A stretch of 64,000 nt of DNA from Clostridia bacterium (lineage in GTDB: Bacteria; Bacillota; Clostridia; Oscillospirales; Acutalibacteraceae), in NCBI GenBank assembly GCA_017549285.1, contig JAFYVE010000027.1:1-64000 (forward strand), in the 5' to 3' direction. Of this stretch, positions 1 to 64,000 are shown piece after piece. Under the pieces are notes generated by a model. It worked only from the letters and a program-made list of their open reading frames with translations. It made no database searches and was not told where the DNA came from. How positions within the stretch are numbered: the stretch's first letter is position 1; every line of letters starts with the position of its first letter. Both the position numbers and the translations under genes were made by a program.

Positions 1-156
1 TGCTTCGCAGTTTCGTAAGAACAGAAAATTGCTTGTATTGAAGCCAAAAATGCAGCAAGGCTATCGCCTTGCGAGGCTTTTGGCAAAAATACAGGGAATT
101 TTGTTCGAGAAACAAATGCTGCCTTACGGGTAGTCGGCGTTAAGCAGTTTCTTTTT
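1..156. repeat. Intergenic, probable degenerate repeat element
   Basis: No gene is seen here. The stretch holds a short hairpin (GCAAGG/CCTTGC around 54-77) and a pair of CCAAAA/TTTTGG inverted motifs. The motif TTTTGGCAAAAATACAG near 78-94 resembles TTTTGGCAAAAACACAG in the 265-bp element at 21652-21916, so this may be a diverged or partial relative. It lies downstream of the sigK stop codon on the minus strand. The window edge prevents defining the ends. Confidence 0.3.
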
Positions 157-843
157 TTATTCTTCTAACTTTTTTCTGAGCATCGTCAGAACTTTCGTTT
201 CAATCCGTGAAACGTAACTTCTCGATATCCTGAGAAGGTCAGCGACTTCCTGTTGTGTCATAGGGTCTTTGCCGTTTAATCCGTAACGTAGAATAATTAT
301 TGTTCTTTCTCTTTCATTTTTTATTTCATTTATAAGTTTTCTCAGTTTTACAGAGCACAATTTTTCATAAATGTCATCAATAATGGTGTCTTCAGTGTAA
401 ATGATGTCGGCAAGAGTCAACGGATTGCCCTCGCAATCAGTATCAATCGGGTCATTCATTGAAATGTCAAGCGCCCGTTTCTTTGCAGACCTGAAATGCA
501 TCAGAATTTCGTTTTCGATACATTTTGAACAGTATGTAGCCAGACGGGTGCATTTTTCGGGATTATAGCTGTTGATTCCCTTTATCAGACCTATTGTGCC
601 GATTGAAACAAGGTCATCCTGGTCGCTGTAATTGGAATAATATTTTTTTATAATATGGACAATTAACCTCAGATTGTGTTCAATCAGCTTATTTTTAGCA
701 TGTTCATCACCGAGAAGCATTTTTTCAATCAGTTCTTTTTCTTCTTTTTTCGGTAAAGGCTTCGGAAATAAATTCGGACTGCCCAAATGAAGGGCGAAGA
801 AAACAATATTTCTGAAAAGCTCTGCTATAAATGTAAAATCCAT
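157..843 (-). CDS. sigK: Sporulation sigma factor, SigK type
   Basis: A 228-residue sigma-70 family protein of the sporulation SigE/SigK branch, which directs RNA polymerase to late mother-cell genes in endospore formers. A short hydrophobic N-terminal stretch (IAELFRNIVFFALHL) and the FPKPL motif precede sigma region 2, seen as GDEHAKNKLIEHNLRL, DLVSIGTIGLIKG and RLATYCSKCIENEIL. This is followed by DPIDTDCEGN and the region 4 helix-turn-helix (TQQEVADLLRISRSYVSRIE). The match with remembered Bacillus SigK is close throughout. The chosen ATG at 843 has AGAGGTGA just upstream; a longer frame has no better site. The gene is complete, with no sign of the skin-type interruption found in some sigK genes. 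Whether this host sporulates cannot be told from one gene. Confidence 0.85.
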   Translation of the reverse strand: MDFTFIAELFRNIVFFALHLGSPNLFPKPLPKKEEKELIEKMLLGDEHAKNKLIEHNLRLIVHIIKKYYSNYSDQDDLVSIGTIGLIKGINSYNPEKCTRLATYCSKCIENEILMHFRSAKKRALDISMNDPIDTDCEGNPLTLADIIYTEDTIIDDIYEKLCSVKLRKLINEIKNERERTIIILRYGLNGKDPMTQQEVADLLRISRSYVSRIETKVLTMLRKKLEE

Positions 844-916
844 ATGGTCACCTCTGTCAATCTTATGAAAAATCACACTTCATTTTGCAAGTCCCGTTAT
901 AATTGAAAAAAATATA

Positions 917-945
917 TTGAATAGTCGTAAATAAAGGTGTATAAT
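917..945 (+). promoter_or_regulatory. Promoter of LysR gene
   Basis: TTGAAT at 917-922, a 17-bp spacer and TATAAT at 940-945, 36 bp before the LysR start codon. It is divergent from sigK. Confidence 0.6.
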
Positions 946-980
946 TATTTTATAATGTTCTGAAACGTGGTGAAATTTCT

Positions 981-1901
981 GTGAATATATTGCATATGAA
1001 GTATGCGGTTGAAGTTGCCAGAGCCGGCTCTCTCAATAAGGCGGCAGAAACACTTCTTATTGCCGCACCCAATGTCAGCCGTTCGATAAAGGAGCTTGAA
1101 GCTGATATTGGTATTTCAATTTTTGAACGTACTGCAAAGGGAATGGAGCTTACTCCCGAAGGTGAAGAATTCATAAATTATGCAAAAGGTATTCTGCGTC
1201 AGATTGAAGAAGTGGAAAACCTTTATAAAAAAGATTCTGCAAGAAAACAGAAGTTTTCTATTTCGGTACCCCGTGCTTGTTATATTTCCGAAGCATTTTC
1301 ACAGTTTTCAAAGTCTCTCACAAAAGATGCAGCGGAAATCTTCTATAAAGAAACCAATTCTCAGCGCACAATTCAGTATATGCTTGAACACGATTATAAA
1401 CTCGGTATTATAAGATATGCTGAAAATTACGATAAGTATTTCAAACAGATGCTTGATGAAAAAGGCTTCACTTATGAAATGGTCACGGAGTTTTCATATT
1501 CACTCATAATGAGTGCCGGAAATCCTCTTGCAGAAAAAGAAAATATTACATTTGAAGACCTGACCGGGTATATCGAAATTGCTCACGCAGACCCGTATGT
1601 GCCCTCAATGCCCCTTGCAAAAGTAGTAAAGGAAGAACTTCCCGATAATATTGACCGTCGTATATTTATTTTTGAAAGAGCAAGTCAGTTTGATCTGCTT
1701 TCAAATAACCCCGAAACATTTATGTGGGTTTCTTCTGCACCTGAAAGTATTCTGAAACGATATAATCTTGTTCAGAAGAAATGCGTTGATAACAAGAAGA
1801 TTTATAAGGATGTCCTTATTTATAAAAAAGGATATAAATTAACAAAACTTGACAGACAGTTTATAACAGAACTCTGTGAAGCAAAGAGAAAATATCTGTA
1901 G
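981..1901 (+). CDS. LysR family transcriptional regulator
   Basis: A 306-residue LysR-type regulator. The N-terminal winged helix-turn-helix spans about residues 6-65 (MKYAVEVARAGSLNKAAETL...NVSRSIKELEADIGISIFERTAKGMELTPEGEEF), followed by a periplasmic-binding-protein-like effector domain. The effector domain is divergent and the ligand cannot be guessed. The start is taken as GTG 981 with GGTGA upstream; ATG 996 is an alternative. The gene is divergent from sigK, with its own promoter at 917-945. It is followed 98 bp later by a membrane S-component gene with its own promoter, so it may regulate that gene, but no operator could be identified. Confidence 0.85.
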   Translation: MNILHMKYAVEVARAGSLNKAAETLLIAAPNVSRSIKELEADIGISIFERTAKGMELTPEGEEFINYAKGILRQIEEVENLYKKDSARKQKFSISVPRACYISEAFSQFSKSLTKDAAEIFYKETNSQRTIQYMLEHDYKLGIIRYAENYDKYFKQMLDEKGFTYEMVTEFSYSLIMSAGNPLAEKENITFEDLTGYIEIAHADPYVPSMPLAKVVKEELPDNIDRRIFIFERASQFDLLSNNPETFMWVSSAPESILKRYNLVQKKCVDNKKIYKDVLIYKKGYKLTKLDRQFITELCEAKRKYL

Positions 1902-1922
1902 ATAACGCAATAAATAAAAAAC

Positions 1923-1951
1923 TTGATTTCCCGTATGTTTCGTGCTACAAT
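1923..1951 (+). promoter_or_regulatory. Promoter of ECF S-component gene
   Basis: TTGATT at 1923-1928, a 17-bp spacer and TACAAT at 1946-1951, about 48 bp before the start codon at 1999. Confidence 0.6.
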
Positions 1952-1998
1952 TTTGTTGTTGTCCGGTTATATATATTATCGGATTCAAGGAAGGCACT

Positions 1999-2535
1999 AT
2001 GAAGAATAAAAAAATTTATAAAATTGTACTTTCGGCATTATTTATGACTCTTGCCTATGTTCTGCCGTTTCTTACAGGTCAGATTCCCGAGATAGGGGCA
2101 ATGCTGTGCCCGATGCATCTGCCCGTACTTCTGTGCGGATTCATCTGCGGATGGGGGTGGGGACTTGCGGTCGGTTTTATTGCACCGTTATTCCGTTCTC
2201 TCACACTCGGAATGCCGCTTCTTTTTCCTACAGCACTGTGTATGGCGTTTGAACTTGCTGCTTACGGTGTTGTTTCAGGGCTTATGCATAAGTTTCTTCC
2301 CCTCAAAAAGCCATTTATCTACATATCATTGATTGTTTCAATGATAGCAGGCAGACTTGTATGGGGTGTTGCAATGTTTGTGTGTATGGGCATAAACGGA
2401 GGCGCTTTCACTTTCTCCGCATTTCTTGCAGGGGCATTCACAAATGCCGTTCCCGGCATAATTCTGCAGATTGTACTTATTCCTGTGCTTGTTATGATTA
2501 TTGATAACCCCAAAGTTATAAAAAACAGAGATTGA
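1999..2535 (+). CDS. ECF transporter S-component-like membrane protein
   Basis: A 178-residue, very hydrophobic protein with about five to six transmembrane segments and the character of energy-coupling-factor substrate-binding subunits: an N-terminal KIVLSALFMTLAYVLPF helix, then IPEIGAMLCPMHLPVLLCGFICG and the GLAVGFIAPLFRSLTLGMP stretch. Such S components bind a vitamin or micronutrient and dock onto shared EcfAA'T modules encoded elsewhere. The substrate is unknown, and no riboswitch is visible in the 5' leader to hint at it. The start ATG at 1999 follows AAGGAAGG. No ATPase or T-component gene is adjacent. Confidence 0.65.
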   Translation: MKNKKIYKIVLSALFMTLAYVLPFLTGQIPEIGAMLCPMHLPVLLCGFICGWGWGLAVGFIAPLFRSLTLGMPLLFPTALCMAFELAAYGVVSGLMHKFLPLKKPFIYISLIVSMIAGRLVWGVAMFVCMGINGGAFTFSAFLAGAFTNAVPGIILQIVLIPVLVMIIDNPKVIKNRD

Positions 2536-2591
2536 TGCTGTAAAGTATCAGTCAGTAATGAATTATCTTCCGTAAACACATTTTTCTTTGA

Positions 2592-2619
2592 TTGTAAGGT
2601 GTTGTAAATGTATTATAAT
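2592..2619 (+). promoter_or_regulatory. Candidate upstream promoter before rex
   Basis: TTGTAA at 2592-2597, a 16-bp spacer and TATAAT at 2614-2619. A transcript from here would run straight into the hairpin at 2651-2680, so it may be attenuated or unused. Confidence 0.4.
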
Positions 2620-2650
2620 TCGTTAAAAAACTTAAAAGAAACATATTTAA

Positions 2651-2680
2651 CGGCAGGCTTCGGCTTGCCGTTTATTTTTA
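2651..2680 (+). terminator. Intrinsic terminator-like hairpin
   Basis: Stem CGGCAGGC/GCTTGCCG with a TTCG loop (2651-2670), followed by TTTATTTTTA. It could end the S-component transcript or attenuate transcription from the promoter at 2592-2619 before rex. Confidence 0.65.
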
Positions 2681-2689
2681 TCGATACAA

Positions 2690-2711
2690 GTATTATCGAT
2701 AATGATAATAC
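2690..2711. promoter_or_regulatory. 22-bp dyad upstream of rex, candidate operator
   Basis: Perfect 8-bp inverted repeat GTATTATC-N6-GATAATAC; the centre also forms the 12-bp palindrome ATTATCGATAAT. A possible -10 element TATAAT lies just downstream at 2718-2723. The GATAAT hexamers recall Fur-family boxes, but the arrangement is not the classical one. Confidence 0.4.
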
Positions 2712-2749
2712 CGATTATATAATTTAAGAATTCCAAAAACGGTGACGAT

Positions 2750-2767
2750 TTGTTAAAATGTTAACGA
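2750..2767. promoter_or_regulatory. Rex operator upstream of rex-adhE
   Basis: TTGTTAA-AATG-TTAACGA matches the clostridial Rex consensus TTGTTAA-N4-TTAACAA at all but one arm position. It lies 24 bp before the rex start and downstream of the likely -10 element, which fits NADH-responsive autoregulation of the whole rex-adhE-hydrogenase unit. Confidence 0.75.
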
Positions 2768-2790
2768 AGTAGGACAGAGGAGGTTTTCTT

Positions 2791-3411
2791 ATGTGCAGAA
2801 ACGGCATTTCAAAAGCAACACTCAGTAGAATACCCGTGTATCTTGAGTTGCTCAGAAGTCTGCCCGAAGAAAGATATGAGCACATCTCGGCAACATCAAT
2901 TGCAAGAAAACTTTCACTCGGTGAAGTTCAGGTCAGAAAAGACCTTGCATCAATAAGCGGTGCGGGAAAACCGAAACTCGGTTATGTAACGGCAGAGCTT
3001 ATTGAAAACCTTGAAAATTGTCTGGGCAGTGATAACCTCACTTCTGCAGTTCTTGTGGGAGCAGGTAAACTGGGGAAGGCACTTCTTGATTACGATGAGT
3101 TTGAAAAATTCGGCATCAGAATTGCAGCAGCATTTGACAGCAACAATAAAGTTCTTAACATCAATTCAAGAATCAGCATTCAGCCCATAGATAAATTTGA
3201 AAATATCTGCAGAAACAACGATATAAAACTCGGCATAATAACAGTCGGTGCAGGGTCAGCTCAGGCAGTATGTGACAAAATGGTTGAATGCGGAATAGTC
3301 GGCATTCTGAATTTTGCTCCCTGCAATCTGAATGTGCCCGCAGGGGTAATTCTTAAAAATGAAAACATTGCGCTTTCACTGGCGCATTTAAATAATCAAA
3401 TAAGCAAATAA
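2791..3411 (+). CDS. rex: Redox-sensing transcriptional repressor Rex
   Basis: A 206-residue Rex repressor, which senses the NADH/NAD+ ratio and derepresses fermentation genes when NADH rises. The N-terminal winged helix (ATLSRIPVYLELLRSL...ISATSIARKLSLGEVQVRKDLASIS) precedes a Rossmann fold with the dinucleotide-binding glycine motif VLVGAGKLGKAL at about residues 88-99, and the conserved GIVGILNFAP near 170. An AGAGGAGG ribosome binding site precedes ATG 2791. Only 27 bp separate rex from adhE, with no terminator, so the two are very likely co-transcribed. The Rex operator at 2750-2767 suggests autorepression. Length is typical of the family. Confidence 0.93.
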   Translation: MCRNGISKATLSRIPVYLELLRSLPEERYEHISATSIARKLSLGEVQVRKDLASISGAGKPKLGYVTAELIENLENCLGSDNLTSAVLVGAGKLGKALLDYDEFEKFGIRIAAAFDSNNKVLNINSRISIQPIDKFENICRNNDIKLGIITVGAGSAQAVCDKMVECGIVGILNFAPCNLNVPAGVILKNENIALSLAHLNNQISK

Positions 3412-3438
3412 TCAATACAATTATTCAGGAGGATACAA

Positions 3439-6141
3439 ATGGAAACAAAAAATTACGCAATTGTAGATAGCGTTGAAAAACTTCAGGAAGCTATCGCAAA
3501 CACAAGAGAAGCTCAGCAGAAGTTTGCTACCTACACACAGGAACAGGTTGATAAGATTTTCCTTGCAGCAGCATCTGCAGCAAACAAGGCAAGAATTTCA
3601 CTTGCTAAAATGGCTGTAGCAGAAACAGGCATGGGCGTTGTTGAAGATAAGGTTATCAAGAACAACTATGCTGCAGAATATATTTACAATGCATACAAGG
3701 ACACAAAGACTTGCGGCGTTATCGAAGAAGACAAGGCTTTCGGCATCAAGAAAGTTGCTGAGCCCATCGGTGTTATCGCAGCTGTTATTCCCACAACAAA
3801 CCCCACATCAACAGCAATCTTTAAGTGCCTTATCGCTCTCAAGACACGTAATGCAATCATCATTTCTCCTCATCCCAGAGCAAAGAACTCAACAATCGCA
3901 GCAGCTAAGCTCGTTCTTGAAGCTGCAGTTGCAGCAGGTGCTCCCGAAGGAATCATCGACTGGATCGACGTTCCTTCACTCGAAATGACAAACACAGTTA
4001 TGAAGGAAGCAGACATCATCCTTGCAACAGGTGGTCCCGGTATGGTTAAGGCTGCATACTCAAGCGGTAAGCCCGCTCTCGGTGTTGGTGCAGGTAATAC
4101 ACCCGCAATCATCGACGACAGTGCAGACATCCTTCTTGCTGTCAACTCAATCATTCATTCAAAGACATTTGATAACGGTATGATCTGTGCTTCAGAACAG
4201 TCTGTTATCGTTCTTGATACAATCTATGACGCAGTAAAGAGTGAATTCGCAGCAAGAGGCTGTTACTTCCTCAAGCCTGCTGAAATCGAAAAAGTAAGAA
4301 AGACAATCATTATCAACGGCGCTCTCAATGCTAAGATCGTTGGTCAGCCCGCTGCAAAGATTGCTGAACTTGCAGGCGTTACAGTACCCGCAGGCACAAA
4401 AATCCTTATCGGTGAAGTTGAAAGTGTTGACATCAGCGAAGAATTCGCTCACGAAAAGCTTTCTCCTGTTCTTGCTATGTACAAGGCTCCCGATTTCGAA
4501 GATGCTCTCTGCAAGGCAGAACACCTTGTTGCTGACGGCGGTTACGGTCATACATCTTCTGTTTACCTCAACGAAGTAACAGAAGCAGAAAAGCTTGCAG
4601 CTTTCTCAGCAAGAATGAAGACCTGCCGTATCCTTGTAAACACACCCTCATCACACGGTGGTATCGGTGACCTTTACAACTTCAAGCTCGCTCCCTCACT
4701 TACACTTGGTTGCGGTTCATGGGGCGGCAACTCAGTTTCAGAAAACGTTGGTGTAAAACACCTTATCAATATCAAGACAGTAGCAGAAAGAAGGGAAAAT
4801 ATGCTCTGGTTCCGCGCACCTGAAAAGGTATACATTAAGAAAGGATGCTTACCTGTTGCTCTTGATGAGCTCCGTACAGTACGTGGCGCTAAGAAAGCAT
4901 TTATCGTAACAGATACATTCCTTTATCAGAACGGCTACACAAAGCCCATCACAGACAAGCTTGACGAAATGGGCATCGCTCACACAACATTCTTCAATGT
5001 TCAGCCCGACCCCACACTCGGCAACGCTAAGGAAGGCGCAGCTCAGATGAGAGCTTTCCAGCCCGACACAATCATTGCTCTCGGCGGCGGTTCAGCAATG
5101 GACGCAGCAAAGATTATGTGGGTTATGTACGAACATCCCGATGCAGACTTTATGGATATGGCTATGAGATTCATCGATATCCGTAAGAGAGTATACACAT
5201 TCCCCAAGATGGGTGAAAAGGCATACTTCATCGCTGTTCCCACATCAGCAGGTACAGGTTCAGAAGTTACACCCTTCGCAGTTATCACAGACGAAACAAC
5301 AGGCGTTAAGTATCCTCTTGCTGACTACGAACTTCTTCCCAATATGGCAATCATTGATACTGATTTCCATATGTCAGCTCCCAAGGGTCTTACAGCTGCA
5401 TCAGGTATCGACGCTGTAACACACGCAGTTGAAGCTTATGCTGCAATGCTTGCAACAGATTACACAGACGGTCTTGCTCTCCAGGCTCTCAAGAACATCT
5501 TCAAGTTCCTTCCCAGAGCATACGAAAACGGTCAGACAGACGTTGAAGCAAGAGAAAAGATGGCTAACGCTGCTACAATGGCAGGTATGGCATTCGCAAA
5601 CGCATTCCTTGGCATCTGTCACTCAATGGCTCATAAGCTCGGTGCTTTCCATCACCTTCCTCACGGTGTAGCTAATGCTCTTATGATAGAAGAAGTTCTC
5701 AGATTCAACGCTTCAGAAGCTCCCGTAAAGATGGGTACATTCTCACAGTATGACCATCCCCACACTCTTGCACGTTATGCAGAAATTGCTGATTACCTCG
5801 GTCTCGGCGGTGAAACTGATAAAGAAAAGCTTGAAAACCTTATCAAGGCTATCAATGACCTCAAGGCTAAGGTCGGCATCAAGGAAACAATCAAAGATTA
5901 CGGCATTGATGAAAAGGTATTCCTTGACAACCTTGACGAAATGGTTGAACAGGCATTCGACGACCAGTGTACAGGTGCTAACCCCAGATATCCTCTTATG
6001 AGCGAACTCAAGCAGATGTATCTCAACGCTTACTATGGCAAGCACTTTGTAGAGCCCGATATGCCCACAGCAGCTGATATCGAAGAAGGCGCAAAGGTTG
6101 ACGAAGTAAAAGTAACATACCGCAAAGGTAAGAAGGCATAA
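3439..6141 (+). CDS. adhE: Bifunctional acetaldehyde/alcohol dehydrogenase AdhE
   Basis: A 900-residue AdhE that reduces acetyl-CoA to ethanol via acetaldehyde, oxidising two NADH; it usually forms cytosolic spirosome filaments. The N-terminal aldehyde dehydrogenase domain (about 1-450) carries the catalytic Cys250 in GMICASEQS and the GAGNTP motif. The C-terminal iron-dependent alcohol dehydrogenase domain (about 460-870) has GGGSAMDAAK, TSAGTGSEVTPFAV and the metal-binding histidines in GICHSMAHKLGAFHHLPHG. AGGAGG precedes ATG 3439. Codon use is strongly biased (AAG, ATC, AAC, GTT), a sign of very high expression shared with the next two genes. It forms the second gene of the Rex-controlled unit and is the main electron sink opposite the hydrogenases downstream. 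Confidence 0.95.
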   Translation: METKNYAIVDSVEKLQEAIANTREAQQKFATYTQEQVDKIFLAAASAANKARISLAKMAVAETGMGVVEDKVIKNNYAAEYIYNAYKDTKTCGVIEEDKAFGIKKVAEPIGVIAAVIPTTNPTSTAIFKCLIALKTRNAIIISPHPRAKNSTIAAAKLVLEAAVAAGAPEGIIDWIDVPSLEMTNTVMKEADIILATGGPGMVKAAYSSGKPALGVGAGNTPAIIDDSADILLAVNSIIHSKTFDNGMICASEQSVIVLDTIYDAVKSEFAARGCYFLKPAEIEKVRKTIIINGALNAKIVGQPAAKIAELAGVTVPAGTKILIGEVESVDISEEFAHEKLSPVLAMYKAPDFEDALCKAEHLVADGGYGHTSSVYLNEVTEAEKLAAFSARMKTCRILVNTPSSHGGIGDLYNFKLAPSLTLGCGSWGGNSVSENVGVKHLINIKTVAERRENMLWFRAPEKVYIKKGCLPVALDELRTVRGAKKAFIVTDTFLYQNGYTKPITDKLDEMGIAHTTFFNVQPDPTLGNAKEGAAQMRAFQPDTIIALGGGSAMDAAKIMWVMYEHPDADFMDMAMRFIDIRKRVYTFPKMGEKAYFIAVPTSAGTGSEVTPFAVITDETTGVKYPLADYELLPNMAIIDTDFHMSAPKGLTAASGIDAVTHAVEAYAAMLATDYTDGLALQALKNIFKFLPRAYENGQTDVEAREKMANAATMAGMAFANAFLGICHSMAHKLGAFHHLPHGVANALMIEEVLRFNASEAPVKMGTFSQYDHPHTLARYAEIADYLGLGGETDKEKLENLIKAINDLKAKVGIKETIKDYGIDEKVFLDNLDEMVEQAFDDQCTGANPRYPLMSELKQMYLNAYYGKHFVEPDMPTAADIEEGAKVDEVKVTYRKGKKA

Positions 6142-6159
6142 TCAAGGGAGGAAATCACA

Positions 6160-6909
6160 ATGAAACTTGACAGAGTTATAGCAGTAAGAAATAACAAGAC
6201 TATCTACCGTGACGGTGATAAGTGCGTTAAGGTTTTTAACGAAGATTATTCAAAGGCAGACGTTCTCAACGAGGCTCTCAATCAGGCCCGTATCGAAGAA
6301 ACAGGTCTTAACATCCCCAAGGTTCTTGAAGTTACAATGGTAGACGGCAAATGGGCTATCGTTTCAGAATACATCAAGGGCAAGACTCTCCAGCAGCTTA
6401 TGGATGAAGACGTAGAAAAGAAGGATGAATACATCGAAATGCTCGTTGACATCCAGCTTGGCATCCACAGCAAGGAATGTGCTCTTCTCAACAAGCTCAA
6501 GGATAAGATGAACAGAAAAATCGGCATGAGTGAGCTTGATGCAACAACACGTTACGACCTTCACACACGTCTTGAAGGTATGCCCAAGCACAAGAAGGTT
6601 TGTCACGGTGACCTCAACCCCTCAAACGTTATTATTGCAGAAGACGGCACACCCTATATCCTTGACTGGGCACATGCTACTCAGGGTAATGCATCAGCTG
6701 ATGCTGCAAGAACATACCTCCTCTTCTGGCTTCACGGCGACATCGAAGGTGCAAAGACATATCTTGATATGTTCTGCAAAAAGAGCAACACAGCTAAGCA
6801 GTATGTTCAGAAGTGGATGCCCATCGTTGCAGCTTCTCAGTCAGTAAAGGGCAACGAAAAAGAAAGAGAATTCCTTCTTTCATGGGTTGATGTTGTAGAT
6901 TACGAATAA
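6160..6909 (+). CDS. APH-fold kinase of the hydrogenase/adhE cluster
   Basis: A 249-residue protein of the aminoglycoside-phosphotransferase/choline-kinase-like fold. The catalytic Brenner motif HGDLNPSN is at residues 149-156, and the metal-binding aspartate in ILDWAH is at 169. The N-terminal lobe has the short KCVKVF lysine strand and VSEYIKGKTLQQL hinge. The equivalent gene in the Ruminococcus albus hydS-hydA2 unit was annotated as a serine/threonine protein kinase, and a phosphatase of the PP2C type is encoded in the same cluster here, so protein phosphorylation is a reasonable idea. The fold alone equally allows a small-molecule substrate. It lies 18 bp after adhE and shares adhE's high-expression codon bias, unusual for a pure regulator. 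Target unknown. Confidence 0.75.
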   Translation: MKLDRVIAVRNNKTIYRDGDKCVKVFNEDYSKADVLNEALNQARIEETGLNIPKVLEVTMVDGKWAIVSEYIKGKTLQQLMDEDVEKKDEYIEMLVDIQLGIHSKECALLNKLKDKMNRKIGMSELDATTRYDLHTRLEGMPKHKKVCHGDLNPSNVIIAEDGTPYILDWAHATQGNASADAARTYLLFWLHGDIEGAKTYLDMFCKKSNTAKQYVQKWMPIVAASQSVKGNEKEREFLLSWVDVVDYE

Positions 6910-6929
6910 TCAGATAGGAGTCACTAATT

Positions 6930-7169
6930 ATGAAAATCACAGTTTGTATCGGTTCTTCATGTCATATCAAGGGTTCACGTCAGGTAGTTGAACAGCTCCA
7001 GTATCTTATCGCAGAAAACAAGCTTGGTGATAAGGTTGAACTCGGCGGCACATTCTGTATGGGCAAATGTCAGCAGGGTGTATGCGTAACAGTAGATAAC
7101 GATTTCTATTCAGTTACTCCCGAAACAGTTGAAGAATTTTTCAATAACAACGTAAAAGGAAAGGTATAA
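6930..7169 (+). CDS. Thioredoxin-like [2Fe-2S] ferredoxin, copy 1
   Basis: A 79-residue protein of the thioredoxin-like [2Fe-2S] ferredoxin family (NuoE C-terminal/HymA-like). The four ligands are visible as CIGSSC (Cys6, Cys11) and CMGKC (Cys43, Cys47). These proteins pass electrons between NAD(P)H-linked flavoproteins and hydrogenases, or act as free-standing electron carriers. No NuoF-like flavoprotein is encoded nearby, so its partner is unclear; the two flanking hydrogenase genes make a role in electron supply to or from HydS or HydA2 plausible. TAGGAG precedes ATG 6930. Codon use is adhE-like. The next gene is a diverged tandem copy. Confidence 0.8.
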   Translation: MKITVCIGSSCHIKGSRQVVEQLQYLIAENKLGDKVELGGTFCMGKCQQGVCVTVDNDFYSVTPETVEEFFNNNVKGKV

Positions 7170-7170
7170 T

Positions 7171-7419
7171 ATGCTGATTCAGGTTTGCGTAGGAAGCTCA
7201 TGCCACATCAAGGGATCACCCGAGATTGTGGAGCTTCTTCAGAAAGCCGTCAGTGATTATCATCTCGAAGAAGAAATTACACTTGCCGGCAGTTTTTGTA
7301 TCGGCAAGTGTAACCGCATTGGTGTAACTGTTCAGGTAGATGATGATATTCACACCGGCATAACAAAAGAAAATTTCAAAGAATTCTTTCAGGATAATGT
7401 CTTGAACAAGTTAAAGTGA
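7171..7419 (+). CDS. Thioredoxin-like [2Fe-2S] ferredoxin, copy 2
   Basis: An 82-residue paralogue of the preceding gene with the same cysteine pattern (CVGSSCHIKGSPE and CIGKC), starting 2 bp after its stop codon. The two share the CxGSSCHIKGS segment and the GxFCxGKC segment, pointing to tandem duplication. Codon use is less biased than in copy 1, so the copies have diverged in expression level or age. It probably carries one [2Fe-2S] cluster and serves as electron carrier or docking subunit for the hydrogenase gene that begins 16 bp later. A pairing of one copy with HydS and one with HydA2 is an inference only. Confidence 0.78.
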   Translation: MLIQVCVGSSCHIKGSPEIVELLQKAVSDYHLEEEITLAGSFCIGKCNRIGVTVQVDDDIHTGITKENFKEFFQDNVLNKLK

Positions 7420-7435
7420 AAGGAAGCGGCAGTCA

Positions 7436-9115
7436 ATGGCTAATTGTCTGACTCTCAAAAAATCAAACTGCAAGAATTGCTATAAATGTATCCGCCATTG
7501 TCCCGTAAAGGCAATACGTTTTTCAGGCAATCAGGCTCATATTATAGGTAATGAATGTATTCTCTGCGGACAGTGTTTCGTTGTCTGCCCTCAGAACGCA
7601 AAGGAAATCGTTGATGAAACAGAGAAGGTAAAAGTTCTTCTTCAGTCAGGTGACCCGGTTATTGTTTCTCTTGCACCTTCATTTATTGCGAACTATGACG
7701 GCGTAGGTATCAACTCAATGAGAAAAGCCCTCAAAAAACTCGGCTTTTACGATGTTGAAGAAACAGCAATCGGTGCAACAATAGTCAAGAATGAATATGA
7801 AAGAATGATTGCTGAAGAAGAAAGAGATGTCATCATTTCTTCATGTTGTCATTCAATTAATCTTCTTATCCAGAAGCATTACCCCTCAGCGCTTCCTTAT
7901 CTTGCTGATGTTGTTTCACCTATGCAGGCACACTGCAACGATATAAAACAGCGTTTTCCTAAGGCAAAAACTGTATTCGTCGGACCTTGCGTTGCAAAAA
8001 AGGATGAGGCAGAGCATTATGCGGGTATTGTTGACGCCGTACTTACTTTTGAAGAGCTTACAGAGTGGCTCAAATTCGAAAATATCGAACTTGAACAGGA
8101 AATAGATAATGATATCTGTTCACGTGCAAGATTTTTCCCTACAACGGGCGGTGTGCTCAAGACTATGGCTCAGGAGAATACAGGATTTTCATATCTTGCT
8201 CTTGACGGTGTTGAAAACTGTATCGCAGCCCTCAAGGATATTGAAAGCGGTAAAATCCACAATTGTTTCATTGAAATGTCTGCCTGCGTAGGCAGTTGTA
8301 TGGGCGGTCCGGTTATGGAAAAATACCACCATACGGAAACAGTCAGAGATTATATCACAATCACAAAATATGCAGGTGCAAAGGACTTTGAGGTTTCTCA
8401 GCCCAAAACAATTCAGCTCAAGAAGCATTTTGAATTCATCGAACAGCGTTCACCTCAGCCCTCTGAGTATGAAATTAACAATGTTCTCCGTCAGATGGGT
8501 AAATTCAAGCCCTCTCAGGAGCTCAACTGCGGTTCCTGCGGATATAACACCTGCCGTGAGAAGGCTGTTGCCATCATTCAGGGCAAGGCAGAAATCTCAA
8601 TGTGTCTTCCTTTCCTCAAGGATAAGGCAGAAAGCTTTTCAGATACTATCGTAAACAGTTCTCCCAACGGACTTATTGTTCTCAATGATCAGCTTGAAGT
8701 TCAGCAGATCAATAAATCTGCAAGGGATATTATGAATATCCGTTATGCTTCCGATGTTCTCGGAACTCAGGTTATAAGAATCCTTGATCCCGCCCCTTTT
8801 ATGAAAGTCCGTGATACGGGAATGGGTATTTACAACGAGCGTGTATATTTTGCGGAATACAAGCGTTATGTTGAACAGACAATCGTTTATGACCGTGATT
8901 CAAGACTTCTTGTCGGCATTCTCCGTGATATTACTGATGAACAGCACGAAAGAGAAAAGAAAGAAAACATCAGCAGACAGACTGTTGAGGTAGCCGATAA
9001 GGTTGTTGAAAAACAGATGCGTATCGTTCAGGAAATCGCTTCGCTTCTCGGTGAAACAGCCGCTGAAACAAAAATTGCTCTTGCAAAGCTGAAGGAGTCA
9101 ATTACCAATGAATGA
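7436..9115 (+). CDS. hydS: Sensory-type [FeFe] hydrogenase with PAS domain, HydS
   Basis: A 559-residue [FeFe]-hydrogenase-like protein with a C-terminal PAS domain. Two N-terminal 4Fe-4S motifs (Cys12/15/18/22 and 41/44/47/51) feed an H-cluster domain with altered signatures: L1 SSCCHS (Cys137-138, His where catalytic enzymes have Pro), L2 GPCVAKK (Cys185) and L3 SACVGSCMGGP (Cys284, Cys288). All four cluster-ligating cysteines are kept. A further four-cysteine 4Fe-4S motif (365, 368, 373, 390; CGSCGYNTC type) leads into PAS (about 400-500) and a helical, probably coiled-coil tail. This is the architecture of group C, putative H2-sensing hydrogenases. The phosphatase gene starts 8 bp inside its 3' end, which implies translational coupling and a shared signalling role. 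Output mechanism unknown. Confidence 0.88.
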   Translation: MANCLTLKKSNCKNCYKCIRHCPVKAIRFSGNQAHIIGNECILCGQCFVVCPQNAKEIVDETEKVKVLLQSGDPVIVSLAPSFIANYDGVGINSMRKALKKLGFYDVEETAIGATIVKNEYERMIAEEERDVIISSCCHSINLLIQKHYPSALPYLADVVSPMQAHCNDIKQRFPKAKTVFVGPCVAKKDEAEHYAGIVDAVLTFEELTEWLKFENIELEQEIDNDICSRARFFPTTGGVLKTMAQENTGFSYLALDGVENCIAALKDIESGKIHNCFIEMSACVGSCMGGPVMEKYHHTETVRDYITITKYAGAKDFEVSQPKTIQLKKHFEFIEQRSPQPSEYEINNVLRQMGKFKPSQELNCGSCGYNTCREKAVAIIQGKAEISMCLPFLKDKAESFSDTIVNSSPNGLIVLNDQLEVQQINKSARDIMNIRYASDVLGTQVIRILDPAPFMKVRDTGMGIYNERVYFAEYKRYVEQTIVYDRDSRLLVGILRDITDEQHEREKKENISRQTVEVADKVVEKQMRIVQEIASLLGETAAETKIALAKLKESITNE

Positions 9116-10280
9116 TTTATGTGCTGATATCGGATATAAAAGTATAAATCATCACGGTGAAGAGCTTTGCGGAGACCACGTTGATATAGTTGAGCCGAGT
9201 GATGAGTCTACTGTTATTGTGCTGTCAGACGGTCTCGGAAGTGGTGTAAAAGCAAGTATTCTCTCTACTCTTACATCAAAAATTATATCAACAATGCTCG
9301 CAGAAGGATTGTCACTTGAAGAATGTGTTGAAACAATTGCAGCAACTCTGCCCGTTTGTTCTGTCAGAGGCGTTGCATATTCAACATTCACAATCATTCA
9401 CCTCAAAAACAATCAGACTGCTGAGCTTATTCAGTACGATAATCCTCACGCGATTATTATCCGTGATGAAAAAAACTGGGATTACCCCAAAACAGAAATG
9501 AATATCGGCGGTAAGAAGATATTCAAATCTGTTATAAATCTTCAGGAAAATGACGTATTCGTTGCGATGAGTGACGGGTGTCCCCACGCAGGAATCGGTA
9601 TTTCCTATAATTTCGGCTGGAAAAGGGAAGACATAATCGATTTTATCGAAACTCTTATTCCTGCCGGCTACACAGCAAAAACACTTTCAACAATGCTTGT
9701 TGATGAATGTGATAAACTTTATGGTCACAAGCCGGGTGACGATGCTACAGCCTGCGTTGTCAGAATCAGAAAGAGAGTGCCGATGAATATGCTCTTCGGT
9801 CCTCCCTCAAACCGTGACGATGCAGACAGAATGATGTCTCTCTTCTTCTCCAAAGAAGGCAAACACATCATCTGCGGCGGTACAACATCATCAATTGCTG
9901 CAAAATTCTTAAGAAAGCCGCTCAAACCTACTCTGAATTTCGAGCAGAGTGATGTTCCGCCTATTGCTGAGCTTGAGGGGGTTGACCTCGTAACAGAAGG
10001 CGTTATCACAGTCAACAAAGTGGTTGAATATGCTGAGGACTACCTCGGTGAAAACATATTTTATGAGCATTGGAGCTTCAAGAAAGACGGTGCGTCACTT
10101 ATATGCCGTCTGCTGTTTGAAGAGGCAACCGATATTAATTTCTATGTCGGACGTGCAATCAACCCTGCTCATCAGAATCCTGACCTGCCCATTAACTTCA
10201 ATATCAAAATGAATCTTGTTACAGAGCTTTCAAAGTCTCTGAAAAAAATGGGTAAGAGGATTAAAGTAAGTTATTTCTAA
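9108..10280 (+). CDS. PP2C/SpoIIE-type protein phosphatase
   Basis: A 390-residue serine/threonine phosphatase of the PP2C/SpoIIE family. The metal-binding aspartates are visible in VLSDGLGSG (Asp41), the MSDGC segment (about 155) and GDDATACVV (about 210). The last 170 residues (from about NMLFGPP) form an additional domain that I do not recognise. These enzymes usually reverse protein phosphorylation in switches controlling anti-anti-sigma or other regulators. The start overlaps hydS by 8 bp, so the two are translationally coupled. Together with the APH-fold kinase upstream it could form an opposing pair read out by HydS, but the substrate is not evident. It is followed by hydA2 after 12 bp. 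Confidence 0.82.
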   Translation: MNDLCADIGYKSINHHGEELCGDHVDIVEPSDESTVIVLSDGLGSGVKASILSTLTSKIISTMLAEGLSLEECVETIAATLPVCSVRGVAYSTFTIIHLKNNQTAELIQYDNPHAIIIRDEKNWDYPKTEMNIGGKKIFKSVINLQENDVFVAMSDGCPHAGIGISYNFGWKREDIIDFIETLIPAGYTAKTLSTMLVDECDKLYGHKPGDDATACVVRIRKRVPMNMLFGPPSNRDDADRMMSLFFSKEGKHIICGGTTSSIAAKFLRKPLKPTLNFEQSDVPPIAELEGVDLVTEGVITVNKVVEYAEDYLGENIFYEHWSFKKDGASLICRLLFEEATDINFYVGRAINPAHQNPDLPINFNIKMNLVTELSKSLKKMGKRIKVSYF

Positions 10281-10292
10281 GGAGTGTTCAAT

Positions 10293-11714
10293 ATGAGAAA
10301 ATTTGATACCAAAGTTCAGTATCTTAAATATAAAGTTCTGCGTCAGGTAGCTCACGAGGCATGGAATGACACGCTTCTTCAGAATCTTATTGACATTCCC
10401 CAGCAGATTGTTCCCGGAAAAACATCAACAATGCGTTGCTGCGTTTATAAAGAACGTGCAATCCTTGGAGAACGTGTTAAGCTTGCTATGGGCGGTGACA
10501 AAGAAAACCCAAATGTTATTGAGGTCATCGATATTGCTTGTGACGAATGTCCTGCCGCAGGTTATGAAGTAACTGATTCCTGCCGTGGCTGTCTTGCTCA
10601 CAGATGTGAAGATGTTTGTAAGCGTGGTGCAATTTCATTTGACCACAACCACGTGGCACATATTGACAAGTCAAAGTGTGTTGAATGCGGTCAGTGTGCA
10701 AAGGTCTGTCCCTTTGCTGCTATCGTCAATCGCAAGCGTCCCTGTCAGATTGCATGTAAGGTAAAGGCAATCTCGATCAATGACGACAATGCTGCTAAAA
10801 TTGACAACGACAAGTGTATTCAGTGTGGTGCATGTGTATATCAGTGTCCCTTCGGTGCAATCAGCGATAAATCATATATCCTTAATGTTATTGATATACT
10901 TAAAAAAAGTCAGAACAATGAAAATTATAAGGTTTATGCTGTTGTTGCTCCCTCAATTTCAAGTCAGTTTACCTATGCAAAGCTCGGTCAGGTAATCACA
11001 GGTCTTAAAAAGCTCGGATTCTATACTGTTGTTGAAGCGGCTCTCGGTGCAGATATGGTTGCTATGAGTGAAGCCAAGGAACTTTCAGAAAAGGAATTCC
11101 TTACAAGCTCCTGTTGCCCTGCATTCGTTCAGTATATCAAGTCTGCATTCCCCTCACTCGTTCCTTATATTTCACATAACCTGTCACCTATGGCTATGCT
11201 CGCAAAATATATCAAGGAAACAAGTGAAAATGCAAAAGTTGTATTCATAGGACCCTGTACTGCAAAGAAAGCAGAAGCACAGCTTGAAACAGTCAAGCCC
11301 TATGTTGATGCTGTTCTTACATTTGAAGAGCTTCAGGCACTTTATGACAGCAAGGATATTGATATTACAACTCTTTCTGAAGATGTTCTTGACAATGCAT
11401 CATATTTCGGCAGAATCTTTGCCCGTTCAGGCGGTCTGTCAGATGCAGTCGTTCAGGCTCTCACCGAACAGAAAATAGAATTCAATGTAAAACCTGCAGT
11501 ATGCGACGGCATTGAAGCCTGCAAAGTTGCTCTTCTCAAAAAGAGCAAGAATGTTCTTGATGCAAACTTTATTGAAGGTATGGCTTGTACAGGCGGATGT
11601 ATTGGTGGTGCAGGATGTCTTACACACGGTGAAAAGAACAAATCAGAAGTTGACAAATATGGCAAAGAAGCTCTTGAAAAAACAATCAGTGATGCCGTAT
11701 CGGTTCTTAAATAA
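10293..11714 (+). CDS. hydA2: [FeFe] hydrogenase, catalytic type, HydA2
   Basis: A 473-residue [FeFe] hydrogenase, expected to make or use H2 with ferredoxin in the cytosol. The N-terminal part is cysteine-rich (Cys49-50, 83, 86, 97, 100, 105, 109). Two 4Fe-4S ferredoxin motifs follow (CVECGQCAKVCP, 129-139; CIQCGACVYQCP, 175-185). H-cluster motifs are L1 TSSCCPAF (Cys274-275), L2 GPCTAKK (Cys322) and L3 MACTGGCIGGAGC (Cys432, 436), with all four ligands present. The ATG at 10293 has GGAG eight bases upstream; a GTG nine bases earlier lies inside that site. This is the last gene of the Rex-controlled unit, followed by a terminator. The family resembles the non-bifurcating, ferredoxin-dependent HydA2 of Ruminococcus albus. 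Confidence 0.9.
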   Translation: MRKFDTKVQYLKYKVLRQVAHEAWNDTLLQNLIDIPQQIVPGKTSTMRCCVYKERAILGERVKLAMGGDKENPNVIEVIDIACDECPAAGYEVTDSCRGCLAHRCEDVCKRGAISFDHNHVAHIDKSKCVECGQCAKVCPFAAIVNRKRPCQIACKVKAISINDDNAAKIDNDKCIQCGACVYQCPFGAISDKSYILNVIDILKKSQNNENYKVYAVVAPSISSQFTYAKLGQVITGLKKLGFYTVVEAALGADMVAMSEAKELSEKEFLTSSCCPAFVQYIKSAFPSLVPYISHNLSPMAMLAKYIKETSENAKVVFIGPCTAKKAEAQLETVKPYVDAVLTFEELQALYDSKDIDITTLSEDVLDNASYFGRIFARSGGLSDAVVQALTEQKIEFNVKPAVCDGIEACKVALLKKSKNVLDANFIEGMACTGGCIGGAGCLTHGEKNKSEVDKYGKEALEKTISDAVSVLK

Positions 11715-11753
11715 TAAAGACTTCTTTTTTTATACTTTATCTTTCCAATCAAT

Positions 11754-11793
11754 ACAGAAACCGACGGGGTAAACGTCGGTTTCTGTGTTTTTA
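11754..11793 (+). terminator. Terminator of the rex-adhE-hydrogenase unit
   Basis: A perfect 13-bp stem ACAGAAACCGACG / CGTCGGTTTCTGT with a 7-base loop, followed by GTTTTTAT. It closes the run of genes from rex to hydA2. Confidence 0.9.
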
Positions 11794-11795
11794 TA

Positions 11796-11824
11796 TTGAA
11801 TAAATGAGCAGAAATGTGTATAAT
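11796..11824 (+). promoter_or_regulatory. Promoter of P-loop kinase gene
   Basis: TTGAAT at 11796-11801, 17-bp spacer and TATAAT at 11819-11824, directly after the terminator. Confidence 0.6.
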
Positions 11825-11858
11825 CAATTATAAAAGTAAAAAAGAAGAGAGAATAAAT

Positions 11859-12440
11859 ATGAGAAAATCAGATGAAATGGCAGAGCTTTTTTCTGTAATT
11901 GATAAACTGCCTGAAAAATGTTCATTGACACTTGTTATTGAGGGGCCGAGCGCATCGGGAAAGACTACACTTTCTGAAATGCTCAGAGAAAAATATAATT
12001 GCACCGTATTTCATATGGATGACTTCTTTTTAAGACCTGAGCAGAGAACACCTGAACGATATGCAGAGGTCGGCGGCAATCTTGACCGTGAACGTTTCCT
12101 TGAAGATGTTCTTATTCCTCTGAAGAAAGGCGAAAATATAAATTACAGAAGGTTTGACTGCTCTCAAATGAAACTTCTTGAACCAGTTGTAATAAAACCG
12201 CAGAAATTAACGGTTATTGAAGGGGTGTATTCAATGCATCCCGCATTTTCAGGGTATTATGACCTTTCTGTTTTTCTTGATATCAATTCTGAGCTTCAGA
12301 AAGAACGTATAATGAAAAGAAATACTCCCGAAAAGGCTGAACGCTTTTTCAATGAATGGATACCGATTGAGAATAAGTATTTTTCAGGGACGGATGTAAA
12401 GAGCAGATGTGATTTTTGTATAAAAATAATGAATGAATGA
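11859..12440 (+). CDS. Uridine kinase-like P-loop protein
   Basis: A 193-residue P-loop kinase of the uridine kinase/phosphoribulokinase-like family. The Walker A motif GPSASGKTT lies at about residues 29-37, followed by HMDDFFL (substrate-binding aspartates) and VIEGVYSMHP. Related proteins phosphorylate nucleosides, pantothenate or other small hydroxyl compounds; substrate is not decidable here. The start at 11859 (MRKSDEM) is preceded by AGAAGAGAG; an upstream in-frame ATG has no ribosome binding site. It forms a single-gene unit with its own promoter between the hydrogenase cluster and the GH13 gene. Confidence 0.7.
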   Translation: MRKSDEMAELFSVIDKLPEKCSLTLVIEGPSASGKTTLSEMLREKYNCTVFHMDDFFLRPEQRTPERYAEVGGNLDRERFLEDVLIPLKKGENINYRRFDCSQMKLLEPVVIKPQKLTVIEGVYSMHPAFSGYYDLSVFLDINSELQKERIMKRNTPEKAERFFNEWIPIENKYFSGTDVKSRCDFCIKIMNE

Positions 12441-12458
12441 TAATTTTTTTTAATTCTA

Positions 12459-12487
12459 TTGTTTTATTTTTATCTGTCTGTTATAAT
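12459..12487 (+). promoter_or_regulatory. Promoter of GH13 gene
   Basis: TTGTTT at 12459-12464, 17-bp spacer and TATAAT at 12482-12487, 44 bp before the start codon. Confidence 0.55.
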
Positions 12488-12531
12488 AAAAGAAATAAAC
12501 AAAACTACTTAACCGAGAGGGGTTTTTTGAA

Positions 12532-14196
12532 ATGGAAAAGACAAGATGGTATAAAGACGCTGTATGTTATCAGATATGGCCCCGTTCATTCTGTGACGGC
12601 AACGGCGACGGTATAGGTGACCTTGAGGGTGTTCTTTCAAAACTTGATTATCTTCAGGATCTCGGTATAAATTGTATCTGGTTCTCACCTCTGTACTGTT
12701 CACCGAATGCAGATATGGGTTATGATATTTCAGACTACAGAAATATTTCTCCTGATTACGGTGACAACGAGCTTTTTAAGAAGGTTCTTGATGAAGCACA
12801 TAAGCGTGGTATAAAAGTTATTATGGACCTTGTTGTAAACCATACATCAGACGAGCACGAATGGTTTGTAAATGGTATTGATAAGAACAGCAAGTACCAC
12901 GATTATTATCATTGGTATGACGGCAAGGGCAAGAAGAATCCCAATAACTGGTCATCACTTTTTGAAGGCAAGGCATGGGAATATAATAAGGATAATAACC
13001 AGTATTATCTTCACCTTTTCTCAAAGAAACAGCCCGACCTTAAAATGGAAAATCCTGAAGTCCGTAAGGAAGTAAAGGAAATTATGAAATACTGGCTCGA
13101 TATGGGTGTTGACGGCTTCCGTGAAGACGTTATCACATTCACATCAAAGAGAGACGGTCTTCCCAACGGTTTCCCCATTCCTCAGGCTTGCGGTATGGAG
13201 CATTATAAAGACGGTCCCCGTATTCACGAATTCCTTTCTGAATTCAGAGAAGTTCTTGATGATTACGATTGCTTCGTAGTCGGTGAAGCACCTCTTATGA
13301 CTCCCAAGAATGCTCTTAAATACATCGAAGAAAAGCCCGGTCAGGAGCTTGATATGATGTTCCACTTCCAGCATATGGAAGCTGACTGTATCTTTATGGA
13401 TTGTCTTAACAAGCCTTTCAGCCTCAAACAGCTCAAGAAAGTTTTCACTAACTGGCAGGAAGCTCTTGACGGCAAGGCTTGGAATGCACTTTATATGGAA
13501 AATCACGACCATCCCCGTATTATCAACCGTTACGGCAGCGTTGAATACAGAGAAGAAAGTGCAAAGTCAATCGCAAACTCATATATGCTTCAGTGCGGTA
13601 CGCCATTCGTGTATCAGGGACAGGAGCTCGGTATGATTAATATCGACCTTCCCAATGTTGAAGATTATCAGGATATCTTTGCAGTCAATAACTCAAAAAC
13701 ACTCAAACTCCTCGGTTTCTCTGATGCAAAGGTCGAGGAAAGACTCAAGACTTCAAGCCGAGGCAATGCAAGAACTCCCGTTCAGTGGGACGATACCGAT
13801 AACGCAGGTTTCACAACAGGCACACCCTGGATGCCCGTTAACCCCTCTTATAAAGACGGTATAAATGCAAAGGCTGAAATTGCAGACCCCAACTCAGTTT
13901 ATAATCATTATAAGGCTCTTATTAAGTTCCGCAAGGAAAATCCCATTGCTGTTTACGGTAAATATAAGGAATATATGAAGTCAAGCAAGGAGCTTTATGT
14001 TTACGAAAGAACATACGAAGGCAAAAAGATGCTGGTAATCTGTTCATATTCAGATAAGGCTGCCGAATTCAAGGCTCCCGCAGGTTATGACCTTTCAAAG
14101 GGTAAAGCAATTCTCTGCAACTACGACACAAATCCTGTTTCATCAAACGGCTTCACAACAAGACCTTACGAAACAAGAGTTTACATTTTTGATTAA
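12532..14196 (+). CDS. GH13 alpha-glucosidase
   Basis: A 554-residue glycoside hydrolase of family 13, of the oligo-1,6-glucosidase/alpha-glucosidase/trehalose-6-phosphate hydrolase group. It probably cleaves glucose units from short malto- or isomalto-oligosaccharides inside the cell, since no signal peptide is present. The N-terminal WYKDAVCYQIWPRSFCDGNGDGIGD is typical. The catalytic residues are Asp199 (DGFREDV), Glu252 (VVGEAP) and Asp326 (ENHDHPR). Length is standard. AGAGGGG precedes ATG 12532. It forms its own unit with a promoter at 12459-12487 and a terminator at 14210-14240. A transporter for the substrate is not encoded next to it. Confidence 0.88.
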   Translation: MEKTRWYKDAVCYQIWPRSFCDGNGDGIGDLEGVLSKLDYLQDLGINCIWFSPLYCSPNADMGYDISDYRNISPDYGDNELFKKVLDEAHKRGIKVIMDLVVNHTSDEHEWFVNGIDKNSKYHDYYHWYDGKGKKNPNNWSSLFEGKAWEYNKDNNQYYLHLFSKKQPDLKMENPEVRKEVKEIMKYWLDMGVDGFREDVITFTSKRDGLPNGFPIPQACGMEHYKDGPRIHEFLSEFREVLDDYDCFVVGEAPLMTPKNALKYIEEKPGQELDMMFHFQHMEADCIFMDCLNKPFSLKQLKKVFTNWQEALDGKAWNALYMENHDHPRIINRYGSVEYREESAKSIANSYMLQCGTPFVYQGQELGMINIDLPNVEDYQDIFAVNNSKTLKLLGFSDAKVEERLKTSSRGNARTPVQWDDTDNAGFTTGTPWMPVNPSYKDGINAKAEIADPNSVYNHYKALIKFRKENPIAVYGKYKEYMKSSKELYVYERTYEGKKMLVICSYSDKAAEFKAPAGYDLSKGKAILCNYDTNPVSSNGFTTRPYETRVYIFD

Positions 14197-14209
14197 TTTT
14201 AATTAACAC

Positions 14210-14240
14210 ATTATCCCTGAGAAATCGGGGATAATATTTT
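14210..14240 (+). terminator. Terminator of GH13 gene
   Basis: Stem ATTATCCC / GGGGATAAT, loop about 8 bases, followed by ATTTT. Confidence 0.7.
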
Positions 14241-14267
14241 GAGCAAGGCAAATTTAAGGAGAAAAAA

Positions 14268-15419
14268 ATGTTTGTTACAGATGATATAAAATATATAGGA
14301 GTCAACGACCGTGAAATTGACCTTTTTGAAGGTCAGTATGATGTTCCTAACGGTATGGCATACAATTCCTATGCAATAATCGATGAAAAAATTGCAATAA
14401 TGGATACTGTCGATGCATCATTCGGTGATGAATGGCTCGGAAATATGAAAAATGTACTCGATGGCAGAAAACCCGATTATCTCATTATTCAGCATATGGA
14501 GCCTGACCACAGTGCGAATATTGCACGGTTTATGGATGAATACACAGATGCTGTTATTGTTTCAACTGCAAAGTCATTTATTATGATTAATCAGTTTTTC
14601 GGCACAGAATATAAAGAAAGAAGAATGATTGTTGACGAGGGTGACACTCTTGAACTCGGTAAACATTCACTCACTTTTGTGACTGCTCCCATGGTACATT
14701 GGCCTGAAGTAATGGTTACTTATGATAAGACAGATAAAGTTCTTTTTTCAGCTGATGCATTCGGTAAATTCGGCACATGGGACACAGACGAGGACTGGGC
14801 ATGTGAAGCAAGAAGATATTATTTCGGCATTGTAGGTAAATACGGTGTTCAGGCAAAGAAACTTCTTGATAAGGCTGCAGGACTTGATATTGCAATCATC
14901 TGTCCTCTTCACGGACCCGTACTGAGTGAAAATCTCGGTTATTACATCGGACTTTACAACATCTGGACAACATACGGTATTGAATCTGAGGGTACTGTTA
15001 TTGCTTATACATCTGTTTACGGCAATACAAAAAAAGCGGCTGAAATCCTTAGGGAAAAGCTGATTGAGAAAGGCTGTAAGAAGGTTGTTCTCAATGACCT
15101 TGCAAGATGCGATATGGCAGAAGCAGTTGAAGATGCTTTCCGTTACGGCAAGCTGATTCTTGCAACAACAACTTACAATTCAGATGTTTTTCCCTTTATG
15201 AGAATATTTATAAATGAACTCCACGAGAGGGGATACAAGAACAGAAAAATAGGTCTTGTTGAAAACGGCACATGGGCACCCACAGCAGCAAATGTTATGA
15301 AGAAAAAACTTGCCGATTTCAAGAATATCGAACTTGCTGAAACTGTTGTTACAATCAAATCTGCCGTAAATGATGATACTCTTGCTGCACTTGATAAATT
15401 GGCAGAGGAAATGAAATAA
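14268..15419 (+). CDS. fprA: Flavodiiron protein, FprA family
   Basis: A 383-residue A-type flavoprotein that reduces O2 (or NO) to water (or N2O), protecting oxygen-sensitive enzymes such as the hydrogenases and AdhE encoded upstream. The N-terminal metallo-beta-lactamase-like domain binds the diiron site (HMEPDH at 76-81; MVHWPE; CPLHGP). The C-terminal flavodoxin domain has the FMN phosphate loop TSVYGNTKKAAE near residue 248. AAGGAG precedes ATG 14268. The stop codon TAA (15417-15419) coincides with the first bases of a repeat element, so the transcript ends inside that element and the hairpin at 15580-15612. Electron donor is usually rubredoxin or ferredoxin; none is encoded adjacent. 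Confidence 0.92.
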   Translation: MFVTDDIKYIGVNDREIDLFEGQYDVPNGMAYNSYAIIDEKIAIMDTVDASFGDEWLGNMKNVLDGRKPDYLIIQHMEPDHSANIARFMDEYTDAVIVSTAKSFIMINQFFGTEYKERRMIVDEGDTLELGKHSLTFVTAPMVHWPEVMVTYDKTDKVLFSADAFGKFGTWDTDEDWACEARRYYFGIVGKYGVQAKKLLDKAAGLDIAIICPLHGPVLSENLGYYIGLYNIWTTYGIESEGTVIAYTSVYGNTKKAAEILREKLIEKGCKKVVLNDLARCDMAEAVEDAFRYGKLILATTTYNSDVFPFMRIFINELHERGYKNRKIGLVENGTWAPTAANVMKKKLADFKNIELAETVVTIKSAVNDDTLAALDKLAEEMK

Positions 15420-15560
15420 ACAATAATTTGCAGAGCCAATTAACAATGTACAATGTACAATTTACAATGTACAATGATTTCAGGAAAAACAAATTATGTA
15501 GGGACCGATGTGGGCATCGGTCCCTACACATTATTTTATCAGCCCGATAAATTCTGATTT
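15417..15560 (-). repeat. TIR element, copy R1
   Basis: A 144-bp element in minus orientation. The left end TAAACAATAATTTG begins at the fprA stop codon; the right end is CCCGATAAATTCTGATTT. Inside are a run of TACAATGTACAATTTAC-type short repeats (15443-15474) and a perfect 14-bp hairpin TGTAGGGACCGATG/CATCGGTCCCTACA (15497-15528). The inner order matches the right half of copy R5 (53858-54132) in reverse. Confidence 0.8.
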
Positions 15561-15579
15561 GTTAACAAAAAATCCCGTG

Positions 15580-15612
15580 CAGGAACGACTCTTTTCGTTC
15601 CTGTTTTTTTTA
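15580..15612 (+). terminator. Terminator after fprA and element R1
   Basis: Stem CAGGAACGA / TCGTTCCTG followed by TTTTTTTTAATTTTTTT. Confidence 0.85.
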
Positions 15613-15631
15613 ATTTTTTTCAATTTATCTC

Positions 15632-15660
15632 TTGACAAACCCGGATGACAGATGTATAAT
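15632..15660 (+). promoter_or_regulatory. Perfect sigma-A promoter of symporter operon
   Basis: TTGACA at 15632-15637, 17-bp spacer, TATAAT at 15655-15660: both hexamers match consensus exactly. Confidence 0.85.
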
Positions 15661-15682
15661 ACAGTCAAAATCCTTCATTGCT

Positions 15683-15722
15683 ATAAAGTAATAAAGTATT
15701 AAAGCATTAAAGTAATGAAATA
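15683..15722 (+). repeat. 8-bp tandem repeats in 5' leader of symporter gene
   Basis: Five successive 8-bp units, ATAAAGTA, ATAAAGTA, TTAAAGCA, TTAAAGTA, ATGAAATA, lie between the promoter and the AAAGGAG ribosome binding site. Confidence 0.7.
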
Positions 15723-15736
15723 AAGGAGAGATTTTT

Positions 15737-17320
15737 ATGGCAATTAAAGTTATTCTGTTGGTTGTATTTTTTGCAAGTATGATAGGCATCGGCATATATT
15801 GCCGTAGAAATTCAACCGATGTCAACGGATTTGTTCTCGGTGGCAGAAGTGTCGGCCCGTGGCTTACAGCTTTTGCTTTCGGCACATCTTACTTTTCAGC
15901 TGTTATTTTTATAGGCTATGCAGGTCAGTTCGGATGGAATTTCGGTCTTGCATCAACGTGGATAGGTCTCGGTAATGCTTTTATCGGTTCGCTTCTTGCA
16001 TGGGTTGTTCTCGGCAGAAGAACAAGGGTTATGACTCAGCACATCGATTCAAGAACGATGCCCGATTTCTTCGGAAAACGTTTTAATTCCGAGTCACTCA
16101 AAATTGCTGCTTCGGTGATTGTTTTTATTTTCCTTATACCTTACACAGCGTCACTTTACAACGGACTTTCAAGTCTTTTTAATATGGCATTTGACATTCC
16201 GTATTTTGTGTGTATAATAGTAATGGCTTTGCTGACTTGTGTGTATGTGGTTTTCGGCGGATATATGGCAACGGCAATCAATGACTTTGTTCAGGGAATC
16301 ATAATGCTCATTGGTATTGTTGCTGTTGTTCTTGCTGTTCTTAAATCAAACGGAGGCTTTACGGAAGCTGTTACTGCACTTTCTCAGATTGATAATCCTG
16401 CATCTGAAATGAGCGGTTCATTCACTTCTTTCTTCGGTGCAGACCCTCTTTCACTTCTGTTTGTCGTTATCCTTACATCACTCGGTACGTGGGGACTTCC
16501 TCAGATGGTCGGCAAATTCTATGCAATAAAAAGTGAAGATTCGATTAAGAAAGGAACAATCATTTCAACAGTATTTGCTGTTATTGTTGCAGGAGGTTGT
16601 TACTTCCTTGGTGGTTTTGCAAGATTATACGGCGGACTCCCCGGTATTGTGTCGGAATCAGGTGTTGTTTCATTTGACAAGATTATCCCTTCAATGCTCG
16701 GTACTCTCACTCAGTTTGCGTGGGGTGACCTGATTATAGCTGTTGTTCTCGTGCTTGTTCTTGCCGCTTCAATGTCTACACTTTCTTCTCTTGTTCTCAC
16801 ATCAAGTTCAACTCTGACACTTGATGTTATCAACAGAAAAGAGAAGATGTCAGAAAAGAAAAAACTTCTCGTTATGAGAATTTTTATAGCATTCTTTGTA
16901 ATCGTTTCGGCAGTAATTGCTATTATAAAGGATATGTTCGGCTTTACATTCATCGCACAGATGATGGGCGTTTCATGGGGTGCTCTTGCCGGTGCATTCC
17001 TGGCTCCCTTCCTTTTCGGTCTTTACCGGAAGGGAACAACAAAGGCTTCTGTCTGGAGTTGCTTCGCATTCGGTATTGCTGTCACGATTATTCAGCTTCT
17101 TGTTTCATTTGGTGTGATTGAATTCACAACTCCCGTGCTTTCATACCTCTTTGCATCATCAATCAGAAGCGGTGTTGTTGCAATGGTCGGCGGTCTTGTA
17201 ATCGTTCCCGTTGTCAGCATTTTTACCCCCAAGATGAAAAAAGAAGAAGTTGACGGAAAGTTTGCCTGTTACGATAAAAAAGTTCTTGTTTCCGTTAAGG
17301 AAACACTTGAAGAAAAATAA
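15737..17320 (+). CDS. Sodium:solute symporter, SSS family
   Basis: A 527-residue membrane protein with about 13 transmembrane helices of the sodium/solute symporter family. It shows the typical early GFVLGGRSVGPWLTAFAFGTSYFSAVIFIGYAG segment and the YVVFGGYMATAINDFVQGIIM signature near residue 170-190. The substrate could be a carboxylate, since an acyl-CoA ligase gene starts 18 bp downstream and the two share a promoter; this is an inference. The ATG at 15737 follows AAAGGAGAG. The promoter is a perfect consensus and the leader carries 8-bp tandem repeats that could affect expression by phase variation. Confidence 0.88.
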   Translation: MAIKVILLVVFFASMIGIGIYCRRNSTDVNGFVLGGRSVGPWLTAFAFGTSYFSAVIFIGYAGQFGWNFGLASTWIGLGNAFIGSLLAWVVLGRRTRVMTQHIDSRTMPDFFGKRFNSESLKIAASVIVFIFLIPYTASLYNGLSSLFNMAFDIPYFVCIIVMALLTCVYVVFGGYMATAINDFVQGIIMLIGIVAVVLAVLKSNGGFTEAVTALSQIDNPASEMSGSFTSFFGADPLSLLFVVILTSLGTWGLPQMVGKFYAIKSEDSIKKGTIISTVFAVIVAGGCYFLGGFARLYGGLPGIVSESGVVSFDKIIPSMLGTLTQFAWGDLIIAVVLVLVLAASMSTLSSLVLTSSSTLTLDVINRKEKMSEKKKLLVMRIFIAFFVIVSAVIAIIKDMFGFTFIAQMMGVSWGALAGAFLAPFLFGLYRKGTTKASVWSCFAFGIAVTIIQLLVSFGVIEFTTPVLSYLFASSIRSGVVAMVGGLVIVPVVSIFTPKMKKEEVDGKFACYDKKVLVSVKETLEEK

Positions 17321-17337
17321 ATTTAAGGAGTTTTTTA

Positions 17338-18978
17338 ATGCCTATTACAGAATTTCTCGAAAGAAATGCAAGATTATATCCTAACGATGTAAGTCTTGTT
17401 GAGATAAACCCCGCAAACCAGCCCGAAAGAAATATCACCTGGCGTGAATATAATCTTATCGAAGCTTCGGAGTCTGAAAAATACCGCCGTGAAATGACCT
17501 GGCGTGAATTTGATGTAAAAGCAAACCGTTTTGCAAATTTCCTTTTTACAAGAGGAATCAAAAAAGGGGATAAGGTTGCAATTCTGCTTATGAACTGTCT
17601 TGAATGGCTTCCCATTTACTTCGGTATTCTCAAAACAGGTGCACTTGCAGTTCCTATGAACTACCGTTATGCGGCAGATGAAATCAGATACTGCGCAGAC
17701 CTTGCAGATGTCAGAATGCTCGTTTTCGGCCCCGAATTCACAGAGCGTGTGACAGCAGTCAAGGATGAAATGAATATCGATGACTATTTCTTCGTAGGCA
17801 AGCACGATGAAACACCCGTTTTTGCAGATAATTATGCAGAAATGACATATTACTGTTCAACAATCGTCCCTCCCGTTGAAATCAGCGACGACGATTATGC
17901 TGCAATTTATTTCTCATCAGGCACAACAGGTTTTCCCAAGGCTATTTTACATACTCATGCAGCTCTTGTGCATTCCTGCAAGGCTGAACAGAATCACCAT
18001 TCACAGACAAGAGATGACGTTTTCCTCTGCATTCCTCCACTTTATCACACAGGTGCAAAAATGCATTGGTTCGGAAGCCTTCTTTCAGGCAGTAAAGCTG
18101 TTCTTCTCAGAGGTGTAAAGCCCGAATGGGTTCTTCAGGCTGTTTCTGAAGAAAAAGCCACTATTGTATGGCTTCTTGTGCCCTGGGCACAGGATATCCT
18201 CGATTCAATCGACAGGGGAGATATAAACCTTGATGATTACAGAATCGCACAGTGGAGACTTATGCACGTAGGTGCTCAGCCTGTTCCTCCCAGCCTTATC
18301 AAACGTTGGAAATCAATATTCCCCAATCATCAGTACGATACAAACTACGGTCTTTCAGAATCAATCGGCCCCGGCTGTGTACATCTCGGTGTTGAAAATA
18401 TTCATAAAGTCGGTGCAATCGGTATTGCAGGCTACGGCTGGCAGACAAAGATTGTTGATGAGCACAGAAATGAAGTTGCCCCCGGTGAAGTCGGTGAACT
18501 TGCTGTCAAGGGCGAAGGCGTTATGAAGTGTTATTATAAGAATCCCGAAGCATCTGCAGAGGTTCTTACTGCTGACGGCTGGCTTCTTACAGGTGATATG
18601 GCAAAAACAGATGAAGACGGATTTATTTACCTTGTTGACCGTAAGAAGGACGTTATTATCAGCGGTGGTGAAAATCTTTACCCCGTTCAGATTGAAGATT
18701 ACCTCAGAGCTTATGATAAAATCAAGGACGTTGCCGTTATCGGTCTTCCCGATAAGCGTCTTGGTGAAATTGCGGCGGCAATTATTGAAATCAAGCCTGA
18801 TATGACTTGCACTGAAGAGGAAATCAACGAATTCTGCGGTGACCTGCCCCGATACAAGAGACCCAAGAAGATTATCTTTGCTGATGTACCCAGAAATCCC
18901 ACCGGAAAAATCGAAAAGCCGAAACTCCGTGAGATTTACTGTGGTGAAAGACTTGTTGAAGCACAGACAAAGAACTGA
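17338..18978 (+). CDS. AMP-forming acyl-CoA ligase
   Basis: A 546-residue member of the AMP-binding (ANL) superfamily, which activates a carboxylic acid with ATP and joins it to CoA. The phosphate-binding signature YFSSGTTGFPKA is at residues 191-202. Further motifs are YGLSESIGPGC, the hinge LTGDMAKTDEDGFIYLVDRKKD and the C-terminal catalytic lysine in NPTGKIEKPK. Near the N-terminus TWRE occurs twice (about 34 and 54), bracketing a short insertion that I recall from relatives in other Firmicutes. It is co-transcribed with the SSS symporter, suggesting uptake followed by activation of the same acid. Chain length or ring preference cannot be read from sequence. A terminator follows at 18989-19024. 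Confidence 0.85.
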   Translation: MPITEFLERNARLYPNDVSLVEINPANQPERNITWREYNLIEASESEKYRREMTWREFDVKANRFANFLFTRGIKKGDKVAILLMNCLEWLPIYFGILKTGALAVPMNYRYAADEIRYCADLADVRMLVFGPEFTERVTAVKDEMNIDDYFFVGKHDETPVFADNYAEMTYYCSTIVPPVEISDDDYAAIYFSSGTTGFPKAILHTHAALVHSCKAEQNHHSQTRDDVFLCIPPLYHTGAKMHWFGSLLSGSKAVLLRGVKPEWVLQAVSEEKATIVWLLVPWAQDILDSIDRGDINLDDYRIAQWRLMHVGAQPVPPSLIKRWKSIFPNHQYDTNYGLSESIGPGCVHLGVENIHKVGAIGIAGYGWQTKIVDEHRNEVAPGEVGELAVKGEGVMKCYYKNPEASAEVLTADGWLLTGDMAKTDEDGFIYLVDRKKDVIISGGENLYPVQIEDYLRAYDKIKDVAVIGLPDKRLGEIAAAIIEIKPDMTCTEEEINEFCGDLPRYKRPKKIIFADVPRNPTGKIEKPKLREIYCGERLVEAQTKN

Positions 18979-18988
18979 GTCTGATATA

Positions 18989-19024
18989 AGAAGGATTGTT
19001 TTTGCAATCCTTCTTTCTTTTTTA
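18989..19024 (+). terminator. Terminator of symporter-ligase operon
   Basis: Stem AGAAGGATTG / CAATCCTTCT with TTTTTG loop, then TTCTTTTTT. Confidence 0.88.
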
Positions 19025-19044
19025 CATTTCTTACAAAATAATGC

Positions 19045-19073
19045 TTGTAATTCTTTTTGGTGTATGTTAATAT
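19045..19073 (+). promoter_or_regulatory. Promoter of oxidoreductase gene
   Basis: TTGTAA at 19045-19050, 17-bp spacer, TAATAT at 19068-19073. Confidence 0.5.
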
Positions 19074-19106
19074 AACAATGAAAATAATATCTGCGGAGGT
19101 ATTAAT

Positions 19107-20261
19107 ATGGCAGACAATATTCTTGACCGTTTTAAAACAGATACAGAGGAGCATGTGGTCGATGCTTCCAAAAAAGTTAAAGTAGGTATCATCGGTACAG
19201 GCTGGATTGCAGAAGCACACGCAGCTTGCTACAAGAGATGCCCCGATGTTGAAATCGTAGCTCTTGCTGATATCGTTCCCGGTAAGGCTGAAAAGTTCGC
19301 AAAGGACAACGGCATCGAAGGTGCACGTATCTATAACAGCGATCGTGAACTTATCGATAATGAAAAAGATATTGATGCAGTCAGCGTATGTACATACAAC
19401 AGACAGCACGCTCCCTGTACAATCTATGCTCTCGAAAACGGTGTAAACGTTCTTCTTGAAAAACCCATGTGTGTTACAACAGAAGAAGCTGTTGCTATCT
19501 GCAGAGCTGAAAAGGCAAGCGGCAAGGTTCTCTCAATCGGCTTCCAGCCCAGATTTGACGAGAATATGAAGATGGTTAAAAAGGTTGTTGAATCAGGCGA
19601 GCTCGGTCAGATTTATTACATCCAGACAGGCGGCGGAAGAAGAAAGGGTATTCCCACTCCTTACGGCACATCATTCATCGAAGACGAAACAGCAGGTATC
19701 GGTGCTCTTGCAGATATCGGTTGCTACTCACTTGATATGGTTCTCAATGCTGTCGGCTATCCCAAGCCTCTCACGGTTTCAGGTTATATGTCAGACTTCT
19801 TCGGTAAGAATCCTGCTACATATCCTGCTCACCCCGAATATGCAGAAAAGTTCAGTGTTGATGATTTCGGCGCAGGCTTCATCCGTCTTGAAGGCGGCAT
19901 AATCCTCGACTTCAGAATTGCATGGGATATGCACCTCGACACTCCGGGTGACACAATCATTATGGGTACAAAGGGTTCACTCCGTATTCCCTCAACAGAG
20001 TGCTGGAACGGCTCAATCGGCGGTCCTCTCAAGATTTATCACGATGTTGCAGGCGAAAAGGTTGAAACAGTTATTCCTGAAAAGGAAAACGATGTTGATA
20101 ACTTCGATAAGAAGATCCGTTCATTCATCGACGCTGTCAAGTACGGTCTTCCCGCACCCGTTCCTTCAAGCCAGATTATTTACAATCAGGCTATCATCGA
20201 CGGCATTGTCCGCTCAGCAAGAGAAGGCAAGGAAGTAACAGTCGAGATTCCTGAAATCTGA
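19107..20261 (+). CDS. Gfo/Idh/MocA family oxidoreductase
   Basis: A 384-residue NAD(P)-dependent sugar or polyol dehydrogenase of the Gfo/Idh/MocA family. The Rossmann motif VGIIGTGWIAEAH is at about residues 27-39, the family hallmark EKPM follows (VLLEKPMCVT), and there is a substrate-side GADIGCYSLD-like segment (ALADIGCYSLDMV) with the conserved catalytic region. The first 24 residues form an extra N-terminal stretch before the fold. Substrate unknown. It stands alone with its own promoter and a GCGGAGG ribosome binding site. Downstream lies the 299-bp element R2. Confidence 0.85.
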   Translation: MADNILDRFKTDTEEHVVDASKKVKVGIIGTGWIAEAHAACYKRCPDVEIVALADIVPGKAEKFAKDNGIEGARIYNSDRELIDNEKDIDAVSVCTYNRQHAPCTIYALENGVNVLLEKPMCVTTEEAVAICRAEKASGKVLSIGFQPRFDENMKMVKKVVESGELGQIYYIQTGGGRRKGIPTPYGTSFIEDETAGIGALADIGCYSLDMVLNAVGYPKPLTVSGYMSDFFGKNPATYPAHPEYAEKFSVDDFGAGFIRLEGGIILDFRIAWDMHLDTPGDTIIMGTKGSLRIPSTECWNGSIGGPLKIYHDVAGEKVETVIPEKENDVDNFDKKIRSFIDAVKYGLPAPVPSSQIIYNQAIIDGIVRSAREGKEVTVEIPEI

Positions 20262-20313
20262 TAATTTGATTTTTTTGCAGTCTGCAGAAATGCAGGCTGC
20301 TTTTTTGTTATGA

Positions 20314-20612
20314 AAATCAGAATTTGTCGGGATAAAAAAATATAAAAGTTTTGGTCGAGCTTTTACAAAAGCTCGTGGGATTCAAAAGGGCAAAGCCCTT
20401 TGTCGCACTCCGCAGAGTGCGAAACTTTTTTTCCTTAAAAAGCGCAGGAAGGGAGCAAAACAGTCCGGTGTGACTGTTTTTGCGTGGGGAACCCTCGCCG
20501 GGGGTTCCCCGTTTCATCTTTGATGAAACAACGGACCGATGTCGGGCTGGTCCCTACAAAATTTATTTTTATTACGAAATGTTTATCTGAGGATCCCGAC
20601 AAATTATTGTTT
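20314..20612 (+). repeat. TIR element, copy R2 (299 bp, many hairpins)
   Basis: Bounded by AAATCAGAATTTGTCGGGAT and ATCCCGACAAATTATTGTTT. The interior is a chain of short palindromes: GAGCTTTTACAAAAGCTC, GGGCAAAGCCC, CGCACTCCGCAGAGTGCG, GGGAACCCTCGCCGGGGGTTCCC-type (arms GGGAACCC/GGGTTCCC), TTTCATC/GATGAAA and GGACCGATG/CTGGTCC. No gene was found. This explains the 514-bp gap between 20261 and 20776. Confidence 0.75.
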
Positions 20613-20694
20613 GACTTTTTTTGTTCATTATTCTCATTATTTTTTCACTTCATTTGTCTAAAGTGCCGAAAAATAAAAAAATGCAAAAAAACAC

Positions 20695-20723
20695 TTTACA
20701 ACTTTAGTTTGGTGAAGTATAAT
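20695..20723 (+). promoter_or_regulatory. Promoter of first amino-acid ABC operon
   Basis: TTTACA at 20695-20700, 17-bp spacer, TATAAT at 20718-20723. Confidence 0.65.
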
Positions 20724-20775
20724 ACCGATTGTTGAATGTACGGCAAACGTACTATCGAAAGGAGACATAATTGTC

Positions 20776-21594
20776 ATGAAAAAATTTATCGCATTAGTTA
20801 TGGCAGCTCTGCTTGTATTCGCATTTGCAGGTTGCACAAAGGCACCCGTTGAAGAAAATCCCACAGACGCAGCAGATGTTACAACAGAAGCAGCATCTTC
20901 AGATCTTGATTACATCAAGAATAAGGGCAAGATCGTTGTTGGTATCACAGATTACGCTCCTATGGATTACAAAGAAGAAGGCAGCGACGAATGGACAGGT
21001 TTTGATGCTGAATTCGCAAGAGCATTCGCAAAAGACCTTGGCGTTGAAATCGAATTCATCGAAATCGACTGGGACAACAAGTTCTTCGAACTTGAAGCAA
21101 AGAAGATTGACTGTATCTGGAACGGTATGACAATCACAGACGAAGCTCTTCTCAATACAAGCGTATCAGATGCTTATGTTAAGAATGCTCAGGTAGTTGT
21201 TATGGCAGCTGATAAGGTTGCTGACTACGCAGACGCAGCTTCAATGGCAGACCTCAGCTTTGCAGTTGAATCAGGTTCAGCAGGTGAAGACGCAGCTAAG
21301 GAAAACAACTTTACATACACAGCAGTTCTTACTCAGGCTGACGCTCTTATGGAAGTTCAGGCAGGTACAGCTGATGCTTGTATCATCGACATCACAATGG
21401 CTAACGCTATGACAGGAGCAGGCACAAGCTACGAAGCACTTGCAAAGGGTATCGAACTCACAAGTGAAGAATACGGCGTAAGCTTCAGAAAGGGCTCAGA
21501 TGCTACAGCAGCTCTCAACAAGTTTATGGTTGATAACAAGGCAGAACTTCTTGAAGGCCTTGCAACTAAGTACGAACTTACACTTGCATTCTGA
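20776..21594 (+). CDS. Amino-acid ABC transporter substrate-binding lipoprotein 1
   Basis: A 272-residue solute-binding lipoprotein of the polar amino-acid type (SBP_bac_3 fold). The signal peptide ends in the lipobox FAGC with lipidated Cys20, followed by an acidic Ala/Thr-rich linker and the binding domain (KIVVGITDYAPMDY..., GFDAEFARAFAKDLGVEIEF, DCIWNGMTITDEAL). It anchors in the membrane and delivers ligand to the permease encoded downstream. Codon bias suggests high expression. A terminator-like hairpin and a 265-bp repeat element separate it from its permease gene, so the binding protein is probably made in excess over the membrane subunits. Ligand not determinable. Confidence 0.88.
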   Translation: MKKFIALVMAALLVFAFAGCTKAPVEENPTDAADVTTEAASSDLDYIKNKGKIVVGITDYAPMDYKEEGSDEWTGFDAEFARAFAKDLGVEIEFIEIDWDNKFFELEAKKIDCIWNGMTITDEALLNTSVSDAYVKNAQVVVMAADKVADYADAASMADLSFAVESGSAGEDAAKENNFTYTAVLTQADALMEVQAGTADACIIDITMANAMTGAGTSYEALAKGIELTSEEYGVSFRKGSDATAALNKFMVDNKAELLEGLATKYELTLAF

Positions 21595-21616
21595 TTTAAA
21601 GAATAAGTAAAAACTC

Positions 21617-21650
21617 GAGGCAGAGAGAAATTTCTGCCTCACTTTTTCTT
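21617..21650 (+). terminator. Terminator/attenuator after binding-protein gene 1
   Basis: Stem GAGGCAGA / TCTGCCTC followed by ACTTTTTCTT. It probably lowers read-through to the permease and ATPase genes. Confidence 0.75.
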
Positions 21651-21651
21651 G

Positions 21652-21916
21652 TAGGGTGACAGGAACAATCCGAATCCGCCTTAAAAATGCTATTTTTAAG
21701 CCTTTTCGGTATTTCGGATTTGAAAGGCGTCAGCCTTCCTTCATCCTCAATACCAAAAATCCAATAAAAATCCCTCGTTTTAAGGTCGAAGAATTTTTTT
21801 CAGTATGGATTTTTGGCAAAAACACAGCAAATTCTGACGGATTTGCGAGTATTTTAATGAAGTCGTGACGGAAATAAAACTGTAAAAAACGGGTTCGAAT
21901 TATTCCTGTCACCCTA
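21652..21916. mobile_element. 265-bp MITE-like element inside ABC operon
   Basis: Perfect 14-bp terminal inverted repeats TAGGGTGACAGGAA / TTCCTGTCACCCTA, extending with mismatches to about 27 bp (AATCCGAATCCG against CGGGTTCGAATT). The interior has further inverted motifs, e.g. CTTAAAAATGCTATTTTTAAG and CCAAAAATCC...GGATTTTTGG. It encodes no protein of note. It lies between binding-protein gene 1 and its permease gene; the permease ribosome binding site AAGGA starts one base after its end. A TA target duplication is possible but not provable here. Confidence 0.75.
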
Positions 21917-21929
21917 AAGGATTATATAT

Positions 21930-22580
21930 ATGGAAACATTTCTTAATGTTACGCTTGACCTGTTGAACGGTTTCGGTATGACACTCAAGCTGTTTGCCCT
22001 GACCCTTGTTTTTTCATTACCTCTGGGGCTTATATTCAGCTTCTTCTCAATGAGTAAGTTCAAGCCTCTGAGTGCTGCGATGAAACTGCTTATATGGGTT
22101 ATAAGAGGAACACCTCTTATGCTTCAGATTATTGTTGTGTTTTACGGGCCGGGACTCATTTTTGGCTGGAACGGACTTGACAGATTCCCTGCAGTACTTA
22201 TTGCATTCGTTCTTAACTATTCCTGCTACTTCTCCGAAATTTACAGAGGCGGTATCGAGTCAATTCCCAAGGGACAGTATGAAGCAGGTCAGGTTCTCGG
22301 TATGACAAAGACGCAGATTTTCTTCAAAATCGTGCTTCTTCAGGTTATCAAGAGAATCATTCCTCCTATGAGTAACGAAATCATCACTCTTGTCAAGGAT
22401 ACATCGCTTGCAAGAATTATTGCAGTTTATGAAATTATCTGGAGTGCGCAGGTATATATCAAGAGCGCAGGTCTTATATGGCCCCTGTTCTACACAGGTG
22501 CATTCTATCTTGTATTCAACGGTATTCTTACTGTTGTTTTCAGAAAAATCGAGAAAAAGCTCGATTATTTTAAGGGGTGA
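21930..22580 (+). CDS. Amino-acid ABC transporter permease 1
   Basis: A 216-residue inner-membrane permease of the HisM/GlnP-type family with about five transmembrane helices. It has the N-terminal [20 protein letters not shown] and RGTPLMLQI segments and the ATPase-docking EAA loop [21 protein letters not shown]. It forms the pore with the ATPase whose gene overlaps its 3' end region. Its ribosome binding site abuts the end of the 265-bp element, so that element now supplies the leader of this gene. Confidence 0.88.
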
Positions 22581-22585
22581 GTGAT

Positions 22586-23350
22586 ATGTCAGTGCTTGAA
22601 GTAAAAAACATAAAAAAGAGCTTCGGCAAGGTTGAAGTTCTCAGAGATATATCATTCTCCCTTGAAAAAGGTGAAGTTCTTTCAATTATCGGTTCATCGG
22701 GAAGCGGTAAGACAACACTTCTCAGATGTCTCAACTTCCTTGAATATGCCGATGAAGGGACAATTTCTGTTAACGGAAAACTTCTCTATGATGGTAAGGA
22801 CGGCAAATCAAAGAGAATGAAGGAAGCTGAAATCAGAACAAAACGCCTTCATTTCGGACTTGTTTTTCAGAATTTCAATCTTTTCCCTCAATATAATGTT
22901 CTCAAAAATATTATGCTTGCTCCCACTCTTCTCAATCACGGTGACGAGAAAGCTATTGAGGAAAACGCAAAACAGCTTATCGCAAGGGTAGGCCTTTCCG
23001 ATAAAATCAATAATTATCCCTGCGAACTTTCGGGCGGTCAGCAGCAGAGAGTTGCAATTGCACGTGCTCTTGCACTCAATCCCGATATTCTTTGCTTCGA
23101 CGAGCCCACATCTGCCCTTGACCCCGAGCTTACAGGTGAAGTTCTCAAGGTTATCAGAAGTCTTAAAACAGGCGACAGCACAATGATTGTTGTTACTCAC
23201 GAAATGGGCTTTGCAAGGGAAGTTTCAGACAAAATTATCTTTATGGCTGACGGTGTTATTGAAGAATTCGGCACTCCCGATGAGATTTTCGGCAATCCGA
23301 AGTCAGAAAAAATGAAGGCTTTCCTGAGCCGTTCACTTGAAAATATCTGA
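22586..23350 (+). CDS. Amino-acid ABC transporter ATPase 1
   Basis: A 254-residue ABC ATPase. It shows Walker [10 protein letters not shown] (about 36-44), Q-loop FQNFNLF, signature LSGGQQQR, Walker [14 protein letters not shown] and switch histidine VVTHEMGF, all intact. The chosen ATG at 22586 sits six bases after AAGGGGTGA; a GTG nine bases earlier overlaps the permease stop and lies in the binding site. It energises import by permease 1. The TrpR-like gene begins 10 bp after its stop codon and probably belongs to the same transcript. Confidence 0.92.
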
Positions 23351-23360
23351 GGTGACGGTT

Positions 23361-23630
23361 ATGCCTAAAAAAGACGAATCAATGACAAATGAGCTGTTTG
23401 AACTCATTGCATCAATAAATACTCCCGAAGACTGCAGAGCATTGTTCAATGACCTTTGCACAATCAAGGAAGTTGAACAGATGGCACAGCGTGTCAAAGC
23501 TGCAAAACTGCTGATTGAAGGCAAGACCTATAATCAGGTTATCGAAGAAACAGATATTTCTTCAGCCACTCTCAGCCGTGTTTCAAGATGTGTTCAGCAC
23601 GGAGACGGTTACAGCCGTTTTTTAAAATAA
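23361..23630 (+). CDS. TrpR-like regulator, YerC/YecD family
   Basis: An 89-residue DNA-binding protein of the Trp-repressor-like YerC/YecD family. It is helical, with FELIASINTPEDCRALFNDLCTIKEVEQMAQRVKAAKLL and a helix-turn-helix (TYNQVIEETDISSATLSRVSRCV). The biological signal of this family is poorly known. The ATG at 23361 has GAGGTGA upstream; an in-frame TTG further upstream lies inside the ATPase gene. It is placed at the end of ABC operon 1 and just before ABC operon 2, whose promoter is flanked by a 10-bp inverted repeat, so it may control either transporter. Confidence 0.8.
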   Translation: MPKKDESMTNELFELIASINTPEDCRALFNDLCTIKEVEQMAQRVKAAKLLIEGKTYNQVIEETDISSATLSRVSRCVQHGDGYSRFLK

Positions 23631-23664
23631 AATATTGTATATTTATTGAATATGCTAATGTATT

Positions 23665-23714
23665 ATACGGAATTTGACCTTATTTATATGCAAAAATATG
23701 GTTGAATTCCGTAT
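23665..23714. promoter_or_regulatory. Inverted repeat around promoter of ABC operon 2
   Basis: ATACGGAATT (23665-23674) and AATTCCGTAT (23705-23714) are perfect 10-bp inverted arms 30 bp apart. The right arm overlaps the -35 element of the promoter at 23702-23730. Candidate operator for looping or cooperative binding. Confidence 0.5.
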
Positions 23715-23730
23715 TATTATGTGATATACT
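23702..23730 (+). promoter_or_regulatory. Promoter of ABC operon 2
   Basis: TTGAAT at 23702-23707, 17-bp spacer, TATACT at 23725-23730. Confidence 0.6.
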
Positions 23731-23774
23731 AACTCCTGTAATTTTTAATAATAATTAAAAAGGAGAAATTTCAG

Positions 23775-24626
23775 ATGAAAAAAATTATTGCTATCATTAT
23801 GGCACTCACAATGGTTTGTGCTCTTGCTCTTGTATTCACATCATGCACAGACAACAAAGCTCCCGTGAATGAAGAAAACTCAACAGAAGCAGATGCAGCT
23901 ACATCAATGACTGCTACAGAAGGCGTTCTTGTTATGGCAACAAACGCTGCATTCCCTCCCTACGAATTCGTTGAAGGCGGCGAATATGCAGGTATCGACG
24001 TTGAAATCGCAGAAAAGATTGCTGAAAAGCTCGGTATGACACTTGAAATCAAGGACGTTGATTTTGGTGCTATCATCGGCGGTGTTCAGTCAGGCAAATT
24101 CGATATGGGTATGGCAGGTATGACTGTTACCGATGAAAGACTTGAAAGTGTTAACTTCTCAACTACATACGCAACAGGTATTCAGGTTGTTATCGTTGCT
24201 GAAGATTCTGATATCAAATCTCTTGATGACCTCAAGGGTGACGGTTCAATGAAGTTCGGTGTTCAGCAGGATACAACAGGCGACATCTACGCTTCTGATA
24301 CAGCTGAAAACGGCGGTTACGGTGAAGAAAACGTTATCCGTTACAAAACAGGTGCTGATGCTGTTCAGGCTCTTAAGTCAGGCAAGGTTCAGGCTGTTAT
24401 CATTGACAACGAACCCGCAAAGTCATTCGTTGCTGCTAACGAAGGCCTCAAGATTCTTGATGCTGAATGGGCAGTTGAAGACTATGCAATCGCTATTGCA
24501 AAGGAAAACACAGCTCTTCTTACAGCTGTTAACGGTGCTCTTGCAGCTCTTGAAGCAGACGGCATAATTGATGCTATCATTGCAAAGTACATTCCCTCAG
24601 CAGAAACAGCTTCTGAAGCTGCTTAA
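23775..24626 (+). CDS. Amino-acid ABC transporter substrate-binding lipoprotein 2
   Basis: A 283-residue binding lipoprotein, paralogous in type to the one at 20776. The signal peptide ends with lipobox FTSC (Cys24), followed by an acidic linker and the SBP_bac_3 domain (VLVMATNAAFPPYEFVEGGEYAGIDVEIAEKIAEKLG, the ligand-pocket pattern of polar amino-acid binders, and GMAGMTVTDERLESVNFS). Codon bias indicates high expression. As in operon 1, a terminator-like hairpin follows before the permease gene, which would favour excess binding protein. Confidence 0.9.
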   Translation: MKKIIAIIMALTMVCALALVFTSCTDNKAPVNEENSTEADAATSMTATEGVLVMATNAAFPPYEFVEGGEYAGIDVEIAEKIAEKLGMTLEIKDVDFGAIIGGVQSGKFDMGMAGMTVTDERLESVNFSTTYATGIQVVIVAEDSDIKSLDDLKGDGSMKFGVQQDTTGDIYASDTAENGGYGEENVIRYKTGADAVQALKSGKVQAVIIDNEPAKSFVAANEGLKILDAEWAVEDYAIAIAKENTALLTAVNGALAALEADGIIDAIIAKYIPSAETASEAA

Positions 24627-24646
24627 TTCAATTCTGAATTAACATA

Positions 24647-24676
24647 TTAAAGGGCGGTTTTGTTCCGCCCTTAATT
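24647..24676 (+). terminator. Attenuating terminator after binding-protein gene 2
   Basis: Stem AAGGGCGG / CCGCCCTT with a TTTTGTT loop, followed by a weak AATTGATT tail. Probably partial termination within the operon. Confidence 0.7.
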
Positions 24677-24695
24677 GATTTGAGAGGAGCATTAT

Positions 24696-25436
24696 ATGGA
24701 CGCTCTTAATACCTTTTTTCTTGGTTTTAAAGAAAAATTCATTCTTTGTTTTATTGATGATAAGCGTTGGGAATGGCTTGTTGAAGGTTTTTTAAACTCT
24801 ATAATAATTACCGTACTTGCATTGCTTGTCGGCCTTGTTGTGGGTATCATCCTTGCGGCAATCCGTTCATCTTATGATAAGAACGAGGAATCTCTGAGAA
24901 TAAGAGGCGGTATCGGTTACCATATTCTCAGATTTCTGAATGCAATATCCAAATTCTACATCACAGTCATAAGAGGTATCCCTGTTGTTGTTCAGCTTAT
25001 GATATGGTATTTTGTAATTATGGCTGCAGCAGATGATATTCCTATTGCAGTCGTTGCTTTCGGTCTTAATTCCGGTGCTTATGTTGCCGAGATTTTCCGT
25101 GGCGGTATCATGTCAATTGATAACGGTCAGTTTGAAGCAGGCCGTTCAATGGGATTCAGCTATTTTCAGACAATGGTGCATATCGTAATTCCCCAGACAG
25201 TAAAGTCAACTCTGCCGACTCTTCTTAATGAGCTTATTGCTCTTTTCAAGGAGACATCAATTGCAGGTTATGTAGGTATTCTTGACCTTACAAAAGCAGG
25301 TGAAAGAATCAGAGGTATAACCTTTGAATCAGTTCTGCCTCTCGGTGCAATTGCTGTTATTTACCTTGTGACTGTTGTGGTTCTTACAAAGATTGTAACT
25401 GTCATTGAAAGGAGGCTTCGTCGTAATGAGCGATAA
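24696..25436 (+). CDS. Amino-acid ABC transporter permease 2
   Basis: A 246-residue polar amino-acid permease with about five transmembrane helices. It shows [34 protein letters not shown] and the EAA loop [22 protein letters not shown] polar stretch of about 40 residues between the first helix pair ([16 protein letters not shown]) is longer than in permease 1. The 3' end overlaps the ATPase gene by 11 bases. The ribosome binding site is GAGAGGAG. Confidence 0.9.
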
Positions 25437-26166
25437 TATTATTGAAGTCAGAGGACTGAAAAAACATTATCTCGGCGGCAAAGTCAAGGCTCTTGATGGT
25501 GTTGATACAAATATCAGCAGAGGTGAAGTGGTCGTTGTTATCGGTCCTTCGGGAAGCGGTAAGTCAACATTCCTTCGTTCACTTAATCTTCTTGAAATGC
25601 CTACAGACGGAACCATCAATTTCAACGGTACCAATATTACAGACAAGAAAGTTAATATCAATCTGCACCGTCAGAAAATGGGCATGGTGTTCCAGCATTT
25701 CAATCTTTTTGCAAATATGAACATAATAAAAAATATGACTCTTGCTCCCACTCAGCTTCTTAAAAAGAGCAAAGCGGAAGCAGAAGAAAAGGCAAGAAAT
25801 CTTCTTAAAAGAGTTGGTCTTGAAGACAGAGCAACAGCTTTCCCCAGCCAGCTTTCAGGCGGTCAGAAACAGCGTGTAGCTATCGTTCGTGCTCTTTGTA
25901 TGGAACCCGAAGTTATGCTGTTTGACGAGCCCACATCAGCTCTTGACCCTGAAATGGTCGGTGAAGTTCTTGAAGTTATGAAGTCCCTTGCAAAAGAGGG
26001 TATGACAATGGTTGTTGTTACTCACGAAATGGGCTTTGCAAGAGAAGTTGCAGATAGGGTTATCTTTATGGATGAAGGTAAGATTCTCGAGGAAGGCACT
26101 CCCGAAGAAATTTTCGATAATCCTAAGTGCGAAAGACTTCAGAATTTTCTTGCTAAAGTTTTATAA
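25426..26166 (+). CDS. Amino-acid ABC transporter ATPase 2
   Basis: A 246-residue ABC ATPase with intact Walker A (GPSGSGKST), Q-loop (FQHFNLF), signature (LSGGQKQR), Walker B ([13 protein letters not shown]) and switch histidine (VVTHEMGF). The ATG at 25426 lies ten bases after AAAGGAGG, inside the permease gene, indicating translational coupling. It is closely related in pattern to ATPase 1; the two operons look like an old duplication or paired acquisition of related transporters. Confidence 0.93.
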
Positions 26167-26168
26167 AA

Positions 26169-26323
26169 TGGGGCAAGGGGCAACGCCCCTCCGAAACAAT
26201 TTGCCGAAGGCAAATTATATCACATTTGCAAAGCAAATATATCACATCCGTCAAAGACGGATATATAACATTTTTTCGTAGGAAAAATATATAACTCAAT
26301 AATTTGTCATTGACAAATTATTG
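26169..26323. repeat. Array of six short hairpins, ending in solo TIR pair (R7)
   Basis: Successive perfect palindromes with 3-5-base loops at about 24-bp spacing: AGGGGCAACGCCCCT, AATTTGCC-GAA-GGCAAATT, ATTTGC-AAA-GCAAAT, ATCCGTC-AAA-GACGGAT and ATTTTTTC-GTA-GGAAAAAT, linked by ATATATCACA-type spacers. The last unit (26297-26323) is a 27-bp palindrome with arms CAATAATTTGTCA / TGACAAATTATTG, i.e. two TIR ends back to back. The array lies between ABC operon 2 and tRNA-Leu. Confidence 0.75.
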
Positions 26324-26330
26324 ATTATAT

Positions 26331-26415
26331 GCGGATATGGTGGAATTGGCAGACACGCAAGATTTAGGTTCTTGTGCAGCGATGCGTGCAGGTTCGACCC
26401 CTGTTATCCGCACCA
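26331..26415 (+). tRNA. tRNA-Leu (TAG)
   Basis: 85-nt class II tRNA with encoded CCA. The acceptor stem is GCGGATA/TATCCGC, the anticodon stem CAAGA/TCTTG encloses loop TTTAGGT (anticodon TAG), and there is a long variable arm and GGTTCGACC T-arm. Confidence 0.95.
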
Positions 26416-26417
26416 AT

Positions 26418-26451
26418 AAAAAAATCTCTCTTTTTCAAGAGAGATTTTTTT
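26418..26451. terminator. Bidirectional terminator between tRNA-Leu and parC
   Basis: AAAAAATCTCTC / GAGAGATTTTTT with an 8-base loop; A/T runs on both sides serve both strands. Confidence 0.85.
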
Positions 26452-26455
26452 GTTA

Positions 26456-28693
26456 TTAAAATGTCAATTGTTCGCCTGCATCATCTGCTGCGAGTGTTGC
26501 ACCTGCAGAGGGGAGTGTTTTTGTTCTGTATCTCTGAGGTTTTACAAACATATCTTCCCTGAAATTCACAACTGAAGCCACACGGTGTCCCTTTTTGAGT
26601 GTCATAACGGCAACACCCTGTGTATTTTTTGTTGTCTTTGATGCTATTGCACCTGAATTGAAGAGAAGAAGTCTGCCCGAAGTTGACTTTATCACAAATT
26701 CAGTATCATCTGTGATGTAATAAGCCGCAACAAGGGGAGATTTGTCAGAATAAGCATTTATAAGCTTCTTTCGGTTTGTCTTTGTTGCGTAAGACTCCAT
26801 ATCGACCTTAGCGACCTTACCGTTTTCAAAGAAGAAGAGCATATATCCCTTGTAATCGGTTGTAACTGCCATATAAACGCTGTTTTCACCCTGATCAAAA
26901 CCGAGCTTTGTGGGGATATAATCACCGAGTAAGCTTGTTTTTGAATCTTCAAATTCACTTGCTCTTGATTTGTATGTCTGGCATCTGTCTGAGAAGAAAA
27001 GAAGCTCTGCGGCATTTGATGAATCAAGCTCAAGAGTGATAAAGTCGTTCTCTTTAAGCTTATGCGCACCGCTCATACGGAGTGACTGCGGAGTGATTTT
27101 CTTGAAGTAGCCGTCGTGAGTATAGAAAAGTCTTACGGGATAGTCGGGTACTTCGCTCTCTGCGTCTTCACCGTCTTCAGCGAAATCATAGTTGATTTCA
27201 GTCTTTCTTTCCTTGCCGTATTTCTTCATAACATCTTTAAGCTCGGAAATGATGATGTTTCTGATTCTTGCACGGCTTCTGAGAATGTCTTCCATATCTT
27301 CAATTGTCTTTTTGAGTTCTTCAATATCTTCAAGACGCTTTAAAATGTATTCACGGTTCAGGTGACGGAGCTTGATTTCAGCCACGTATTCAGCCTGAAT
27401 TTCGTCAATTCCGAAGCCTATCATAAGGTTAGGTACAACCTCTGCCTCTTCTTCGGTTTCTCTTACTATTTTAATTGCCTTGTCGATGTCGAGAAGGATT
27501 TTCTGAAGACCTAAGAGAAGATGAAGTCTGTCTTTTGCCTTGCCGAGGTTGTAGGCAGTTCTTCTCTTGATACACTCAGTTCTGAAGCCGAGCCATTCTT
27601 CAAGAATTTCGCCAACACCCATAACCTTGGGTACGCCTGCAATAAGAACGTTGAAATTACAGCTTGTGGGGTCTTCAAGGGGAGTCTTTTTGAAGAGCTT
27701 GAGCATAAGTGCATCAGCATCAACACCTCGTTTGAGGTCGATTGTGATTTTAAGACCTGATTTATCTGTTTCGTCACGCACGTCGCTGATTTCCTTGAGC
27801 TTTCCGCCTTTTGAAAGTTCAATAATCTTGTCAATAATTGCTTCAACTGTTGTTGACGGGGGGATTTCAGTTATGTCAATGCAGTTGTTCTTTTTGTCGT
27901 AAGAATATCTTGCACGTACACGCACGGAGCCTCGTCCCGTTTTGTAAATCTCGTCGATTTTCTCTTTGTCATAAAGAAGAATACCGCCACCGCTGAAATC
28001 GGGAGCAAGAAGAGTCTCCGAAATATCGTGGTCGGGATTTTTCAGAAGTGCGATTGTGGTTTCGCAGATTTCATTGAGGTTGAATGAGCAGATATTACTT
28101 GCCATACCTACTGCGATACCGAGATTGTTGTTTACAAGCACAGTGGGGAATGTAACGGGGAAGAGGGTAGGCTCCATCATTGAATTGTCATAGTTGGGGA
28201 CAAAATCAACGGTGTCCTTATCGATATCACGGAAAAGCTCTGCACTTATTTTGTCAAGCTTTGCTTCCGTGTATCGTGATGCGGCATAAGCCATATTCTT
28301 TGAATAAGCCTTACCGAAGTTACCCTTTGAATCAATAAAGGGATGAAGCAGAGCCTCGTTACCTCTTGTAAGACGGACCATTGTTTCGTAAATTGCACCG
28401 TCACCGTGGGGGTTTAACTGCATTGTACGACCGACGATATTTGCAGATTTTATTCTCGCACCGTTCTGGAGTCCCATAAGGTGCATTGTGTAAAGGAGCT
28501 TTCTGTGAGATGGCTTGAAACCGTCAATTTCGGGAATTGCTCGTGACATGATAACACTCATGGCATAGGGCATGAAGTTTGTTTCAAGAATGTCTGTTAT
28601 ATGCTGAGGCTGAACAATACCTGCACCTGAAATATGGGCGTTAGGGCTGAGTTCTTCGGTTTTTATTTCGTCATTTTTCTTTTTCTTAGCCAT
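26456..28693 (-). CDS. parC: Topoisomerase IV-type subunit A (GyrA/ParC family)
   Basis: A 745-residue DNA-breaking subunit of a type IIA topoisomerase. The catalytic tyrosine is Tyr141 (AASRYTEAKL). The winged helix, tower and long coiled-coil follow, then a beta-pinwheel-like C-terminal domain. It lacks a clear GyrA box, which with its distance from a replication-origin context favours a ParC-like decatenase over gyrase. In the quinolone-determining region the usual serine is Gly99 (HGDGAIYET), with Glu103 at the acidic position. The gene follows parE by 19 bp and is the last of the malQ-parE-parC run. Start and AAGGGGGA site are clear. Confidence 0.85.
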   Translation of the reverse strand: MAKKKKNDEIKTEELSPNAHISGAGIVQPQHITDILETNFMPYAMSVIMSRAIPEIDGFKPSHRKLLYTMHLMGLQNGARIKSANIVGRTMQLNPHGDGAIYETMVRLTRGNEALLHPFIDSKGNFGKAYSKNMAYAASRYTEAKLDKISAELFRDIDKDTVDFVPNYDNSMMEPTLFPVTFPTVLVNNNLGIAVGMASNICSFNLNEICETTIALLKNPDHDISETLLAPDFSGGGILLYDKEKIDEIYKTGRGSVRVRARYSYDKKNNCIDITEIPPSTTVEAIIDKIIELSKGGKLKEISDVRDETDKSGLKITIDLKRGVDADALMLKLFKKTPLEDPTSCNFNVLIAGVPKVMGVGEILEEWLGFRTECIKRRTAYNLGKAKDRLHLLLGLQKILLDIDKAIKIVRETEEEAEVVPNLMIGFGIDEIQAEYVAEIKLRHLNREYILKRLEDIEELKKTIEDMEDILRSRARIRNIIISELKDVMKKYGKERKTEINYDFAEDGEDAESEVPDYPVRLFYTHDGYFKKITPQSLRMSGAHKLKENDFITLELDSSNAAELLFFSDRCQTYKSRASEFEDSKTSLLGDYIPTKLGFDQGENSVYMAVTTDYKGYMLFFFENGKVAKVDMESYATKTNRKKLINAYSDKSPLVAAYYITDDTEFVIKSTSGRLLLFNSGAIASKTTKNTQGVAVMTLKKGHRVASVVNFREDMFVKPQRYRTKTLPSAGATLAADDAGEQLTF

Positions 28694-28712
28694 AATATCC
28701 AGTCCCCCTTCC

Positions 28713-30695
28713 TCAGCTTATGTCTGCAAGGTCAATATACTGATGACCTACTTCTGCTATGTGTTCTTTTCTGCCCTGAAGATTGTCACCGAGAAGAAGC
28801 TCGAATACTTCGGCAGTCATCTGTGCATCTGTGGGCTCAACCTTGATGAGTCTTCTTGTTTTGGGATTCATTGTTGTCATCCACATCATATCGGGCTCGT
28901 TTTCACCAAGTCCCTTTGAACGCTGGATAGTGTATTTTTTATCACCGATTTCTGCGAGTGCATCGGCTTTTTCCTGCTCATTATAAGCAAACCATGTGTC
29001 CTTGCCCGAAGTGATTTCGTAAAGGGGAGATTCTGCTATGAAAACCTTTCCTGCTTCAATCAGCGTGGGCATAAGTGCATAAATCATTGTAAGGATAAGT
29101 GTTCTTATCTGGAAGCCGTCAACGTCGGCATCGGTACAGATAATGACCTTGCTCCAACGGAGATTGTCAAGGCTGAAGGTTGACATATTCTTGTTTGCTT
29201 TTGTCTTCACTTCAACACCGCAGCCGAGGACTTTTATAAGGTCTGTGATGATTTCGGATTTGAACACCTTTGTGTAATCGGCTTTAAGGCAGTTGAGAAT
29301 TTTACCTCTTACGGGCATAATAGCCTGAAAAGCCGAATCTCTTGCCTGCTTACAGGCACCTAAAGCAGAGTCACCCTCAACGATGAAGATTTCTCTTTCT
29401 TCAATATCTTTACTGCGGCAGTCAACGAATTTTTCAACTCTGTCTGCCATACTGTTTGATGTGGCAAGAGTCTTCTGCAGATTAAGTCTTGTAGCTTCAG
29501 CCTTTACACGGCTGCGGAGATTGATAAGAACCTGATCTGCAATTCTGTCGGCATCAAGCTTGTTCTCCATAAAGTAGATTTCAAGCTGATGTCTTAAAAA
29601 GTCGGTGATTGCTTGCTGAATGAATTTATTAGTGATTGCTTTCTTTGTCTGATTCTCGTATGAAGTCAGGGTTGAGAATGACGAAACAATTATTACAAGG
29701 CAGTCTTCAACATCCTGGAATGTAATCTTGCTGTCAGACTTTGTGTATTTGCCCGTCTGCTTTAAATATGCATCAATCTGGGCTACAAAAGCACTTTTTA
29801 CAGCCTTGTCGGGAGCACCGCCGTATTCAAGCCAGCTTGAGTTGTGGTAATAATCCTTGAGCTGTTTTGTTTTTGAGAATGCAAGGGCTACATTGATTTT
29901 TACCTTGTATTCGGGCTTGTCCTCACGGTCACGGCCCTTTTTCTCTGTCTGCCAGAGCTGTGTTGTTGTGAATGCTTCTTCGCCGCAGAAGTTGTCAACA
30001 TAATCCTTTATTCCGTTTTCGTAAAGGATTTCCGTTGTTTCAAACTTTGTTTCTGTAATCTGATTTTTGAATATGAACTTAAGACCGTTGTTTACAACAG
30101 CCTGTCTTTCAAGGACTTCCTTGAAGTAGTCAGCGGAAATATCAATATCCGTGAAAACATCGAGGTCGGGACGCCATTTGATTCTTGTACCCGTGTCACG
30201 TTTTGCGTAAGGTTCTTCGTTAAGACCGCCTACGGGCCAGCCTTTTTCAAAACGGAGAGTATAACACATTCCGTCACGGTGAATTTCAGCTTCCATATAT
30301 TCCGATGCAAACTGAGTGGCACAAAGACCCAGACCGTTAAGGCCGAGTGAGTATTCGTAGTTACCGCCGTCGTTTGTATCGTATTTACCGCCTGCATACA
30401 TTTCGCAGAAGAGAAGTTCCCAGTTGAAACGTTCTTCATTCGGGTTCCAGCCTACGGGCATACCTCTGCCGTAGTCCTGCACTTCTATTGATTTATCGAG
30501 AAATCTTGTAACAACAATTTTGTTACCGTAACCTTCTCTTGCTTCGTCTATTGAGTTTGAAATGATTTCAAAAGCGGAATGCTGACAACCGTCGATACCG
30601 TCAGAGCCGAAAATAACAGCAGGTCTTTTTCTTACCTTGTCAGGCCCTTTGAGTACAACTATGTCTTCATTGCCGTAATCTTTTTTCTTAGCCAT
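28713..30695 (-). CDS. parE: Topoisomerase IV-type subunit B (GyrB/ParE family)
   Basis: A 660-residue ATPase subunit of a type IIA topoisomerase. The GHKL ATPase motifs are present: EIISNSIDEA, VQDYGRGMPVG and GLNGLGLCATQFAS. The TOPRIM domain has IVEGDSALGACKQARD (usual EGDSA) and TDADVDGFQIRTL (usual DADVDG); the PEWY-type end is replaced by a short tail. The unusual NPNEERFNWELLFCEMYAGGKYDTNDGG loop is longer than in E. coli ParE. It pairs with the subunit A gene directly downstream. It starts 16 bp after malQ, so it probably depends on the malQ promoter. CGGAGG precedes the start. Confidence 0.87.
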   Translation of the reverse strand: MAKKKDYGNEDIVVLKGPDKVRKRPAVIFGSDGIDGCQHSAFEIISNSIDEAREGYGNKIVVTRFLDKSIEVQDYGRGMPVGWNPNEERFNWELLFCEMYAGGKYDTNDGGNYEYSLGLNGLGLCATQFASEYMEAEIHRDGMCYTLRFEKGWPVGGLNEEPYAKRDTGTRIKWRPDLDVFTDIDISADYFKEVLERQAVVNNGLKFIFKNQITETKFETTEILYENGIKDYVDNFCGEEAFTTTQLWQTEKKGRDREDKPEYKVKINVALAFSKTKQLKDYYHNSSWLEYGGAPDKAVKSAFVAQIDAYLKQTGKYTKSDSKITFQDVEDCLVIIVSSFSTLTSYENQTKKAITNKFIQQAITDFLRHQLEIYFMENKLDADRIADQVLINLRSRVKAEATRLNLQKTLATSNSMADRVEKFVDCRSKDIEEREIFIVEGDSALGACKQARDSAFQAIMPVRGKILNCLKADYTKVFKSEIITDLIKVLGCGVEVKTKANKNMSTFSLDNLRWSKVIICTDADVDGFQIRTLILTMIYALMPTLIEAGKVFIAESPLYEITSGKDTWFAYNEQEKADALAEIGDKKYTIQRSKGLGENEPDMMWMTTMNPKTRRLIKVEPTDAQMTAEVFELLLGDNLQGRKEHIAEVGHQYIDLADIS

Positions 30696-30710
30696 TTTAT
30701 CCTCCGTAGG

Positions 30711-32213
30711 TTATCTTCTGAAAACGGAATTTATCTTTCTGAAATAGTCTTTGTCAATTCCGTCAATTGTTTCTTTTGTTGTTCTGAATCTCCAGTTTTT
30801 CTCAGGTACACCGGGAATGTTCATTCTTGCATCAGAACCGAATCCGCACATATCCTGGAATGCGATAACGGAAACTGCTGATGCAGAACGCCATACACAT
30901 TCAATGATTTTACGGCAGCTCTTTGAATAATATCCGCCGTCACCCCAGTTGTCGCCTTCAAAACCTGAATAATCGAGAGCAAATCTTCTTTCGTCTTCAT
31001 TTGCTTCCCAGAGCCAGCCGAGAAGTGTGTTATTGTCGTGTGTGCCGACATAGTTTACTGAGTTTCTCGGTGCATTGTGGGGCATGTGTGATGAATCAGA
31101 GCCGGGGTCAAAACCGAACTGAACAACTTTCATTCCGGGGAATGCCGTGTCTTCAAGAAGTTTTACAACATCTTCACCGAAAACACCGAGGTCTTCGGCA
31201 ATAATGGGAGCATCGGGGAATTTTCTGAACACTTTTCTGAAAAGCTTCATTCCGGGACCGGGTTTCCATTCGCCTGTTTTTGCAGTCAATGAATCTGCAG
31301 GGACTTCCCAGTAGCTTGCAAATGCTCTGAAATGATCAATTCTTACAACATCGTAGGTTGTGAGGGCGTTTTCAATTCTGCCGAGCCACCACTTGAAACC
31401 GTCTTTTTCCATAGCTTCCCAGTTGTAAATCGGGTTGCCCCAGAGCTGACCGTCTTCGCTGAAATAGTCGGGGGGTACACCCGCAACCTTTTCGGGTTTA
31501 AGTTTTTTGTCATCTATAAGGAACATGGGGAGATTTGCCCATACGTCAACAGAATCCATTGCAACATAAATGGGCATGTCGCCTATTATTTTTATGCCTT
31601 TTGAATTTGCATATTCCTTGACCTTCTGCCACTGCATAAAGAAAATGTACTGACAGAATTTCCAGAAAGCTGATCTTTCGGCATAGTCATGTCTGTGGCG
31701 TCTTTTGAAAATATCGTAACGTGCAAATTCTTCATCCCATTCCCACCAGGGACGGAAATCATTAGCCTCTTTTATTGCCATGAAGAATGAAAACTGCGTC
31801 AGCCACTTGTTTTCACTTTCAAAGTCTTTGACTTTCTGTGCAAAATCTGCATCAATTCTTGAAAAAGCTTTTTTGAGCAGACTGAGTCTGCTCTTTTTTG
31901 CAAAATCAAAATCAGCTGTATATGGTGAGCCGTTATAAATGTTTGTTGCGGCTTCCTCTTTTGTGATAAGTCCTGTTTCAACAAGACTTTCGGGGTCGAT
32001 AAAAAGGATATTTCCCGCAAAAGCCGATGCAGAGCAATAGGGTGAATTTGCATCATCAACGGGATTGAAAGGAAGAACCTGCCAGTATTTAAAGTTCATT
32101 GATGCGAGCGTATCAACAAAATCAAAGCAATTCTTTCCGAAAACGCCGATACCGTAATCGGACGGCAGAGAGCTGATGTGCATTAAAACACCTGCACCTC
32201 TCTCCTTGAACAT
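30711..32213 (-). CDS. malQ: 4-alpha-glucanotransferase, GH77
   Basis: A 500-residue amylomaltase that transfers alpha-1,4-glucan segments during maltodextrin or glycogen turnover in the cytosol. Diagnostic motifs are RGAGVLMHISSLPSDYGIG at the N-terminus, the nucleophile region DVVRIDHFRAFASYWEVPA, the acid/base region PIIAEDLG and VGTHDNNT. The ATG at 32213 is preceded by GAGGTGA; a GTG nine bases earlier falls in that site. A promoter is seen at 32245-32273. Its position ahead of parE and parC in one run is unusual and may couple topoisomerase supply to carbohydrate growth, though that is speculative. Confidence 0.92.
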   Translation of the reverse strand: MFKERGAGVLMHISSLPSDYGIGVFGKNCFDFVDTLASMNFKYWQVLPFNPVDDANSPYCSASAFAGNILFIDPESLVETGLITKEEAATNIYNGSPYTADFDFAKKSRLSLLKKAFSRIDADFAQKVKDFESENKWLTQFSFFMAIKEANDFRPWWEWDEEFARYDIFKRRHRHDYAERSAFWKFCQYIFFMQWQKVKEYANSKGIKIIGDMPIYVAMDSVDVWANLPMFLIDDKKLKPEKVAGVPPDYFSEDGQLWGNPIYNWEAMEKDGFKWWLGRIENALTTYDVVRIDHFRAFASYWEVPADSLTAKTGEWKPGPGMKLFRKVFRKFPDAPIIAEDLGVFGEDVVKLLEDTAFPGMKVVQFGFDPGSDSSHMPHNAPRNSVNYVGTHDNNTLLGWLWEANEDERRFALDYSGFEGDNWGDGGYYSKSCRKIIECVWRSASAVSVIAFQDMCGFGSDARMNIPGVPEKNWRFRTTKETIDGIDKDYFRKINSVFRR

Positions 32214-32244
32214 AAAAATCACCTCATAATAATATATACATTTT

Positions 32245-32273
32245 ATTTTATCATATTATAAAATTTTTTGCAA
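32245..32273 (-). promoter_or_regulatory. Promoter of malQ-parE-parC
   Basis: On the minus strand TTGCAA (32273-32268), 17-bp spacer and TAAAAT (32250-32245). Confidence 0.55.
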
Positions 32274-32275
32274 TA

Positions 32276-32302
32276 AAAAAACCTGCGTAAATGCAGGTTT
32301 TT
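32276..32302 (-). terminator. Terminator of membrane-protein gene 32327-32737
   Basis: Stem AAACCTGC / GCAGGTTT with 6-base loop; T-run on the minus strand. Confidence 0.8.
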
Positions 32303-32326
32303 CCTTGTGTTTTCATGTTTTTTGAA

Positions 32327-32737
32327 TTAATACAATGTCTTTGAAAGTATGAAACATACCCAGAGTGCTATAACAAAGAGTGTTTCACAGGGGATTGCAA
32401 GCTTTGTGTAAGGACATTTCCAGCCTTTATCAACAAAGAGAAAGATTGTTCTGACGGTAAGTACGGTTGTAGCAAAAAATAGACCGCCGACGAGTGAATA
32501 AACGGGTGTGCCGAGTGCGATTGTGAGATAGAGAAGGAATGCACCCAGAGCAAATGAAATGCCGCCGTAATAAACACGGATTTCTGTTTTACCTGCGTTG
32601 TCAACGGGTTTAACGGCAAAGCTTTCGGCATTTTTTACGGGATTTGCAATAAAGACGATTGCCATACCGAAAAAGTAGAGGCAAAGACCGATTACGGCAA
32701 TACCTGCAGGGAGGTTTGAGAAGAATATTTCTTTCAT
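32327..32737 (-). CDS. Small four-helix membrane protein
   Basis: A 136-residue integral membrane protein with about four transmembrane helices (AVIGLCLYFFGMAIVFIA; YYGGISFALGAFLLYLTIAL; SLVGGLFFATTVLTVRTIFLFV; ETLFVIALWVCFIL). It resembles DUF4345-type proteins in layout, but I do not recognise it with certainty and no function can be given. Of three nearby ATG codons, 32737 has the best spacing to the AAAGGA site; 32743 and 32746 are possible. It stands alone, with its own terminator. Confidence 0.65.
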   Translation of the reverse strand: MKEIFFSNLPAGIAVIGLCLYFFGMAIVFIANPVKNAESFAVKPVDNAGKTEIRVYYGGISFALGAFLLYLTIALGTPVYSLVGGLFFATTVLTVRTIFLFVDKGWKCPYTKLAIPCETLFVIALWVCFILSKTLY

Positions 32738-32800
32738 TTTCATCATCCTTTCTGCGTTAAGTATAGCAAACAGATAAAGTAATGTCAAATGTATTATTTC

Positions 32801-32829
32801 TTGACAATCATTAACTGCAAGTTTATAAT
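32801..32829 (+). promoter_or_regulatory. Perfect sigma-A promoter before 32848 gene
   Basis: TTGACA at 32801-32806, 17-bp spacer, TATAAT at 32824-32829; both hexamers are exact. The start codon follows after only 18 bp. Confidence 0.8.
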
Positions 32830-32847
32830 TGAATCGGGGTGAATATT

Positions 32848-33996
32848 ATGAAAACTGTCACAAAGGTAATCGTCTGGTTAAGTGTAATTGCAGTATGGAT
32901 TGTCAGTATGTGTGTGTTTGTGCATTATGACCTTGATACCGTTCAATTGCCGGATGAAAAGGCAAATCAGTTTTTTGATACAGCACATAATTTCAATATT
33001 GAATATTATATGGCTGATTATTTTGAAGATGTTGTTTCTGTCCGGGAAACTCTTGAAAATGTTTCTTACAGATGCCTTTCAGCAGAAGAATCATATGATA
33101 TTCTTGTGAAAAAAGGAAATAATCAGGTTGACGGATTCACAATTGAATCCCATAGAGTTTATATCTCGTACACTTATCGTTTTGATAAGGGAATGGTGTC
33201 ATCGGTTACATTTTTTACACTTGAAAAAAAGAATTATGTTTTGTTTACATTGCATTGGCAGAATGAGCGTAAACTGAGCTTTATGGATATTTCATATGTG
33301 ATTTATGAAACAGATGAATTCCCCGATGCCGTGACCACTCATTTTAAAACTTCGGGACGCACAATAGCAGAGCCGGCAAGCTTTGCAACAATAGAATCGT
33401 TTGTGCAGTCGGGAATAGTGACTCTTGCATACGGAATAATTGTATATATTATTTATGTGATTATCACAACTGTTATTTATCGTAATAAGAAAAAGGGCAG
33501 AAAACTTTCCGACGATGATACTACAACTGACGGTGATATAAAGAAATACATAATAAATAAGCTCGGAAAAGAATTTTTTGATGAAGAAAAGGTCTTTTCA
33601 ATGCCGTGTCTTACTGTTGATGCTTACGGTGAAAAGGCAAAAGAGCTTATTTGTCTGATTGCTGAAAACTGCAATGCAGAAGAAATCTTCATAGGCGGAT
33701 TCTTTGAAAAGAAGAGCTTTATTGATGAAGAATGCGAAAATACTGTTTTTATAAAAGAATATCTTGACGAAAATAGTTATAGCAGTATAAATACAACTGA
33801 AAATGAAGCCGTGATTGAATGGATAATTGACGGCAACAACAAAGGTGAAACAGCAGTTTCGTTCTATATTCAGGAGCTTAATATTCTCATTTATCCTGCA
33901 AAAAACAAGCTTTATATTTTCTCGAAAAACAGCAGTGAAGTTTATTATAAGCTTGCAACTTTTATAAATCCGACTGATTATAATTTAAGATTCTGA
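32848..33996 (+). CDS. Membrane protein of unknown function
   Basis: A 382-residue protein that I do not recognise. The N-terminal transmembrane helix is at about 5-25 (VIVWLSVIAVWIVSMCVFV), an extracytoplasmic domain of about 160 residues follows, then a second helix near 190-210 (IVTLAYGIIVYIIYVIITTVIY), a basic KKKGRK stop, and a cytoplasmic domain of about 165 residues. The two-helix layout with domains on both sides would suit sensing, but no catalytic motif is visible. GGGGTGA precedes ATG 32848; a GTG nine bases earlier is in the binding site. Own promoter with a very short leader; shared terminator with the convergent CapA-like gene. Confidence 0.7.
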   Translation: MKTVTKVIVWLSVIAVWIVSMCVFVHYDLDTVQLPDEKANQFFDTAHNFNIEYYMADYFEDVVSVRETLENVSYRCLSAEESYDILVKKGNNQVDGFTIESHRVYISYTYRFDKGMVSSVTFFTLEKKNYVLFTLHWQNERKLSFMDISYVIYETDEFPDAVTTHFKTSGRTIAEPASFATIESFVQSGIVTLAYGIIVYIIYVIITTVIYRNKKKGRKLSDDDTTTDGDIKKYIINKLGKEFFDEEKVFSMPCLTVDAYGEKAKELICLIAENCNAEEIFIGGFFEKKSFIDEECENTVFIKEYLDENSYSSINTTENEAVIEWIIDGNNKGETAVSFYIQELNILIYPAKNKLYIFSKNSSEVYYKLATFINPTDYNLRF

Positions 33997-34004
33997 TAAA
34001 GAAA

Positions 34005-34036
34005 CACGGTGGGTCTGAAACCACCGTGCTTTTTTA
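34005..34036. terminator. Bidirectional terminator, 33996/34034 genes
   Basis: Stem CACGGTGG / CCACCGTG, 8-base loop, then CTTTTTTA. The minus-strand tail is weaker. Confidence 0.8.
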
Positions 34037-35197
34037 CATCTGCTCTAAAATATATTGTTTTACATCTTCGAGTTTACTTTTTTTCCATTCGCCTTTTTCG
34101 GCTTCTTCGGCAAGGGGGCAGATAATGAAGAAATCGAGTGTTTCACCCGGCACTCTGCCTGTTCTCAGAGGTTCTGAAAAATGTTCTTTCCATTTTTCTT
34201 CCGTAGCATCCTTGAATTCCTGCGGTTTTAAGTATGTGAATTGTCTTTTTGTTGCGGCAATAAGCATTTTTGCCGAAAGAGGAGCTAAAAGTCTGTATTC
34301 ATATTCCTGCACATCAACAAAGATACGGGGAAGTTCAGCTTTTTCAATATGTTCGTTTTCTCTGTTTATGAGAAGTCCCATAGGTTCCCATGTCATTTTG
34401 TCTTCGGTGAAATTGAGTTTTACAAGAAGACCTTTTTCTGTGTTGAACTGCGCACGCTGATAGTCTGTATCAAAAATAAAATTGCCCAGAGAATAGAAAA
34501 TTATTTTATCTCCGACTGTTTCAAAATTCATCGGCACATGGGGGTGATGTGAAACAACGGCATCTGCACCCATTTCAAGATATTTATGATATCGTTCTCT
34601 TGTGTAGGGTGAGGGGAGCGGAGTAAATTCTTCACCTGCGTGCGCAACAACGATACACCAACGGCATGTCTTTTTAATTTTATTTATAGTTTCCTGAATT
34701 GCATCAAGGTCACTCCATGAGTAACATCCGGGTTTGTCGGAGTCAGCTTTTCTGCAGGCTCTCTGATAACCTACGCCGAACATTCCTATTCCGCCCGATT
34801 CATCGAGTATAACGGGTTTTCTTGCTTCGTCAATGTTCATTCCCGCACCGATTGTCTGAATATTATTTTCTTCTGCAATTTTCAGTGTTGACTCAATGCC
34901 GTATGGACCTGCATCCATAATATGATTATTGCAGATATTCCATATGTCGGCTTTCATATTTTTAAGCACCTTTACGGCAGCAGGGTCTATTGTGTGAAGA
35001 AGCTGTGCAACACCGTCCTGAGTTGTGTTTGTTTCTGCTTCGGCAACGGGACCCTCCACATTTGCAACAACGTGGTCGGCAGAATGAAGAAATGAAAGTA
35101 TCTCTTTCGAAATCAGTTCTTCATCATCCCATTTTTTGTACATATAACGGTCAAAACCTATGTCGCCCGTGAATACGATTGATGATTTGTTCTTCAT
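34034..35197 (-). CDS. CapA-family metallophosphatase-like protein
   Basis: A 387-residue member of the CapA/PgsA family (calcineurin-like fold), whose members take part in poly-gamma-glutamate capsule formation, though many paralogues have other roles. Motifs are TGDIGFDRYM at the N-terminus, NVEGP (about 46), WNICNNHIMDAGPYGIEST (CNNH), VVAHAGEEFTPLP and VSHHPHVPMNFE. No signal peptide or membrane anchor is seen, so a cytosolic or atypical enzyme is more likely than a capsule exporter. No other capsule genes are nearby. CGGAGG precedes the start. Confidence 0.78.
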   Translation of the reverse strand: MKNKSSIVFTGDIGFDRYMYKKWDDEELISKEILSFLHSADHVVANVEGPVAEAETNTTQDGVAQLLHTIDPAAVKVLKNMKADIWNICNNHIMDAGPYGIESTLKIAEENNIQTIGAGMNIDEARKPVILDESGGIGMFGVGYQRACRKADSDKPGCYSWSDLDAIQETINKIKKTCRWCIVVAHAGEEFTPLPSPYTRERYHKYLEMGADAVVSHHPHVPMNFETVGDKIIFYSLGNFIFDTDYQRAQFNTEKGLLVKLNFTEDKMTWEPMGLLINRENEHIEKAELPRIFVDVQEYEYRLLAPLSAKMLIAATKRQFTYLKPQEFKDATEEKWKEHFSEPLRTGRVPGETLDFFIICPLAEEAEKGEWKKSKLEDVKQYILEQM

Positions 35198-35456
35198 AGT
35201 GCCTCCGTTAAATTTTTTTTTGTATTATAACATATAACGAATAAAATTTGCAAGTTGCAGGATAATTATAAATGATAATCAGTATGATTTTAGTGCAATT
35301 TTGCCGTTAAAAATGTGCAAAAAAAATAAAAATTTAAAAAAAGTGATAAATTTTAAAAAAAGACTTGATTTTTGTGCTTTAATGTGATAATCTATACAGG
35401 CAATAAGGCGAGATAATTGTGTCCGTTTTTATTTGAAGAGAAAGGAAGTTTGCCCG

Positions 35457-35708
35457 ATGTCAGCTTGGGAGTATATACTCGGTGCAGTTTTAATAGTAAT
35501 TTCATTAGTTCTTGTAGTAATAGTAATGTTACAGCAGAGCAAACAGCAGGGGCTCTCAGGGGCAATTGCAGGCGGTGCTGATACATTCTTCGGCAAGAAC
35601 AAAGGCCGTACAATGGAAGCTAAGCTTGAAAAGCTTACAAAAATTCTTTGTGTAGCATTTATAATTCTGACTTTCGTAACAACAATTCTTGTTGGTTTCT
35701 TCGCATAA
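35457..35708 (+). CDS. secG: Protein translocase subunit SecG
   Basis: An 83-residue SecG, an accessory subunit of the SecYEG channel. Two transmembrane helices (YILGAVLIVISLVLVVIVMLQ and ILCVAFIILTFVTTILVGFF) flank the conserved LQQSKQQGLSGAIAGGADTFFGKNKGRT loop. The ATG at 35457 has AAAGGAAG upstream; an in-frame TTG at 35433 precedes that site and is unlikely. tRNA-Lys follows 22 bp after the stop, and both share the terminator at 35806-35846. Confidence 0.93.
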   Translation: MSAWEYILGAVLIVISLVLVVIVMLQQSKQQGLSGAIAGGADTFFGKNKGRTMEAKLEKLTKILCVAFIILTFVTTILVGFFA

Positions 35709-35730
35709 GTCAGTTTTTATGAATAAAAGT

Positions 35731-35806
35731 GATTCAGTAGCTCAGTCGGCAGAGCACCTGCCTTTTAAGCAGGGTGTCCGGGGTTCGAATCCCCGCTGAG
35801 TCACCA
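35731..35806 (+). tRNA. tRNA-Lys (TTT)
   Basis: 76-nt tRNA with encoded CCA. Acceptor GATTCAG/CTGAGTC (one G-U), anticodon arm CCTGC/GCAGG with loop CTTTTAA (anticodon TTT), T-arm GGGGTTCGAATCCCC. Confidence 0.95.
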
Positions 35807-35846
35807 AACAAAAATCCGTTCACGAAAGTGGACGGATTTTTGTTTG
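35806..35846 (+). terminator. Terminator of secG-tRNA-Lys
   Basis: A nearly perfect 19-bp stem (arms ending CAAACAAAAATCCGT and ACGGATTTTTGTTTG) around a GAAA loop. Confidence 0.88.
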
Positions 35847-35847
35847 T

Positions 35848-35953
35848 ATTATTCATTATTCAATATTCATCATTCATTATTCATTTCAACAGAACGGATT
35901 TTTGAATGAATAATGAATATTGAAGTCGCTTCGCTGATGAATAATGAATAATT
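35848..35953. repeat. AT-rich inverted repeat upstream of S23-type gene
   Basis: ATTATTCATTATTCAATATTCAT-type left arm (35848-35884) and its inverted relative (35913-35953, broken by GTCGCTTCGC). ACGGATTTTTG of the tRNA-Lys terminator recurs at about 35894-35904, i.e. as a direct repeat on the two sides of the left arm. Confidence 0.65.
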
Positions 35954-35982
35954 TTGACATTGATTTATATTTATGATACAAT
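35954..35982 (+). promoter_or_regulatory. Promoter of S23-type gene
   Basis: TTGACA at 35954-35959, 17-bp spacer, TACAAT at 35977-35982. Confidence 0.75.
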
Positions 35983-36004
35983 ATTAAAAAGGATGTGAGT
36001 TTTT

Positions 36005-36361
36005 ATGAAAGAAAATATTCTTATAGATAAATCTATTGTTTTTGCAGCAAGAATTGTTAAATTGCATGATTATTTAATAAAAAATAAAAAAGGTCTGACT
36101 ATAGCAAAACAATTGATTCGGAGCGGAACAAGTATCGGAGCAAATATCAATGAAGCTAATTACGGACAGAGTCCTGCAGATTTTATAACAAAAATGCACA
36201 TAGCGTTAAAAGAAACTGCTGAAACAGAGTATTGGATAAAATTACTTCATCTTTCTGAATATATTGATGATAAGATGTTTGATTCTTTACTTGCCGATTG
36301 CCTGGAACTGAAACGAATATTGGTCGCATCGCTTAATACAGCAAAAAATAATCAAAAATAA
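36005..36361 (+). CDS. Four-helix bundle protein, S23/IVS family
   Basis: A 118-residue all-helical protein of the S23 family, first known from intervening sequences in 23S rRNA genes and related in fold to the Avd protein of diversity-generating retroelements. Typical segments are IAKQLIRSGTSIGANINEANYGQSPADFITKMHIALKETAETEYWIKLL, the core of the family. Members often sit in variable or repeat-flanked positions. Here it follows tRNA-Lys and an AT-rich inverted repeat, with its own strong promoter and terminator (36396-36427). No reverse transcriptase, variable repeat or rRNA is present. Function unknown. Confidence 0.87.
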   Translation: MKENILIDKSIVFAARIVKLHDYLIKNKKGLTIAKQLIRSGTSIGANINEANYGQSPADFITKMHIALKETAETEYWIKLLHLSEYIDDKMFDSLLADCLELKRILVASLNTAKNNQK

Positions 36362-36395
36362 CTTCTTGTTATTGATGATTTGTGCGAAGATATAG

Positions 36396-36427
36396 AAAGA
36401 CAGATTGTTTGGTCTGTCTTTTTTTTG
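36396..36427 (+). terminator. Terminator of S23-type gene
   Basis: Stem AAAGACAGA / TCTGTCTTT with 8-base loop, followed by TTTTT. Confidence 0.82.
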
Positions 36428-36552
36428 TATAGTATATCATAATACCGTCAGGTGTGTATTTTTGTTGTTTCGATAATATTTATTACAGTATTCTGCTTAT
36501 TATTCTTTACTTTGTTTTAATAAAAAAATATATTACAATCTTGTAAAAAAGG

Positions 36553-36581
36553 TTGAAAATTAAATGACTGTTTGCTATAAT
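36553..36581 (+). promoter_or_regulatory. Promoter of SH3-PBP-ruvX operon
   Basis: TTGAAA at 36553-36558, 17-bp spacer, TATAAT at 36576-36581. Confidence 0.7.
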
Positions 36582-36613
36582 TTAAAAGTAAAAGTATAGT
36601 CGGAGGAATATAT

Positions 36614-37105
36614 ATGTTTAAAAATAATGAAATGATCCAGCAGATAACAGATAAGATTGCTGCTTTTCTTGCAAAGACAGTAAAAACCATTAAAAAGATG
36701 GACAGACGTCTGCTTATAATGATAAGTGCAGCTGTTGTTCTCGTTATTATTATTTTTGCACTTATAATAAACGGTCTGAGTTCAGATAAAGATAATGATG
36801 AGCCTGTAACACCTCAGGATAATATTGTTTCTCTTGACGAACCTTCTACTGATTATGAAAACATTCTTCCCGTTCAGACAAACGGTGCGGGAACATATAA
36901 AGTTGAAACAGGTTCTGCTGCCGAACTCAATATGCGTCTTGCAGCTGATAAGGAATCAGATGTTATTACAACAATTCCCAACGGAACACAGCTTGAAGTT
37001 ATGTTTATTGATGATTTCGGTGCAGCCGAAGGTGAAGCAGGCTGGGGTTATGTCAATTATAATGGTGAACGTGGCTGGGTATTTATGCAGTACCTTAAAA
37101 AATAA
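36614..37105 (+). CDS. Membrane-anchored bacterial SH3 domain protein
   Basis: A 163-residue protein with a basic N-terminus, one transmembrane helix (LLIMISAAVVLVIIIFALII, about 33-53), an acidic linker and a C-terminal bacterial SH3 domain (about 95-163: LNMRLAADKESDVITTIPNGTQLEV...WGYVNYNGERGWVFMQYL). Such domains bind cell-wall peptides. It is encoded 25 bp ahead of a class A penicillin-binding protein and probably assists or localises it at the wall. GGAGG precedes ATG 36614. Confidence 0.82.
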   Translation: MFKNNEMIQQITDKIAAFLAKTVKTIKKMDRRLLIMISAAVVLVIIIFALIINGLSSDKDNDEPVTPQDNIVSLDEPSTDYENILPVQTNGAGTYKVETGSAAELNMRLAADKESDVITTIPNGTQLEVMFIDDFGAAEGEAGWGYVNYNGERGWVFMQYLKK

Positions 37106-37130
37106 TTCTACCTGACGGGGAGAAAAAGCA

Positions 37131-39506
37131 ATGAGCAATTTAAATAACATTAACAGTTCAGGCAACAATTCTCCTGAAAACAGAGTTGACGCCCCGACTG
37201 AAAGAGTGAATATCAATAATCAGCCTTCTATGAGAAACCGACAGACTTCTGTCAAAAAGAGCGAAACGGTTGAAGAAAAGAAGGAAACACAGAAAAAAAC
37301 TGAACGAAAAAAGAGAAAAGAACACAAGGGATTCAGAAGATTCGGTATTATTATGTGTTCATTTATTCTCATAGGTCTTATCTCTGTTTCATCAGTCGGG
37401 CTGTATGTTCTTAAACATATGGCTGATTTCGTCAACGGTGATGTAGCAATTGACCTTGATGAATACAAGGAAAATCAGAGCAGAACAACAATTCTTTATA
37501 CTGTTGATGACAATGGTAATGAAGTCGAACTTATAAGACTTCACGGTGAGGAGAACCGTATCTGGGTTGACCTTGACGAAATTCCTGACAATCTTCAGAA
37601 GGCATTCATTGCTCTTGAAGATGCAAAGTTCCCCACACATTCGGGTGTTGACTGGAAGCGAACTATTGCTGTTGCAATCGTTCCCTCAAAGAAAGGCGAG
37701 GGCGGTTCAACAATCACACAGCAGTTGATAAAGAATCTCACGGGCGAACGAGATGTCACATACATCAGAAAATTCCGTGAAATTCAGAATGCACTCAATC
37801 TTGAAAGACACTTTTCAAAGGAAACAATTCTTGAAGCATACCTCAACACATTGTATCTTGACGGTGGTTGTTACGGTGTTCAGACTGCATCTGAATATTA
37901 TTTCGGCAAGGATGTTGAAGACCTTACTCTTGCTGAATGTGCATGTATTGCGGCTATCACACAGGCTCCCAGGGCGAATAATCCCATAATCAATCCCGAA
38001 AAAAATGAGGAGCGTCGTAACTGGACACTCTGGTGTATGCTCGAGGAAGAGTATATCACTCAGGAAGAATATGATGAAGCTCTTGAATATGATTTTGTCT
38101 TCACAACAGACGATGATTACGTACCTCCCGAGGATGATGACGAAGATACAAATGACGATATGATTTCTGTTGATGAAAGCAATGTCGGTCAGACTCAGGA
38201 AGAAGAGAAAGTACAGAGCTATTACGTTGACTACGTTATCGATAAAGTTATCAAAGACCTTATGAAGGCTTATTCCTATTCATATAATGAAGCATGGCGA
38301 CTTGTCTATTACGGCGGTCTGAAAATCCATGTTGCTGTTGACATGGAAATTCAGAGTCTTCTTGAAGATATCTATTATAACAGAAAAGGCTTCCCGAAAG
38401 ACACTAATTCTTACGGTGAACTTGTTCAGTCAAGTATGGTTATAATGGATTATAGCGGCAGAGTCATAGGTATTGTCGGTCAGGCAGGCGAAAAAGAGGG
38501 TGCAAGAAGCCTTAATATCGCAACAAGTTCCAGAAGACAGCCCGGTTCATCAATCAAGCCTCTGAGTGTTTACGCACCTGCAATTGACAGTAATATGTAC
38601 ACATGGTCATCACTTATCCAGAACTACGGTATTATTGTTGAAGATGAAAGATGGCCTCTCAACTATGGCGGTGACCCCGGTGCACCCGGTTCATTCGAAA
38701 CAATTCAGCAGGCTCTTGCTCCCTCACATAACACAGTTCCCGCACAGCTTGTTGAATCATTGGGTATTGATACCTGCTATAACTTCCTTGTTGATAAATT
38801 CAAATTCACATCACTCGAAGAAGATGATCACACTTATTCTTCAATGGCTGTCGGCGGTATGACACACGGTGTTTACGGTATTGAAATGTGTGCTGCATAC
38901 ACAACATTCGGTACCGGTGGTGTTTATTACGAACCCTATTGTTATTACACCGTTACAAACAGCTCAGGTTCAACTGTTTATCTTACAAACAGCGATTCCG
39001 GTGAACAGATTATGGACAGAGGTACTGCTGAAGTTATGAACAAGCTTCTTCAGACAGTTGCAACTGCATATAACGGTACTGCACGTGCATACAGAGTATC
39101 AGGCTTTGATATGTTTGCAAAAACAGGTACAACATCAGACGAAAAAGACCGTTGGTTTGTAGGCGGAACACCTTATTATGTCTGCAGCGTATGGATGGGT
39201 TATGCAGAACATCCCGAAGAACTTGATTTCTATACAAACTACTGCGGTGATCTTTATCAGACAGTTATGAATCAGATTCACAAGAACCTTCCCGCAAAGA
39301 ATTTTGAATTCAGCGATGAAATTGAAGACCATTATTATTGCGCAAATTCAGGTCTTCTTGCAGGTTCAGGCTGTCCTAACGGTGGTGCAGGCTGGTATAA
39401 GAAGGAAGCTGTTCCCCCGACCTGTACAGCTTGTTCAGGTGTTCTTAAGCCTGTTCAGGATGATAATGCTGCAGATGCACCTGCCGATGCTCCGGAGGGT
39501 GACTGA
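37131..39506 (+). CDS. Class A penicillin-binding protein (PBP1 type)
   Basis: A 791-residue bifunctional peptidoglycan synthase. A cytoplasmic, lysine-rich tail (about 1-65) and one membrane helix (about 70-92) precede the glycosyltransferase domain (catalytic Glu163 in ALEDAKF; GGSTITQQLIKN). An acidic low-complexity insert (about 325-360) follows, then the transpeptidase domain with the active site Ser473 (SSIK), SHNT as the SxN motif and KTGTT as the KTG box. The C-terminus has a cysteine-bearing tail (CANSGLLAGSGCPNGG...CTACSG) like those in other clostridial PBPs. The stop codon overlaps the ruvX start by one base. It builds wall glycan at the outer membrane face. Confidence 0.93.
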   Translation: MSNLNNINSSGNNSPENRVDAPTERVNINNQPSMRNRQTSVKKSETVEEKKETQKKTERKKRKEHKGFRRFGIIMCSFILIGLISVSSVGLYVLKHMADFVNGDVAIDLDEYKENQSRTTILYTVDDNGNEVELIRLHGEENRIWVDLDEIPDNLQKAFIALEDAKFPTHSGVDWKRTIAVAIVPSKKGEGGSTITQQLIKNLTGERDVTYIRKFREIQNALNLERHFSKETILEAYLNTLYLDGGCYGVQTASEYYFGKDVEDLTLAECACIAAITQAPRANNPIINPEKNEERRNWTLWCMLEEEYITQEEYDEALEYDFVFTTDDDYVPPEDDDEDTNDDMISVDESNVGQTQEEEKVQSYYVDYVIDKVIKDLMKAYSYSYNEAWRLVYYGGLKIHVAVDMEIQSLLEDIYYNRKGFPKDTNSYGELVQSSMVIMDYSGRVIGIVGQAGEKEGARSLNIATSSRRQPGSSIKPLSVYAPAIDSNMYTWSSLIQNYGIIVEDERWPLNYGGDPGAPGSFETIQQALAPSHNTVPAQLVESLGIDTCYNFLVDKFKFTSLEEDDHTYSSMAVGGMTHGVYGIEMCAAYTTFGTGGVYYEPYCYYTVTNSSGSTVYLTNSDSGEQIMDRGTAEVMNKLLQTVATAYNGTARAYRVSGFDMFAKTGTTSDEKDRWFVGGTPYYVCSVWMGYAEHPEELDFYTNYCGDLYQTVMNQIHKNLPAKNFEFSDEIEDHYYCANSGLLAGSGCPNGGAGWYKKEAVPPTCTACSGVLKPVQDDNAADAPADAPEGD

Positions 39507-39925
39507 TGATAATTATGTCAGTTGATTACGGTGATGTCCGTACCGGTGTTGCCGTGTGTGACAAGAATGAGATTCTTGCTTCTCCCGTTTCCGTTATAAC
39601 AGAAACCGATGCGGAAAAACTCGCAGATAAAATCATTGAATTCGCAAAAGAATTGAGAGCTGAAAGCTTTGTTGTGGGCCTCCCAAAAAATATGGACGGT
39701 TCGGAAGGTTTCAGAGCCGAAGCCTGTAAGGCATTTGCTTCAATGCTCGGTGAAAAATCAGGTCTTGAAGTCAACCTTTATGATGAAAGACTTACAACAG
39801 TTTCTGCTCATAACGCACTCAATGCCACAAACACAAGAGGAAAAAAACGCAAGGCAGTTGTTGATGCCGTATCAGCCGTTATGATTCTCGAAGATTTTAT
39901 GGCATACAGAAAACGCAATAAATAA
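39506..39925 (+). CDS. ruvX: Holliday junction resolvase-like RuvX (YqgF)
   Basis: A 139-residue RuvX/YqgF protein with RNase H-like fold, implicated in Holliday-junction resolution and 16S rRNA maturation. Motifs are MSVDYGDVRTGVAVCD with the first catalytic aspartate, FVVGLPKNMDGSEG, LYDERLTT (catalytic Glu) and DAVSAVMILEDF (last aspartate). The ATG at 39506 is seven bases after GGAGG and overlaps the PBP stop. A terminator follows. Confidence 0.92.
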   Translation: MIIMSVDYGDVRTGVAVCDKNEILASPVSVITETDAEKLADKIIEFAKELRAESFVVGLPKNMDGSEGFRAEACKAFASMLGEKSGLEVNLYDERLTTVSAHNALNATNTRGKKRKAVVDAVSAVMILEDFMAYRKRNK

Positions 39926-39929
39926 AATT

Positions 39930-39960
39930 AACCGCATCGTTTTTCACGGTGCGGTTTTGT
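39930..39960 (+). terminator. Terminator of PBP-ruvX operon
   Basis: Stem CCGCATCG / CGGTGCGG, loop TTTTTCA, then TTTTGTTTT. Confidence 0.85.
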
Positions 39961-39965
39961 TTTGC

Positions 39966-40004
39966 AAATCAGAATTTATCACTTCAGCGATAAATTATTG
40001 TTTA
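39966..40004. repeat. Minimal TIR pair, copy R3
   Basis: AAATCAGAATTTATC and GATAAATTATTGTTTA separated by eight bases, able to fold as one hairpin. The right end contains the nadE stop codon (TAA on the minus strand, 40004-40002), so this 39-bp unit may also act as the nadE terminator. Confidence 0.75.
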
Positions 40005-40733
40005 TATTTCAGGTTTGAATGCCGGCATAAGCTGAAGCTTGAAAAGGTTGTTTCTGTGTTTTGTATCGATAAGTTCTTTTTTAGCCTTGTCTTCGATGAA
40101 ACCGGTTCTGATATAAACATCGAGTTCGGCATAAGTGAAACCGAGGTTTTCTTCGTCTGTCTTTCCGCAAAGACCGTCAATCGGAGTTTTTTCAACAAGA
40201 TCTTCGGGCAGCCCCATAACTTTACCTATTGCCTTTACTTCTGTTACAGTAAGGTTGCACATCGGAGAAAAATCACCTGCAGCGTCACCGTATCTTGTTG
40301 AATAACCTACCCAGTCTTCCGAAAGATTGCAGGTGTTCACAACTCTGCCGTTGAAGCATTGTGAAACAGCATAAACGGTTGACATTCTGATTCGGGGAGG
40401 AAGATTTGTCCTTGCCTGAACTGATAATTCAAAATTTTCCTGAATGCTTCCGGTCAGACCGTCAATTGCAGATTTGATGTTTATTTCATAATGTTTTATT
40501 CCGAGATGGTTTACAAGCTTGTAAGCACAATCTATGTCATGCTGAACACCGCAGGGCATCAGTACGCCTATAACTCTGTCTTTTCCGAGTGCTTCAACAC
40601 AGAGTGCTGCTGCAACAGAGCTGTCTTTTCCTCCCGAGATACCTATTACTGCATTACAGCCTTTTCCGTTTTCTTCAAAGAACTTCCTTATCCATTCAAC
40701 ACACTCATTTTTTACTTTTACTGCATCAAACAT
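40002..40733 (-). CDS. nadE: NH3-dependent NAD+ synthetase
   Basis: A 243-residue NAD synthetase, which amidates deamido-NAD with ammonia and ATP in the last step of NAD formation. The PP-loop VIGISGGKDSSVAAAL is at about 29-44, followed by NTCNLSEDWVGYSTRYGDAAGDFSPMCNLTVTEV and PIDGLCGKTDEENLGFTYAELD. No glutaminase domain is attached, so free ammonia is used. The ATG at 40733 has GGTGGTGA upstream. The stop codon coincides with the end of repeat R3. Confidence 0.92.
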   Translation of the reverse strand: MFDAVKVKNECVEWIRKFFEENGKGCNAVIGISGGKDSSVAAALCVEALGKDRVIGVLMPCGVQHDIDCAYKLVNHLGIKHYEINIKSAIDGLTGSIQENFELSVQARTNLPPRIRMSTVYAVSQCFNGRVVNTCNLSEDWVGYSTRYGDAAGDFSPMCNLTVTEVKAIGKVMGLPEDLVEKTPIDGLCGKTDEENLGFTYAELDVYIRTGFIEDKAKKELIDTKHRNNLFKLQLMPAFKPEI

Positions 40734-40859
40734 GCGGATCACCACCGGTTATTATTAGTTATATCTGTATTTTATCACAAAAAAACAGATTTAGCAACAA
40801 AAGTTATAATAAAAGAACAGCTATATTTTATTAAATATGATAAATTGTTAAAACAGATG

Positions 40860-40888
40860 TTGACGAGAAGGCTTATTGGTGATAGAAT
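40860..40888 (+). promoter_or_regulatory. Promoter of yebC
   Basis: TTGACG at 40860-40865, 17-bp spacer, TAGAAT at 40883-40888. Confidence 0.6.
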
Positions 40889-40922
40889 ATATAAAGATAA
40901 AATTTATGCAAAGGTGATTATT

Positions 40923-41666
40923 ATGTCAGGACACTCCAAATGGAGTACAATAAAAAGAAAAAAAGAAAAAACCGATAATCAGCGAGCTAAAGTCTTTACA
41001 AAAATCGGCAGAGAAATTGCTGTTGCTGTAAGAGACGGCGGTCCCGACCCCGCAGGTAACTCAAAGCTCAAAGATATCATTGCAAAAGCAAAGGCTGCAA
41101 ACGTGCCCAATGATAACATTGAAAGAATTATCAAAAAGGCATCAGGTGACGGTGACTCAGCAAACTACGAAGAGTGTGTTTACGAAGGTTACGGTCCCAA
41201 CGGTATTGCTGTTATTGTTGAAACTCTTACAGATAACAGAAACAGAACAGCAGGTGAAATGCGTCATTATTTCGACAAATACGGTGGAAATATGGGTCAG
41301 TCAGGCTCAGTTATGTTTATGTTCAACCGTCAGGGTAACATCGTAATTGAAAAAGACGGTGTTGACGAAGACTCACTTCTTGAAACAGCTCTTGAAGCAG
41401 GTGCGGAAGACCTTGTAACAGATGAAGAAGATGTTTTTGAAGTAAGAACCCAGCCCAACGATGTCGGCTCTGTAAGTGAAGCTCTTGCAGCAGCAGGTTA
41501 TGTCGCAATTTCTGCTGAAGCTGAATATATTCCTTCCACATACACAAGACTTGATAATCCCGATGATATCAAGAATATGGGTAAAATGCTTGAGATGTTC
41601 GAAGATAATGATGATGTTCAGAATGTCTGGCATAACTGGGAAAACGAAGAGGATTACGAAGGTTAA
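40923..41666 (+). CDS. yebC: YebC/PmpR family translation factor
   Basis: A 247-residue member of the YebC/PmpR/TACO1 family, ribosome-associated proteins that ease translation of proline stretches (some members were described as transcription regulators). The N-terminal MSGHSKWSTIKRKKEKTDNQRAKVFTK is diagnostic; GGNMGQSGSVMFMF follows near 125. The ATG at 40923 has AAAGGTGA upstream. The reading frame stays open far upstream, but that part lacks the family sequence and overlaps nadE, so it is not used. Confidence 0.92.
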   Translation: MSGHSKWSTIKRKKEKTDNQRAKVFTKIGREIAVAVRDGGPDPAGNSKLKDIIAKAKAANVPNDNIERIIKKASGDGDSANYEECVYEGYGPNGIAVIVETLTDNRNRTAGEMRHYFDKYGGNMGQSGSVMFMFNRQGNIVIEKDGVDEDSLLETALEAGAEDLVTDEEDVFEVRTQPNDVGSVSEALAAAGYVAISAEAEYIPSTYTRLDNPDDIKNMGKMLEMFEDNDDVQNVWHNWENEEDYEG

Positions 41667-41677
41667 CATACCTTTTC

Positions 41678-41711
41678 AGGCACCCCTTGTATACGGTGGT
41701 GCCTTTTTTTG
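41678..41711 (+). terminator. Terminator of yebC
   Basis: Stem AGGCACC / GGTGCCT followed by TTTTTTT. Confidence 0.85.
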
Positions 41712-41746
41712 ATTTATGATGAACTTTATAAAATGGAGGTTGTTTT

Positions 41747-44700
41747 ATGAAAAAGCTTATTTTTAAGGCTATGACCGTAATGATTCTCTGTTGCATACTC
41801 GTGACAGGGTATACTGTTGCATCATCAGCAGTAGCTGAAATTTATGATGAAAAATTTATTTACGGAACAGATGTTGCTGAAAGAGAAGATTTCAACGTTG
41901 TTAACGGTGTAACAGAATCACATATCGTTACAAGAAATGATGACGGAACAGGCCGTGTTCACAATTATGTTCTTGAAATTGATATGAAAAATACCGAAAT
42001 CGGTATTCTTACATCATACAAGGATTATATGAATGGTCTGGGTAAAGCTGAATGGGGTATGCAGGCTCTCCGTGATCAGGCTGTTGAAGTTGAAGATTAT
42101 TACAGAAATACTCTCGGTGAGGAAGATTTTGAGGTTGTTGCAGGTGTCAACGGCGACTTCTTCGATATGGGCACCGGTGCACCTACAGGTACCCTTATAA
42201 TGAACGGCAAAAAATATAATGTCAATAAGAAATGGCCTTTCTTTGCAATTCTCAAGGATGGTTCATGTGTAATCGGTGAAAGAGGTGATACTCTTCCCAA
42301 GGATGCTATGCAGGTTATCGGCGGCCCTGAAGTTCTTATCAAAAACGGTGAGTTTACAGAAGCAATAAATACAAGCGGATACGGTGTTGAACCTCATCCC
42401 AGAACTGCAATCGGTATCAAAGCAGACGGTAATGTTGTTATGCTTGTTTCAGACGGCAGACAGGATCCCGAATCATGCGGTCAGACATTCCATCAGCTTG
42501 CAGAAGCTATGCTTGCTCTCGGTTGTGTTGATGCTCTCTGTCTTGATGGCGGCGGTTCTGCAACTTTCATTTCACAGCGTGACGGTGAAGATTATCTGTC
42601 TATCAGAAATTCACCTTCAGATGGTATTGAAAGAACAGTTTCAACAGGTCTTCTTATCTATACAAACAAAGACACAAACAACTATTCAAAAGCAAACAAA
42701 TGGTTTAAACAAGACGGAAAAGTCGGCTATTACAATGAAAAAGATGTTCCCGTAACAGGAAAACAGACAATTGACGGCAAAGATTATACATTCGGTGCAG
42801 ACGGTGCATTGAATTCATATGCCGAAGTCAATGTTGACGGAACACTTGCAAAAAACAAGTGGGTTTCTGCAAAATACTATCTCGGTGATGACGGACTTCC
42901 CGTAAAGGGTACACATAAAATCGGCAACACAACATTTGTTTTCAATGAAAAAACAGGTGTTCTTGAAAAGAGTGACCTTAAAAATAAATGGTGTGAATGC
43001 GGTGAGTCAATCTGTTATTTCGATGAAAACGGAAACAAAGTAACAGGTGAGAAGAAAATAGGGCAGTATACTTATCCGTTTGATAATGACGGCAAACTCA
43101 ATGCTGTTGCCTGTGCAAAGGATGACGGTACACTTGTGAAGAATCAGTGGTTCGGCAAGACATACTATCTTGGCGAAAACGGTCTTCCCAGAACAGGTAA
43201 AATCAAAATCGGCAGTTATATTTATTCTTTTGATAATGAAGGAAAGCTTATAAAAGGTGCACTTTCAAAAGAAGGTAATCATACTTTCTATTATATCGGC
43301 GGAGAAAAGCAGAGAAACTGGCATATGATTGACGGTCATTGGTACTATTTTGACAGACAGACCGGTATGGGTATGGCAACAGGTGCAAACTGCGATAAGG
43401 TTTCAATTGACTTTGACAGAACAGACGGACTTTATACCGTATGCACAACAGATGCGATGCTTCTCTTCAAGTTTGATAACAGCGGTAAGCTTGTAAGAGG
43501 TGCGTGGCTTGAAACTGATTACGGCAGAGCATATTACTGGGGTAATCACGAAAGAGTTGTAGGCTGGACAACAATTGAAGGTGACAGATATTTCTTCAAT
43601 AATGATACTTATGCCGTAACAGGCAAACAGATGATCAACGGTGTGATGTACAGCTTCTCAGAAGACGGTAAACTTGAACATACTTATACAACAAAAAAAT
43701 ATGTAGAGCCCACCTGTACAAAAGAAGGTTACGGTGAATTCATATGCGAATGCGGTGATGTTTATAAACCGACTTTTGAAGCAACAGGACACAAATATTC
43801 GTCAGTCGAAACACCTTCAACCTGTACGGTTATGGGTATAAAAACAAAAACTTGTAAAATCTGTGCATACAGAGAAGTTGAATATCTTCCTCTTGCAGAG
43901 CACAATTATACAAAAAAGGTAACACCTTCCACCTGTGTGGAAAAAGGCTTCACAACATATACCTGTGTTGATTGCGCAGATACAAAGACAGGTGATTTTG
44001 TTGATGCAACAGGCGGTCATAACTACAAGAAAAAGGTGACAGCTCCGACATGTACGGAAAAAGGCTTCACAACGTTTGTATGTTCAGTCTGCCGTGATAC
44101 AAAGAAAGACAATTATGTTGATGCAACAGGTCACAGCTTTATTGAAAAAGAAGTTATAGCTCCCACAGCAGATGAAAAAGGCTATACCGTATACAACTGC
44201 AGCGTTTGTGATTATACATATAACGGTAATTATGTCGGGGCTCTTAATCACACCTACGATGCTGTTGTAACACCTCCCACTTGTACTGAAGACGGATATA
44301 CAACATACACATGTAATTGCGGTTGCGGTGATTCTTATGTGAATGATTATGTAAAAGCTTCTCATTCATACAAGGAAACAGGCGTTGTAAATGCTACCTG
44401 TACCGAAAACGGCTATACTTCATACGTATGTACGGTATGTGATGAAACAAAGCAGGATAACATTGTTGCTGCAACAGGTCACGATTTTGATGTTGTTGTC
44501 AAAGAACCCGATTGTTTAAACGGCGGAAGCAAAACATCAACCTGTAAAGTCTGCGGTGAAGTTATTGTTGAAGATGAAGTTGCAGCAAAAGGACATAAGT
44601 TTGAAACAGTTGTAACAGAACCCACAACTCAGTCACAGGGTTACACAACACACACCTGTTTCTGCGGTTACTCATATGTTACAGATTACAAGGGTGCAAT

Positions 44701-45262
44701 CGGTCACGAATACACAGCAACGGTTACACCGCCCACCTGCACCGAAAAGGGTTATACAACCTATGTCTGCAAGACCTGTAAGGATGATACATACGTTGCA
44801 GATTATGTTGATGCAACAGGTCACGATTATGTTTCTGTTGTAACAGAACCCACTTGTACAGAGAGCGGTTTTGTTACATATGCCTGTGCTTGCGGTGAAT
44901 CATATAAGGGCAGTGAAATTGCTCCCACAGGTCACGCAGAAGGTGTATGGACAGTTGTAAAACCTGCAGAAATCGGTGTTCCCGGAAAAGAAGAGAAAAA
45001 GTGCGTTATCTGTTCTGTAGTTCTCGCAGAAAGAGAAATCAAGCCGCTTGAAGACGGTAAGGTTCCCAATCCCGAAATCGGTGACGTAAATGCCGACGGT
45101 AAGATATCAGCTGCCGATGCAAGACTTGCTCTTCGCATTTCAGCAAAGCTTGAAGATGCTGACGGAACTCAGATGATAACAGCCGACTATAACAAAGACG
45201 GCAAGATAACAGCTGCAGACGCAAGAAAGATTCTCAGAAAATCAGCAAAACTTGAACCTTAA
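41747..45262 (+). CDS. Secreted NAGPA-type glycosidase with repeats and dockerin
   Basis: A 1171-residue secreted protein with four regions. Residues 1-30: signal peptide (IFKAMTVMILCCILVTGYTVASSA). About 60-300: phosphodiester glycosidase domain (NAGPA type; VNGDFFDMGTG with Asp137, HPRTAIGIK, LCLDGGGSATF with Asp267). About 310-650: several cell-wall-binding-like repeats of the WFKQDGKVGYYNE / YSFDNEGKLIKG kind. About 655-1098: some twelve repeats of roughly 35-40 residues built on CTExGYTTYxCxxC and ending in DATGH. 1112-1171: two calcium-loop duplicates (DVNADGKISAADARLALR; DYNKDGKITAADARKILR), i.e. a type I dockerin. It may remove alpha-N-acetylglucosaminyl or similar phosphodiester caps from wall polymers. 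GGAGG precedes ATG 41747. Partner cohesins are not in the window. Confidence 0.85.
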   Translation: MKKLIFKAMTVMILCCILVTGYTVASSAVAEIYDEKFIYGTDVAEREDFNVVNGVTESHIVTRNDDGTGRVHNYVLEIDMKNTEIGILTSYKDYMNGLGKAEWGMQALRDQAVEVEDYYRNTLGEEDFEVVAGVNGDFFDMGTGAPTGTLIMNGKKYNVNKKWPFFAILKDGSCVIGERGDTLPKDAMQVIGGPEVLIKNGEFTEAINTSGYGVEPHPRTAIGIKADGNVVMLVSDGRQDPESCGQTFHQLAEAMLALGCVDALCLDGGGSATFISQRDGEDYLSIRNSPSDGIERTVSTGLLIYTNKDTNNYSKANKWFKQDGKVGYYNEKDVPVTGKQTIDGKDYTFGADGALNSYAEVNVDGTLAKNKWVSAKYYLGDDGLPVKGTHKIGNTTFVFNEKTGVLEKSDLKNKWCECGESICYFDENGNKVTGEKKIGQYTYPFDNDGKLNAVACAKDDGTLVKNQWFGKTYYLGENGLPRTGKIKIGSYIYSFDNEGKLIKGALSKEGNHTFYYIGGEKQRNWHMIDGHWYYFDRQTGMGMATGANCDKVSIDFDRTDGLYTVCTTDAMLLFKFDNSGKLVRGAWLETDYGRAYYWGNHERVVGWTTIEGDRYFFNNDTYAVTGKQMINGVMYSFSEDGKLEHTYTTKKYVEPTCTKEGYGEFICECGDVYKPTFEATGHKYSSVETPSTCTVMGIKTKTCKICAYREVEYLPLAEHNYTKKVTPSTCVEKGFTTYTCVDCADTKTGDFVDATGGHNYKKKVTAPTCTEKGFTTFVCSVCRDTKKDNYVDATGHSFIEKEVIAPTADEKGYTVYNCSVCDYTYNGNYVGALNHTYDAVVTPPTCTEDGYTTYTCNCGCGDSYVNDYVKASHSYKETGVVNATCTENGYTSYVCTVCDETKQDNIVAATGHDFDVVVKEPDCLNGGSKTSTCKVCGEVIVEDEVAAKGHKFETVVTEPTTQSQGYTTHTCFCGYSYVTDYKGAIGHEYTATVTPPTCTEKGYTTYVCKTCKDDTYVADYVDATGHDYVSVVTEPTCTESGFVTYACACGESYKGSEIAPTGHAEGVWTVVKPAEIGVPGKEEKKCVICSVVLAEREIKPLEDGKVPNPEIGDVNADGKISAADARLALRISAKLEDADGTQMITADYNKDGKITAADARKILRKSAKLEP

Positions 45263-45266
45263 TCAG

Positions 45267-45298
45267 ATATCGGGGAGTAAAATCCCCGATATTTTTTA
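45267..45298 (+). terminator. Terminator after dockerin protein gene
   Basis: Perfect stem ATATCGGGGA / TCCCCGATAT, loop GTAAAA, then TTTTTA. Confidence 0.88.
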
Positions 45299-45308
45299 TA
45301 TTTCTATC

Positions 45309-45337
45309 TTGATTTTACATTTTACTTGTGATAAAAT
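45309..45337 (+). promoter_or_regulatory. Promoter of T-box-ileS
   Basis: TTGATT at 45309-45314, 17-bp spacer, TAAAAT at 45332-45337. Confidence 0.65.
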
Positions 45338-45360
45338 ATCTATGATAAAATAAATGCAAA

Positions 45361-45595
45361 GATGGAGAGAGTAGTTTCCCACGCAGATTTCAAGCGAGCC
45401 GACGACGGTGTAAGGTCGGTATGAAGCAGGAAATGAAAATCACTCCGGAGCAGAGGGCTGAAATAACAGTAAGCTTCTCCGGCTGCCGACCGTTAAAGCG
45501 GACGCATATGACAGTATGTTGTAATCAGGTGGTTTTAAAGCAAAGTATCGGTCTTTGTCCTGTATTACGGGACAAGGGCTTTTTTATTTTTGAAA
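45361..45595 (+). promoter_or_regulatory. T-box riboswitch, isoleucine specific
   Basis: The leader has the T-box landmarks: GGAGAGAGTAG at its start, the AAGCGAGCC...GGTCGGT apical region of stem I, a specifier segment GAAAATCACTCC with the Ile codon ATC at 45439-45441, and a T-box-like bulge AGGTGGTTTTAAAG (45527-45540). In that bulge, TGGT can pair with the ACCA end of uncharged tRNA-Ile. A terminator hairpin TTGTCC/GGACAA with TTTTTTA tail (45556-45595) follows. Uncharged tRNA-Ile should favour the antiterminator and ileS expression. The T-box core is somewhat shorter than the AGGGTGGTACCGCG consensus. Confidence 0.85.
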
Positions 45596-45608
45596 GGAGA
45601 TTTTCTTA

Positions 45609-48600
45609 ATGTACGATCCCATTTCCCCCAATGTGAATTTCGTCGAGCAGGAAAAGAAAATTGAAAAGTTCTGGCGTGACGAAAAGATTTTTGAAAAGAG
45701 TATTGAAGAAAAAGCAAAAGGCACTCCCTATGTTTTCTATGACGGACCTCCCACAGCAAACGGTAAGCCCCATATCGGTCACGTTCTTACACGTGTTATC
45801 AAGGATATGATTCCCCGTTATCGTACAATGAAAGGCTGTATGGTTCCCCGTAAAGCAGGTTGGGATACACACGGTCTTCCCGTTGAACTTGAAGTTGAAA
45901 AGCTCTTAGGTCTTGACGGTAAGGAGCAGATCGAAGAATACGGTCTTGATCCTTTTATCGGACATTGTAAGGAAAGCGTATGGAAGTATAAGGGTATGTG
46001 GGAAGATTTCTCACGTACAGTCGGCTTCTGGGCTGATATGGATGACCCTTATGTAACATATCATAATGAATTCATTGAGTCAGAATGGTGGGCACTCAAG
46101 AAGATTTACGAAAAAGATCTTCTTTACAAGGGCTTCAAAATCGTTCCTTACTGTCCCCGTTGCGGAACTCCTCTTTCATCACACGAAGTTGCTCAGGGCT
46201 ATAAGCTTGTAAAAGAACGTTCAGCAGTTGTACGTTTCAAAGTAGCAGGCGAAGATGCATTTTTCCTTGCATGGACAACAACTCCCTGGACACTTCCTTC
46301 AAACACAGCTCTTTGTGTAAACCCCAAGGACACTTACTGCAAGGTTAAGGCTAACGACGGTTTCACATACTATATGGCAGAAGCTCTTCTTGATAAGGTT
46401 CTCGGCAAACTTGCAACAGAAGATGCACCTGCATACGAAGTGCTTGATTCTTTCCCCGGTCAGGCTCTTGAATATAAAGAATACGAACCTCTCTTTGATT
46501 TTGTTGCTCCCGTCTGCGAAAAGCAGAACAAGAAGGCTTTCTTCGTAATGTGCGACAGCTATGTAACAATGACAGACGGTACTGGTATCGTTCATTGTGC
46601 TCCTGCATTCGGTGAAGACGACGCAAGAGTAGGCAGAAAGTATGACCTTCCCTTTGTTCAGTTTGTTGACGGCAAGGGTAATATGACAGCAGAAACTCCC
46701 TATGAGGGTATTTTCGTAAAGGATGCAGACCCCAAGGTTCTTGTTGACCTTGACAAGGCAGGAATGCTCTTCGATGCTCCCAAGTTTGAACACGATTACC
46801 CCCACTGCTGGAGATGTGATACTCCTCTTATCTATTACGCAAGAGAATCATGGTTTATCAAGATGACAGAAGTCCGTGATGACCTTATCAGAAATAACAA
46901 TACAATCAACTGGATTCCCGAAAGTATCGGTAAGGGCAGATTCGGTGACTGGCTTGAAAATGTTCAGGACTGGGGTATCAGCCGTAACAGATACTGGGGT
47001 ACACCCCTCAACATCTGGGAATGTGAATGCGGTCACCGTCATTCAATCGGTTCAATCGAAGAACTCAAGTCAATGAGTGACAACTGCCCCGATGAAATCG
47101 AACTTCACAGACCGTATATTGACGCTGTTACAATCAAGTGTCCCGAATGCGGCAAGCAGATGACAAGAGTTCCCGAAGTTATCGACTGCTGGTTCGACTC
47201 AGGTGCAATGCCTTTCGCTCAGCATCATTATCCGTTTGAAAATAAAGAACTCTTCGAGTCACAGTTCCCCGCAGATTTCATTTCAGAAGCTGTTGACCAG
47301 ACTCGTGGCTGGTTCTATTCACTTCTTGCTATTTCAACTCTTATCTTCAATAAGGCACCTTATAAAAACGTTATCGTTCTCGGTCACGTTCAGGATGAAA
47401 ACGGTCAGAAGATGAGTAAATCAAAGGGTAACGCAGTTGATCCCTTCGATGCACTTGAAAAGCACGGCGCAGATGCTATCCGTTGGTACTTCTACACTAA
47501 CTCAGCTCCCTGGCTTCCCAACAGATTCCACGATAAGGCTGTTACTGAAGGTCAGCGTAAGTTTATGGGTACTCTCTGGAATACTTATGCATTTTATGTG
47601 CTTTATGCTAATATCGATAAGTTTGATCCCACAAAGTATGATATCAATGACTGTCAGCTTACTGTTATGGATAAGTGGCTTCTTTCAAAGCTCAATTCAA
47701 TGGTTAAGACGGTTGACGATAACCTTGCAAACTATCGTATTCCCGAAGCAGCAAAGGCTCTTCAGAGCTTTGTTGATGAAATGAGTAACTGGTACGTACG
47801 CCGTGGCAGAGAAAGATACTGGGCTCAGACTGTTACAGAAGACAAGAAGTCTGCATATATGACTCTTTACACAGCCCTTGTTACAACAGCAAAGGCTGCA
47901 GCTCCCATGATTCCCTTTATGGCTGAGTCAATTTATCAGAACCTTGTATGCAATGTTGATAAGTCAGCTCCCGTAAGTATCCATCTTTGTGATTATCCCG
48001 AAATCAACGAAAACCTCATCGATACAGCACTTGAAACAGCTATGGATGAAGTTGTCAATATCGTTGTTCTCGGCAGAGCTGCAAGAAACGGTTCAAACAT
48101 CAAGAACCGTCAGCCTCTTAACACAATGTATGTTCAGTGTGACAAGAAGCTCTCTGAAAACTTCGTTGAAATCATCAGAGACGAACTCAATGTCAAGAAT
48201 GTTGATTTCGATTCAGATGCAGATTCACTCGTTTCTTACACATTCAAGCCTCAGCTCAAGACACTCGGACCCAAGTACGGTAAGATGCTCGGTGAAATCA
48301 GAAACGCACTTGCAGAGCTTCCCTCATCAGCAAAAAAGACACTTGACGATGAAGGCAAACTCGTTCTTTCACTTTCAGGCGGAGATATTGAACTCGGTGT
48401 TGAAGATGTTCTTATCGATACAAAGCAGAAAGAGGGCGTATTCACAGTTTCCGATAAGGGTGTAACTGTTGCTCTCGATACACTTCTTACAGATGAACTT
48501 ATTGAAGAAGGCTTTGTCAAGGAGCTTGTAAGTAAGATTCAGACAATGCGTAAGGATTCAGGCTTCAATGTCACAGACAGAATCAATGTTGCAATCACAG

Positions 48601-48752
48601 GCAACGCAAAAGTCTTTGATATTGCAAAGAAGAATGAATCAGCTATTTCAGCAGTTGTTCTCTCAGACAGCATTTCAGACGCTCAGTTTGAAAATGCTAA
48701 AGAATGGGATATCAACGGTGAAAACGTTGCAATCGCAGTTGCTAAAGTCTAA
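45609..48752 (+). CDS. ileS: Isoleucyl-tRNA synthetase
   Basis: A 1047-residue class Ia synthetase that charges tRNA-Ile. The HIGH box is GKPHIGHVLT (about 51-60), the editing (CP1) domain follows, with TTTPWTLPSN and DGTGIVHCAPAFGEDD, and the KMSKS loop is GQKMSKSKGN. Length and domain order match the eukaryote-like long IleS form (ileS2 type), which often lacks the C-terminal zinc finger and is less sensitive to mupirocin; the type call is my impression only. GAAAGGAG precedes ATG 45609, 14 bp after the T-box terminator. Codons are highly biased. Confidence 0.95.
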   Translation: MYDPISPNVNFVEQEKKIEKFWRDEKIFEKSIEEKAKGTPYVFYDGPPTANGKPHIGHVLTRVIKDMIPRYRTMKGCMVPRKAGWDTHGLPVELEVEKLLGLDGKEQIEEYGLDPFIGHCKESVWKYKGMWEDFSRTVGFWADMDDPYVTYHNEFIESEWWALKKIYEKDLLYKGFKIVPYCPRCGTPLSSHEVAQGYKLVKERSAVVRFKVAGEDAFFLAWTTTPWTLPSNTALCVNPKDTYCKVKANDGFTYYMAEALLDKVLGKLATEDAPAYEVLDSFPGQALEYKEYEPLFDFVAPVCEKQNKKAFFVMCDSYVTMTDGTGIVHCAPAFGEDDARVGRKYDLPFVQFVDGKGNMTAETPYEGIFVKDADPKVLVDLDKAGMLFDAPKFEHDYPHCWRCDTPLIYYARESWFIKMTEVRDDLIRNNNTINWIPESIGKGRFGDWLENVQDWGISRNRYWGTPLNIWECECGHRHSIGSIEELKSMSDNCPDEIELHRPYIDAVTIKCPECGKQMTRVPEVIDCWFDSGAMPFAQHHYPFENKELFESQFPADFISEAVDQTRGWFYSLLAISTLIFNKAPYKNVIVLGHVQDENGQKMSKSKGNAVDPFDALEKHGADAIRWYFYTNSAPWLPNRFHDKAVTEGQRKFMGTLWNTYAFYVLYANIDKFDPTKYDINDCQLTVMDKWLLSKLNSMVKTVDDNLANYRIPEAAKALQSFVDEMSNWYVRRGRERYWAQTVTEDKKSAYMTLYTALVTTAKAAAPMIPFMAESIYQNLVCNVDKSAPVSIHLCDYPEINENLIDTALETAMDEVVNIVVLGRAARNGSNIKNRQPLNTMYVQCDKKLSENFVEIIRDELNVKNVDFDSDADSLVSYTFKPQLKTLGPKYGKMLGEIRNALAELPSSAKKTLDDEGKLVLSLSGGDIELGVEDVLIDTKQKEGVFTVSDKGVTVALDTLLTDELIEEGFVKELVSKIQTMRKDSGFNVTDRINVAITGNAKVFDIAKKNESAISAVVLSDSISDAQFENAKEWDINGENVAIAVAKV

Positions 48753-48768
48753 AACACAATAAATTAAC

Positions 48769-48797
48769 CGCAGAGTTCAGACTCTGCGATTTTTTAT
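48769..48797. terminator. Terminator between ileS and aldo/keto reductase gene
   Basis: Perfect stem CGCAGAGT / ACTCTGCG, loop TCAG, then ATTTTTTATT. It serves ileS; the minus-strand tail is weak. Confidence 0.85.
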
Positions 48798-48805
48798 TAT
48801 TTTTA

Positions 48806-49921
48806 TCAGAATTCTTCAGCAATCTCTTTAAGATTATTGATTATTTCAATATGCTGAGGGCAGACACTTTCGCATTGTCCGCATTCGATACAGGCAGAAG
48901 GCAAGCCTGAATCCTTTGTGATTTCATTGAATCTGTTCTGAGTCTGCTCACGTGCACCGTAAACAGTTCTTCTGTTCATAACTTTGAAAAGCTCGGGAAT
49001 GTTGATTTTCTCGGGGCATCCTTCAACGCAGTATTTACAGTTTGTGCAGGGGATTGTGGGGGTGTTTGAGATGATGTCTGCAACTTTGTTTACTGTTTCG
49101 GCTTCTGCTTCGCTGAGGGGCTTAAAATCTGTCATATAGCTTAAGTTATCACGCATCTGATTGATGTCTGACATACCGCTGAGAACGGTGATTACACCAT
49201 CAAGGCTTGCGGCATATCTTATAGCCCATGAAGCTACTGACATATCGGGATTTGCTTCTTTGAAAATCTTCTGAATTTCAGGTGTGAGCTCAGCAAGAGC
49301 ACCGCCTCTTACGGGTTCCATAATAATTATGGGTTTGCCGTGTTTTCTTGCAACTTCATAGCATTTTCTTGCCTGAACAGAGTCACTTTCCCAGTCATTG
49401 TAGTTAATCTGAAGCTGAACAAATTCCTGTTCGGGATGTTTTGTGAGAATTTCTTCAAGAACTTCTGCGCTGTCATGGAAAGAAAAACCCATATGCTTTA
49501 CAAGACCTTTTTCTTTCATTTCAGCCACAAAATCCCACGCACCGAGTTTGTCGAGTTTGTCAAGCTTGTCTTTGCTGAGTGAGTGATTGAGATAATAGTC
49601 AAAATAGCCGGCACCTGTTCTTTCAAGTGAAATATCAAAGACTTTCTGAAGATCTTCTTTTGTTTCACAGCACCAGATGGGCAGTTTTGAAGCAAGCTGA
49701 TAGCTTTCTCTCGGATGACGGCTTACAAGAGCCTCTTTTGCGGCTTTTTCACTTGCACCGTCTTCCCCGTAAACATAAGCGGTGTCAAAGTAAGTAAAGC
49801 CTTTTTCGAGAAATTCGTCAACCATTACTTTTGTTTGCTCAATATCGATGTTTTCATCAATCATAGGTAAACGCATAAGACCGAAACCGAGCTTTTTGAT
49901 TTCTTTTCCGAGATAGTTCAT
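48806..49921 (-). CDS. Aldo/keto reductase with ferredoxin domain
   Basis: A 371-residue protein with an aldo/keto reductase barrel (about 1-270) and a C-terminal ferredoxin-like domain. Barrel motifs are GFGLMRLP, FDTAYVYG with the catalytic tyrosine, LASKLP and MEPVRGGAL. The tail carries two cysteine motifs, CTNCKYCVEGCP and CIECGQCESVCP, that could hold two 4Fe-4S clusters. Fusions of this type are common in clostridia, but their substrates are largely unknown. Electron transfer between NAD(P)H chemistry in the barrel and ferredoxin is possible. AAAGGA precedes the start. Confidence 0.88.
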   Translation of the reverse strand: MNYLGKEIKKLGFGLMRLPMIDENIDIEQTKVMVDEFLEKGFTYFDTAYVYGEDGASEKAAKEALVSRHPRESYQLASKLPIWCCETKEDLQKVFDISLERTGAGYFDYYLNHSLSKDKLDKLDKLGAWDFVAEMKEKGLVKHMGFSFHDSAEVLEEILTKHPEQEFVQLQINYNDWESDSVQARKCYEVARKHGKPIIIMEPVRGGALAELTPEIQKIFKEANPDMSVASWAIRYAASLDGVITVLSGMSDINQMRDNLSYMTDFKPLSEAEAETVNKVADIISNTPTIPCTNCKYCVEGCPEKINIPELFKVMNRRTVYGAREQTQNRFNEITKDSGLPSACIECGQCESVCPQHIEIINNLKEIAEEF

Positions 49922-49938
49922 AAAAAATTCCTTTCCGT

Positions 49939-50072
49939 AAATCAGAATTTGTCGGGATGTTTTACCGTAGGGGCGCCCATCGGGCGTCCGTTACAGCAAG
50001 TGTTTCAGGGCGGACTGCCAATGGCAGCCCCTACGATTGGTTTATTCAAACATCCCTACAAATTATTGTTTG
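49939..50072 (+). repeat. TIR element, copy R4
   Basis: Bounded by AAATCAGAATTTGTCGGGATG and CATCCCTACAAATTATTGTTTG-type ends (first 20 bases shown matching). Inside, GTAGGGGC (49967-49974 region) pairs with GCCCCTAC near 50028-50035, with GCGCCCATCGGGCGTCCG between. The right end contains the stop codon of the gene at 50063. It separates the two minus-strand redox genes. Confidence 0.75.
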
Positions 50073-51409
50073 TCCATTTTATCAATTATCATTTTATAAG
50101 GCATAACCATGCCTTCATTCATTTTATTTCCCATTTTTGCTCTCACTTTGGGTGAAGCATTAAGGCCGCCTACAAGATACATCAGCATCGACATTGCAAA
50201 TTTCTTCTGCGGGAAGTCATACTGACCGTGTGATTTGAAGAACTTGTGGTCAGCCTTCATAAGACCTCTCATCTGATATATAAGGTCACGGAAAATTCTC
50301 ATTCCGCCCACGCCGTAGAAATTCTGAGGCTGTGTGTTCTTATGTTTAAGAGCATAATCAAGTGAAGAAGCAAGTTTGTCAATTTCATAATCGGTGTTTT
50401 CTTCATCAGTTGCGATACCGGCAAGAATATTTCCGCCGACCTGTGCTCTGCCTTCAAGAATCATCTGAAGGTTTGTTTCTTCACCATAGTTACCACTGAT
50501 AAGGTAACCTACGGGCATACCGATTGTAACTGTTCTGTGACCGTTGCAGAACTGACGGTCATCATACATCTTGAAAACGGAACCCATTGAATGGTCCTTG
50601 ATTTTAAATGCATAAATTATTGCATCAGCTGTCTGGATATCGTTTCTCAGGAAATTGTCAAACCCGTCCTTGTAAACGCATACACCGTCTGCGGCACATC
50701 TGAAACATCCGAGGCATCCGCCCTTGAACGGATATTCTCTGATATTTATAAATCTTGTCTTATAGGGGAGCTTAGCTGAAAAACGGCTTATCATATTTTT
50801 TAGTTGTTCATCGTTTTCTGATACATCACCCACAATAACAACATTTCCGCTTTTGTTTTCATTATTTTCTTCAATTGCCGTTGCAGGTACGGGAGTAAAT
50901 TCATCATTTTTGTAAACGGGCTTTTCAAAATATTTGTTTTCGGCACACCAGATGAAGTATTCAAAGAAACTTTCTGCTTCCTTGCGTCCTTTTTCTGTTG
51001 TAAGGTCATCCATATCGGCTGAAAGCCCTCTGATGTAATTTATACCCATATCGTCACAGTTATCCTGAATATATTTATGAGCCGTTACATCGTAAAAATG
51101 CTTTGATGTTGTAATCTGAGTTGCAATTTTGCCTTTAACGTCAACATTGTTTTCTTTCATCAGTTCAATGAAACGGTGAAGCTGACATGTCGCAATAAAA
51201 GTATAAACAGGGTAGGCGAAAAGCAAAGCATCCGCATTTTTAATAAGTTCTGCAGATTCTTTGAAATCTCTTTCAATTGCCTTTATCTTCTGACCCACGT
51301 GAAGAATGTTGAATGTGTGGTCAGGGTACTTTTTCTGAAGATAAAGAACTGTATGGAGAGTAATGCTGTAATCACCCTTGGGGCTTCCGTTGAGAACGAG
51401 TATATTCAT
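50063..51409 (-). CDS. Tandem flavodoxin-fold protein with iron-sulfur motif
   Basis: A 448-residue protein of two flavodoxin-like units. The first (MNILVLNGSPKGDYSITLHTVLYL) is an NADPH-dependent FMN reductase-like fold. The second, after residue 190, starts VVIVGDVSENDEQLKNMI and contains a compact CLGCFRCAADGVC motif (C-x2-C-x2-C-x5-C), the pattern of iron-sulfur flavoproteins that bind one 4Fe-4S cluster beside FMN. A C-terminal extension of about 100 residues (LIYQMRGLMKADHKFF...) is like that of related flavodoxin-type proteins. Probably a redox enzyme of unknown substrate. The promoter is at 51444-51472. Its stop codon lies within repeat R4. Confidence 0.75.
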   Translation of the reverse strand: MNILVLNGSPKGDYSITLHTVLYLQKKYPDHTFNILHVGQKIKAIERDFKESAELIKNADALLFAYPVYTFIATCQLHRFIELMKENNVDVKGKIATQITTSKHFYDVTAHKYIQDNCDDMGINYIRGLSADMDDLTTEKGRKEAESFFEYFIWCAENKYFEKPVYKNDEFTPVPATAIEENNENKSGNVVIVGDVSENDEQLKNMISRFSAKLPYKTRFINIREYPFKGGCLGCFRCAADGVCVYKDGFDNFLRNDIQTADAIIYAFKIKDHSMGSVFKMYDDRQFCNGHRTVTIGMPVGYLISGNYGEETNLQMILEGRAQVGGNILAGIATDEENTDYEIDKLASSLDYALKHKNTQPQNFYGVGGMRIFRDLIYQMRGLMKADHKFFKSHGQYDFPQKKFAMSMLMYLVGGLNASPKVRAKMGNKMNEGMVMPYKMIIDKMDKQ

Positions 51410-51443
51410 GTTGTTTTCTCACCTTGGTAAAATATTTTATTAT

Positions 51444-51472
51444 ATTATATCTTATAAATACTGTTTAGTCAA
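51444..51472 (-). promoter_or_regulatory. Promoter of flavodoxin-fold gene
   Basis: On the minus strand TTGACT (51472-51467), 17-bp spacer, TATAAT (51449-51444). Confidence 0.7.
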
Positions 51473-51489
51473 ATACTTTTACATAAGAA

Positions 51490-51516
51490 AACGGTCCCTG
51501 AATTTCAGAGACCGTA
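51490..51516 (-). terminator. Terminator of lipoprotein gene
   Basis: 12-bp stem ACGGTCCCTGAA / TTCAGAGACCGT (one G-U) with T-rich tail on the minus strand. Confidence 0.8.
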
Positions 51517-51522
51517 ATTTGT

Positions 51523-52359
51523 TTATGCTATTGAGAATACATTAAGAATTGAGCCTGTGAGTGTAAGGCCGTTGAGTGAAATGGGGGTAAGCACCTGAGG
51601 AATGAAAGCTGTGACTTCCATACTCATCTGCTGAAGACCTGTTGAATCATAAACTTCAATGTGCTTGAGTACACCGTCGAGAGTATAAATTCTGATTGTG
51701 CCGTATTCTGTTTTATAAGTTGAACAGAGATGTTCGATGTCATTGATTTTTGACATATATTCTGAGTATTCACCGTCTTTGATATACTGTGAATAGTCCA
51801 TGTTCTGGTCAAAGTTTGACATCATACTCTTCATTTCATTCATTTCTGCACCTGTGAAAGAAATGCCGTATGCAGAAAAACTGTTGAGTACCTGATCAAG
51901 GCTGTCAATTGCAGCTTCGTCAATCTTTGCGTAAAGATTGTTTGTTGTGTTTGCAATATAGGGGACGGCATCAATGTAATACATCGCAAGCTTCATCTGG
52001 CGTGAGTTCATTTCCATGCGGTAGTTGTCGTTGTCACATGTCATCTTCATGTCAATTGTGTCACCGCCGGTAAGTTTCATTGTGCCTGCCATATAGAAAA
52101 CCTTTGATTCAAGAGTGCTGATGATATCTTTGATTGATTCACCGTCAGCAGGTTTCTGTGTTGTTGTTTCGGGAACAGTAGTGGTTTCGGGTACTGTTGT
52201 TGTTTCAGGCACAGTTGTTGTTTCGGGAACTGTAGTTGTTTCAACAATTGTGTCAACAGGCTCTGCGTTTGTTTCCGGTTCCTGATTGCCTTTGTCAGAA
52301 CAACCTGCAAATGCAGTAATCATAACAAGCGAAAGAATAAGACATATAATTTTTTTCAT
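51523..52359 (-). CDS. Lipoprotein with TTTVPE repeats
   Basis: A 278-residue lipoprotein. The signal peptide ends in lipobox FAGC (Cys20), followed by a Thr/Pro/Glu linker with four consecutive TTTVPE units (about 41-64) and a globular domain of about 200 residues reminiscent of LppX/LolA-like or DUF6612-type folds (DTIDMKMTCDNDNYRMEMN...). I cannot name a function. The linker probably spans the wall to display the domain. The start at 52359 has AGAGGTG upstream; earlier in-frame codons lack a site. Confidence 0.75.
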   Translation of the reverse strand: MKKIICLILSLVMITAFAGCSDKGNQEPETNAEPVDTIVETTTVPETTTVPETTTVPETTTVPETTTQKPADGESIKDIISTLESKVFYMAGTMKLTGGDTIDMKMTCDNDNYRMEMNSRQMKLAMYYIDAVPYIANTTNNLYAKIDEAAIDSLDQVLNSFSAYGISFTGAEMNEMKSMMSNFDQNMDYSQYIKDGEYSEYMSKINDIEHLCSTYKTEYGTIRIYTLDGVLKHIEVYDSTGLQQMSMEVTAFIPQVLTPISLNGLTLTGSILNVFSIA

Positions 52360-52502
52360 TTTAAAACACCTCTTTATATATAATAACACGCATATATTAA
52401 CCAAAGTTAAACAATGTTATAATTTATTGTTTCGTTTTTTTGCTGAAAAATAAAATATATGAAAAAAATTTTTTATCAGAGTTATAGAAATTAAAAAAAA
52501 TA

Positions 52503-52531
52503 TTGCAATAAACAGATATTAGTGTTATAAT
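52503..52531 (+). promoter_or_regulatory. Promoter of CofE-like gene
   Basis: TTGCAA at 52503-52508, 17-bp spacer, TATAAT at 52526-52531. Confidence 0.65.
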
Positions 52532-52610
52532 TATACGGTATTTGAAGAATTATATTCTTGTAAAAGCACACACTCAGTAAAGTTTTTATCTTTTAAGGAG
52601 ATGTAGAAAT

Positions 52611-53804
52611 ATGAGCCGTACTATAGGTACAGTATCAAGAGGCGTCAGAGCTCCTATCATCAGAAACGGTGATGACATCGTTGAAATCGTTACTTCAAGT
52701 GTTCTTGAAGCGGCAGCAGATGAAGGATTCAAATTCCACGACAAAGATATCGTTGCAATGACAGAAGCTATCGTTGCACGTGCACAGGGCAACTATGCAA
52801 CAGTTGATGATATCGCAGAAGATGTAAAGGCAAAATTCGGCGGTGAAACAGTAGGTGTTATTTTCCCCATTCTCAGCCGTAACAGATTTGCAATCTGTCT
52901 CAGAGGTATCGCAAAGGGGGCAAAGAAAGTTGTTCTTATGCTTTCATATCCTTCTGACGAAGTAGGTAACCATCTTATCAGCCTTGATATGATGGATGAA
53001 AAGGGTGTTGACCCTTACAATGATGTTCTTACACTTGAAAAATACCGTGAACTTTTCGGTTATGTAAAGCACAGATTCACAGGTATGGATTACGTTGCAT
53101 ATTATGAAGAACTCATCCGTGGTTGCGGTGCAGAAGCTGAAATCATTTTTGCTAACAATCCCAAGGCTATCCTTAACTATACAAAGAATGTTCTTTGCTG
53201 TGATATCCACACAAGACAGAGAACAAAGAGAATCCTTAAGAACGCAGGCGGTGAAATCGTTCTCGGTCTTGATGATATTCTCAATGCTCCCGTAAACGGA
53301 AGCGGTTTCAATCCCGATTACGGCCTTCTCGGTTCAAACAAGGCAACAGAAGACCAGATCAAGCTTTTCCCCAAGGATTGTCAGGAAGTTGTTGATGCAA
53401 TCCAGAAGAAGCTCTTTGATGCAACAGGCAAGAACATTGAAGTTATGGTTTACGGCGACGGCGCATTCAAAGATCCCGTAGGTAAAATCTGGGAGCTTGC
53501 AGACCCCGTTGTTTCACCTGCTTACACAAAGGGACTTGAAGGTACACCCAACGAGCTCAAGCTCAAGTATCTTGCAGATAATGATTTCGCAGATCTTTCA
53601 GGTGACGAACTCAAGGTTGCTATCAAAGAAAAGATTACTGAAAAAGACTCAGACCTCTTCGGTCAGATGGCTTCAGAGGGTACAACACCCCGTCAGCTTA
53701 CAGACCTTATCGGTTCACTCTGTGACCTTACATCAGGTTCAGGTGACAAGGGAACACCCATCGTCTTTATTCAGGGTTATTTCGATAACTATACAACAGA
53801 ATAA
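52611..53804 (+). CDS. CofE-like (F420-0:glutamate ligase family) protein
   Basis: A 397-residue protein of the coenzyme F420-0:L-glutamate ligase family. The N-terminal part (RTIGTVSRGVRAPIIRNGDDIVEIVTSSV...FHDKDIVAMTEAIVARAQGNYA) matches the core fold, but the protein is about 150 residues longer than archaeal CofE, and fermentative clostridia are not known to make F420. It probably ligates another amino acid or acts on a different phosphorylated acceptor. It has its own promoter and codons biased to high expression, stands alone, and ends in a strong terminator; element R5 follows. AAGGAG precedes ATG 52611. Confidence 0.78.
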   Translation: MSRTIGTVSRGVRAPIIRNGDDIVEIVTSSVLEAAADEGFKFHDKDIVAMTEAIVARAQGNYATVDDIAEDVKAKFGGETVGVIFPILSRNRFAICLRGIAKGAKKVVLMLSYPSDEVGNHLISLDMMDEKGVDPYNDVLTLEKYRELFGYVKHRFTGMDYVAYYEELIRGCGAEAEIIFANNPKAILNYTKNVLCCDIHTRQRTKRILKNAGGEIVLGLDDILNAPVNGSGFNPDYGLLGSNKATEDQIKLFPKDCQEVVDAIQKKLFDATGKNIEVMVYGDGAFKDPVGKIWELADPVVSPAYTKGLEGTPNELKLKYLADNDFADLSGDELKVAIKEKITEKDSDLFGQMASEGTTPRQLTDLIGSLCDLTSGSGDKGTPIVFIQGYFDNYTTE

Positions 53805-53818
53805 TTCAGAATTTATGC

Positions 53819-53856
53819 AACAAGACATCCTGAAAAAGGATGTCTTGTTTTTATAA
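53819..53856 (+). terminator. Terminator of CofE-like gene
   Basis: Stem AACAAGACATCC / GGATGTCTTGTT followed by TTTTAT. Confidence 0.88.
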
Positions 53857-53857
53857 T

Positions 53858-54132
53858 AAATCAGAATTTGTCGGGATAATTTGAATTAACCAATCGTAGG
53901 GACCGATGCCCACATCGGTCCGCATTTGTCGAAGACAAATCGGAAATCTCTGATTTCCGTTAACAAAACAAATTAATTTATTGTAATTGAACGATTTTCA
54001 ATCGTTATTGCTCCGTTACACTCCGCAATCGGACCGATGTAGGCATCGGTCCCTACATAATTTGTTTTTCCTGAAATCATTGTACATTGTAAATTGTAAA
54101 TTGTACATTGTTCATTGAAAGACCTCGACAAA
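53858..54132 (+). repeat. TIR element, copy R5 (275 bp)
   Basis: Ends AAATCAGAATTTGTCGGGAT and CTCGACAAATTATTGTTTG. The interior holds GTAGGGACCGATG-CCCA-CATCGGTCC (53897 on), ATTTGTCGAAGACAAAT, GGAAATCTCTGATTTCC, AACGATTTTCAATCGTT, GGACCGATG-TAGG-CATCGGTCC (about 54030-54050) and the same TACATTGTAAATTGTA repeats as R1. It explains the 382-bp gap; no gene was found. Confidence 0.78.
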
Positions 54133-54145
54133 TTATTGTTTGTAA

Positions 54146-54182
54146 AGAAGAACGAGCCGTGCATTGCACGGCTCGGATTGTT
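54146..54182 (-). terminator. Terminator of beta-helix operon
   Basis: Perfect 10-bp stem CGAGCCGTGC / GCACGGCTCG with ATT loop and a T-rich (TTCTTCTTT) minus-strand tail. Confidence 0.78.
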
Positions 54183-54186
54183 TTTA

Positions 54187-56319
54187 TCAGAATTTAGTGA
54201 TTGTACCTGCATCATAAGCGAAGGGAACAAATCCTGCTTTAAGTGCGGGGCTGTTTTCAGCAAGTGTGAAATCTCTGTTTGCTGCATCTTTAAAGAGAGG
54301 ATTTTCGTAAACAGCGTTATTGTAATAACCTCTTGCAGTCATAACAACGAGTGTATGTCTGTCAACAAGTTTTGTTGAATTACCTGAATAAACATTACCG
54401 CCGTTTGTGTAATCCCAGTAGAGATTGCTGTCGTCAACAAACCAGTTTCTCTTTACACAATTTTTATACATAACGGTATTGTCACCTACAAGGATATTGT
54501 TTGTGAGAGTGAGAGAATTGTGGTCTTCATTCTTTGTGATGATGAACTGACCTTCACCGCCGAAAGCAAAAATATTGTTTCTTATAATATTTTCTTTACC
54601 GTAATGCTGATGGAATGTCTGTGATGAACAATCGTAAACAAGATTGTTTTCAACTGTCATATAGCTTGAACCTTCGTCAAGGTAAATACCCCAACCACCG
54701 TAGCCGTAAGCACCTTCGTCGCAGCCTACATTGTAGATAATATTTCCTGAAAGAACGGTGTCGGGCTGAATACCGAGTGTGTAGATGCCGCCCATATCTG
54801 AGAGCCAGCCGTTGCCGATGTTATAGATAAGATTATCTTTAACCTGAATGTTATTTGTGGGATTATCTGCATAGCCCCAGTTCCAGCCTACTGAAATACC
54901 TGTGTACCAGCCGTCGTGAATTTCATTGTTTGAAAGCTCGCAATCGATTGCGTGAGTGAGAAGGATACCGATAGCATTGTTGAAAATTCTGCCATAGAAA
55001 CCGATGTGACAGTCTTTAACATTGATATTCTTTGTTGTTGCGGGAACAACAAAGTCGCCGTCAATGAATACTGCATTTCCGCCGATTTCATTGAACATAC
55101 AGCTTGTAATATTGCAGTTTTCTGATGCTTTATTGAACTTTATTGCTGTGTATGAAATGTTTTCAAAACGGCAATCTGTAAAATTGATACCATTTGATGC
55201 TGAAACATTGATTGCCGCAGGAACTTCGTATGCAGCCTGAGGATGTTCACCGCCAAGTTCTATATTATTATAGAGAGGATGTGATGCGTCAAAGACGTTA
55301 TTGAAAAAAGCACCGTTAACGGGATTCCAGTCTGAGTTTATGAAATCAATACCCTGAAATGCGATGTTTTCTGCATTGTTGAATGTAAGGAATTGTTCTG
55401 TAATACCTGCATAAAGTACGGTGTTATCAACTGTATCGCCCTCTTCGGGGATGTAATAAAGCTTTTGTTCGCTTCTGTCAAGATACCATTCACCGGGAAG
55501 TGAAAGAGCTTCTTTTACATTTTCAAAAACATAGTTATCATCAACTCTGAGAGTCATTGCTGTGGGCTTGGTTGTTTCTATTCTGCCTGTTGCTGTGTCA
55601 ACAGAATGAAGCGGAAGATGTTCGTCGCACCAGTAGTGCATAACTTTTACTTCAACATCGCCGATGTTTGCAAAATTGAGAACATTCTCTTTGTGAGCAT
55701 AGAAAGCAAGACCGTGTGTAAAGAATTCAACATTCCATTCTGAAGGGATTCCTTCTGCTGTTGCAGGGTCAGCAATTTTAAAAACATCGTTCTTGGGATA
55801 CTGTGAACGTGAAAGCCTTCTGTTACCCTTGAAAAGTGAACGGAAATAATCATCTTCGGAGTTGATTTCAACACCTGTAACAAAAGCATTTACACCGTTG
55901 ATTGTGGTTTCAGTCCAGTCTGAATATGCCTTTGCACCTGAGAATTCAACCTTTTCATCGGGATATGAACGGTAAAGCACATCTGCCTTGTCATCTGCCG
56001 TGAAATTTACTGTATCTTCAATGAAATATGTACCTTCTCTGAACCATACTGTTACTGAATCACCGTCTTTTGATTTTGCAAGTTCTTTTGCCTTTTCAAA
56101 AGTTTTTACGGGAGCAGCTTCAGAGCCGTTGTTATTGTCATCACCGTAGGGTGAGACCATAATGTCGTTTGCGCCGAAAACGAATTCGCCCTCATCAAAC
56201 ACTACCTGTTCCTTGGCTGTTTCTGTCTCTGCAAAAATGCCCTCAACAGGTGCAGCAGGACTGAAAATCATAGTAAACCAAGTCATCATAGCCGTAAAGA
56301 ATGCAATAATCTTTGTCAT
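54187..56319 (-). CDS. Secreted right-handed beta-helix protein, possible glycoside hydrolase
   Basis: A 710-residue secreted protein. The signal peptide (IIAFFTAMMTWFTMIFSPAAPVEG) is followed by a short acidic linker, an N-terminal segment with VWFREGTYFIEDTVNF and YRSYPDEKVEFSGAKAYSDW, and a long parallel beta-helix with repeated NNIFAFGG/NEIHDGWYTG-type turns (about 330-650). This start plus helix recalls GH141-type alpha-L-fucosidases and related polysaccharide-acting proteins, an assignment strengthened by the GH29 fucosidase gene upstream in the same operon. Exact family uncertain. GAGGTAG precedes the start, 11 bp after the nitroreductase stop. Confidence 0.75.
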   Translation of the reverse strand: MTKIIAFFTAMMTWFTMIFSPAAPVEGIFAETETAKEQVVFDEGEFVFGANDIMVSPYGDDNNNGSEAAPVKTFEKAKELAKSKDGDSVTVWFREGTYFIEDTVNFTADDKADVLYRSYPDEKVEFSGAKAYSDWTETTINGVNAFVTGVEINSEDDYFRSLFKGNRRLSRSQYPKNDVFKIADPATAEGIPSEWNVEFFTHGLAFYAHKENVLNFANIGDVEVKVMHYWCDEHLPLHSVDTATGRIETTKPTAMTLRVDDNYVFENVKEALSLPGEWYLDRSEQKLYYIPEEGDTVDNTVLYAGITEQFLTFNNAENIAFQGIDFINSDWNPVNGAFFNNVFDASHPLYNNIELGGEHPQAAYEVPAAINVSASNGINFTDCRFENISYTAIKFNKASENCNITSCMFNEIGGNAVFIDGDFVVPATTKNINVKDCHIGFYGRIFNNAIGILLTHAIDCELSNNEIHDGWYTGISVGWNWGYADNPTNNIQVKDNLIYNIGNGWLSDMGGIYTLGIQPDTVLSGNIIYNVGCDEGAYGYGGWGIYLDEGSSYMTVENNLVYDCSSQTFHQHYGKENIIRNNIFAFGGEGQFIITKNEDHNSLTLTNNILVGDNTVMYKNCVKRNWFVDDSNLYWDYTNGGNVYSGNSTKLVDRHTLVVMTARGYYNNAVYENPLFKDAANRDFTLAENSPALKAGFVPFAYDAGTITKF

Positions 56320-56330
56320 AATTTTCTACC

Positions 56331-56993
56331 TCAGATCCATTCAAATTCGTGTCCGTCCGCACCAAGCTCAAAATGATATTTTGCAATGCCTAAATCCATT
56401 TTTGAGTAAGGTCCGAACAATGCTTTTGCTTTTACTTTGTTATCATCAACGAGTGTAAAGTGAAACTTCTGCTGATTCATTGCCGTGGGCGCTGTAAGAA
56501 CTGCATCCATAGCATTTCTGAACCAATCGGGCATTTCACCGTTCACCGTGCAAAGTTCATCAAGGGGTTTGTTTTTGTGCTCTCTGCCGTTATGGACACC
56601 GTAACCGACAGAAATCACAATCTGCAGCTTTTCACCTTTGTTGCAGGTGTATTTTGTTTTTCCTTTGCTGAAAGTGAGAGCAACCCAACAGGTATTGAGT
56701 CCTAACATCTGACAAAGGAGAACAAGCTCTTCACCGTAATAGCCTATTTCTTCGTTTCTGCCGTTTTCGGAGCAGATTGCAATATAATCAGTACATCCCG
56801 AAAAATGCCCGTATGAAGCCATTGTGCCCGTGAAAGCTTCAGGCTCGTTTGTCACAAACTGAATATTGAGCCCTGTTTCTTCATTGATTGAAGCAATTGC
56901 TTTTTCAATTTCCTGAATTTTTTCGGGTTCAATAGGTTTGTCTGTATATCGTCTTACGGAATGTCTTTCTTTCATTGCCTGTAAAATGTCCAT
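56331..56993 (-). CDS. Nitroreductase family protein
   Basis: A 220-residue FMN-dependent nitroreductase-like protein. MDILQAMKERHSVRRYTDKPIEPEKI is the family N-terminus with the FMN-binding RHSVR. YGEELVLLCQMLGLNTCWVA and VLTAPTAMNQQKFHFTLV are further hallmarks. The true substrate is probably not a nitro compound. It lies between a GH29 fucosidase gene (1-bp gap) and the beta-helix gene, an unexpected position that may reflect shared transcription rather than pathway. AAAGGAG precedes the start. Confidence 0.85.
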   Translation of the reverse strand: MDILQAMKERHSVRRYTDKPIEPEKIQEIEKAIASINEETGLNIQFVTNEPEAFTGTMASYGHFSGCTDYIAICSENGRNEEIGYYGEELVLLCQMLGLNTCWVALTFSKGKTKYTCNKGEKLQIVISVGYGVHNGREHKNKPLDELCTVNGEMPDWFRNAMDAVLTAPTAMNQQKFHFTLVDDNKVKAKALFGPYSKMDLGIAKYHFELGADGHEFEWI

Positions 56994-56994
56994 A

Positions 56995-58005
56995 TCAGAA
57001 CTCCTTTCCTGCTTTAAGTAATATTTCCTGTGAAAATGACGGGATTCTGCCCAGTCCGTCAGGACCTACATTGAGAAGATAGTTGACGCCCATTGAATTG
57101 AGTCTTTTTCTGCGTTCAACAACCGTTTCGGGTGAAATCCAGTTCTGGTCGTAATATTTATATCCCCACGATGAATTGAGTGTACCTGCTGTTTCATAAA
57201 GTCCGTAAGGGGAGTATTTGAAGCCGTCAAGGCTGTTTGGGTCGATATCTTCTGCCTTTTCGGGCTTTTCGGTGGGATATTCGTTGTCACCGAGTGAAAC
57301 GTAATCATAAGCACCGTTGCCGATTCGTGAATTTATAAGACAATCAGGCTGATATTCTTTTACAAGTCTGTTGAGTTCAAGACTCTGTTCAGGAGTGATT
57401 GTATGAGGCACATCAAACCAGATAAGGCACAGATCACCGTAATTAGTGAGAATTTCTTTTACCTGAGGCTTGATTTTCTCTTCAAAGCAGATTGAAAAAT
57501 CCTTTTTCTCTCTTTCGGGGAAATCCCAACTGTTGTCCCACGAAACACCGGAGCAACCTGAGAATTTATCATATCCTCCGCCGTGGAAGTGATGCCAGTC
57601 GAGTTCCTGAGAATAGTAAAGTCCGAATTTCAGACCGTATTTATAACAGGCTTCAGCTAATTCACCTACAACATCACGTCCGAAGGGTGTTGCATCAACA
57701 ATGTTGTATTTATCAACCTTTGAATGAAACATAGCAAACCCGTCGTGATGTTTTGAAGTGAATACAAAATATTTCATACCGCTGTCTTTTGCAAGTTTAA
57801 TCCATTCATCAGCATTGAAATAAACAGGATTGAAAGCTTTTGCAAGATTTTCGTATTCCGCATTGGGAATCGCCATAAAGCTCTGAATCCATTCGGCATA
57901 ATCATTTACCCTTCGGTTTTTGTATTCACCGGCAAGAAGTGAATATAATCCCCAATGAGCCATCATACCGTATTCAGCTTGTCTGAACCATTCTCTGTTG
58001 TCCAT
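56995..58005 (-). CDS. Alpha-L-fucosidase, GH29
   Basis: A 336-residue GH29 enzyme that releases fucose from glycans. Motifs are WFRQAEYGMMAHWGLYS at the N-terminus, SKHHDGFAMFHS (His86-His87), DVVGELAEACYKYGLKFGLYYS and LCLIWFDVP with the nucleophile Asp198. It lacks a signal peptide and the C-terminal beta-sandwich, so it is short (many GH29 are 430-480 residues) and likely acts in the cytosol on imported oligosaccharides. First gene of a three-gene minus-strand operon. AAGGTGA precedes the start; the promoter is at 58021-58049. Confidence 0.88.
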   Translation of the reverse strand: MDNREWFRQAEYGMMAHWGLYSLLAGEYKNRRVNDYAEWIQSFMAIPNAEYENLAKAFNPVYFNADEWIKLAKDSGMKYFVFTSKHHDGFAMFHSKVDKYNIVDATPFGRDVVGELAEACYKYGLKFGLYYSQELDWHHFHGGGYDKFSGCSGVSWDNSWDFPEREKKDFSICFEEKIKPQVKEILTNYGDLCLIWFDVPHTITPEQSLELNRLVKEYQPDCLINSRIGNGAYDYVSLGDNEYPTEKPEKAEDIDPNSLDGFKYSPYGLYETAGTLNSSWGYKYYDQNWISPETVVERRKRLNSMGVNYLLNVGPDGLGRIPSFSQEILLKAGKEF

Positions 58006-58020
58006 ATAATCACCTTATAT

Positions 58021-58049
58021 ATTATAATTGATTAAAAATAAAAAGGCAA
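58021..58049 (-). promoter_or_regulatory. Promoter of fucosidase operon
   Basis: On the minus strand TTGCCT (58049-58044), 17-bp spacer, TATAAT (58026-58021). Confidence 0.6.
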
Positions 58050-58064
58050 GAAAAATAAATAAAG

Positions 58065-58093
58065 TTGTTTTTTTCTTATTATTATAGTATAAT
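58065..58093 (+). promoter_or_regulatory. Promoter of flavin reductase gene
   Basis: TTGTTT at 58065-58070, 17-bp spacer, TATAAT at 58088-58093; divergent from the fucosidase promoter. Confidence 0.55.
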
Positions 58094-58135
58094 AACTGCA
58101 CAAGGTCTGATTACCTGAGATAAGGAGAGAATAAT

Positions 58136-58693
58136 ATGAGAAAAAATTTCGGTTCAAAGCCTATGCTTTACCCTATGCCCGTACTGATTATCGGCACATA
58201 TGATGAAAACAATATTCCTGATGCGATGAATGCAGCATGGGGCGGAATAAGTGAAGAAAATGAAATCTCAATCTGTGTAAGCGATGACCATAAAACAGCA
58301 AAGAATGTTGTTGTTTCAGGTGCTTTCACGGTAAGTGTAGCAGATGAGAAAAATCTTGTTTCAGCTGATTATGTGGGACTTGTTTCAGGTAACAATGCGC
58401 CCGATAAAATAAAGAATGCAGGCTGGACTGCAGCAAAAAGTGAGTTCGTGAACGCTCCTGTTTTCTGTGAGCTTCCGATGACACTTGAATGCAGACTCAA
58501 AAGCTATGATGAAGCAACCTGCAGACTTGTGGGTGAAATCGTGAATGTGAGTGCAGACGAAAGTATTCTCACAGACGGCAAAATTGACCTTGCAAAATTC
58601 AGTCCGATTACATATGACCCCGTGAATCATAATTATCTGACACTTGGCAGGGTAGCAGGAAAAGCTTTCTGCGACGGAAAAAAGCTTAAATAA
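58136..58693 (+). CDS. Flavin reductase family protein
   Basis: A 185-residue FMN-binding protein of the flavin reductase-like family (split-barrel fold). MLYPMPVLIIGTYDENNIPDAMNAAWGGISEENEISICVS shows the usual start, followed by VVSGAFTVSVADEKNLVSADYVGLVSGNNAPDK. Members serve as flavoredoxins or reductases supplying reduced FMN. It stands alone; AAGGAGAG precedes ATG 58136. Confidence 0.87.
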   Translation: MRKNFGSKPMLYPMPVLIIGTYDENNIPDAMNAAWGGISEENEISICVSDDHKTAKNVVVSGAFTVSVADEKNLVSADYVGLVSGNNAPDKIKNAGWTAAKSEFVNAPVFCELPMTLECRLKSYDEATCRLVGEIVNVSADESILTDGKIDLAKFSPITYDPVNHNYLTLGRVAGKAFCDGKKLK

Positions 58694-58696
58694 AAC

Positions 58697-58733
58697 AACA
58701 CAACCGAGGCTGAAAACAGCTTCGGTTGTGTTT
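58697..58733 (+). terminator. Terminator of flavin reductase gene
   Basis: 16-bp stem AACACAACCGAGGCTG / CAGCTTCGGTTGTGTT (G-U pairs included), AAAA loop, followed by the T-containing start of R6. Confidence 0.8.
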
Positions 58734-58735
58734 AT

Positions 58736-58889
58736 AAATCAGAATTTATCGGTCTGTTTGAATAAACCAATCGTAGGGACCGATGCCCACATCGGTCCCT
58801 ACATAATTTGTTTTTACCGAGAACGGACGCCCGATGGGCGCCCCTACGTTGTAATTTTTAATTTAACGTCACTGACAAATTATTGTTTA
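58736..58889 (-). repeat. TIR element, copy R6
   Basis: Ends AAATCAGAATTTATCGGTC and GACAAATTATTGTTTA. The latter contains the stop codon of the DUF4317 gene (TAA at 58889-58887). Inside are the perfect hairpin GTAGGGACCGATG-CCCA-CATCGGTCCCTAC (58773-58802) and GGACGCCCGATGGGCGCCCC, which is the inverse of the module in R4. Strand is nominal. Confidence 0.78.
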
Positions 58890-60011
58890 AATATCAATCT
58901 TAACGCCATTGACTTCAACCGCATCGTTTACACAAATCATTATGTATTTGACACCATTGATTATCTGTGTTGAAACAAGGTCTGTTCTTTCGGGGTTGAC
59001 TTTGATTGAAACGTCAGCCATACTGACTTCAAACTTCTTTGTGTCAACAATTGCTTTCGGCTCAAGCTCTGCATTTCTGCCGAATTGTTCTTCAAACTTC
59101 TCGCCGAATTTTTCAACCTTTTCTTCTTCAACACCGCAGTATTCAAGAACTGTTTTGAGTTTTGATTTTGAAAGAGTAAGAGGCTCTTCCTGTCTTGTTT
59201 CCTTATGTTCCTGAATCATTTCGCTTATCTGGTCGTGAACACTTCTCACAACCTGAAAATCGCATTCACCCTCAAGTGATTCACGAAGACAGGAATCAAA
59301 ATTATCCTTCTTTTCGGGGGCTGACATAGGTAAATCCACATTAAAAATTGTCTTTATAAAAGAGGGATGTACATTTGCAATATCTTTTGTGTAATAGAGT
59401 GCGTTATAAATATTTGTTGCTCTGTCATCAAAGCAGGGGAACATAAAGCCGATTTCAGGTTTGCCTATCATTGTGTGTTCACCGATAGCCTTGATTGCAC
59501 TGTCACTCGGTCTGTAGCAAAGACCTGCTTTAAGAGGTTTTACGGGGCAGACACAGCAGACAAAATATGAGAAAACCTCAGTTGAATCCTCTGCAACTTC
59601 TCCGTCTTTAGCTTTTGTGTAGACGTCATAATTATCACTTGCTATAAGGATTATGTAACTGCCCTCAAGATGTGTGCTTTCTGCAATTTTTTCAAAAAGT
59701 GTGATAACAGGCTGTTCCTCGTTGAGTTTGGTGTTTTTCAGCTCCATAAGAAGCTTGTGCTCCTCGCTTTCCATAACCTGCTGAGGAGTATATTCAAGAT
59801 TTATAAGGTTTGTGCCCATACCGCCCGAAAGTGTCTTTTTCATAATGCCGAGAAGCTGTTCTGATTCATCCTCGGTACAGCTTGACATCGGCTGTTCAAA
59901 AAGCTTGACAATCTCACCCTTTTCATTAACAAGACAACCTTTGATGCTGAAAATAGTGTTTTTGTTGGGTCTGAATCTTCTTTTTATTTCTCTGAGTTCC
60001 TTATCAGTCAT
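58887..60011 (-). CDS. DUF4317 family protein
   Basis: A 374-residue cytosolic protein of the DUF4317 family, common in Clostridia, of unknown role. Start MTDKELREIKRRFRPNKNTIFSIKGCLVNEKGEIV, a DDRATNIYNALYYTKD segment at about 205 and an acidic helical stretch near 300 (VEEEKVEKFGEKFEEQFG). It overlaps the preceding LMW phosphatase gene by 8 bases, so the two are translationally coupled. AAAGGAG precedes the start. The stop codon is the first bases of repeat R6. Confidence 0.82.
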   Translation of the reverse strand: MTDKELREIKRRFRPNKNTIFSIKGCLVNEKGEIVKLFEQPMSSCTEDESEQLLGIMKKTLSGGMGTNLINLEYTPQQVMESEEHKLLMELKNTKLNEEQPVITLFEKIAESTHLEGSYIILIASDNYDVYTKAKDGEVAEDSTEVFSYFVCCVCPVKPLKAGLCYRPSDSAIKAIGEHTMIGKPEIGFMFPCFDDRATNIYNALYYTKDIANVHPSFIKTIFNVDLPMSAPEKKDNFDSCLRESLEGECDFQVVRSVHDQISEMIQEHKETRQEEPLTLSKSKLKTVLEYCGVEEEKVEKFGEKFEEQFGRNAELEPKAIVDTKKFEVSMADVSIKVNPERTDLVSTQIINGVKYIMICVNDAVEVNGVKIDI

Positions 60012-60480
60012 TGTTTTTCTCCTTTAAAAATTGTAAAAGTCCCGTACATCCGTCATAGATATCATTGTAAGCCACATCAAAACGGTCAGAATACCACGGG
60101 TCGGCAACATCACCTTTACGGGATGTGAAATCCATCATTTTACAAACTTTGCCGTCGGGGTCTGAGCCTAAAATTCTCATTGCATTTCGGACATTGTTTG
60201 AATCCATACAGATGAACATATCGTAATTGTTGTAATCGCTCTTTTTAAGCTGAACGGCACGCTTGCCTTCGCAGGTGATGCCGTGTTTTGCAAGTTCCGC
60301 CTTTGCAGGGGGATAAACAGGATTACCGATGCCGTTCCATATCTCTTCCGTGCTTGTGGCAGAAGATGAAACAATATATTTATGAGAAAGATTGTTTTCT
60401 TCAATCATCTTTCTGAAAATAAACTCTGCCATAGGTGAACGGCAGATGTTCCCGTGGCAGACGAACATTATTTTTGTCAT
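60004..60480 (-). CDS. Low-molecular-weight protein tyrosine phosphatase
   Basis: A 158-residue LMW-PTP. The P-loop CHGNICRS (Cys8, Arg14) is intact, and the acidic general-acid loop reads VADPWYSDRFD near residue 125. Members dephosphorylate protein tyrosine (or arginine) residues; no kinase partner is adjacent. First gene of a unit with DUF4317. GGAG is seen upstream of the start. Confidence 0.9.
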   Translation of the reverse strand: MTKIMFVCHGNICRSPMAEFIFRKMIEENNLSHKYIVSSSATSTEEIWNGIGNPVYPPAKAELAKHGITCEGKRAVQLKKSDYNNYDMFICMDSNNVRNAMRILGSDPDGKVCKMMDFTSRKGDVADPWYSDRFDVAYNDIYDGCTGLLQFLKEKNND

Positions 60481-60539
60481 AAAATCACGCTCCGTTGATT
60501 TTTGTCAGACCGTATGGGTGTTATTATATCATATAAATA

Positions 60540-60566
60540 AAACAACCGCAACCTTAAAAGTTGCGG
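60540..60566 (-). terminator. Terminator of HTH gene
   Basis: Stem CCGCAAC / GTTGCGG, loop about 7 bases; TTGTTTTATT tail on the minus strand. Confidence 0.75.
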
Positions 60567-60575
60567 AGTATGATA

Positions 60576-60986
60576 TTATTCTTTATTCAATTTGCAGATT
60601 CCGTTTATTTTATATAGTTTTCCGTAATCAAAATGGATATTTACAGAATTTAAGCCGTCTGATAATACAGCTTCTGACTGATTAAAAAGTTTTTTACCCT
60701 GAAATACGGCAAATCTTATTTTGCTGTCATCTTCCCACGGCATAGTGTCAACAAGAGAAAATACAGGTTCTGTATTTATCTTCCTGCCGAATAATTCATC
60801 AATTGAAATGTCAAAAACCTCTGCAATAACGGGTAAAAGCATAATATCGGGAGAAGAGAGCTGTTGTTCCCATTTCGAAACTGCCTGTGATGAAATATTG
60901 AGCCTGACTGCAAGTTCTTCCTGTGTCATTGCGTTAAGTCTTCTGTAATATGCAATTCTGTTACCGATTGATAAGTTGTTATTCAT
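60576..60986 (-). CDS. Cro/CI-type helix-turn-helix regulator
   Basis: A 136-residue XRE-family regulator: N-terminal helix-turn-helix (GNRIAYYRRLNAMTQEELAVRLNISSQAVSKWEQQLSSPDIMLLPVIAEVFDISIDELFGR, residues 8-68) and a C-terminal part of about 65 residues with beta character (SKIRFAVFQGKKLFN...). The latter is found in some clostridial regulators and may bind a ligand or partner. AAAGGA precedes the start. Target unknown; its own promoter region was not clearly resolved. Confidence 0.85.
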   Translation of the reverse strand: MNNNLSIGNRIAYYRRLNAMTQEELAVRLNISSQAVSKWEQQLSSPDIMLLPVIAEVFDISIDELFGRKINTEPVFSLVDTMPWEDDSKIRFAVFQGKKLFNQSEAVLSDGLNSVNIHFDYGKLYKINGICKLNKE

Positions 60987-61293
60987 AACGTTACCGTCCT
61001 TTCACATTTCTTGATTATATAATAACAGAGCTTAAAAAGAATTTAAAGATAACGGATTGATTATTTCTGTTACTGTTGGTTTAGTATGAGAAATATACGT
61101 CTGCGTAAATCGGATAACTTATCTTATGGTTATATAAAAAATTCCGATAAAAACTTCTCGGGATTTTTTCTGAAGACTAACCATAATTTTAATACAAATG
61201 CACCCCCTTTTGAGATTAGTGGGTGCAAAGTCATTTCAAGGGGTGCATTTTTGAGCCAAAGGGGGTGCAAGTTCCCTGTTTAAGAATAAAAGA
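60987..61293. repeat. Intergenic with GGGTGCA repeats (61199-61269)
   Basis: No convincing gene lies here. TGCACCCCCTTT (61199-61210) and AAAGGGGGTGCA (61258-61269) are perfect 12-bp inverted arms, and GGGTGCA recurs in direct orientation at 61221, 61241 and 61263, about two helical turns apart. A small open frame at 61086-61283 was rejected. Confidence 0.6.
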
Positions 61294-61659
61294 TTAGTCA
61301 AATGTGATGTCGATAGATTGGCAATACAGGCTAAAGAAAGTGTGATTTACAAGATGAATTTGAACTTCAAGAATGCCTTTATTGAGCCATCGTTCTCCGT
61401 AATTGAAATCTTTATCATATGTAGCAAACAACATTTGTATAAACGGTGTGGAGTTGTTGTCCTGAACTTCATGAACCTCTGCATGATCGATCATTTGATC
61501 ATCCCAAATCAATAAATTTGTCAAACCAATGAAACCATTGAATTTTACAATGAGTTGTTTTTGTAATGTATAATTGAAAACAAATAATGTCGCACAATTG
61601 TACTCTATCTCTATTTTCTCAATATCACTATCCGCCCAATCAATGTCACAAAAATTCAT
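61294..61659 (-). CDS. Orphan protein of unknown function
   Basis: A 121-residue acidic protein, not recognised. It shows no signal peptide, membrane helix or catalytic motif; IEKIEIEYNCATLFVFNYTLQKQLIVKFNGFIGLTNLLIWDDQMI has alternating hydrophobics suggesting a beta-rich fold. AAAGGAGG nine bases before ATG 61659 is an excellent ribosome binding site, so it is probably expressed. Codons are more AT-rich than in neighbours (many TTA, ATA and AAT), and it sits among repeats beside tRNA-Ser, consistent with acquisition by transfer. An immunity or antitoxin role is possible but unsupported. Confidence 0.6.
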   Translation of the reverse strand: MNFCDIDWADSDIEKIEIEYNCATLFVFNYTLQKQLIVKFNGFIGLTNLLIWDDQMIDHAEVHEVQDNNSTPFIQMLFATYDKDFNYGERWLNKGILEVQIHLVNHTFFSLYCQSIDITFD

Positions 61660-61689
61660 TTTAACGCCTCCTTTGTAAAACTATTCTAT

Positions 61690-61718
61690 CATATAACAAA
61701 GTATAATTCAACGATTAT
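61690..61718 (-). promoter_or_regulatory. Promoter of orphan gene
   Basis: On the minus strand TTGAAT, 17-bp spacer (TATACTTTGTTATATGA) and TAGAAT, spanning roughly these positions. It overlaps the palindrome CAACGAT-T-ATCGTTG (61709-61723). Confidence 0.55.
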
Positions 61719-61754
61719 CGTTGCAATTTAACGATTATCTGTCTTTTAACGATT
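61709..61754. promoter_or_regulatory. Direct repeats AACGATTATC upstream of orphan gene
   Basis: AACGATTATC at 61710 and 61730 and a third, partial AACGATT at 61748, spacing about 20 and 18 bp. The first is part of a 15-bp palindrome. They lie just upstream of the -35 element of the orphan promoter: candidate operator array. Confidence 0.5.
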
Positions 61755-61763
61755 TGAAATGAT

Positions 61764-61923
61764 ATATCGCTGGTGCGATATGATATACGGCATTGCTGTA
61801 TGATATACTTGCTATGCAAGCATGATATAATATCCGTTCCTTCATATGCCGTAGGCATATATCATCCACCGAAGGTGGGTATCATATCGAAGATATATCA
61901 CCCGTTCTGAGAGGAACGGATAT
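61764..61923. repeat. Hairpin array near tRNA-Ser, possible structured RNA
   Basis: Hairpins ATATCGC-TGGT-GCGATAT, ATACGGCA/TGCTGTAT, CTTGC-TAT-GCAAG, then an 11-bp outer stem ATATCCGTTCC (61830-61840) / GGAACGGATAT (61913-61923) enclosing ATATGCC-GTA-GGCATAT, CCACC-GAA-GGTGG and ATATC-GAA-GATAT. Linkers of ATATCA type recall the array at 26169-26323. No gene. Confidence 0.65.
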
Positions 61924-61927
61924 CATT

Positions 61928-61964
61928 GAAAACACCCTCATTGTATCACAATGAGGGTGTTTTC
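61928..61964 (-). terminator. Terminator of tRNA-Ser
   Basis: Long perfect stem with arms GAAAACACCCTCATTGT and its complement, 3-base loop, TTTTC tail on the minus strand. Confidence 0.88.
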
Positions 61965-61965
61965 A

Positions 61966-62054
61966 TGGCGGAGACGGAGAGATTCGAACTCTCGAGCCTT
62001 TTCAGGCTAACGCATTTCGAGTGCGCCCCGTTATGACCACTTCGATACGTCTCC
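61966..62054 (-). tRNA. tRNA-Ser (CGA)
   Basis: 89-nt class II tRNA with encoded CCA. Acceptor GGAGACG/CGTCTCC, discriminator G, anticodon loop CTCGAAA (anticodon CGA), long variable arm (AGCCTGAAAAGGCT), T-arm AGAGTTCGAATCTCT. Confidence 0.95.
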
Positions 62055-62133
62055 TTGATATTGCTAAATTAGTTTATCAAAGTATAGGGGTTTTGTCAAT
62101 AGAAATTGCTGTTTTTTATATTGTCAAACTGAT

Positions 62134-62165
62134 TAAGAAAAGAGATGCCTCATACGAAGCATCTC
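62134..62165 (-). terminator. Terminator of GPH symporter gene
   Basis: Stem GAGATGC / GCATCTC, 10-base loop, TTTTCTTAAT tail on the minus strand. Confidence 0.75.
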
Positions 62166-62172
62166 CTGATAA

Positions 62173-63600
62173 TCAATATTTTCTTGAAAGCTGAGCTTCT
62201 GCGTCTTCTCTTGTTATTTCACCGCTGTTTGCTTTTGCCATAATTTCAACGTCCTTATCGTTGAGCTTATAGAATACATAGAATGCCATTGAAATCACAT
62301 AGCCTATAACGGGAACGAGTGCGTAAGTCAGCCACAGCCCGTTTATAGCTTCGGGAGTCTGAGTAACACCGCTTGCTGCAAGTTCTTCAAAGCTTGCGGC
62401 AGTAACCTCTTTCCATCCGAACCAGCCGAGAATAATCATAGCCATTGATGATGAAACAGCGGCTGTGATTTTTGCAGAGAATGTCTGGATAGCAAACGTG
62501 ATACCCTTTGCATCGGTGCCTGTCTTGAATTTACCGTATTCCGCACAGTCAGGTGTGAACATAAAGTTCATAATGCCCACAATTGAAGCGGGAACCGTTC
62601 TGAGAACATTGAGCGCAATAAATACCCATATATTACCGTATCCGCAGATAAAGATAAGTGCACTTGTGATGATAATACCCACGTTACTCCAGAAATAAAC
62701 CTTGAACTTATCGTGTTTTCTGATAATAATCGGGACAAGCAATGCGGCAATTAGCTGTGCAGGAGTTGTGATTGCTCCGATAACAAGACTGAATAATGAA
62801 TCACCGAAAAGGTAATATGACGCAATAATGCCGAGAGTGTTGTTTGTCAGGAATGAATTTGCAACGATGAATCCGCCGTAATAAATAAGGAGATATTTAT
62901 TTTTTATAAGATATCTGAACATTTCGATAAGTGAAAAATTCTCTTCACTTTCGCTTCTGACATAGTTTCTTTCTTTACCCGTAAGACCGATGGGGATCAT
63001 AACAATCGCACCGATGATTGAAGCAATAACAACTGTCCAGGTGTAGCTTAACCCCACTTTTTCGCTGGGAAGAATGGTAAATATGCCTGTGATAAGGGCA
63101 ATACCTACACCGCTTAAAATCTGTCTTCTTGACATAAGGGTGTTTCTCTCATCAAGGTTTGAAGTGATTGTTGTAACCATTGTGTAAATGGGCACATCGC
63201 AGATTGTGTATGCTGTATCCCAGAAAATATATGCAAGGGCAAACCAGAGAAGCTTTACTGTTTCACTTGCCGCTGTGGGAATAGCAAAAAGAATGATTGA
63301 TGCGGCAGGAATGAGAAGTGTTGAAATTCTTACCCAGGGAAGACATTTCTGCCCGTTTTTAAACTTGATTTTGTCAAAAATAGCACCGAAAAGAGCATCG
63401 TTCACAGCGTCCCATACTTTGACTGCAAGCACAACAACGCCTGCTTTTGCCATATCGATACCTGTCATCATAAGGTATGTTGTAAGATAACTTGCAACGA
63501 GGAAATAGAAGATGTTCTGTCCCGTGAAATAGACGAGATAAGAATTTCTTTCAATAGGAGAAGTCTGCCAGCTAACGGCAATTTTTTTTTCTTTAGCCAT
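62173..63600 (-). CDS. GPH-family sugar:cation symporter (MelB-like)
   Basis: A 475-residue membrane protein with about 12 helices of the glycoside-pentoside-hexuronide:cation symporter family. Signatures are NSYLVYFTGQNIFYFLVASYLTTYLM at the N-terminus, KVWDAVNDALFGAIFDKIKFKNGQKCLPWVRISTLLIP with the acidic cation-site residues, and the DERNTLMSRRQILSG loop. Substrate unknown; a fucosylated or other oligosaccharide cannot be excluded given the nearby hydrolases. AGGAGG precedes the start. The downstream gene at the window edge is on the same strand, so it lies upstream in transcription by 45 bp. Confidence 0.88.
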   Translation of the reverse strand: MAKEKKIAVSWQTSPIERNSYLVYFTGQNIFYFLVASYLTTYLMMTGIDMAKAGVVVLAVKVWDAVNDALFGAIFDKIKFKNGQKCLPWVRISTLLIPAASIILFAIPTAASETVKLLWFALAYIFWDTAYTICDVPIYTMVTTITSNLDERNTLMSRRQILSGVGIALITGIFTILPSEKVGLSYTWTVVIASIIGAIVMIPIGLTGKERNYVRSESEENFSLIEMFRYLIKNKYLLIYYGGFIVANSFLTNNTLGIIASYYLFGDSLFSLVIGAITTPAQLIAALLVPIIIRKHDKFKVYFWSNVGIIITSALIFICGYGNIWVFIALNVLRTVPASIVGIMNFMFTPDCAEYGKFKTGTDAKGITFAIQTFSAKITAAVSSSMAMIILGWFGWKEVTAASFEELAASGVTQTPEAINGLWLTYALVPVIGYVISMAFYVFYKLNDKDVEIMAKANSGEITREDAEAQLSRKY

Positions 63601-63645
63601 AAAATGACCTCCTGTTTGTATTATGGATTTGTTTTAACAGTCAGC

Positions 63646-64000
63646 TCAGTATTCTGTTACATTCTTTGTGTCGAACGGCTCGTTATTACCTTTGAGAATA
63701 TTCTCGTTATAGAAATCACTCTTGTATTTATATTTTTTGCTTATCAAATTCCAGCCTTTTTCACCGCCGTGTTCTTCAAACAGAGTGGGAGTGTCTGAGA
63801 AAAGGTTTGTTCCGAGTGCAAGTCTGTCTCCTTCAATTTTTACACCGAGCCCTGCAAGAATTGTGGGGAACATATCTGCATTGTACCACCAACGGTTATG
63901 AAGTTTTTCTTCGGGAATTTCACCTACAGACGGTGCCGGATTAAGAATGAGATTGAATGTTGTTCTGAGATAGTCTTCGCTGAAATTCTCAAAGAATTTT
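63646..64000 (-). CDS. Sulfatase/LTA-synthase-like protein, 3' end only
   Basis: The last 117 residues of a protein whose 5' part lies beyond the window; the frame is open from the edge through to TGA at 63648-63646. NRWWYNADMFPTILAGLGVKIEGDRLALGTNLFSDTPTLFEEHGG is the C-terminal pattern of the alkaline-phosphatase-like sulfatase/phosphoglycerol transferase group (OpgB/LTA synthase type), enzymes that usually decorate membrane glycolipids or wall polymers. The catalytic threonine region is outside the window, so activity cannot be judged. It is probably co-transcribed with the GPH symporter gene. Confidence 0.72.
   Translation of the reverse strand, partial: KFFENFSEDYLRTTFNLILNPAPSVGEIPEEKLHNRWWYNADMFPTILAGLGVKIEGDRLALGTNLFSDTPTLFEEHGGEKGWNLISKKYKYKSDFYNENILKGNNEPFDTKNVTEY

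What the first reader, a model, noticed from the sequence alone, without database searches (positions are those of the whole stretch)
2750..11793. Rex-controlled H2/ethanol switch with sensory hydrogenase, kinase and phosphatase in one unit
Eight genes from rex to hydA2 plus the kinase run without an internal terminator. They combine a redox repressor, the ethanol sink (AdhE), a PAS-bearing [FeFe] hydrogenase with altered L1 motif, an APH-fold kinase, a PP2C phosphatase and a catalytic hydrogenase. The layout suggests a circuit in which H2 (via HydS) and NADH (via Rex) set the split between ethanol and H2. I recall the same gene set as one transcription unit in Ruminococcus albus 7, so the cluster is not new, but the phosphorylation target and HydS output are undescribed as far as I know.
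Basis: partly seen in the sequence, partly recalled or inferred. Interest (0 to 1): 0.75.

Follow-up and report, generated by a model that had tools for sequence, protein, structure and literature searches.

The report
Hydrogen-ethanol switch operon with overlooked LysR
A gut bacterium's operon for making ethanol and hydrogen is the one already known from Ruminococcus albus, but it sits beside an overlooked DNA-binding regulator whose likely binding site and gene partners recur in many relatives, giving a testable answer to how such bacteria might switch between hydrogen and ethanol.

Summary
The operon is real: rex, adhE, APH-fold kinase, two [2Fe-2S] ferredoxins, hydS, SpoIIE-type phosphatase, hydA2, terminator. 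Gene order is identical on R. albus 7 plasmid pRUMAL01, so the cluster is known.

(1) A LysR regulator upstream (981-1901) was missed. A conserved 44-bp element (2690-2733) abuts the inferred -35; the Rex operator (2750-2767) covers the inferred -10. The element was recovered in 33 of 34 LysR-bearing loci; R. albus has it but no Rex operator. In an order-wide sample, LysR relatives stand before alcohol dehydrogenase, rex, nfnAB-like, mdh or hydS-module genes in 47 of 72 loci.

(2) HydS's constant partners are ferredoxin, phosphatase and HydA2, not the kinase. Stand-alone HydS carries a C-terminal tail (like KQM..[14 protein letters not shown]) and has the phosphatase gene next to it in 25 of 25 distant loci examined; 5 of 5 HydS fused to activator domains lack the tail.

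(3) The kinase follows AdhE in 22 of 23 LysR loci, also in genomes with no detected phosphatase.

Best reading: LysR activates, Rex vetoes at the -10, HydS gates the phosphatase through its tail. LysR's inducer and the phosphatase's substrate are unknown.

The parts
981..1901 (+). LysR-type transcriptional regulator (306 aa), proposed activator of the operon
1999..2535 (+). ECF-transporter S-component-like gene lying between lysR and the operon in this genome
   Evidence: Pfam ECF_trnsprt 57.7 bits; in most relatives lysR ends about 130-300 bp before the first operon gene, here 892 bp
2690..2733 (+). conserved promoter element, proposed LysR binding site (half-sites GTTATATCG-N13-CGATATAAC in the best-matching relatives)
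   Evidence: PWM score 44.9; leave-cluster-out 42.2 against a maximum of 2.7 in 30 shuffles; 28-base core occurs once in the own genome at <=3 mismatches
2731..2736 (+). inferred -35 hexamer TTCCAA, weak
   Evidence: 17-bp spacer to the -10; TTCCCA-like in the relatives
2750..2767 (+). Rex operator TTGTTAAAATGTTAACGA
   Evidence: 13 of 13 specified bases; one of two exact sites in the 2.3-Mb genome
2751..2759 (+). inferred extended -10, TGTTAAAAT (hexamer TAAAAT 2754-2759), inside the Rex operator
   Evidence: TG present in 30 of 33 loci, offset 25-26 in 32 of 33
2791..3411 (+). rex, redox-sensing repressor
   Evidence: NCBIfam NF003994 228 bits, cut-off 130
3439..6141 (+). adhE, bifunctional acetaldehyde/alcohol dehydrogenase
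   Evidence: NF010378 1395 bits, cut-off 951
6160..6909 (+). APH/RIO-fold kinase with HGDxNPSN and DW motifs
   Evidence: Pfam APH 49.2 bits, RIO1 38.8; motifs conserved in the alignment of 49
6930..7169 (+). thioredoxin-like [2Fe-2S] ferredoxin 1
   Evidence: PF01257 35.6 bits
7171..7419 (+). thioredoxin-like [2Fe-2S] ferredoxin 2
   Evidence: PF01257 35.4 bits
7436..9115 (+). hydS, PAS-type sensory [FeFe]-hydrogenase
   Evidence: Fe_hyd_lg_C 171.7 bits, FeS 43.2, PAS 16.9 below cut-off
8972..9112 (+). C-terminal tail of HydS ([21 protein letters not shown]...), proposed phosphatase-docking helix
   Evidence: tail match 53.8 bits; phosphatase next to tail-bearing HydS in 15 of 15 and 10 of 10 distant loci, tail absent in 5 of 5 fused HydS
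9108..10280 (+). SpoIIE/PP2C phosphatase
   Evidence: PF07228 54.2 bits; DGLGSG, SDG and GDD motifs; 8-nt overlap with hydS
9780..10277 (+). C-terminal domain of the phosphatase, no Pfam match, highly conserved
   Evidence: 0 families; 94 of its 166 positions invariant in the alignment of 39, against 98 of 224 in the catalytic part (my count)
10293..11714 (+). hydA2, catalytic monomeric [FeFe]-hydrogenase, group B1
   Evidence: TIGR04105 571 bits, cut-off 450
11751..11789 (+). intrinsic terminator (16-pair stem)

Best explanation
The unit joins two modules. An electron-sink module (LysR, Rex, AdhE, APH kinase) is switched at one promoter: LysR binds the 2690-2733 element and recruits polymerase to a weak -35 (inferred), while Rex, freed of NADH, sits on the extended -10 and blocks it (operator shown, action from known Rex biology). 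An H2 module (two ferredoxins, HydS, phosphatase, HydA2) is carried on the same presumed transcript. HydS senses H2 or redox state at its H-cluster and passes it through its C-terminal FeS and PAS region to a conserved tail helix, and this tail controls the separately encoded PP2C phosphatase, much as coiled-coil linkers control RsbU and RsbP (inferred by analogy). High NADH and high H2 thus favour ethanol plus ferredoxin-dependent H2 release; low H2 lets the operon fall silent. The inducer of LysR and the phosphatase's substrate are not known; the kinase belongs with AdhE.
For: Element recovered at the same site by leave-cluster-out in 33 of 33 LysR-bearing loci (L014 and L071 score only 2.0 and 1.2, though above their 30 shuffles), with a 34th, L030, a miss, and scoring under 0 in 18 of 20 loci without LysR. 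Promoter spacing constant in 32 of 33. 13 further LysR loci on contigs outside the matrix set score over 15. LysR relatives precede sink or hydS-module genes on the same strand within 1.2 kb in 47 of 72 loci of an order-wide sample, against 1 of 72 downstream on the opposite strand and 11 of 72 upstream; the class of gene behind LysR changes at least 34 times over the tree. PP2C beside HydS in 71 of 73 close loci, both exceptions keeping it elsewhere in the genome, and in 25 of 25 distant loci examined. Published: 111-fold change in R. albus co-culture; more adhE transcript and ethanol in hfsA/hfsB deletions.
Against: No binding, transcript or phosphorylation data were available for this organism. 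The promoter is inferred from conservation; the consensus scan did not pick it and lists other candidates nearby (e.g. 2696-2723, 10 of 12), in numbers no higher than in shuffles (25 against 25.6). LysR has its own ligand-binding domain and occurs in genomes with no detected phosphatase (12 of 19 examined), so HydS cannot be its only input. In T. saccharolyticum loss of HfsA or HfsB raises adhE while loss of HfsC or HfsD does not, so HydS may act negatively there and not simply through the phosphatase. Two loci without a LysR in view (L046, L067) carry the element; 4 of 21 loci with a close LysR score under 15. 25 of 72 order-wide LysR loci have no gene of the set within 1.2 kb. The tail as docking site rests on co-occurrence alone; the structure job for the phosphatase was not accepted.
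Confidence: 0.58

Rival explanations
1. Rex alone sets transcription: NADH lifts Rex from the -10 and the whole operon follows; LysR is a bystander and HydS acts after transcription.
For: Perfect Rex operator on the inferred -10 here; rex is the first gene; operator at 12 of 13 bases or better in 10 of 14 LysR loci whose operon lacks rex.
Against: R. albus, where the 111-fold change was seen, shows no operator within 300 bp (best 9 of 13 bases) but has the LysR element; operator in only 6 of 19 loci with rex in the operon.
Confidence: 0.2
2. HydS signals to LysR by phosphorylation: the APH kinase phosphorylates LysR (or AdhE) and the HydS-gated phosphatase removes it.
For: lysR, adhE, kinase and phosphatase genes lie together in 23 of 37 well-covered hydS loci; kinase and phosphatase motifs intact.
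Against: Kinase absent (E<=1e-20) from 16 of 20 hydS genomes or records examined, 18 of them chosen for lacking it at the locus; kinase-AdhE-LysR in genomes with no detected phosphatase, e.g. 4 at 96-99% completeness; no target shown.
Confidence: 0.15
3. LysR senses a metabolite of over-reduction and alone explains the switch; HydS and the phosphatase tune hydrogenase or AdhE activity and do not touch transcription.
For: Canonical LTTR ligand domain; LysR-sink loci in genomes without detected phosphatase.
Against: hfsA/hfsB deletions in a relative change adhE transcript two- to threefold; LysR-hydS neighbours in two distant families, L293 and L298, suggest a link.
Confidence: 0.25

Closest known systems
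Ruminococcus albus 7 rex-adhE-hydS-hydA2 operon (pRUMAL01; Zheng 2014 known only through citing papers; PMC6776011 passages)
   Same: Identical order LysR-rex-adhE-APH-2Fe2S-2Fe2S-hydS-SpoIIE-hydA2; HydS 70%, LysR 64%, phosphatase 80% identical
   Different: The window has a perfect Rex operator on the inferred -10 (not found in R. albus) and an ECF-type gene between lysR and rex; LysR is not mentioned in the passages read
hfsABCD of Thermoanaerobacterium (PMC5707799, PMC11837493, PMC13277313, passages)
   Same: HfsB corresponds to HydS, HfsC to the phosphatase, HfsD to HydA2, per those papers; affects ethanol against H2
   Different: Not examined here at sequence level; described as a four-gene operon, without adhE, rex, kinase or LysR
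RsbU/RsbP PP2C phosphatases gated by coiled-coil linkers (PMC12143880, abstract and passages)
   Same: Sensor (PAS in RsbP) controlling a PP2C domain through a helix
   Different: Here sensor and phosphatase are separate proteins from overlapping genes, and the tail was seen only on HydS; a likeness of working, no membership claimed
Sensory [FeFe]-hydrogenase TmHydS (group C; PMC10055695, PMC8163306, passages)
   Same: N-terminal FeS, H-domain, C-terminal Cx2Cx4Cx16C, PAS region
   Different: Keeps the proton-relay cysteine that is alanine in TmHydS

Membership tests
R. albus-type hydS-hydA2 operon | gene content and order | tested here: met
   identical order
R. albus-type hydS-hydA2 operon | single H2-responsive transcript | not testable with these tools
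   needs RNA data from this organism
Group C sensory [FeFe]-hydrogenase (HydS) | H-domain plus C-terminal Cx2Cx4Cx16C FeS motif | tested here: met
   Fe_hyd_lg_C 171.7 and FeS 43.2 bits; motif read in the sequence, definition from PMC8163306
Group C sensory [FeFe]-hydrogenase (HydS) | PAS domain | tested here: inconclusive
   16.9 bits against cut-off 22.6; PAS over cut-off in the fused homologue L286
Group C sensory [FeFe]-hydrogenase (HydS) | H2 sensing | not testable with these tools
   needs biochemistry
Group B1 [FeFe]-hydrogenase (HydA2) | TIGR04105 over curated cut-off | tested here: met
   571 vs 450 bits
LysR-type regulator | LysR winged-helix domain | tested here: met
   PF00126 64.8 vs 26.6 bits
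LysR-type regulator | two-lobe effector domain | tested here: met
LysR-type regulator | binds the conserved promoter element | not testable with these tools
   co-occurrence only
Rex repressor | Rex equivalog and its operator | tested here: met
   228 vs 130 bits; operator 2750-2767
SpoIIE-type PP2C phosphatase | catalytic domain with metal-binding Asp motifs | tested here: met
   PF07228 54.2 vs 25 bits; DGxGSG, SDG and GDD invariant
Ser/Thr protein kinase | Pfam Pkinase domain over cut-off | tested here: not met
   Pkinase 26.2 vs 31.7 bits; APH 49.2 vs 23.2 and RIO1 38.8 vs 22 met. Filed as APH/RIO-fold kinase; substrate unknown

The most novel reading that the evidence does not exclude
The LysR protein founds an undescribed family of regulators that switch fermentative electron sinks (AdhE, Fe- and Zn-alcohol dehydrogenases, NfnAB, malate dehydrogenase-fumarase, HydA2) across this bacterial order, and HydS with its trans-acting tail makes an H2-gated protein phosphatase; together, not Rex alone, they decide between ethanol and H2 during interspecies hydrogen transfer.
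Probability: 0.42. Interest if true: 0.78.

Novelty: new member of a known kind. Interest (0 to 1): 0.58.

Why it matters
How a fermenter notices that a neighbour removes its H2 and turns from ethanol to acetate is an old question of rumen and gut ecology. The cluster was known; a LysR as its DNA-binding step did not turn up in the searches (open-licence PMC only, listings and a few passages; the key R. albus paper is not held, so it may say more). A candidate regulator, a 44-bp site, a promoter with two inputs and a defined tail on HydS open that question to simple gel-shift, deletion and pull-down tests, and bear on methane mitigation and ethanol engineering.

Tried and rejected
Fixed consensus GTTATATCG-N13-CGATATAAC as the only test of the element: too strict for the window's own clade (W best 12 of 18 and not at the element, not above shuffles; 20 of 33 LysR loci reach 13); replaced by an aligned matrix with leave-cluster-out scoring. 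Locus L030 was at first misassigned to the group without LysR (two adhE-like hits); in the LysR group it counts as a miss (-12.1).

Genome-wide Rex regulon: sites with up to 2 mismatches (65+67) are fewer than those of the reversed control pattern (115+102), so the near-match in front of hydABC (own contig C17:281-298) is not evidence. The second exact site (C13:29491) lies inside a 494-aa ORF that I did not examine further.

Riboswitch or structured leader: no Rfam match. Kinase as a protein kinase of LysR or AdhE: no support beyond gene neighbourhood. Phosphatase C-terminal domain: no Pfam family; in PDB only weak sequence matches (best 3trj, E 0.17). HydS tail as a docking module on other sensors: every tail-bearing ORF that I inspected (15, 10) was a HydS; most of the other hits were not opened. 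HydS-sigma-54 fusions as a novelty: a 2019 survey already lists Fe_hyd_lg_C domains in such activators (PMC6615313, passages).

Full report
What is there. The stretch 2750-11793 holds rex, adhE, an APH/RIO-fold kinase, two thioredoxin-like [2Fe-2S] ferredoxins, hydS, a SpoIIE-type PP2C phosphatase and hydA2, all on the + strand with gaps of 1-27 nt and one 8-nt overlap (hydS/phosphatase), closed by a 16-pair terminator hairpin at 11751-11789. The eight genes include the kinase. The window lies in a 2.3-Mb, 56-contig, 88% complete genome; the closest loci found are from Clostridia and Oscillospiraceae/Ruminococcaceae assemblies, mostly of ruminant gut.

Known counterpart. R. albus 7 plasmid pRUMAL01 has the same order, including a LysR gene in front: LysR, rex, adhE, phosphotransferase, two 2Fe-2S ferredoxins, hydS, SpoIIE phosphatase, hydA2. 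Published work, read as abstracts or passages, reports a 111-fold drop of this eight-gene cluster in co-culture with an H2 consumer (PMC6776011) and, in T. saccharolyticum, about 1.8-fold ethanol yield and two- to threefold adhE transcript after loss of hfsA or hfsB, but no significant adhE change after loss of hfsC or hfsD (PMC5707799). The original R. albus paper (Zheng 2014) is not held; I know it through citing papers. The cluster is therefore not new.

The promoter element. The intergenic stretches share a 44-bp element directly before the inferred -35. The set was 33 LysR-bearing loci, the window and R. albus among them. With a weight matrix rebuilt each time without loci of over 85% HydS identity, 33 of 33 gave back the same site, scoring 1.2 to 52.1, each above the best of its own 30 shuffles (which never exceeded 5.6); L014 (2.0) and L071 (1.2) are weak. 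A 34th LysR locus, L030, first misassigned, scores -12.1 with the full matrix. Of 20 loci without LysR, 18 score below 0; L046 (51.9) and L067 (15.2) do not. The -10 (TGnTAnAAT) lies at offset 25-26 in 32 of 33 loci, with the TG in 30; the -35 is TTCCCA-like and weak. In the window: element 2690-2733, -35 2731-2736, 17-bp spacer, -10 2754-2759. The plain consensus scan did not pick this promoter; it lists others nearby, in numbers no higher than shuffles. The 28-base core occurs once in the own genome at up to 3 mismatches; a looser core gives one more hit, and its reversed control also gives one. This is the layout expected of an LTTR-activated promoter (general knowledge).

Rex. The Rex operator 2750-2767 matches 13 of 13 specified bases and covers the inferred -10. 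Among the 33 LysR loci, 16 reach 12 of 13 bases: 6 of 19 with rex in the operon and 10 of 14 without (Fisher p 0.037, relatedness not corrected). R. albus reaches 9 of 13. Rex control is thus a variable overlay.

An order-wide test of LysR. In 295 genomes drawn from the order, 74 have a LysR relative at E<=1e-60. I fetched 76 of the 80 non-own places (left out: three cut-off places and one already held). Of 72 with at least 1.2 kb downstream, 47 have a gene of the set rex, adhE, Fe- or Zn-alcohol dehydrogenase, kinase, ferredoxin, hydS, phosphatase, hydA2, nfnA, nfnB, mdh, fumarase starting within 1.2 kb on the same strand; 1 of 72 has one downstream on the opposite strand, and 11 of 72 have one on the upstream side. 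By LysR score: 7 of 7, 9 of 11, 14 of 21, 9 of 17, 8 of 16. One example each of the Fe-ADH, Zn-ADH, mdh and fumarase labels was checked with Pfam; the nfnA and nfnB examples show fitting FeS and flavin domains, and those two names are recalled. The element scores over 15 in 17 of 21 loci with LysR of 400 bits or more and in 1 of 55 below. The same element stands before Fe-ADH (L164, L190), a Zn-ADH (L199) and rex-mdh-fumarase (L147, outside the 76). On a tree of 77 LysR proteins the downstream gene class changes at least 34 times (least possible 5, shuffled mean 44.4), so the shared theme is not one inherited neighbourhood. R. bromii has its LysR before an Fe-ADH, away from hydS, with no clear element (3.2).

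Two modules. The kinase follows adhE in 22 of 23 LysR loci with room to see it. In 19 genomes with LysR and mostly a sink gene but no hydS in the fetched stretch, 12 had no phosphatase at E<=1e-40, eight of them 95-99% complete; gaps in assemblies remain possible. Conversely, 16 of 20 hydS genomes or records, 18 of them picked because the kinase is missing at the locus, had no kinase at E<=1e-20. HydS keeps a ferredoxin in 72 of 72, the phosphatase in 71 of 73 and hydA2 in 57 of 59 loci with room; the kinase in 44 of 62. The two loci without the phosphatase have it elsewhere in the genome (79% identity). adhE and the kinase share a strong codon bias (AAG 0.81 in both; ATC 0.76 and 0.80) that hydS, phosphatase and hydA2 show less (AAG 0.52, 0.29, 0.48).

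The HydS tail. In a phylum sample 114 of 398 genomes have HydS at E<=1e-80. I fetched 20 of the places listed: 15 stand-alone HydS from different genomes (387-791 bits), all with the phosphatase right downstream on the same strand and a tail like [21 protein letters not shown], and 5 long ones (769-900 aa) fused to an AAA+ region, all without the tail. Pfam confirms a sigma-54 activator in the two long ones tested. No phosphatase was seen beside the long ones, but only 0.4-1.7 kb downstream was fetched. A search with a typed tail consensus hit 73 of 249 genomes; ten cases of odd length or from genomes without a strong HydS hit were fetched, and all were HydS with the phosphatase adjacent (L323 is cut by a contig end, L325 is split between frames). 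I propose the tail as the docking and gating helix, by analogy with coiled-coil control of PP2C phosphatases (PMC12143880, abstract and passages). This is inference.

HydS active site. L1 reads SCCHS in at least 97% of 82 aligned sequences, keeping the relay cysteine. L2 GPC and L3 MSAC give Gly and Ser where CpI has two methionines, as reported for TmHydS (PMC8163306; the CpI motif alignment is recalled).

Judgement. Shown: gene content, order, conserved element, constant promoter spacing, co-occurrences. Inferred: LysR binding and activation, Rex veto, tail docking. Unknown: LysR ligand, phosphatase substrate, kinase role, and whether HydS talks to LysR at all.

Noticed in passing
L109 (own genome contig C17) 426-8712: Second hydrogenase cluster: NuoE-like, DRTGG, HATPase, a 421-aa PAS-less sensory-type hydrogenase, PHP protein and HydABC-like genes; a Rex-like site with 2 mismatches at 281-298 is not beyond chance genome-wide.
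   Followed up: partly
L286-L290: HydS-type hydrogenases fused to AAA+ regions (sigma-54 activator by Pfam in L286 and L289): a possible direct H2-responsive transcription factor; domain combination already listed in PMC6615313.
   Followed up: partly
window 10293-11714: HydA2 is group B1 by NCBIfam although the R. albus counterpart is called group A1 in PMC6776011.
   Followed up: no
L036, L062, L147: LysR-rex with malate/lactate dehydrogenase (and fumarase in L036 and L147) downstream, with the promoter element; in L036 and L062 hydS-hydA2 lie in between and the phosphatase stands alone elsewhere in the genome.
   Followed up: partly
L025 and L042: One assembled genome (RGIG8575) carries two hydS loci, one with the full operon and one with ferredoxins, hydS, phosphatase and hydA2.
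   Followed up: no
L041: A contig with this clostridial operon is filed under the archaeon Methanocorpusculum: probably a binning error.
   Followed up: no
window 61854-61928: Gut-1 RNA (Rfam RF01706, 59.7 bits) on the - strand.
   Followed up: no
window 9780-10277: C-terminal half of the phosphatase has no Pfam family but is at least as conserved as the catalytic half.
   Followed up: partly
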